Shown here in pieces: positions 1 to 23,632 of a stretch of DNA of 23,632 nt. Within the stretch, counting starts at the first letter, position 1, and every line of letters begins with the position of its first letter. The notes below the pieces were generated by a model. The model ran no database searches and was not told the DNA's origin. It saw only the letters and a list, made by a program, of their open reading frames with translations. This DNA comes from a virus, in the IMG/VR virus record IMGVR_UViG_3300017734_000075, positions 1-23,632 of that record, one strand, 5' to 3'. Made by a program: the position numbers and the translations under genes.

Positions 1-801
1 AGAATCCTCAATCATTCTCAGTTGATTAAGTGACTTGATTGCTTTGTGAAGATAAGAAAGATTATTACCTTTGTTTCTATCTACAAGACCTGAGGTACAA
101 TAAACAACAGAATCTTTTGTCATTTTGATTCCCGTACCCTGTCCGCTTTGGGTTGGATTTGCCGTGGGGAATTGTATTTTTGGATTATAGATGAAATACT
201 CTTCTAATTCAGGGAAACTATAATCTAACGGATTATCTCTCTGTAAGTTATTAAGTTGTCTAATTTGAATTGCTTTATCACCTGGTTTCTTTTTCTCTTG
301 TCTAACATAACGCATTTTCATTGCGTCAATATAACGTAACTCTTGAATACCTTCTTGTGGATTCTTCAGGTCAATAATTTTATGATAGAAAATACGACCA
401 TCAACATACCAATTGCGATAAATTTCATGTGCTTTTTTATCAAAATCTAGCAGGTCAAGGATGTATTTGAATTCTTTACGAATTTTAGTTTTGATGCCAT
501 CGCTAGCATTTAGATGTGACAGTTCAATTTCTACTGGACTATCATTACTATCTGATACGACTGCTTCATTTACAATATCTTCAATGGCACTATCAACCTC
601 AGGATGAAGTGCCATCTCACGATAGCGTTTGATTAATTCAAACTCAGTTTTGTATACGCCTTCTAAATCAACATAAGAACCAAAAAAACCACTACTAGCA
701 TAGTGGTCAGACCCATCCTCGTTGTTAGGAGGAATGGGTGAGACCGCACCGGTAGATAGTGGTTCAGTGTCCTCTATCGAGAACCCAAATAATTTGGACA
801 T
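1..801 (-). CDS. 20: gp20 portal protein, N-terminal 267 codons (cut by window edge)
   Basis: This is the portal vertex protein, the dodecameric ring through which DNA enters the head and onto which the neck is built. The ORF opens at ATG 801 (MSKLFGFSIEDTEP) and stays open to base 1, so the C-terminal half lies outside the window. Recognisable segments include the stretch HYASSGFFGSYVDLEGVYK, the helical stretch KRYREMALHPEVDSAIEDIV, and FIYNPKIQFP further on, all typical of cyanophage gp20. It follows gp19 exactly as in T4. The leader between the gp19 stop and this start is 32 bases and carries a late-promoter-like octamer (828-835). No strong Shine-Dalgarno is visible (AGAAAGA is the best). 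Identification is from remembered family sequences plus position. Confidence is high despite the truncation. Confidence 0.95.
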   Translation of the reverse strand, partial: MSKLFGFSIEDTEPLSTGAVSPIPPNNEDGSDHYASSGFFGSYVDLEGVYKTEFELIKRYREMALHPEVDSAIEDIVNEAVVSDSNDSPVEIELSHLNASDGIKTKIRKEFKYILDLLDFDKKAHEIYRNWYVDGRIFYHKIIDLKNPQEGIQELRYIDAMKMRYVRQEKKKPGDKAIQIRQLNNLQRDNPLDYSFPELEEYFIYNPKIQFPTANPTQSGQGTGIKMTKDSVVYCTSGLVDRNKGNNLSYLHKAIKSLNQLRMIEDS

Positions 802-827
802 AATTTATTACTGGTTTATCTTTCTAC

Positions 828-835
828 TATTTATC
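828..835 (-). promoter_or_regulatory. Late-promoter-like octamer before gp20
   Basis: On the minus strand this reads GATAAATA, 7 of 8 matches to the T4 late promoter TATAAATA, and overlaps the gp19 stop codon. It ends 27 bases before the gp20 ATG. Single-mismatch octamers are common in AT-rich DNA, so support comes mainly from the recurring position before structural genes in this window. Confidence 0.45.
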
Positions 836-1424
836 AACCGTTAGGACCGCCTGCATCGACAGCTCTAAATGTCTGTACTTGGAATTCTACAGTGAATTCT
901 TCAATTGTATCGGTGCTATCATAGGAAACATCGATCTGTGAGACATTAGTTGGGAAAATGTCTACGAATTCATACTCTTTCAGAACAGAATTTCTGTCAC
1001 CTTGGTTGGTTACGCTACCAGCACTCGCTCCTCTACCGAGTTGGAATACCTTAGCATTAACCATGTATGCAGATGGATCAGTTGCGCCAAGATTGTTATC
1101 CAATCTAGCAATCAAATCTGACCACTGTTCAAATGCATTACGGAGAGCAAACGTTTCATCGTTGATAACTGTTACCGTCCAAGTATCAATGGTTCTGTCT
1201 CCAGCAACCTTGAAAGTACGACCTCTGAAGGGAACATCGATGTTAGCGATGTTTTGAGCAGGAAGTGCTGCTGCCTTACAGAGAAATCTGAAACTGTCTG
1301 CGTCCCAAGCAATACCATTTGGTAAAAGCGGCATTTCTACTTCAAATAGATTGGGGCGTGCGCCACCCCCAATCAGTGCTGATTTAAATTGAGAAATAGT
1401 CTTGTTTTCTCTTGAAGTTGCCAT
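834..1424 (-). CDS. 19: gp19 tail tube protein
   Basis: This is the tail tube subunit, which polymerises into the inner tube of the contractile tail. It has 196 residues, against 163 in T4. The sequence shows the usual tube features: an N-terminal stretch (ARPNLFEVEMPL), a cysteine-containing strand (RFLCKAAALPAQNI), the loop VPFRGRTFKVAGDRTIDTWTV (segment around residues 64-84), and an acidic C-terminal beta region ending in EEFTVEFQVQTFRAVD. It lies between sheath (gp18) and portal (gp20), as in T4. The start at 1424 is decided by a perfect Shine-Dalgarno, AGGAGG, 6-8 bases upstream, the strongest ribosome site in the window. That fits a protein needed in high copy. A late-promoter-like octamer precedes it. 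Confidence 0.96.
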   Translation of the reverse strand: MATSRENKTISQFKSALIGGGARPNLFEVEMPLLPNGIAWDADSFRFLCKAAALPAQNIANIDVPFRGRTFKVAGDRTIDTWTVTVINDETFALRNAFEQWSDLIARLDNNLGATDPSAYMVNAKVFQLGRGASAGSVTNQGDRNSVLKEYEFVDIFPTNVSQIDVSYDSTDTIEEFTVEFQVQTFRAVDAGGPNG

Positions 1425-1430
1425 TGTTTA

Positions 1431-1438
1431 ATCCTCCT
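1431..1438 (-). promoter_or_regulatory. Strong ribosome binding site of gp19
   Basis: The minus strand reads AGGAGGAT, ending 6 bases before ATG 1424. It is the only near-perfect Shine-Dalgarno in the window. Most other genes have weak sites or depend on overlap coupling. Confidence 0.85.
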
Positions 1439-1443
1439 TTTGT

Positions 1444-1451
1444 TATTTAGA
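1444..1451 (-). promoter_or_regulatory. Late-promoter-like octamer before gp19
   Basis: The minus strand reads TCTAAATA, 7 of 8 matches to TATAAATA. It lies in the 35-base gp18-gp19 gap, 19 bases before the gp19 ATG, and just upstream of the AGGAGG site. The same octamer precedes gp18. Confidence 0.5.
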
Positions 1452-1459
1452 TATTTTTA

Positions 1460-3688
1460 TCAAACTCTGCCTGCTACTTCTTCAAAACTGACGCCAGTTC
1501 TGGTAGCAACAAAGGTAAGAGTGATGTAGTTAATCGATTTGGCAGGTTTTAAGAAGATGTCTGCTCTAAATTCATTATTATCAATAACATCGGGAGTGTT
1601 ATTTGATGTGTCGCAAACAACAAGGAATCCGTAAACTCCTCGCTTCGCTTCAACATCTCTCAAGTAAGGTTCGACGATGTTTCTAAAGTTTGCTCTTGTT
1701 AACTCATCATTGAGTTCAAAGAGTTGTGCTTCTGCTGCACTTTCGAGTGCTTGCTCAACAGTAAGGAACAAGCGACGAACGTTGATCCTATCAAATGCAG
1801 ATGCGTGACCAAGTGCAGTTTTATCACCGAAGAGGAGTGTTCCAACACCTGGTTTAGTAATCATAGAGTTGATTCTCAGAGGATAAAGTTGATCTCTCTG
1901 TGTTTTAGTTGGGTTGTATGCCAACTTAACAACGTTGTTAAGAACACCACGTTGCTGACCAGCAGGTGAGAACCAAGGATATGCGTTAATCGCTGTCCTT
2001 ACCATCAATCCGGCAACGTCTCCGTTTGTTGGGACGAAACGGAACTCATTGTTGAATCTGTCATACTTATAAGCATAACCAGAATCAAACACACCGTAGG
2101 AGGTTGATTGTAATGGACTGAAGAAATCAATCAAATTGTTTGTCTGGGTTGTAGATTCAGTGACACCTACAAGGTCCGCTCTGTGGGGACCAATGACAGC
2201 CATACAATCTTTTCTTGCTGTAGCGATAGTAAGCAACTTACCTGCTTTTGCTTGAGATTCAGATTTGCTTCCCAAACCAGGACCCATGATTAAGAAGTCA
2301 ACTGCTTCTTCATCTTTGTTGGATATTTTATCAATTGCAGTGTTGAGATTGCCAAGTGTGGCAGTCATACCACCGTTTATGTATTCTCCGTAGGCAGGAA
2401 CACCAGCAGCATAGTCCTCACCACCTTTGAGGGTGTAAGTTACATTACCAATTCCGTTGAAGTTCGTATCTTGTGCATTTTGACCCCAGAGACCACCACC
2501 AGTTGTTACCTTGGTGAAGTCTGTTGAGAATCCAAGTGCTGTTGGTGTGGTTCCGTGGAAAGCATCAGCAGCACTAGCAGGACTCTTACCTGCGTAGATG
2601 TTAGCAGAACCGTCTGCAATGAACTCTTTATAGTAGATCTTGTCTGGTGCATTTACAGCAGAGATAGCGTCTGCTGCCTTAGAAAGATTGATATGCTTCT
2701 CAATGATATTACCTCTAATACCAGTGATTCCACCATTATCATCTACAACGGCAACGTGAATACCATCGTTCTTACCGTTTCTGTCAGAGACATACACGTT
2801 TGTGCTAGGTCTTGGCGCAACTTCTTTCCAATAAATAGTTGCGTTTTGAAGACCCAGAGTTTGCTGGTCATACCAGTCAAGGACAGATGCTGGAGTATGA
2901 CTATCAACCGGATTAACACCAGTGGTATGCACACCAGAGTTGTTTATGAATCTGAGTGAATCTGAGGTGTCAAACGCCGCAAATGCAGTTCCCTGCTGAT
3001 AACTAATCTTAGTTTCTGATCCAGCAGTATTAACCCTAGATACAACCTTAACAACAATCTCGCTGTTTCCGTTCGTTGCATCCGTGGTAACACCAGTGAC
3101 GATACCTTTTAAGAATCCAGTAAATGCTGTGGTCGAACCGCTTCCTGGAATGGTGACAGCAGCTAAAGGAGCGGTGACTCCGAAACCAATCTGTGCGCCA
3201 GTTGCAAGAACATTGGTGGTTCCGATACCGATGATCTGATCGCCAAAATCATCAATTTGGCAAATCTTCAGTTCGTTACCCCAAGAACCTGGGTTCTTAG
3301 CAGCATAAGTAAAATCTTGTGCGTTGGTGTGGTTGTTCTGATAATCATCATAGTTCAGAACCTGCAGAGCATCAGTAGATGCCATACCAACACCAGCGTT
3401 AGCATTGTTCAGGTCATCATCGCTTGCTCTGATTACCTTAAGGACTCCTCCATAAGAAAGGAAGGATGCTGCACTCATCCAATACTCGTACTGACTATCA
3501 GTAGAAAGTGGTTTACCAAAAACGTTAATTAAATCTGTTTCGTTGGTAACCAGAATTGGTTCATTAACTGGTCCAAGTGGGAAAGGACCCGCAATTGCAC
3601 CAATGTTATCTAGAACATTATCTGCTCTTCCTACTGTTAAGTCAACCTCCCTAACAAGTACTCCAGGAGATAATTGTGGAGTCGCCAT
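1460..3688 (-). CDS. 18: gp18 contractile tail sheath protein
   Basis: This is the sheath subunit, which forms hexameric rings around the gp19 tube and contracts to drive it through the cell envelope. It has 742 residues, against 659 in T4. The N-terminus (MATPQLSPGVLVREVDLT) is the usual sheath opening (SPGV-x-V-x-E), followed by NIGAIAGPFPLGPVN. The C-terminal sheath domain is clear: INVRRLFLTVEQALESAAE, then YLRDVEAKRGVYGFLVVCD, NEFRADIFLKPAKSINYITL and a final strand (TFVATRTGVSFEEV). A Gly/Thr/Ser-rich segment near residues 165-260 probably accounts for much of the extra length, an inference from length and composition. GGAG sits 6 bases before the ATG, and a late-promoter-like octamer lies 33 bases upstream. 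Confidence 0.97.
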   Translation of the reverse strand: MATPQLSPGVLVREVDLTVGRADNVLDNIGAIAGPFPLGPVNEPILVTNETDLINVFGKPLSTDSQYEYWMSAASFLSYGGVLKVIRASDDDLNNANAGVGMASTDALQVLNYDDYQNNHTNAQDFTYAAKNPGSWGNELKICQIDDFGDQIIGIGTTNVLATGAQIGFGVTAPLAAVTIPGSGSTTAFTGFLKGIVTGVTTDATNGNSEIVVKVVSRVNTAGSETKISYQQGTAFAAFDTSDSLRFINNSGVHTTGVNPVDSHTPASVLDWYDQQTLGLQNATIYWKEVAPRPSTNVYVSDRNGKNDGIHVAVVDDNGGITGIRGNIIEKHINLSKAADAISAVNAPDKIYYKEFIADGSANIYAGKSPASAADAFHGTTPTALGFSTDFTKVTTGGGLWGQNAQDTNFNGIGNVTYTLKGGEDYAAGVPAYGEYINGGMTATLGNLNTAIDKISNKDEEAVDFLIMGPGLGSKSESQAKAGKLLTIATARKDCMAVIGPHRADLVGVTESTTQTNNLIDFFSPLQSTSYGVFDSGYAYKYDRFNNEFRFVPTNGDVAGLMVRTAINAYPWFSPAGQQRGVLNNVVKLAYNPTKTQRDQLYPLRINSMITKPGVGTLLFGDKTALGHASAFDRINVRRLFLTVEQALESAAEAQLFELNDELTRANFRNIVEPYLRDVEAKRGVYGFLVVCDTSNNTPDVIDNNEFRADIFLKPAKSINYITLTFVATRTGVSFEEVAGRV

Positions 3689-3721
3689 GTTTTTCTCCGT
3701 GATCTCGATTTATCTAAGAAT

Positions 3722-3729
3722 TATTTAGA
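3722..3729 (-). promoter_or_regulatory. Late-promoter-like octamer before gp18
   Basis: The minus strand reads TCTAAATA, one mismatch from TATAAATA, and is identical to the site before gp19. It ends 33 bases before the gp18 ATG within the 77-base gap. It forms one arm of a small inverted repeat, TCTAA/TTAGA with a 7-base spacer (3713-3729). Confidence 0.5.
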
Positions 3730-3737
3730 ATTATGAG

Positions 3738-3758
3738 CACTTTCAGGGGGGAAACGTG
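3738..3758 (-). other. Bulged hairpin in the gp17/gp18 intergenic gap
   Basis: CAC and TTTC pair with GAAA and GTG, giving a 7-bp stem with one bulged base and a loop of C residues and one T on the transcribed strand. It lies between the stop of the zinc-ribbon gene and the late-promoter-like octamer of gp18. There is no U-run after it, so a classic intrinsic terminator is doubtful. It could reduce read-through or mark an RNA processing point. Confidence 0.3.
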
Positions 3759-3765
3759 ACGTGAA

Positions 3766-3990
3766 TTACCAATCTGGGTATTCCCACCGTAAGTCAGACT
3801 TGGTTTTTGATTTTGTTATTCTTTTAATCGTGCATTCTTTACACTCATATGAGAATGAAGATGCTACTGGTCCTCTATCCTTTCTAGTTCTATAAAATCC
3901 ATCGACTAAATTCTTTGTCTGTCCACAGACTCTACACTTTCTTTCAGTAAGCAGTAAGTGTCCTAACTTAATCTGCTTATCAAATTCCAT
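3766..3990 (-). CDS. Small zinc-ribbon protein between gp17 and gp18
   Basis: A 74-residue basic protein with two cysteine pairs: CRVC near residues 19-22 and CKEC near 47-50. The spacing suits one zinc site. The context LTERKCRVCGQTKNL...FYRTRKDR...SYECKECTIKR resembles the zinc ribbons found in phage HNH/endonuclease VII-like proteins, but no HNH catalytic motif is visible. The reading frame can be extended upstream to a GTG at 4005, giving 79 residues. I prefer ATG 3990 because it forms a TAATG stop-start junction with the gp17 stop, the usual coupling arrangement. It follows the large terminase, so a role near packaging or DNA processing is possible, but that is inferred from position only. 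The function is unknown. Confidence 0.8.
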   Translation of the reverse strand: MEFDKQIKLGHLLLTERKCRVCGQTKNLVDGFYRTRKDRGPVASSFSYECKECTIKRITKSKTKSDLRWEYPDW

Positions 3991-5639
3991 TAGTGATATT
4001 CCCACATAAAAGATCTATCACCATATTCATCTGCTTTGAACCACCTATCACCGTCATTATCTACAAAACTGTTATCGTCTAATCCATCAGACATAAACCC
4101 AAATGGTGCCATGTCCTGTTCGATTTGATTCTTCTGTTCTTCATATAATCTCTTTCTAATGTCCTGGTCTGTGAGTTCTTTAAAGTAGTCTTGTTGAACT
4201 AACCAGGCATAGATGACAAGACACATTGCTAAGTCATCGTTACATCCCTCCTCTGCCTCAAAAGAATTACTCTTTGAAATAAAAGTTGTTAACTCTGAAA
4301 TGATTTCATAATCACTGAATAATAGTTTACTTTTCTCAATCATGGTTTTAAGATTGAGAGAACCAACTTTTTTGACAGTCTTACTCATCTTCACGCCAAG
4401 TTGCGTTTTCTTGCCAGAGAATCCCTGTCCTACAATTTGACCTGCTCTACCACGCATTGAACACATGAGCAAGTTTTGATACTCAAGGTCATAGTTTAAG
4501 ATTGAAGCAACTTGATCTCCAATATCATTTACCTCACATAAAACGAATGCATTATTATACTTCTTTGCTATCTCCCAAATAATATTGGGGAACAACATTG
4601 GTTTGATATCATTGTTTCTATACTTTGCAACAACCTTGTGTGGAAACTCTGTTATATCAACCACAACAAAAGCAGAGTAATCTTCACCAACTCCTCTTGC
4701 AACGTCAACAGTTATTACATAGTCGTGTTTTTGATCTGGATCTACATATACATCCAAACCAGCATTACTGATCTGTGGATTTTCATATACAAGAGTTCGT
4801 AATTTGCTTGGAGCAATGAGCGTGTCAATAGATCCAAGAAATTCACACTCAAACTCAATTTTAAATTGCTGCTCTGATGTATTAGCAATTGTCTGACGTT
4901 TCCATTTTTCGTCTCTACCTGGAACTTCTGACCAGTGAACATCAGTTGGGATATATTCATTTTTATCCTTTTCGGCATCATGCCACAGACGGTAGAAATG
5001 ATTCATACCATGTGGAGTGGATACAATAATTACCTTGGTACTTTTACCAGAAGTAATAGTAGGATAAACAGAGGCAAAGAACGAGTCAGCAACGTGATTT
5101 GGGACGAAGGCGAACTCGTCGAGAAAGAGAATATTAAACGACATACCTCGGACAGCACTTGCAGACGTAGATGCTGCCAATATCTTGCTGCCATTTTCTA
5201 ATTCGATGTTTCCTTTATTCCATGCAATAATACCCTGTTGCATCCATTTGGGCAAGTTTTCATATGCAGTTGCTAATCTTCCTAACAATTCTCTAGCAGT
5301 CGCTGCCTTGTTAGCAAGAATACCAATGTTCACGCTATCATTAAAAATTAAATAGTGTAAAAGATAAGATACGCAAGTTGTAGACTTACCAGTCTGACGT
5401 GGCATCTTACAAATATTAAATCTATTCTCGTGAAATCTTCTTATTAATTTCTCTTGAAAATCATAGGGTTTAAAGGGAACCAATCCTTCATCAAGAGAAA
5501 CGATTTTTACGTAATTGCTTGAGAAGTAAACAGGGTCATCTTTACATCTTAAGAATTCACGGATTTGATCTTCCGTGAATTCTATGGGTGTATTTGCTTT
5601 TTTTAAATTGGGATTGCCAAGGTATACATTATCAGACAT
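3990..5639 (-). CDS. 17: gp17 terminase large subunit (packaging ATPase and nuclease)
   Basis: This is the motor protein that docks on the portal, translocates DNA into the prohead using ATP, and cuts concatemers. It has 549 residues, against about 610 in T4. Visible motifs: Walker A MPRQTGKST (79-87, K85); Walker B ILFLDEF (170-176, D174 and catalytic E175); coupling motif STPHGMNHFY (207-216). The nuclease domain follows, with an RNase H-like acidic triad: D312 in ITVDVARG, E369 in VLCEVND, and D468 or D469 in CNDDLAM. All key residues are present, so the protein looks active. It starts 7 bases after the 580-residue gene and ends in a TAATG junction with the zinc-ribbon gene. In T4, gp16 directly precedes gp17. 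Here three genes separate them. Confidence 0.98.
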   Translation of the reverse strand: MSDNVYLGNPNLKKANTPIEFTEDQIREFLRCKDDPVYFSSNYVKIVSLDEGLVPFKPYDFQEKLIRRFHENRFNICKMPRQTGKSTTCVSYLLHYLIFNDSVNIGILANKAATARELLGRLATAYENLPKWMQQGIIAWNKGNIELENGSKILAASTSASAVRGMSFNILFLDEFAFVPNHVADSFFASVYPTITSGKSTKVIIVSTPHGMNHFYRLWHDAEKDKNEYIPTDVHWSEVPGRDEKWKRQTIANTSEQQFKIEFECEFLGSIDTLIAPSKLRTLVYENPQISNAGLDVYVDPDQKHDYVITVDVARGVGEDYSAFVVVDITEFPHKVVAKYRNNDIKPMLFPNIIWEIAKKYNNAFVLCEVNDIGDQVASILNYDLEYQNLLMCSMRGRAGQIVGQGFSGKKTQLGVKMSKTVKKVGSLNLKTMIEKSKLLFSDYEIISELTTFISKSNSFEAEEGCNDDLAMCLVIYAWLVQQDYFKELTDQDIRKRLYEEQKNQIEQDMAPFGFMSDGLDDNSFVDNDGDRWFKADEYGDRSFMWEYH

Positions 5640-5646
5640 ATATTAA

Positions 5647-7389
5647 TCAGCAGTTCCAGGCTCTTAATGATTTATTGATTCTGCTATCTGGGTCATTAGC
5701 AGTTTTAGCAGAAGTCAATTTTTTCTTCATTCCTTTCATACGCGCACAAAAGCTCTTTCTACGAGGGTTTCCAGCTTTCTTTGAAGGTCTCTTAAGATCG
5801 CTTCCTGGATTCTGACGTTCATAACTCTTTCTTCCTTTTTCATTCAATCCACCCTCTGGGTTTTTACCGGACTTCTTTTGCCAGTCTTCAGTATGTAGGA
5901 GAGGTTCTCCTGGTTCAAAATCAGAAACTTGGAATGAGAGAAGTCTTGCACCTGGGTAGACTTTTTCAACTTGAGATTGAACGTCTGCTTTATTGGGAAC
6001 AGAAGTTTGTGGGAAGAACATCTTCAGAGAGATGTAGTTACTTCTAAATCTAAAGTAAGCATTTACAATGTTACCAGTCTTTGCTGGAACTCTCACTGCT
6101 TCTTCAATTGCTGGGCATTCTTTGTTACCATGTACCGGACACTCTTCACCTTTGTGATTGTGCATACAACCTTTCTTTTCATCAATATATTCTACCTCTT
6201 CTTTTTTGGTCTTTTTGACACAGTTTGGATATCTCTTTCCAAACATAGTCTTCATACCTTTCTTTTCATATCCCTTCCAGCACTTTTCATCGAGTTCTGT
6301 TCTCCAATCTGAGATCTCAAACTCTTCTTTCTTTGTTTTAGATTTATTACCCCAGTTGGCAGCACCAACCTTACGACACTTAACCAAAGCACCTGAGGCA
6401 TATGCAGAAGGCCATACAGAATAACGAGACTTGACCTTATGGTAACAAGCATCTTTGGTCCCTGCTTTTTCCTGGATTTGTGCTGATTCTTTCATTTTCT
6501 TTGGTTTGTCAGTTGAAACGTAAGTTGGTTTTGCTGCTCCTGTTTTTTGTGGTTGACCTGGATCAGCAGATCTCTTCCTTCTTTGAGCAGATTTTCTTTC
6601 AGATTTGCTCATGCTTGATCTCTTTGCAGATGACACACACTTAGGTGTTGACTTCTGCCCTGGTTGGCGAGCACAGGGTTTACCTGATACAACTTGAACC
6701 CAACCTTTCTTACCATCTTTTGATTTGGACTTACCAAACCAATCACGGAGACCTTCTTCACTTATACCATTACCACCGTTTCCGTTACCATTACCACCAT
6801 TACCATTACCATTACCGTTTCCATTGCCGTTACCATTTTTCTTGGTATCATCAACGGAATGACCATTCTCTTTACGAAGATAACCAGAGCGTCCAACCAT
6901 TTTAAATCCTTTGGGGATTGGTTTACACTTCTTATCGGTGTAACAATAATATTGTCCCTCAGGGCAACGACCATTCTTTTTTTCTTCGTTTACATCACCA
7001 GAAGTATCCTTCTTATGAAGACTCTTATAGAGATGTTTATGAAGAGGTTTTGCTCTATTCATAATCTTATCTTTTTCAGAATAATCTTGCGCTTCATTCA
7101 TTTTTTTGGTCTTCTTCTTCATTGAGTTGATGAATTTTCTATAGACCGCTGCTTCTGAAGTCTTACCCATTTCTCTTGCTCTCTGTTCCATAGCAACTGC
7201 TGCCTGGATTTTGTGAGCATGAGATCTTGATGAATTGCGAATCTTAGAAACAGATGCTTTAGCGGTTGCAACGTCCTTGAATCCAAGTCCATGAATCGTG
7301 CCTTTTGGATTTTCATCCGTATAAAGGTCCGAGTGCTTTTTGGAGTTTGCTGGTTGACCAGATTTTCTTGGAATACGTGGGTTACTCAT
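5647..7389 (-). CDS. Lys/Cys-rich modular protein, candidate head-internal polyprotein
   Basis: A very basic 580-residue protein made of short independent modules. They are: an SRSHAHKIQAAVAMEQRA helix region (about 29-98); a CPEGQYYCYTDKKCKPIPKG unit (142-161); an Asn-Gly repeat (185-208); an RDWFGKS...KKGW...GKPC unit (215-251); a CYHKVKSRY...WPSAYASGALVKCRK unit (315-340); KCWKGYEKKGMKTMFGKRYPNC (segment around 369-390); a Cys/His cluster (408-425); an FFPQTS...VYPGARLLSF domain (431-490); and a C-terminal FCARMKGMKKK...DPDSRINKSLR unit (547-580). I remember several of these as recurring in other cyanophage proteins (DUF5872- and DUF6321-like), which needs a profile search. [LI]-x-E triplets fall in the linkers at E211, E307, E368, E404, E430 and E517, as expected for prohead-protease sites. 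No enzyme motif is visible. The start overlaps the upstream stop (ATGA). Gene prediction is sure. The virion role is inferred. Confidence 0.85.
   Translation of the reverse strand: MSNPRIPRKSGQPANSKKHSDLYTDENPKGTIHGLGFKDVATAKASVSKIRNSSRSHAHKIQAAVAMEQRAREMGKTSEAAVYRKFINSMKKKTKKMNEAQDYSEKDKIMNRAKPLHKHLYKSLHKKDTSGDVNEEKKNGRCPEGQYYCYTDKKCKPIPKGFKMVGRSGYLRKENGHSVDDTKKNGNGNGNGNGNGNGGNGNGNGGNGISEEGLRDWFGKSKSKDGKKGWVQVVSGKPCARQPGQKSTPKCVSSAKRSSMSKSERKSAQRRKRSADPGQPQKTGAAKPTYVSTDKPKKMKESAQIQEKAGTKDACYHKVKSRYSVWPSAYASGALVKCRKVGAANWGNKSKTKKEEFEISDWRTELDEKCWKGYEKKGMKTMFGKRYPNCVKKTKKEEVEYIDEKKGCMHNHKGEECPVHGNKECPAIEEAVRVPAKTGNIVNAYFRFRSNYISLKMFFPQTSVPNKADVQSQVEKVYPGARLLSFQVSDFEPGEPLLHTEDWQKKSGKNPEGGLNEKGRKSYERQNPGSDLKRPSKKAGNPRRKSFCARMKGMKKKLTSAKTANDPDSRINKSLRAWNC
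6766..6837 (-). repeat. Hexamer tandem repeat coding for Asn-Gly
   Basis: About twelve imperfect GGTAAT/GGTAAC-type hexamers encode residues 185-208 of the modular protein (mostly NG pairs, with two GG interruptions). It looks like a slippage-prone flexible linker between two cysteine-containing modules. Confidence 0.85.
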
Positions 7390-7820
7390 TTCTTTTTACG
7401 ACCCGCACAGTGCGCTCTTTGGGAAAATCCCTTAGGATTAGAGCAATCAATACTCTTTTTATATTTATTACTCCAACCTTCTTGGAATTGACCAAAAGTT
7501 TTTCTAACCCTTTGATAGTTATTTTCGTCCATCCTATCTACAAACATCTTGGATGCTGCGACCATACTATCAATAGATGGACCATCGCTTGATTTACTCA
7601 AAGACAACTTCATAACGGGATAGACATTGGAAAATCTCCACTTTGCCTCTCCAGATTCTGCCGGAGTTTGATAGTCCTGTGATAAGTCATCAATGTCTGC
7701 AGGAAACAATCTGGGATCTGCTCCTGCCACTGGACCAGAAACATCAGCGGCGTTTGAATATCCATCACTTCCAACACTATTTGTGGGTTGTTCTGATAAG
7801 AACTGCTTAAAAGATTTCAT
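7386..7820 (-). CDS. 144-residue protein with capsid-targeting-like N-terminus
   Basis: The function is not established. The first ten residues, MKSFKQFLSE, align position by position with the T4 internal-protein capsid-targeting sequence as I recall it (MKTYQEFIAE): M1, K2, F7 and E10 are identical, and S/T, F/Y, Q/E and L/I are conservative. L8-S9-E10 fits the [LI]-x-E cleavage rule of the gp21 prohead protease. The middle is acidic and polar (AADVSGPVAGADPRLFPADIDD). The C-terminus is basic with two cysteines (DCSNPKGFSQRAHCAGRKKK), a tail I recall in other cyanophage proteins. The gene overlaps both neighbours by four bases (ATGA). Context and the N-terminus suggest a protein packed inside the head with DNA, but this is inference. 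Confidence 0.82.
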   Translation of the reverse strand: MKSFKQFLSEQPTNSVGSDGYSNAADVSGPVAGADPRLFPADIDDLSQDYQTPAESGEAKWRFSNVYPVMKLSLSKSSDGPSIDSMVAASKMFVDRMDENNYQRVRKTFGQFQEGWSNKYKKSIDCSNPKGFSQRAHCAGRKKK

Positions 7821-9757
7821 ACTTTTGTTAGCGTCTTTGAAATTTTAAATATCGTTGATGAACTAGAACTTGGAGTTGCTCTAACTCTCACATTACCAGA
7901 GTTAATGTCTGCATCAAATGTTGCAAGAGAACCAGATGTTGTTTTTATTGTCCCAAATTCTGACAGATAAACATTAGTTCCGTCGTGCAAAACGTTTAGT
8001 GTTGTCACCTGATATGATGTTCCTTGCGTTATTTGAATTTGATATTGTGCAGATCTAAAGATACTTGCACTAAAAGTATCTATATTAGACTCAGATGTAG
8101 TAGTAGTTGTCGCTGTTGCAGCTTCAAGTTTTATTATTGTGGTCTGACTACCAGCACCAATTTCTAAACCACTTCTAGCAGTGGCAATACCAATTGAATC
8201 AACATAAGTTACATCATCATAAGTTATTGTTCCACCAACACTCAGATTTCCAGTAAGAGTAAGACTAACTCCGGTTGCACCATCTGCTAATACTGTTGCT
8301 TCTCCAGTACCAGAAAGTGCTGTGCTTGCAATTCCAACCCACTTTGATCCGTTATAGATTAAAAGTTTATCTGTACCTATTCCTGTATCAAAACTTACAT
8401 CATCAAGGTCTTTGATGAATCCAGCACCACCGCCACCAATGGTATAAAGTTGCTGTTGAATTCTATTGATGAATAACTTGTAGTGCTTCGCTAGATCTTC
8501 ATGTGTAGCAAAGTTTTGATCAGTTGGAGTTAGGGGGTCAATATTAGACTCACTAGGATCAGGTTGAATAGGTCTGCTATTGATCTCTTCTTTTAAGACC
8601 TCTTGTTTACCCCTAATCTCTTCAACTATAATTTTTAAGGATCTGAGTCCATCTTTAAATTCATCTCTTACATCACTAATTTGTTTATCATAATATTTTA
8701 CTTCAGGTAATTCTGAGATTTCCTTCTTTAAATCATTAAAATATCCCAGAAGCAGTTCATCAGTTTTTACACTTTCTCTGTTTACTTCTTTAAGATCTTT
8801 CTTAAGTGTCTGTTTAAGAAGATTATACTCACCGAGTAGTTGCTTCTTTAATTTTCTATCATCATCTTTAAACTCTTTATGATGACCCCACATACGCATG
8901 GAGGTCTCTTTGATTTCTTTCCAAATCTTTTCTTTTTCTGTATCAAACCTAGTATTGATACTTTCTCTTAATTCATTAAACTCAGTTCTAGTTTCAAATT
9001 CTTTTTTATCAAAGTGTTCTTCAATTCTATCCAGGTCATATTCAACCTTACCTCTCAGTCCCTCAACAGCATCATGGACTTTAACAAAATCATCATCGAT
9101 GACACTGAAGGTCTTTCCAATCCATGAGAAATCAGGGACTTCATTTACCTCATTGACCCACTTGGGGAATGTAGGAATTTGATCTTGTACTTCTTGAACT
9201 GCTATTCTAAGAGACTGAATATCTTCTTCATAATATTTTGGTTCAGGTAATTCCTCAATATTCTGATTTACCTGCTCAAGGCGTTGTTCTAATATACTGA
9301 TTTGATCGTCATAATATTTTATTTCTGGTATATCTGCAGCATTCTTTTCTATTACTTCTTTTACAAGATCAATCTGTTTACAGATTGCCTCTATCTCTGT
9401 TTCATAGTATCTAACCTCAGGTATCTCATCTCTTACCTGATTAATTTGTTCTGTTAGATTTTCTAATTCTTTATCGTAATACTTTATTTCCGGGATGTCT
9501 GGGATGTCTTTTCTAACATCGTTAATCAGACGAATTAATTCTGGGAATGGTGGAATTATATCTTTTACTTCCGCAAAAGTATTTCCATCAGCATCCTCTA
9601 TAGTTTGAACTGCTTCTTCTATCTCTTCTTCTTCAATATAATCCTCAACAGAAGGTAATTCCGTTTTAACTTCTTCTGCTAAGTAATCTTCGACTGACGG
9701 TAAATCATTTAGATCTACAATATAATCATCAATTGAAGGTAAATCCTCTTTTGACAT
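7817..9757 (-). CDS. Coiled-coil, fibre-like structural protein between gp16 and gp17
   Basis: A 646-residue acidic protein in three parts. Residues 1-45 carry three copies of LPS-[IV]-[ED]-DY (about 6-12, 19-25, 34-40). Residues about 70-395 are mostly charged heptad-like helix broken by five copies of a PE-x-[KR]-YY motif (YY at 93, 117, 148, 175 and 355), likely segmented coiled coil. After a Pro-rich hinge (396-412) and a poly-Gly (441-444) comes a beta-rich C-terminal half: KLLIYNGSKWVGIAST, TITYDDVTYVDSIGIATARSG, and a final domain (559-646, with VLHDGTNVYLSEFGTI), all of a kind common in cyanophage fibres. This suggests a trimeric fibre or whisker anchored by its N-terminus. T4 lacks it at this locus. 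It could fill the role of T4 fibritin (wac), which is absent here. That is inference. Confidence 0.88.
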   Translation of the reverse strand: MSKEDLPSIDDYIVDLNDLPSVEDYLAEEVKTELPSVEDYIEEEEIEEAVQTIEDADGNTFAEVKDIIPPFPELIRLINDVRKDIPDIPEIKYYDKELENLTEQINQVRDEIPEVRYYETEIEAICKQIDLVKEVIEKNAADIPEIKYYDDQISILEQRLEQVNQNIEELPEPKYYEEDIQSLRIAVQEVQDQIPTFPKWVNEVNEVPDFSWIGKTFSVIDDDFVKVHDAVEGLRGKVEYDLDRIEEHFDKKEFETRTEFNELRESINTRFDTEKEKIWKEIKETSMRMWGHHKEFKDDDRKLKKQLLGEYNLLKQTLKKDLKEVNRESVKTDELLLGYFNDLKKEISELPEVKYYDKQISDVRDEFKDGLRSLKIIVEEIRGKQEVLKEEINSRPIQPDPSESNIDPLTPTDQNFATHEDLAKHYKLFINRIQQQLYTIGGGGAGFIKDLDDVSFDTGIGTDKLLIYNGSKWVGIASTALSGTGEATVLADGATGVSLTLTGNLSVGGTITYDDVTYVDSIGIATARSGLEIGAGSQTTIIKLEAATATTTTTSESNIDTFSASIFRSAQYQIQITQGTSYQVTTLNVLHDGTNVYLSEFGTIKTTSGSLATFDADINSGNVRVRATPSSSSSTIFKISKTLTKV

Positions 9758-9798
9758 TGTATTAGTAACCTTGGTACTTTGGGATTTCTCTCCCCAGA

Positions 9799-10224
9799 TT
9801 ATTTATTGTCCTTTTGACTTTCACTCTTTAATAATTTTGCAAGATCTGCTGTAGATCCTACAAATAGAGCGTTGGTTACATTCGTTGGTCCCTTGGCGGA
9901 TTCTTCATTGACATCCTTAAGTTCTTTCTGTAACTTCATTAACTTATCAGTTGCATCAGCGACGTTTTTAATTAACTGACCAGCAACTTCATATGCTCTT
10001 GGCATTTCACTTTCTTGCGCTAACTCTAAGATACCATTGAGTGCCTCTTGTCCTTTCTCAATGATACTGTAAAGATTACCACGAGTGTACTCATAATCTT
10101 TTTTTACATCATCTACAGATTCTCTCACCTTTTCAATTTTGTCTTTAACAACTTCAGATTGAACAACATCTGCTGAGACATTGAACTCATCATTTAATTC
10201 GTTAAATTGCTTTGTCATTTTCAT
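9799..10224 (-). CDS. 16: gp16 terminase small subunit
   Basis: This is the small packaging subunit. In T4 it forms rings that recognise concatemer DNA and regulate the gp17 ATPase and nuclease. It has 141 residues, against 164 in T4. The central helices resemble T4 gp16 (QLIKNVADATDKLMKLQKEL against a T4 stretch with LKLHKDMKDI), and the C-terminal NVTNALFVGSTADLAKLL parallels T4 NIQNATVFMGSPTELMDEI. The N-terminus (MKMTKQFNELNDEF) is polar and possibly disordered. ATG 10224 overlaps the gp15 stop (ATGA). The ATG two codons further in (10218) is an alternative start. Unlike T4, its partner gp17 lies over 4 kb downstream. Confidence 0.93.
   Translation of the reverse strand: MKMTKQFNELNDEFNVSADVVQSEVVKDKIEKVRESVDDVKKDYEYTRGNLYSIIEKGQEALNGILELAQESEMPRAYEVAGQLIKNVADATDKLMKLQKELKDVNEESAKGPTNVTNALFVGSTADLAKLLKSESQKDNK
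9800..9807 (-). promoter_or_regulatory. Late-promoter-like octamer before the 646-residue gene
   Basis: The minus strand reads AATAAATA, 7 of 8 matches to TATAAATA, at the very end of gp16 coding. It ends 42 bases before ATG 9757. The gap is one of the few real intergenic spaces here, which favours a promoter. Confidence 0.42.
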
Positions 10225-11222
10225 TCTATAATTCCATCAAATCCAAAATCATCTCCCATTGGGATCAGATCATCATCAGCATCAGTAATTGAAAGAACGG
10301 CAGCACCTCTAACATGGTCTTCGATGGGTGTTCCATCTTGTCCTCTCTCAACTGTAATTTTTTTGCCATTAATTGATTTTACAAATAGTTGCTCATTGTC
10401 AATATCAATGTATGTCTTAGCGGTAATCCCGGATGCACTCTCAACCTCAAACACAGTGTCTGCAATAACAACATCTGTTGAAAGGTTAGTAAGGACATTT
10501 CCTGTATAATTTTTGATTGCCCTTGGAGTAACTCTGTATGTAATATCTCTGTCTGTGTTTGTAGTATCTGTTCCAGCAAGATAACTGATCCTGGAAGAAC
10601 GAACGATATTTTTCGTTGCATCTGAAACTGGTCCAAACAAATATGTTTTTGCAGTAAATCTTAAAGTATAAAGTAAGACCCTACGTGTTTTAAAGTCTCC
10701 TTCATAATCATCTTGCATTGTTATGTTTTCTAATACAATAGGAATATCTCTTTTCTCGTTTATTGATCCAACTAAATTAACGGTGAGATTATATGCTGGT
10801 TGAAAATATGGTAAAATTTGCTCTACAATCTGTAAAGCATCATCATTTAATTTTGCCATGACACTCAGTTCAAATGCCATATTGTATGGAACTGGCATAT
10901 AATTCTTTTTAGTATTGCTTTCTGACGTTGGATCCTTTACGGTAAACTGTTGTGTTGTAGTTACCTTTCTAGTGGGATCATAAGTCAATCCAGTAAATTC
11001 AAATGACATCCTGGGTAGAGACATCGCTGTAGATTTATTTAAATCTGCTGTCTGTTCGAGACGTGCCAAAAACTTTTGAGTAGGTCCATAAGCAAGAGGA
11101 ACTTTGACAATACTTGTTGTATTATCAGATGAGTCTTTTTGCTGAATTTCTAAACCATTGAAAAGAGTACCAAAAGAAATAATGGTCTTTCTCAATATTT
11201 CGTTATAAAAATACTCAAACAT
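10221..11222 (-). CDS. 15: gp15 tail completion / sheath terminator protein
   Basis: A hexameric protein that caps the top of tail tube and sheath and joins the tail to the neck. It has 333 residues, against 272 in T4. The opening MFEYFYNEILRKTIISFGTLF parallels T4 (MFGYFYN...LMGDLF), and QIVEQILPYFQP (131-142) followed by KRDIPIVL is nearly identical to T4. The C-terminal part (about 246-312, with DNEQLF and ITVERGQDGT) has no counterpart in T4 as I recall it and resembles a small beta module also seen in the giant protein of this window. AGAAGG lies about 9 bases before the ATG, with a late-promoter-like octamer just upstream. The end overlaps gp16 by four bases. Confidence 0.96.
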   Translation of the reverse strand: MFEYFYNEILRKTIISFGTLFNGLEIQQKDSSDNTTSIVKVPLAYGPTQKFLARLEQTADLNKSTAMSLPRMSFEFTGLTYDPTRKVTTTQQFTVKDPTSESNTKKNYMPVPYNMAFELSVMAKLNDDALQIVEQILPYFQPAYNLTVNLVGSINEKRDIPIVLENITMQDDYEGDFKTRRVLLYTLRFTAKTYLFGPVSDATKNIVRSSRISYLAGTDTTNTDRDITYRVTPRAIKNYTGNVLTNLSTDVVIADTVFEVESASGITAKTYIDIDNEQLFVKSINGKKITVERGQDGTPIEDHVRGAAVLSITDADDDLIPMGDDFGFDGIIE

Positions 11223-11243
11223 TTTGGTTACCTTCTATACCTG

Positions 11244-11251
11244 TATTTATG
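11244..11251 (-). promoter_or_regulatory. Late-promoter-like octamer before gp15
   Basis: The minus strand reads CATAAATA, 7 of 8 matches to TATAAATA, spanning the gp14 stop. It ends 21 bases before the gp15 ATG, with an AGAAGG ribosome site between them, a complete late promoter and leader arrangement. Confidence 0.55.
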
Positions 11252-12683
11252 GCGTACCAAAAGGATTTGATTCTGAGAAGTCTAATATTGCATCTGCCTC
11301 TAATTCAAAATTATCATTATCAGCATATCCATCATCAGCGGGACTAGTTGATGTTTCTAAAATCAGGTTAGTTGCGCCAGATGTTGCACCCGTGATAGTT
11401 TCTCCTTTGAGGAATATTCCATCAACATCATAGATATCCAATTCTCTAACTGAAGAATCCCATTTTCTAACTCTTGCAGTCGCACCAGAAGTTCCACCTG
11501 TAACAGTTTCGTTAAAACTGAAGTTTCCACTTCCTGACGATCCTGGTGATGCAATACTGATTGTTGGTGCTAATGTATATCCAAGACCAGTATTGGTAAT
11601 ATAGATCGCAGAGATGGTCCCTGCTGCGCTTATAACAGCGGTTGCAGCAGCAGAGACAGTAGATATACCTGTGAAGGTAATTGTAGGCGATGTAGTGTAA
11701 CCTGAACCGCCTGAGGTGAGTGTTACAATACCGATAGCGCCCTCTGTACTAAGGACTGATGTTCCTGCTGCACCTGATCCTGTTCCATCTGCATTATTAG
11801 TGAAGAACTGAATTTTAGGTGCAACAGTATAACCTGAACCAGGGTTTATTAATGGTACACTTTGAGCAACCACTTGATTACCGTCAGGGCTTGCAGCACC
11901 CGTGCATACAATAACTCCTCCACGAGTAAACACTGTTGCAATACCAGTGACACCACTTGATGGCGCTGAAGATATCGCAACTCTTGGAGGAACAATATAA
12001 TTAGATCCTCTATTTGTAATACCTATGCGTCTGATTGCACCAGTGACAATACCAGTTATAGCAGTTGCCTGAGATGCAGTTCCAACCAAGGTGAGTTTCT
12101 GAATACCCACACCTTGGAAAATAGTATCTCCATCAGCACCTTCAATTCCCTCAAGGGTGTCATCAATTTCATCTACACCTGTATCAATAATTTCATTTTC
12201 AATACGGAAGAGTTCGCATCTCAACTCATACACATAGTTTTTCTGTAGTTGATAAAATGGTTTCTCATGCTCAACATATTTAATTTCAAACAGACGATCT
12301 CCTAAGGGAAAATAAATTAAATCTCCCTCTTTTGGTCTTGTTGATAATTTAATATTTTCTTCGTTCTTTATCAAAGGAGAAATATAACTTTCAAACCTTT
12401 CCTTTGAAATAATGAGAGTTATCTCATTTGTTTGCTGTATTCCAAACTTAGACAACAACGTTGGACTATCTCCATATCCATCAAAATTTTCAACGTATGC
12501 TTCTATGGGATATGCATCATCAAACTTAGATTCAATTACCTCTCTTATAATACTATTTTCTGTAATATATTTTCTTGGCATGAAGTGAACTTCCACTCCA
12601 TACATTCTTAATTGCTCGTTGATTAAGTCCTGAACAAGACTCTGTTCACCGCGAGAACCCTGTTGAAAAAATGGATTTAACAT
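11247..12683 (-). CDS. 14: gp14 neck protein with inserted beta-repeats
   Basis: A neck component that with gp13 seals the filled head and joins it to the tail. It has 478 residues, against 256 in T4. Residues 1-165 match T4 gp14: RMYGVEVHFMPRKYI (T4 MRGVECYYVPREYV), FDGYGDSPTLLSKFGIQ, KEGDLIYFPLGDRLFEI (T4 KEGDLIYFPMDNSLFEI) and KPFYQLQKNYVYE. The last residues, SESNPFGTP, match the T4 tail ESNPFD. Between them lies an insertion of roughly 270 residues with four repeats around G-[SL]-[GN]-Y-[IT]-x3-P (about 226-233, 282-289, 326-333, 366-373), then two TSGAT units (398-402, 434-438). The insertion is Gly/Thr/Ser-rich and probably forms surface beta domains. It starts 5 bases after gp13 without a clear ribosome site, suggesting coupling. 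Confidence 0.95.
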   Translation of the reverse strand: MLNPFFQQGSRGEQSLVQDLINEQLRMYGVEVHFMPRKYITENSIIREVIESKFDDAYPIEAYVENFDGYGDSPTLLSKFGIQQTNEITLIISKERFESYISPLIKNEENIKLSTRPKEGDLIYFPLGDRLFEIKYVEHEKPFYQLQKNYVYELRCELFRIENEIIDTGVDEIDDTLEGIEGADGDTIFQGVGIQKLTLVGTASQATAITGIVTGAIRRIGITNRGSNYIVPPRVAISSAPSSGVTGIATVFTRGGVIVCTGAASPDGNQVVAQSVPLINPGSGYTVAPKIQFFTNNADGTGSGAAGTSVLSTEGAIGIVTLTSGGSGYTTSPTITFTGISTVSAAATAVISAAGTISAIYITNTGLGYTLAPTISIASPGSSGSGNFSFNETVTGGTSGATARVRKWDSSVRELDIYDVDGIFLKGETITGATSGATNLILETSTSPADDGYADNDNFELEADAILDFSESNPFGTP

Positions 12684-12688
12684 GATAA

Positions 12689-13534
12689 TTAACCAATAAA
12701 GTCAAGGGGAGGAATTTCATAAGTGTTGGACATTTGCTCCCTAATAATTTCTAATTCTTTTTCTGCATCATCATACAACTGCCTTCCATTCAACTCAACA
12801 CCACCAGGTAATTTAACACCTTGGAACTTGATTAAATTTTGACCCCACTGACGCTTCATCAATGCAGTAAGATATTTTTTCACAAAGAAGTCGTTGTATA
12901 CTCTTGAGAAATCATTTGGATCTAAAAGTCTATAGCAATCAATAACCAGATAATCATCTACAATAACACTTGCCCAATCAATATCCAAATACAATCTATC
13001 TTGTCTTTGATTAAATCTAATTTGCTTCTCTGTTGTTAATGAAAAATCTAAATCTTCCAAATAACTCTTTGTCATTGCATAAGTTAAAATTTCGGTTGAA
13101 CCGAAATAATACATGTCATTTAAAAACAACTGATACTTGACACTGAACATATTACTAGTTGCAGTGTTAGCACCGTCAAATCTAAAAATTTTACTTATAC
13201 CAATAACCGCTGGTGGAATTTGGATATAGTTGCTGTTTTCCTCGTAAGAAAATGTTACCGCAGTTCCAACAATAGTTGACTCTGCAGTTGTTGTGACAAT
13301 ACCGATAGGATTGGTAGCAGCTTTACCTCTTCCCCTATCAATATCATCTTGTGTTATTTTATATTTTAGGTATGTCTGAATAACGCCATCATAATGTCTT
13401 TCGTGGAAATATTGTAAAGCATCATCAACCAAATCTTCTACTTGTTCATCGGCAATATTAATCTCCAATACAGGAGCACCTAACTGCCTCTTGCAATAGT
13501 TTATGAGTTGTGCCCTGTTAGATGGTTGTGCCAT
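12689..13534 (-). CDS. 13: gp13 neck protein (head completion)
   Basis: A neck protein that binds the portal after packaging and, with gp14, makes the head competent for tail joining. It has 281 residues, against 309 in T4. Typical segments are NYCKRQLGAPVLEINIADEQ, then VDDALQYFHERHYDG near the N-terminus, PPAVIGISKIFRF in the middle, and DPNDFSRVYNDFFVKKYLTALMK followed by KRQWGQNLIKFQGVKLPGGV near the C-terminus, a hallmark of cyanophage gp13. It carries the only exact late-promoter octamer noted in an intergenic position here. Five bases separate it from gp14, as expected for partners made together. Confidence 0.95.
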   Translation of the reverse strand: MAQPSNRAQLINYCKRQLGAPVLEINIADEQVEDLVDDALQYFHERHYDGVIQTYLKYKITQDDIDRGRGKAATNPIGIVTTTAESTIVGTAVTFSYEENSNYIQIPPAVIGISKIFRFDGANTATSNMFSVKYQLFLNDMYYFGSTEILTYAMTKSYLEDLDFSLTTEKQIRFNQRQDRLYLDIDWASVIVDDYLVIDCYRLLDPNDFSRVYNDFFVKKYLTALMKRQWGQNLIKFQGVKLPGGVELNGRQLYDDAEKELEIIREQMSNTYEIPPLDFIG

Positions 13535-13555
13535 TTATGATATACTATCTTTTAG

Positions 13556-13563
13556 TATTTATA
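13556..13563 (-). promoter_or_regulatory. Late promoter octamer before gp13 (exact match)
   Basis: The minus strand reads TATAAATA, an exact T4 late-promoter consensus. It overlaps the stop codon of the 130-residue gene and ends 22 bases before the gp13 ATG. It is followed by a small A/T inverted repeat (ATACTA, 5-base loop, TAGTAT; 13540-13556), which would lie at or near the transcript start. Confidence 0.7.
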
Positions 13564-13951
13564 GTGTGCTTATAGACGACACCCCTGGTCGAACAAGAAT
13601 ATTACCATTAACTAATGTATATATGGTACTACCAGAACCGACTATAAAATCATAGACGTATCGACCTTCAGTTAAAGACTGAGTTGTTGTACCCCCAAGA
13701 GAAATGCGAACTTTTCCTGCGGCAGCACTAGTAAACCCAACAACAAAGGTTGCTGCAGGAAAAGAAGTTGATCCAACGGCAGTACTCTTAGTCATTTGTG
13801 ATGACCCAGAGTAACCTGTAAAATCAAAGGATGTGTTTGAAGTTGTAACTACCTCAAAATTTCCATTAAAATTTGCTCCACCTAAAATAGTAAAATTAGC
13901 AGCTGGTGATGAATCTGCATTTGGATCAAAGGTTATCTTTTTAGTTGCCAT
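13559..13951 (-). CDS. Small beta-sandwich-like structural protein
   Basis: A 130-residue protein rich in Ser, Thr, Gly and Val with an alternating strand pattern. Its motif order, FDFTGYSGSSQMTKS, then AATFVVGF, then GKVRISLGG, then LTEGRYVYDFIVG, then NGNILVRPGVS, matches a small domain I recall at the N-terminus of many phage fibres and baseplate proteins (BppU/DUF2479-like). Here it is a free-standing gene. It sits immediately before gp13, the place of fibritin (wac) in T4, so a neck or fibre adaptor role is possible. That is positional inference. The start at 13951 has AGGA about 8-11 bases upstream and overlaps the preceding gene by 11 bases. There is no signal peptide or membrane segment. 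Confidence 0.78.
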   Translation of the reverse strand: MATKKITFDPNADSSPAANFTILGGANFNGNFEVVTTSNTSFDFTGYSGSSQMTKSTAVGSTSFPAATFVVGFTSAAAGKVRISLGGTTTQSLTEGRYVYDFIVGSGSTIYTLVNGNILVRPGVSSISTL

Positions 13952-14123
13952 CCGTCAGTCCTATGATTTGCATTGTTTCCTGCTGTTTATAATAAAGTTT
14001 ACAAAAAGACTTTGCAATATTACGGAGTTCTTCACAGTCATCACAACTATCTATCTCTGTTGCAACTTGAGTATACGCAAAATTTTTGGACAAATTTTTA
14101 ATTTCAATTTGATCAGGATTCAT
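13941..14123 (-). CDS. 60-residue hypothetical protein
   Basis: I do not recognise a function. The protein is polar and probably helical: residues 20-50 hold CDDCEELRNIAKSFCKLYYK, with three cysteines (a CxxC pair plus one), and a QQETMQIIG helix end. The single CxxC pair is too little for a standard zinc ribbon, though a dimer could share a metal. The start overlaps the stop of the 72-residue gene (ATGA) and the end overlaps the 130-residue gene by 11 bases. This tight packing supports a real translated gene within the late structural block. Confidence 0.7.
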   Translation of the reverse strand: MNPDQIEIKNLSKNFAYTQVATEIDSCDDCEELRNIAKSFCKLYYKQQETMQIIGLTDGN

Positions 14124-14338
14124 TTGATAATCTCCTTTAAGAGCGACTTGATTTCATTTAAATCATCTTTGATACATGATAACTCATCTTCAAGATCATG
14201 CACTTTTTGAGTTTCACTTTTTTTGATGTTTCTACGAGAAATATACTCCTCGTATTTACTTTTGTTTGTATTAATGATTGCATTTGTCACAGGATCTCTG
14301 ACTAAATCAGAATGACCCTCTACTCTTATGTCTTCCAT
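14120..14338 (-). CDS. 72-residue hypothetical protein with C-terminal coiled coil
   Basis: The N-terminal half (MEDIRVEGHSDLVRDPVTNA, then INTNKSKYEEYI) has a compact motif, VEGHSDLVRDPVTNAIINT, which I recall as a recurrent small-protein opening in T4-like cyanophages. The C-terminal half (about 46-71: HDLEDELSCIKDDLNEIKSL) is a clear heptad pattern and should form a coiled coil. It starts one base after the stop of the giant protein and is coupled to the next gene by ATGA. The function is unknown. An assembly or scaffold-like helper of the large upstream protein is one possibility, from position only. Confidence 0.75.
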   Translation of the reverse strand: MEDIRVEGHSDLVRDPVTNAIINTNKSKYEEYISRRNIKKSETQKVHDLEDELSCIKDDLNEIKSLLKEIIK

Positions 14339-14339
14339 A

Positions 14340-17300
14340 TTATGCTAAAGTTATTGTTCTCAGTTCTTTAATTCTTGGAGCGTATGCCTGATTGGTAGAA
14401 GTAGCAATCAACTTAATACGATAAGACTTAAAGGCAGGTAAATTATCAACACTGAACTCATGCTCTTTGAATGTCAAATCTCTAGATAGGAAACCCTCTG
14501 ATGCATTCGCTGGAGGAACAACTCTATCTGATGATCCATCATTATTTGAGGTATACCCTGGGAATGCTTCAAAGATCGGTGTAAATCCTTGATCCTCACC
14601 AATTGCATAGAATGCTCTTATATCATTAAATTGATTAATGTGAGCAGTAAGAAGAATCTTAATACTTGTCGCAGAAGTTTCTAAAGTATTTTCTCCAGAG
14701 ATATATTGGAATGCATTGGGATCATCATCAATCGAATTGACCCTATTATCCTCAGCGTAGTTTGAAATTGGTGCGTCAACTCTGTTTGAAACAAGGATAG
14801 CACTCACTCTTTGCGCGTCAATAATTGGACTTAAACGAGAATCAGAAGACTCAAGTGAAATTGACATGTTGAATGAACGATCACCAGGCAATTGTTGTAA
14901 AATCGCACTATTTGTTTCATTTACTCTAGATGCAATAATTCTTGGAGATGAGAAGTAATTTGTTGCGTTGAGAGTTACATCTTCAGTACCAGCATTGTTA
15001 AACGGAACTGGTAAGTTTTGACCAGAACCATTACTAAGGTTTGATCCTGTTGTTGTTCTGACTGTTGCGCTAATGGTTGTTCCTGGAACAGTTACGTTTT
15101 GAACGGAAGGAACAATGGCCTCAAATGGCATGTTTTGAGTCGCTTTAATATCATATCCACCATCAGACTTTGTTTCATTATAGTAAAGCACTGGGAAATT
15201 AGTTCCTACACTTCTATTAACTCCATCAGAACTCATATCAACTTTAATTGTATATGAATCAAATCCAATTGGATTGGAGAGAGTAGCATCATTCAATACG
15301 TGTGTTTTGTTAACTCTTCGTAGAGAAACTCCACCCATTTCATATTTGTATACGGGTGTTCCTACAACATAATTTTTAGAATTAGATCCTCTAGTAATAC
15401 CACTAATTGTTCCGGTAGATGTGTCAGTGTAAGTAAGAATTTCATCACCAATTTTTACATAACCAGCAGTTGTCGTTCCAACACCAATATTCTCAAATGT
15501 GCTAAACTCCGAAGAGTTTTCTACAAGAAGGTCAGCAGTTGAATCTGCACTATATGGTGAGGTTAATTTAGTTGGTACGACATCACTCTCTACACCAGAT
15601 ATTGTAACTCTATTATTTTCATGGTACATACCATGGTTCTTATGGTCAACAATAAGGTGAAGACCATCGTTATTACCAACTGCTCTAATTTCTGTTGGTG
15701 TTACATTACCGTTAGCGCCATTCAATGTTACTAAAGAACCAGAACTATTTGTAAACTGTAGAGTTTTACCTACGCCAACTTCAAAATCTCCCTGAACATT
15801 ATCAAATATAATTTCGTTTGTGCTAGCAAGTGATACAAGAGAGAATCTTGCATTTCTACCTGCTGGATTGTTACCAAGACTACTAATGCCAAGAACATCA
15901 CCGACAACATAACCAGAACCACCGTTAACAACGGTTGCTCCAACAGCAACGCCATTATTAACTGAAATATTAGCAGTTAGATTCTGACCAGATCCAGTAA
16001 TACTCGTCAAAGCAACTCCGGTATAAGTCAGTGCGCCGGAACTTGGAGTGTAACCAATTCCTGCATTTGTAATTGTCAATGCGCCAGTTCCAGATCCAGC
16101 TGATCCCACAAAGTTACCGGTTGCATTTGATCCCTGCTGTGAGAAAGTATTTCCAATTTCAAGAGCATTACTTCCAAAAACAGTTGTTCCTAAACCAACT
16201 CTAATTTTCTTAGAACTGATATTGATGGAGTCAGGTTGGAGAGTTGGAATCTGTCCATTACCTTCTCCAAGAATTGGGTTATAAACCTCAAGTGAACCAT
16301 TCTGCACAAAATCTGCGCGACGTATGGTGAACTTAAGATCCTCCCATTGACTTGGTTCCCATGTAGAAGCATTCTGTGATTTAAACAGAGATCCAAGGTA
16401 TGGTTGGTTGGAGATGAATTCATCAGTCAAAAGATCAGATTCTCCAACTCTAGAAATAAACACTCTATATTTTGTAGACCAAGAGGCAAGTGTTATTGCA
16501 TATTCTCCACCACCCTCAAGGTAAACCGGTGCTTTAAAATTAAATGTAGTTGGTACTGTTCCATCAGCAGAAATATTGATTTGATCTGGTGTTAAAATAA
16601 TTTCAGAGAAGGGAAGAATCTTCTGAGTTGGAACACCATTTTGCATGGTACGAATTTGGAATGTCATGGGAATATCCATGTCATCCTTGGTCTGGAAGAA
16701 TACATCGCAACTTGTAACAAATACACCAGTCTCATCTAAGACTTGGAATGATTGCGCTAAGGGATCATACCACTCAGTGACGGTAGTTTCGGTGGTCACT
16801 GAATCAATTACAGTGCTTGCTTTTGATGAACCAAAAAAGTCTCTTCTTGCTTTGCTTTCAGTTTCATGTCTAATTTGAATCTCAGCATTTCTAACAGAAA
16901 CAATTTGCTCTTGAACAGTTTCAAGTGTTCCTTTTGCAGTATATTTTTGCTCACCAATGGTAGATGCAACATTCTGATCATTATTAGAATCATCAACTAA
17001 TGTGAAAGTTTTATCTCCAGTTTCAAACTTGGGATTCCCTCCAATATTTGGATCTGGAATATAAAAACTTCCTATCAAAGTTGAACCCAAGTCTGACATC
17101 AATCTTAGACTTGAAATGGTTGCTTGTGCTCCACTGGTCTGACCAACGAGAACCATGTCTTTAGCGACATATCCAAAGTATTCACCTTGTGCTTGCAAAG
17201 AAAGTGCATAAGTATCAACATTCAGAACTGATGATGTTGAAGAATATGTTTCGGGTAACACATTTCCTTGACCTGGAACTTGAACTTGACCAGGAGTTCC

Positions 17301-20300
17301 TAAGAATGTTTCAACTGCAGTTGGAGAAACTTGGGACAGATATGGATTATTTCTATAGACTTGAGTAGGAGCATTGAATGGACCTTCTTTATGATTGGCT
17401 TGAGCAACTCTAAATCTAATTGCAGGTGTTTTAGATCCTCTGTTTCCTAAACCAGTGCCCTCCATTTTACCAAAAACTGTCTCTCCAACCTGAAATACAC
17501 CAGAAGTCATTGTAATTTCTAACAACTTTGGAACACAATACTTACTTACATCTCTAGAGTCAAAGAATGGATATATTCTAGTAAGAGGTCTTACTTTATT
17601 AGCGACAAATTGTATGTTTCTAGAGCGCATTAATGCGATGAGATCTCTACTAATAACTCTGTCACCCATTGAAGTTTGATCGAATCTCTCAGTAATAAGA
17701 GTTTTCTGACCTCTTCTATTATCGGTTCCAATTCTGAATGTATCAGTTATGGTGTCTTGGAAAGTTGTGGTTGTGGAAGATTCAGTCCAAGTGCGAGTCA
17801 ACCTTCTTCCTCCACGTCCTTGTTGATGACGTTCTCTAACAACAGTTCTTGCTCCTCCACCACCAGGACGAGTCTCTGTTCTAGTTCCACCATCTCTTTG
17901 AGTTTGCTCTGTTCCAGTCCATGTGGTTTGCCAAGAATTCCATTGAACAGGGAAGAATCCAGTTTGTGGATCAGCTTCACCAAATCGTCTTGTGGCTTTT
18001 GCCATTTCTTCTGCATAATTACCCTCAGTTTGGACAATTTTTGCTTCAACTCTTGCAGTATCAACCCATGTATCTGATGAAGGACTTAGTTCAACAGATG
18101 CTTGCCAAAAACTAACTAAGAAAGGTGTTATACTTTCAGTTCTTGTGGCAAAGTTTTGCTTCAACCACTCAATTTCTGTATAATCTAGGGTAATAATATC
18201 AGAAGAACGCTTAATATTTTCTCCATCAGGTGCCGTAAATCCAAGATCAGTTTGTGTAGTGACACCCTCTACAGGTTCAACTGTTAAGTCAATAGAGTTT
18301 GTAAAGTGCCTTGGACGCAATTCTCTGCTTTGAACGTCTAAAGAATTGTTTATTGGAGCATTGGTATCTTGTGGTAAAAGAGTGGTAAAATCATCAACAA
18401 AGAAACCAGACTTAAATCTGTTTAACCCCTCAGAGTCAGCGACAAATAAACTCTCAGTATTAACCTCTAATAAAGATAAAGTGGTATAGTATTCTAAACT
18501 TCTAATTCTATCCTCAAGTTTTTTGATATCGGACATGCGATATCTCTTATGCTCTAAGAAAGATACGGTTGCATCCTCTGTAGAGAGAAGATATGGTTGT
18601 AATTTTACTGTAGCAATTTCTAATGCGTCATCTAGTGGAACTGGTCTTTCAAAGTTTTCTGATGGAGCACCTTGTTGAACCTGAAGTCTTCCATTTTTTG
18701 TCATGAAGATTCTATCATATCTTCCAAGATAGAATGAAAAATCAAGGTTAATTGATTCATCAGACGCTAAAATATTTGCTACAGAATTACCACTACCATT
18801 GTATGATCTTCCTAAGAATTCCAATGGAGATCTAGAACTCTCTGAAACTGTATAATCAGAAACTCTTGGTCTAATATCAATTAGATCAGTATTTCTTTCT
18901 CCATTGACAGTTTGAATCTCAAGATCATAATCGAATGATTCATAAGAATTTTTGGTGATTAAATCTCCATCATCAGTGTCCTCGAAATATGCATTAGCAA
19001 AATATACTTTTAATTGTCTAGTTGGTGGTCTCGCATTAGACTTTCTTTTTAAGAAACCTTGACCATAGATAGATGATTTCTGTCCAGTATTAAATTCAAA
19101 GTGATTTGAAATTGCTCTACTAAGAGTGTTTAATGTCGTCAGAGTTGCAGTGATATTTGACTCAGAAAAGACTATTGTTTCTCCCTCAGTGAAGTTTATA
19201 TCAGTTCTAGGAACATATGTAATTTGACTATCAGTTAGTTTTTCTGTATATACTGCTCTAGCGCCAGATGATTGACCTACTATAAACTCACCAACAATTA
19301 AATCTGAAGTTTTACCTGTAAAACCGCTTATAGCAGATAATGTTGCTTGGGGTGCAGATGCTGCAGATGTATTTGTAGATTCATAAACACCAAGTATTCT
19401 GATAATATCTGGTTTGTTCAGAGAAATTCTTTCATCTTCAACTCTAGTACCAAACGGGAAATTACCAAAAGTCAAACCATTGTTTAAAGTTGTGCTTCCT
19501 GTTCCTGCACCAGAATTGATTGATTTGTCAACAACTAAAGTGTTTACTCTATTCTGTCTTTTAATTTTTTCTTTTAAACTAGACTTTCTTAAAGTTACAA
19601 AAAGAGTTGCTCCAGTATCATTAGCACCTAAGTTATTAATCTGAAGTTCTTTTCCACCATTAGTGAATGAGAATCTATCTGCGGTTAATTCCTCAGTTGC
19701 ACCATTAGATCTGATTAATGTATATCTTTCTTCATCAAACGCCAAGAACGTTTCATTTGCACCTGCAGTAACTACAGCAGAAAGTTTGTTGGTTGCAATA
19801 TTGACAGTGAATGTTTTTCTAATTATAATATTAGAAGAAATTAAATCAACATCAGATATAAACTGCTTTGGCATTGTTGTGTACAGTGCATTTGCATCAA
19901 GATCCTCAGCAGATGCTGATAATTTTGTACCAACAATTTTTAAATCATTAATTGTTCTAGCAGTTGGTGGGAGATCTCCGTCTAAAACTCCAGTAACTGT
20001 AGTAACACCAGTGACAGTAACATCACCGGCATTAACACTAGTAACTCTTGCACCAATTGGAGTAGCAGAATCAGTAGTTGTGAACTTTAAAATACTTCCA
20101 ACTTTTACTTTAGATAAAAAATTAGAAGCGGCAGCTGCGGTAATTTTAGGAGAACCAGCACCAACTGTCGCTGTAATTGAAGATACTCCAACATTTACTA
20201 AGGTATCCAGTACAGTATCAGCAGTAAATGTTACCGCAGCACCAATGCCTCCAGGTAAACTTGGACCACCGTAGACTGATTTGATATCAGATATTCCAGC

Positions 20301-21929
20301 AGATGTTATTGCAATAGCAACCCTAGAGTTTTCAATACCATCAAAAATTAGTGGTTCATTGAGTACAAAATCACCACTTCTTTCATATACTGTTAAAGCT
20401 GCTCCAACAGAAACATTTTCTCTTAAAAATGCAGTCGCTCCACTATATTTTCCTTTGACATGAACCGGAACCGTTAATGTAATTGGTTCATTCAGTGTCA
20501 TATGAGAGAATGTTTGAATATCATATAGTTGAAGATCCCACTGATTAACATCCGCATTAGTAGCACTGTATGATCCACTTTCCAGTGCAAAATCATACAC
20601 TCTAGCTAGACCAATTTCTTTTCCAGATAAAGTCTCTGAACTAGATCCAACTCTCCTATCTCTTAAACTTAAAATATAAGTATTACCAATTCCTGTTGTC
20701 GGTGCACCGAAAACTTTATTTGTTTTAAAAGTTGCTCCAGTATTAAAAATAATTTCTTGTTTTTCTAGTTTTTTAGTTGTTCTTGGTTTTGATACATCAA
20801 GATATGTGGTATTAATTGTTTCTACTTCATATCCTTTTACGAAAGCTTTACCTGGAGAAATTTCATACAGAGCAAGATCCTCAGATGCTAAAGATCCACC
20901 CTGAGTAAATCTTCCTTCTGTATATACCCCATTAGTGCTAACGCCATCGTCTAACGAGTCTCTAACAGTCACATCAAACGGCATGACGGTATAATCGCCA
21001 GACTCTGCATATGTTCTGCGTGCTAGTTCATCAGCAATAATGCTATATTCTGTATTTTTTACTTGAGAATCAAGCACACCATCTCTAATGGTTGCTAATT
21101 CTATGAAGTCAGAATCATTAAAATCATCTAAAGACTTAATTGTTAAAGAACAACTAATTTTTAAACGGTCTGCTCCAGGAGAAGCAAAATTATTAAATCC
21201 TTTTGAATTATCTGTAAGATTTTCATCAGTATCTGAGTTTACAATTTCCTCTAAAACCTTAAGACCAACTCTACCACTTGCATTATTTTGATATTGAGAT
21301 AAAATTAAAGTTTCGTCAGAGACATTTACAAAATTACCTCTAATAAAATAAACACCATTTGAAATTGAGAACGCTGACCCAGTTGATGTTGCATTCGTGG
21401 AAATTGTCGAACAGAAAGATTCTCCAATAGGAATGAATGGATTATTTAATGGACCAGAAATTATATCAACGTCAGTAGCTAAGAGTTCACCATCTAAAAA
21501 TGTTTTTATTTCAGAATCTTGAACACCAGAGGACAAATATGAAAGGTAAAGAGTTAAATTGCCTCTCTCAGAATTTTCAGACTTTAATATATTTTTTACG
21601 TATGCTGTTACACCAGAAGTTAAACCAATTACTTTTCTATCTACTAGTTGATCAATATAAAAATCAACAGGAACACCCAAGTGAGTATTATTTAACTCAA
21701 CTGCTTGATATGACCTAGAATACGCAGTGTTTCCAGGAATAACCTTTGCACCTTCTTTGAAAAAGTGCTGACCAAATCTTTCAATTTGATTTTGAAGAAT
21801 AGATTGTAGACCAGTTAGTTCTCTTGCTTGAACTGGATATCCTGGTTTAAACAAGACTCTATGATAATTATCATTAGGGTCAAAATCATCAAAATATGGA
21901 GATACATTGAGATTGGTTTGTTGAGCCAT
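14340..21929 (-). CDS. Giant virion structural protein, DUF4815 type
   Basis: A 2529-residue structural protein, the largest gene here. The N-terminus (YHRVLFKPGYPVQARELTGL, then QSILQNQIERFG, about 22-55) is the signature of the DUF4815 family of phage structural proteins. Later landmarks: SPGKAFVKGYEVET (about 360); LIDIRPRVSDYT (about 1020); an Arg/Gly/Thr-rich, probably disordered tract (about 1343-1393); SMGDRVISRDLIALMRSRNI (about 1415-1435); WYDPLAQSFQV (about 1720); repeats like GIGYT and GSGYV (about 1955-2010); and a module with GDEILTY and GITRGS (about 2126-2195). Many SGA-x-A units are scattered throughout. It begins 6 bases after gp8 and occupies the place of T4 genes 9-12, so it is probably a peripheral baseplate or fibre-anchoring protein. 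No T4 equivalent is claimed. Confidence 0.93.
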   Translation of the reverse strand: MAQQTNLNVSPYFDDFDPNDNYHRVLFKPGYPVQARELTGLQSILQNQIERFGQHFFKEGAKVIPGNTAYSRSYQAVELNNTHLGVPVDFYIDQLVDRKVIGLTSGVTAYVKNILKSENSERGNLTLYLSYLSSGVQDSEIKTFLDGELLATDVDIISGPLNNPFIPIGESFCSTISTNATSTGSAFSISNGVYFIRGNFVNVSDETLILSQYQNNASGRVGLKVLEEIVNSDTDENLTDNSKGFNNFASPGADRLKISCSLTIKSLDDFNDSDFIELATIRDGVLDSQVKNTEYSIIADELARRTYAESGDYTVMPFDVTVRDSLDDGVSTNGVYTEGRFTQGGSLASEDLALYEISPGKAFVKGYEVETINTTYLDVSKPRTTKKLEKQEIIFNTGATFKTNKVFGAPTTGIGNTYILSLRDRRVGSSSETLSGKEIGLARVYDFALESGSYSATNADVNQWDLQLYDIQTFSHMTLNEPITLTVPVHVKGKYSGATAFLRENVSVGAALTVYERSGDFVLNEPLIFDGIENSRVAIAITSAGISDIKSVYGGPSLPGGIGAAVTFTADTVLDTLVNVGVSSITATVGAGSPKITAAAASNFLSKVKVGSILKFTTTDSATPIGARVTSVNAGDVTVTGVTTVTGVLDGDLPPTARTINDLKIVGTKLSASAEDLDANALYTTMPKQFISDVDLISSNIIIRKTFTVNIATNKLSAVVTAGANETFLAFDEERYTLIRSNGATEELTADRFSFTNGGKELQINNLGANDTGATLFVTLRKSSLKEKIKRQNRVNTLVVDKSINSGAGTGSTTLNNGLTFGNFPFGTRVEDERISLNKPDIIRILGVYESTNTSAASAPQATLSAISGFTGKTSDLIVGEFIVGQSSGARAVYTEKLTDSQITYVPRTDINFTEGETIVFSESNITATLTTLNTLSRAISNHFEFNTGQKSSIYGQGFLKRKSNARPPTRQLKVYFANAYFEDTDDGDLITKNSYESFDYDLEIQTVNGERNTDLIDIRPRVSDYTVSESSRSPLEFLGRSYNGSGNSVANILASDESINLDFSFYLGRYDRIFMTKNGRLQVQQGAPSENFERPVPLDDALEIATVKLQPYLLSTEDATVSFLEHKRYRMSDIKKLEDRIRSLEYYTTLSLLEVNTESLFVADSEGLNRFKSGFFVDDFTTLLPQDTNAPINNSLDVQSRELRPRHFTNSIDLTVEPVEGVTTQTDLGFTAPDGENIKRSSDIITLDYTEIEWLKQNFATRTESITPFLVSFWQASVELSPSSDTWVDTARVEAKIVQTEGNYAEEMAKATRRFGEADPQTGFFPVQWNSWQTTWTGTEQTQRDGGTRTETRPGGGGARTVVRERHQQGRGGRRLTRTWTESSTTTTFQDTITDTFRIGTDNRRGQKTLITERFDQTSMGDRVISRDLIALMRSRNIQFVANKVRPLTRIYPFFDSRDVSKYCVPKLLEITMTSGVFQVGETVFGKMEGTGLGNRGSKTPAIRFRVAQANHKEGPFNAPTQVYRNNPYLSQVSPTAVETFLGTPGQVQVPGQGNVLPETYSSTSSVLNVDTYALSLQAQGEYFGYVAKDMVLVGQTSGAQATISSLRLMSDLGSTLIGSFYIPDPNIGGNPKFETGDKTFTLVDDSNNDQNVASTIGEQKYTAKGTLETVQEQIVSVRNAEIQIRHETESKARRDFFGSSKASTVIDSVTTETTVTEWYDPLAQSFQVLDETGVFVTSCDVFFQTKDDMDIPMTFQIRTMQNGVPTQKILPFSEIILTPDQINISADGTVPTTFNFKAPVYLEGGGEYAITLASWSTKYRVFISRVGESDLLTDEFISNQPYLGSLFKSQNASTWEPSQWEDLKFTIRRADFVQNGSLEVYNPILGEGNGQIPTLQPDSINISSKKIRVGLGTTVFGSNALEIGNTFSQQGSNATGNFVGSAGSGTGALTITNAGIGYTPSSGALTYTGVALTSITGSGQNLTANISVNNGVAVGATVVNGGSGYVVGDVLGISSLGNNPAGRNARFSLVSLASTNEIIFDNVQGDFEVGVGKTLQFTNSSGSLVTLNGANGNVTPTEIRAVGNNDGLHLIVDHKNHGMYHENNRVTISGVESDVVPTKLTSPYSADSTADLLVENSSEFSTFENIGVGTTTAGYVKIGDEILTYTDTSTGTISGITRGSNSKNYVVGTPVYKYEMGGVSLRRVNKTHVLNDATLSNPIGFDSYTIKVDMSSDGVNRSVGTNFPVLYYNETKSDGGYDIKATQNMPFEAIVPSVQNVTVPGTTISATVRTTTGSNLSNGSGQNLPVPFNNAGTEDVTLNATNYFSSPRIIASRVNETNSAILQQLPGDRSFNMSISLESSDSRLSPIIDAQRVSAILVSNRVDAPISNYAEDNRVNSIDDDPNAFQYISGENTLETSATSIKILLTAHINQFNDIRAFYAIGEDQGFTPIFEAFPGYTSNNDGSSDRVVPPANASEGFLSRDLTFKEHEFSVDNLPAFKSYRIKLIATSTNQAYAPRIKELRTITLA

Positions 21930-21935
21930 GGTTGA

Positions 21936-23483
21936 TTAGAATTGCAATATGATTTTGATATCTTCCTTCTGGTTTGAAGATCTTGTTATGGCAGGTCTGT
22001 TGTCAGTGTAGATTATTTCACCTGAAAATTGTTTAACCTCAGGAGTAGATACTCCTCTATTAAAAGTTTGACCCAGATAATATGTCCTATTATTTATGAC
22101 CGTTGACAGACCTGAGAAGTCGTCCAGGGTGAGACTTACGCTTCCTCCAGTAATTGTCAATGCACCGCCAGTATCTGGTGAACCAGAAAATCTGTTTAGA
22201 TTATAACCAAATGAGGGATTAGTTTGTGCAACTCCAACAGTAGTAAATCCTGCAAAAGTTCTCTCTTGCCATAGTTTTAAAACACCAGTAACTTGATCAT
22301 AACTAACAACTTTACCTATGGCAGTAACACCAGTACCAATTGTCTGTTGAACAACAGTATCCTCTGTAAAAATTGCTGAACTATAACCAACTCCAGTTAA
22401 TCTGAGAGCATAGACTCCACTTGCTTTATCTAGTGTTAAAATTTGATTACTACCAAATGCCAAAGGATTTTCTACAATTCCAATTCTAGCAATTTCATTA
22501 CCCGTGATGAAATCTGGATTTTCCACATCATTCTCAACCCTTGAATATAAAAGAACATTTGTTGCACCAAGTTCTCTATTGATATCCGCACCATGTCCAC
22601 CTTTAGGAGGAATAATTACATTTAAAACAGGAAACTCATTAGGAGAGGGAACACCTCCTGCAATTAAATCTACATTACCAAAAGTATAACCAGATCCCTG
22701 ATTTGAAACTACAATACCACCTATTTTTGAATCGTTATTAATTGTTACTGTACACTCTGCCCCAGAACCATCACCTTTAATGGGAACTTTGGTATAAGTT
22801 CTATTTGCAGTTCCTATTCCAACTCCACGATTTTCGATAATTACAGTTTTAAGTCCACCATCAACAGCGTTATCTCTTACAGCAGCATCATCACTGCTAG
22901 TCTCCCAATTTGAGGGAACTGGCATGTAATCAGTGCTGTCAAATCTAACAATGTCTGATGGTTTGATAGTATACAAATATTTCCAAATATATCCATCACC
23001 ACTGGTTCCTGCAGCTCTTGGTTCTAAATCAGTAAACCTTGGTTCATCCAGTGATGGTCTTCCATTTACATTTTCTGGGTCAGTTCCATTCTGAAGACAG
23101 ATGTAAACTCTATAATCGCTATTTAAAACAAAATAACTTGAGGAATATAATGAAGTTCCGTTAGAGTTTTTAGGAGTATTGTTTATGCTATAATCATGTC
23201 TATAATAATCATAAGTTCTACCAGACGCCCAGACATTTTTTGATACTACTTGTTTAGCATCATCTGAGGTAATTTTCTTAAGTGCAATTATAGTATCCCA
23301 TGTTGAATTTTCATTGGCAAAATTGTCAATAGGTGCCGGAGGATCATTATTCCAATCAGCATTAATTATCGTTGGATTTGGAAGTCCGACGAAACTATAA
23401 TATGCTTTTCCAACCGTATTGAATCCGGCTACAAAATTCTTAGCATTCAATATCCTTATCTGATCAGTTATAATGGCAGACAT
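21936..23483 (-). CDS. 8: gp8 baseplate wedge protein
   Basis: A component of the baseplate wedge, which in T4 links the inner baseplate to peripheral gp7 and gp10. It has 515 residues, against 334 in T4. Shared landmarks are YSFVGLPNP near the start; VYICLQNGTDP; PRAAGTSGDGYIWKYLYTIKPS (segment around 155-176; T4 GDGYVWEYLFEIPP); ARIGIVENPL (T4 ISIITNPL); and the end, SGEIIYTDNRPAITRSSNQK (487-506), close to T4 SGEMIYMENRPPI. The extra length falls mostly between residues 342 and 486 (Gly/Thr-rich, with GTGVTAIGKV), plus a GSGYT unit at 263-267. Its leader is short and A-rich with no clear Shine-Dalgarno. A late-promoter-like octamer lies 18 bases upstream. Confidence 0.93.
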   Translation of the reverse strand: MSAIITDQIRILNAKNFVAGFNTVGKAYYSFVGLPNPTIINADWNNDPPAPIDNFANENSTWDTIIALKKITSDDAKQVVSKNVWASGRTYDYYRHDYSINNTPKNSNGTSLYSSSYFVLNSDYRVYICLQNGTDPENVNGRPSLDEPRFTDLEPRAAGTSGDGYIWKYLYTIKPSDIVRFDSTDYMPVPSNWETSSDDAAVRDNAVDGGLKTVIIENRGVGIGTANRTYTKVPIKGDGSGAECTVTINNDSKIGGIVVSNQGSGYTFGNVDLIAGGVPSPNEFPVLNVIIPPKGGHGADINRELGATNVLLYSRVENDVENPDFITGNEIARIGIVENPLAFGSNQILTLDKASGVYALRLTGVGYSSAIFTEDTVVQQTIGTGVTAIGKVVSYDQVTGVLKLWQERTFAGFTTVGVAQTNPSFGYNLNRFSGSPDTGGALTITGGSVSLTLDDFSGLSTVINNRTYYLGQTFNRGVSTPEVKQFSGEIIYTDNRPAITRSSNQKEDIKIILQF

Positions 23484-23500
23484 TTTTGTAATTTTTTAGT

Positions 23501-23508
23501 TATTTATT
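23501..23508 (-). promoter_or_regulatory. Late-promoter-like octamer before gp8
   Basis: The minus strand reads AATAAATA, 7 of 8 matches to TATAAATA, overlapping the TAATAA double stop of the upstream gene. It ends 18 bases before the gp8 ATG. Because it partly consists of the double stop, it may be coincidental. Confidence 0.38.
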
Positions 23509-23632
23509 AGGTTACAAACCCAATCGACTTGTATGCGGTTTGTCTTATAATGTATGGTCCAGTCTTAATTCCAACCACACCATTAGAAGTAATGGCATCA
23601 TAGGACTTAAATCCAGTTCTCTCACTGAATAA
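23507..23632 (-). CDS. C-terminal 41 residues of an upstream structural gene (cut by window edge)
   Basis: An open frame enters from the right edge and ends at TAATAA, coding for 41 residues (starting LFSERTGFKSYDAI and ending AYKSIGFVT). The start is outside the window. Codon usage and the tight spacing to gp8 (23 bases) suggest a genuine gene end. In T4 the gene before gp8 is gene 7 (a baseplate wedge protein), so a gp7-position or other baseplate protein is likely, but this fragment is too short for me to identify. Confidence 0.7.
   Translation of the reverse strand, partial: LFSERTGFKSYDAITSNGVVGIKTGPYIIRQTAYKSIGFVT

Follow-up and report, generated by a model that had tools for sequence, protein, structure and literature searches.

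A chain of exchangeable modules encoded between the terminase genes of T4-like cyanophages is a candidate prohead-processed head polyprotein

Results

A 580-residue protein encoded in a viral DNA stretch of 23,632 bases (the window) is a row of small modules, and in its relatives a [LIVMF]-x-E motif stands directly ahead of most modules. We consider it probable that the protein is a head polyprotein of exchangeable cassettes, processed in the prohead by a gp21-type protease into mostly basic beads. The features are summarized in Table 1.

Identity and modular architecture of the chain

The gene is located between gp16 and gp17, the terminase subunits, and S-SM2_109, annotated as GC 119, occupies the same place. 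The protein matched phrog_727 with an E value of 2.8e-138, and homology and position assign it to the cyanophage cluster T4-GC119 / phrog_727. Pfam DUF6321 was matched at residues 508–578 (78.7 bits, curated cut-off 28.5), which assigns the chain to that family as well; Pfam matches to MMPL and TrAA12 were below the cut-off and were ignored. Of 50,697 phage records, 501 contained the T4-GC119 family, and 468 of these 501 bear the name Synechococcus, Prochlorococcus or cyanophage. The T4-GC119 / PHROG 727 / DUF6321 proteins, the chain's own family, are annotated as hypothetical (mostly, among the records listed), structural or virion proteins, and the literature searched for this family contained no processing or polyprotein reading.

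The chain is made of eight small modules in a row. An HMM scan detected 326 distinct ORFs with at least one module, across which modules were lost, duplicated and permuted; M8, present in 246 ORFs, was always the last of the eight. The AlphaFold2 model of the chain (mean pLDDT 66.8, pTM 0.29) consisted of folded pieces and connecting segments with pLDDT below 50. Both results agree with the preliminary description, made from the window alone, of a chain of modules and not one fold. The same description called the modules small, basic and Cys-containing, which is mostly so, but the mean net charge of M6 is −0.5.

Sequence search against solved structures gave weak matches only (best E 0.0027), mostly over a Gly/Asn-rich stretch, and fold search with the whole chain model gave no match at E ≤ 0.001 (VIA best Z 5.6). 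For M7, the best fold match was a ribosomal chain (6skf_BT, Z 5.1), tied with T7 Gp2 (Z 4.8, 50 residues, 2.5 Å); both scores are too low for use. Ten matches to M7 at E ≤ 0.001 were found in the viral library, including the S-SCSM1 virion protein and DUF6321 proteins.

Table 1 Features of the chain and its companion ORF in the window.
Feature	Coordinates	Strand	Basis
Modular chain of 580 aa in the T4-GC119 family, putative head polyprotein processed in the prohead	5647..7389	−	
Module M1, residues 18-97, helical	7099..7338	−	HMM + AF2
Module M2, residues 139-178, 3 Cys	6856..6975	−	HMM
Module M3, residues 213-300, 2 Cys, mean net charge +11.9	6490..6753	−	HMM
Module M4, residues 310-352, 2 Cys, helical	6334..6462	−	HMM + AF2
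Module M5, residues 368-395, 2 Cys, beta hairpin	6205..6288	−	HMM + AF2
Module M6, residues 405-428, Cys/His-rich, not basic	6106..6177	−	HMM
Module M7, residues 431-498, beta-beta-alpha-beta fold	5896..6099	−	HMM + AF2
Module M8, residues 501-580, DUF6321, mean net charge +15.9	5650..5889	−	HMM
MNE99, P1' Ala, after M1, within predicted helix	7090..7101	−	Glu 17/18
Candidate site VNE135, P1' Glu, before M2	6982..6993	−	M2 windows 19/19 [LIVMF].E; pLDDT<50 segment 126-136
Candidate site ISE211, P1' Glu, before M3	6754..6765	−	M3 windows 47/48; column Glu 38/81; pLDDT<50 segment 180-212
Candidate site IQE307, P1' Lys, before M4	6466..6477	−	M4 windows 80/85; column Glu 2/73; pLDDT<50 segment 297-311
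Candidate site LDE368, P1' Lys, before M5	6283..6294	−	Glu 82/82, P3 hydrophobic 82/82, P1' Lys 71/81; M5 windows 95/96
Candidate site IDE404, P1' Lys, before M6	6175..6186	−	Glu 36/55; M6 windows 30/41
Best-supported candidate site IEE430, P1' Ala, before M7	6097..6108	−	Glu 81/83, P3 hydrophobic 81/83, Ala 75/83, P2 variable; M7 windows 100/101
LNE517, P1' Lys, within DUF6321: doubtful site	5836..5847	−	Glu 70/83
Companion ORF, 144 aa, candidate head protein, overlapping the chain by 4 nt	7386..7820	−	
Capsid-targeting-like N-terminus MKSFKQFLSE, companion residues 1-10	7791..7820	−	
Companion segment like major capsid protein mature N-arm, from the capsid's presumed cleavage position	7704..7790	−	18/33 identities, pairwise E 2e-9
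Targeting-like internal stretch KTFGQFQE, ahead of M0	7479..7502	−	
Module M0 GWSNKYKKSIDC...CAGRKKK, net charge +8	7389..7478	−	

Candidate cut sites in the chain

According to the available text of PMC9026906, T4 gp21 cleaves after L/I-X-E, which leaves core proteins in several pieces. The chain has six strict [LI]-x-E triplets, with their Glu at E211, E307, E368, E404, E430 and E517. The hand count of 33 Leu/Ile and 37 Glu was reproduced (18 Leu and 15 Ile; 37 Glu), and the expectation of about two triplets by chance agreed with 20,000 shuffles, which gave 2.09 against the six present (P for at least six, 0.014). Six triplets in one sequence are modest evidence; the weight comes from the comparative test described below.

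Most candidate sites lie in segments predicted to be disordered. The preliminary description placed all six strict triplets in linkers, but E517 lies inside DUF6321 and was rejected as a linker site. This position reads NE in 155 of 181 chains (24 were unmatched by the pattern) and NA in 24 of 25 MAK[ST]PA-type M8 proteins; this difference between T4-like and other settings is suggestive, although one inherited change could account for it. Relaxed triplets said to separate the first modules, MNE99 and VNE135, both exist, but E99 falls in a predicted helix (78-124). Further junction glutamates are E301 (MKE) and E501 (HTE), the latter being Glu in 80 of 82 aligned sequences, with no hydrophobic P3 in the window protein. 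As recognized earlier, Lys follows four strict sites (E307, E368, E404 and E517), and I-E-E followed by Ala at 430 fits best: E430/A431 is conserved and falls in a predicted unfolded linker outside the M7 fold.

The motif at module junctions in relatives

In distinct junction windows, [LIVMF]-x-E stood directly ahead of the next module in 426 of 484, compared with 207.7 in shuffles, and more than half of the windows carried it in 23 of 26 junction types. The weak junctions were M7-M8 (47 of 81 distinct windows) and M1 (0 of 4). Among 31 divergent chains, 128 of 146 junctions had the motif (60.8 ± 5.2 expected). Strict [LI]-x-E was found in 221 of the 484 windows, about twice the shuffled number, and was rejected as the rule in homologues. 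Modules kept with triplets lost, the pattern named beforehand as refuting, were thus observed for strict [LI]-x-E and for the E307 column, but not for [LIVMF]-x-E. Conservation of E211 and E307 as aligned columns was likewise rejected (Glu 38/81 and 2/73); linkers slide, and the sites were therefore tested by windows.

The full-chain set, reduced by similarity from 159 to 115 chains prior to counting, comprised ORFs uncut by contig ends, with at least four modules and DUF6321 last. In linkers, [LIVMF].E occurred 1023 times against 681 expected (ratio 1.50), whereas ratios were 1.03–1.09 for the other forward spacings (0, 2, 3 and 4) and 1.17 for [LIVMF].D. When all linkers were counted, the enrichment of strict [LI].E (395 against 338) did not exceed that of [LI]E (423 against 349). 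Reverse motifs were also elevated (E[LIVMF], ratio 1.22 in all linkers; E.[LIVMF], 358 against 224 in short linkers), and an alternation of hydrophobic and acidic residues may therefore account for some of the signal; moreover, the chains are related by descent, and therefore the junction counts are not independent. Such relatedness, these reverse motifs and the average linker net charge of −3.0 would fit an artefact of acidic, hydrophobic-patterned linkers inherited in common. However, the signal survives in the 31 divergent chains and in permuted junctions and drops when the forward spacing is altered or Asp replaces Glu, and we regard an artefact as extremely unlikely.

The residue following the motif was Ala at a frequency of 0.170 and Ser at 0.127, compared with 0.042 and 0.044 after other Glu. 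This preference resembles what is seen in gp22, a known substrate of gp21 (3 sequences), and in the case of Ala also in gp23 (4 sequences). Ala enrichment after the motif was absent from TerL, TerS, sheath, gp13, gp14 and gp15 of these loci. It was also higher in the portal (0.091 vs 0.036, 5 sequences), and the available text of PMC5694885 describes T4 portal gp20 as unprocessed.

Added cassettes include a DUF192 domain in S-SM2 and, on a neighbouring ORF of S-SZBM1, an S-AdoMet-lyase domain. The motif was present in the N-flanks of DUF192 (18/26; 9.5 expected), HEY (8/16; 2.6), RYC (17/25; 6.8), M0 (3/4; 0.7) and FWHPDP (1/1; 0.4), and in 26 of 32 flanks after the SKITKA segment (14.4 expected). 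A second DUF192 anchor gave 0/25 because its offset ended before the site, and the lyase anchor had no match in chains.

Companion ORF and targeting-like N-termini

The chain begins MSNPRIPRK and, as described previously, has no capsid-targeting N-terminus of its own; it was therefore not filed as a T4-type internal protein (IP). Its ORF overlaps by 4 nt an upstream companion ORF that starts with a targeting-like segment. The resemblance of the companion to the capsid N-arm was also found in S-SM2 (22/32 identities, pairwise E 2e-12), and the companion matched the phrog_696 major head protein weakly (E 0.0082). A stand-alone MKTFKQFQE-GWSNKYKK ORF is encoded by SynMITS9220M01. By eye, internal targeting-like stretches were seen in MbCM1_113, SSM1_115, the companion ORF and SSZBM1_194. 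Such stretches were rejected as a general rule for linkers, where the pattern had one match (0.04 vs a background of 0.124 per 1,000 residues).

On the strand that encodes the chain, 45 of 3,201 ORFs had a targeting-like start, compared with 1 of 4,434 on the opposite strand, and 44 of 182 chain loci hold such an ORF. All 41 complete M7-only relatives have this N-terminus, as do several M8-only proteins, M1-bearing companion ORFs and one whole chain (L307), the only convincing one of three among 115 representative chains that fit a loose targeting pattern. In stand-alone module proteins, the targeting-like N-termini have an E|S or E|D boundary. P3 in 69 cyanophage targeting-like N-termini was L (43), M (12), I (12) or V (2), the search pattern allowing L, I, M, F and V, and was L or I in all six capsid proteins inspected. 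The targeting-like N-termini lend some support to a relaxed P3.

Virion association of relatives

The relative S-SCSM1_29 is labelled as a virion protein, and the available text of the S-SCSM1 paper reports 45 virion proteins by MS. S-CREM2 gp137, which has the common C-terminal DUF6321 region, was represented by four unique peptides in virion proteomics. This annotation and published proteomics suggest that relatives are present in virions. The small targeting-bearing SSCSM1_30 and SSZBM1_191/192 are not marked or listed as virion-detected. The note 'similar to Synechococcus phage S-SM1 protein' is attached to the relatives' known virion genes and GC119 and is absent on gp16, gp17, uvsY, uvsW and also gp22; from this annotation pattern, we read it as virion detection in S-SM1. 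The gp21 gene is annotated in SynMITS9220M01, S-SM2, S-SCSM1 and S-SM1; the window's own record, possibly a fragment, is without it.

A non-virion DNA-binding protein aiding terminase, its virion detection being contamination, would fit the high positive charge (+66) and the adjoining gp17. We consider this very unlikely, as companion ORFs are targeting-like and, of three podovirus/pelagiphage records inspected, two have the stand-alone M8 gene next to a capsid or scaffold gene (HTVC035P does not). It is also unlikely, though to a lesser degree, that the chain is an uncut head- or neck-associated beads-on-a-string protein in which [LIVMF]-x-E serves as a binding peptide or a boundary cap. The P1' Lys, conserved at E368 and E404, the elevated reverse motifs and MS reports that name the whole ORF and not fragments agree with an intact protein; the enrichment of Ala/Ser after Glu, the weaker Asp signal and the stand-alone module proteins with a targeting-like N-terminus and E|S or E|D boundary argue against it.

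Discussion

Like T4 IPI-III and Alt, the products would be small basic proteins, and the companion ORF and stand-alone modules likewise start with a targeting-like segment of about 10 residues ending in L/I/M-x-E. In contrast, each T4 IP is encoded by its own gene, has terminal propeptides and carries a capsid targeting sequence, whereas the chain has up to eight modules with a site before most and no targeting N-terminus. The T4 prohead core proteins gp22, gp67 and gp68 resemble the proposed precursor in being cut several times per protein after L/I-X-E, as stated in the available parts of PMC9026906 and PMC5694885. The chain differs from them in its predicted folded, conserved and permutable modules with disordered linkers between, and in that relatives are reported in virions. 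In phiKZ and SPN3US, inner head proteins undergo Glu-directed processing by gp21-related proteases, but long, at times multiply cut propeptides are taken off a mature protein, and the sources, as far as available, describe no shuffled multi-bead precursor. With Gag-like precursors, the cassette chain would be a counterpart in logic only.

The chain could also be core- or scaffold-like, cut as proposed but with pieces mostly expelled at maturation and serving assembly or genome packaging. The gene's place between the terminase subunits would suit this, as would the example of the T4 core proteins, which are cleaved into numerous pieces and largely removed (PMC9026906, available text). We judge it rather improbable, since relatives are labelled or detected in virions, and since folded, basic modules with Cys, together with a cassette that resembles an enzyme, look like cargo.

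In the favoured processing of a head polyprotein, the precursor would enter the prohead, a gp21-type prohead protease would cut it after Glu in [L/I/V/M/F]-x-E, and the products, several small beads, mostly basic and mostly Cys-containing, would remain with the DNA or exit with it. The initial proposal of a virion polyprotein packed and cut in the prohead retains its head/virion link and its polyprotein architecture, with E517 misplaced. The chains may have arisen by fusion of proteins, each with its own N-terminal segment for targeting and cleavage; this would explain both the cut site ahead of most cassettes and the swapping or addition of cassettes. We only infer that the chain is cut and by which enzyme, how the fusions came about, what becomes of the beads and what they do, and how the chain reaches the prohead.

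For marine T4-like phages in general, we see a slightly better than even chance of a modular capsid-internal polyprotein system, in which head cargo is encoded as exchangeable cassettes, the majority carrying a prohead-protease site of their own, that are fused in varying order into a single chain and cut in the prohead. If true, specific N-termini are named that can be searched in existing virion spectra, and a very common marine phage gene would gain a function class. T4 head proteolysis would extend from trimming to polyprotein processing, and an expandable protein set, possibly including anti-restriction enzymes, would be delivered with the DNA into cyanobacteria.

Gene context of the chain protein

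The window is part of a T4-like cyanophage genome. On the minus strand, the genes are ordered gp8, a large ORF, gp13 to gp15, TerS, a fibre-like ORF, a 144-residue companion ORF and the 580-residue ORF (the chain), followed downstream by TerL, endonuclease VII, sheath, tube and portal. TerS, TerL, endonuclease VII and the fibre match were named by database match, and the other genes by position relative to annotated relatives. The chain is a member of phrog_727 (E 2.8e-138), ends in DUF6321, and has matches in 501 of the 50,697 phage records searched; Synechococcus, Prochlorococcus or cyanophage appears in the name of 468 of these. Its S-SM2 counterpart at the same gene position is T4-GC119, and the annotation of its relative in S-B43 reads 'Phage T4-like structural protein, cyanophage only T4-like GC0119'.

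Coordinates of the chain, its neighbours and related genes
Feature	Sequence	Positions	Strand	Remark
Chain, 580 aa	Window	5647-7389	-	T4-GC119 family
Module M7	Window	5896-6099	-	Chain residues 431-498
Companion ORF, 144 aa	Window	7386-7820	-	Upstream of chain
Fibre-like ORF, 646 aa	Window	7817-9757	-	Begins with repeated acidic LPS[IV][ED]DY segments; contains DADGNTFAEV, shared with chain linkers
SSZBM1_194, 707 aa	L087	20253-22376	-	S-AdoMet lyase domain PF23780, residues 567-675, E 6.8e-8
Stand-alone DUF6321 gene, P-SCSP1o (podovirus)	L322	5959-6213		Directly after capsid gene
Stand-alone DUF6321 gene, HTVC304P	L324	5983-6201		Between scaffold and capsid genes

Modules and predicted structure

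Profiles were built for eight chain segments (M1 to M8 from the N-terminus, M8 being DUF6321) and searched against the ORFs of the window and 320 further loci, 321 sequences in all. At least one module was found in 326 distinct ORFs, in orders including M2-M1-M3, M5-M3-M4 and M7-M5-M8, and duplicated and absent modules also occurred. DUF6321 was the last of the eight modules in all 246 ORFs containing it.

AlphaFold2 (83 sequences) modelled the chain as folded pieces (mean pLDDT 66.8, pTM 0.29), with pLDDT below 50 at residues 1-5, 12-37, 126-136, 180-212, 280-286, 297-311, 350-367, 396-434 and 498-510. E135, E211, E307, E404, E430 and E501 lie in these segments and E368 one residue outside; E99 is within a predicted helix and E517 at the start of one. 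When M7 was modelled from residue 429, its first five residues (429-433) had pLDDT below 50 and the first strand began at model residue 12. The beta-beta-alpha-beta fold of M7 weakly resembles ribosomal protein LX, T7 Gp2 and a small RNA polymerase subunit, with Z of at most 5.6, too weak to assign.

Candidate cleavage motif in the chain and its relatives

Our recount agreed with the 33 Leu/Ile, 37 Glu and six strict [LI].E triplets of the preliminary description. That description had placed all six in linkers; five are there, but E517 lies inside DUF6321, and the statement is therefore off by one. Six triplets against 2.09 expected (P = 0.014), taken from one sequence, are modest evidence. 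The strongest single site is E430, where the alignment has a hydrophobic P3 in 81/83, Glu in 81/83 and then Ala in 75/83, with variable P2.

We reduced 159 full chains to 115 representatives with 614 linkers. These contain 1023 instances of the relaxed motif [LIVMF].E, where shuffles give 681; the ratio of 1.50 compares with 1.03 to 1.09 for forward spacings of 0, 2, 3 and 4, 1.17 for [LIVMF].D, and 1.22 and 1.11 for the reverse motifs E[LIVMF] and E.[LIVMF]. Ala and Ser were 4.0 and 2.9 times as common after the motif as after other Glu, and Ile, Leu, Val, Pro, Tyr and Arg were depleted. However, the reverse motif E.[LIVMF] was also elevated in short linkers (358 vs 224), and across all linkers strict [LI].E reached just 395 vs 338, and [LI]E 423 vs 349. 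A separate linker motif, D[IVL][IVL]x[PAT][ED]P[LIM] (first residue D or N), was found 48 times in linkers and nine times in other ORFs of the loci. It recurs in many loci (e.g. L318, L210 and L069) and may serve in binding or as a targeting peptide.

At module junctions (14 residues preceding a module plus its first two), the relaxed motif was present in 426 of 484 distinct windows vs 207.7 expected, and the strict motif in 221. By module, the relaxed counts were M7 100/101, M5 95/96, M3 47/48, M2 19/19, M4 80/85, M6 30/41, M8 55/90 and M1 0/4; 23 of 26 junction types had it in more than half of their windows. In a less redundant set of 31 chains with 146 junctions, the relaxed motif was present at 128 (60.8 expected) and the strict motif at 64 (30.2 expected).

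For other proteins encoded in these loci, motif ratios were 0.80-1.32 in TerL, sheath, tube, TerS, gp13, gp14, gp15, gp8, the large ORF, portal, gp3 and gp23, and Ala did not rise after the motif in TerL, TerS, sheath, gp13, gp14 or gp15. The ratio was 1.73 in gp21 (three sequences) and 1.58 in gp22 (three sequences; Ala 0.100 vs 0.051, Ser 0.171 vs 0.071). Ala was raised in gp23 (four sequences; 0.207 vs 0.098), without a Ser rise, and in portal (five sequences; 0.091 vs 0.036).

Companion ORF and stand-alone modules

The companion ORF and the chain share a 4-nt overlap. Among 13 ORFs of this type whose locus has a chain downstream of them, seven show this overlap. In T4, gp21 removes capsid targeting sequences of about 10 residues, and Asp at position 10 inhibits processing (PMC9026906). 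Right after its N-terminus, MKSFKQFLSE, the companion matches the capsid protein from the presumed cleavage position of the latter onward (18/33 identities with that of S-SCSM1, pairwise E 2e-9; 22/32 for the S-SM2 pair, 2e-12). MKSFKQFLSE is similar to the T4 IPIII sequence. In the six capsid proteins examined, the residue after L or I-x-E is A in three, Q in two and T in one, and cleavage probably occurs there.

Targeting-like starts were found in 45 of 3,201 ORFs on the chain strand vs one of 4,434 on the opposite strand; 44 of the 182 chain loci had one, and many of these loci are fragments. L307 is a whole chain bearing its own such N-terminus. In five loci (L244 and L262-L265), the companion carries M1. 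Ahead of it stand [FY], one or two further residues and EE, followed by [SA]NPRIP within about one residue of the position at which the chain itself starts (M-SNPRIP).

A targeting-like start was present in every one of the 41 complete M7-only proteins, with Ser (40) or Asp (one) next. Among the 54 M8-only proteins, a loose pattern found such a start in 13; 25 were of MAK[ST]PA-W type and 16 of other types. T4-like neighbours accompanied 10, none and eight of these, respectively. In L135, a targeting segment is fused directly to M8 (LNE-DW vs HTE-DW in the window). T7-like phages are not known to encode a gp21-type protease. In HTVC035P, the genes adjoining M8 are unnamed. In M8, 155 of 181 chains have GGLN-E (the pattern left 24 unmatched). 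Among the 25 MAK[ST]PA-type proteins, which lack T4-like neighbours, 24 have GGLN-A; this split may reflect either selection on a cut site or one inherited change.

Virion evidence from relatives

S-SCSM1_29 (52% identity over 76% of the chain) is annotated 'virion protein', a label that we infer marks the 45 virion proteins reported by mass spectrometry (PMC9602691). S-CREM2 gp137, related via DUF6321, gave four unique peptides (4.1% coverage), and the adjoining gp136, which starts with MQTFSMFFSED, gave eight (24.1%) (Table 3, PMC10665884). Against this, SSCSM1_30 has no virion label, and the table of 30 proteins for the phage that encodes SSZBM1_191 and SSZBM1_192 includes neither (PMC9146016). 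For S-SM1, GC119 is not named among the 41 virion proteins in the passages of PMC3037559 covered, where its one mention describes a hypothetical protein belonging to a gene cassette.

Interpretation

We favour, with some reservation, the reading that the chain is a head polyprotein that undergoes cleavage inside the prohead. No cyanophage head polyprotein was found among the matches listed in open-licence literature on the family, head proteolysis, virion proteomics and cargo, which also yielded no mention of DUF6321. Cuts at eight positions (99, 135, 211, 307, 368, 404, 430 and 501) would give products of 26 to 99 residues, with predicted pI above 9 except for the M6 piece (6.3).

The cargo can vary. 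S-SM2_109 carries a DUF192 domain (E 3.6e-24), and the lyase domain of SSZBM1_194 is preceded by a targeting-like stretch, ITYREFIAEG; the latter protein is possibly an anti-restriction enzyme delivered by the virion. By eye, L121 encodes a protein resembling SSZBM1_194 fused to DUF6321. By analogy with T4 internal proteins, possible roles of the released modules would be DNA condensation, anti-restriction or host take-over.
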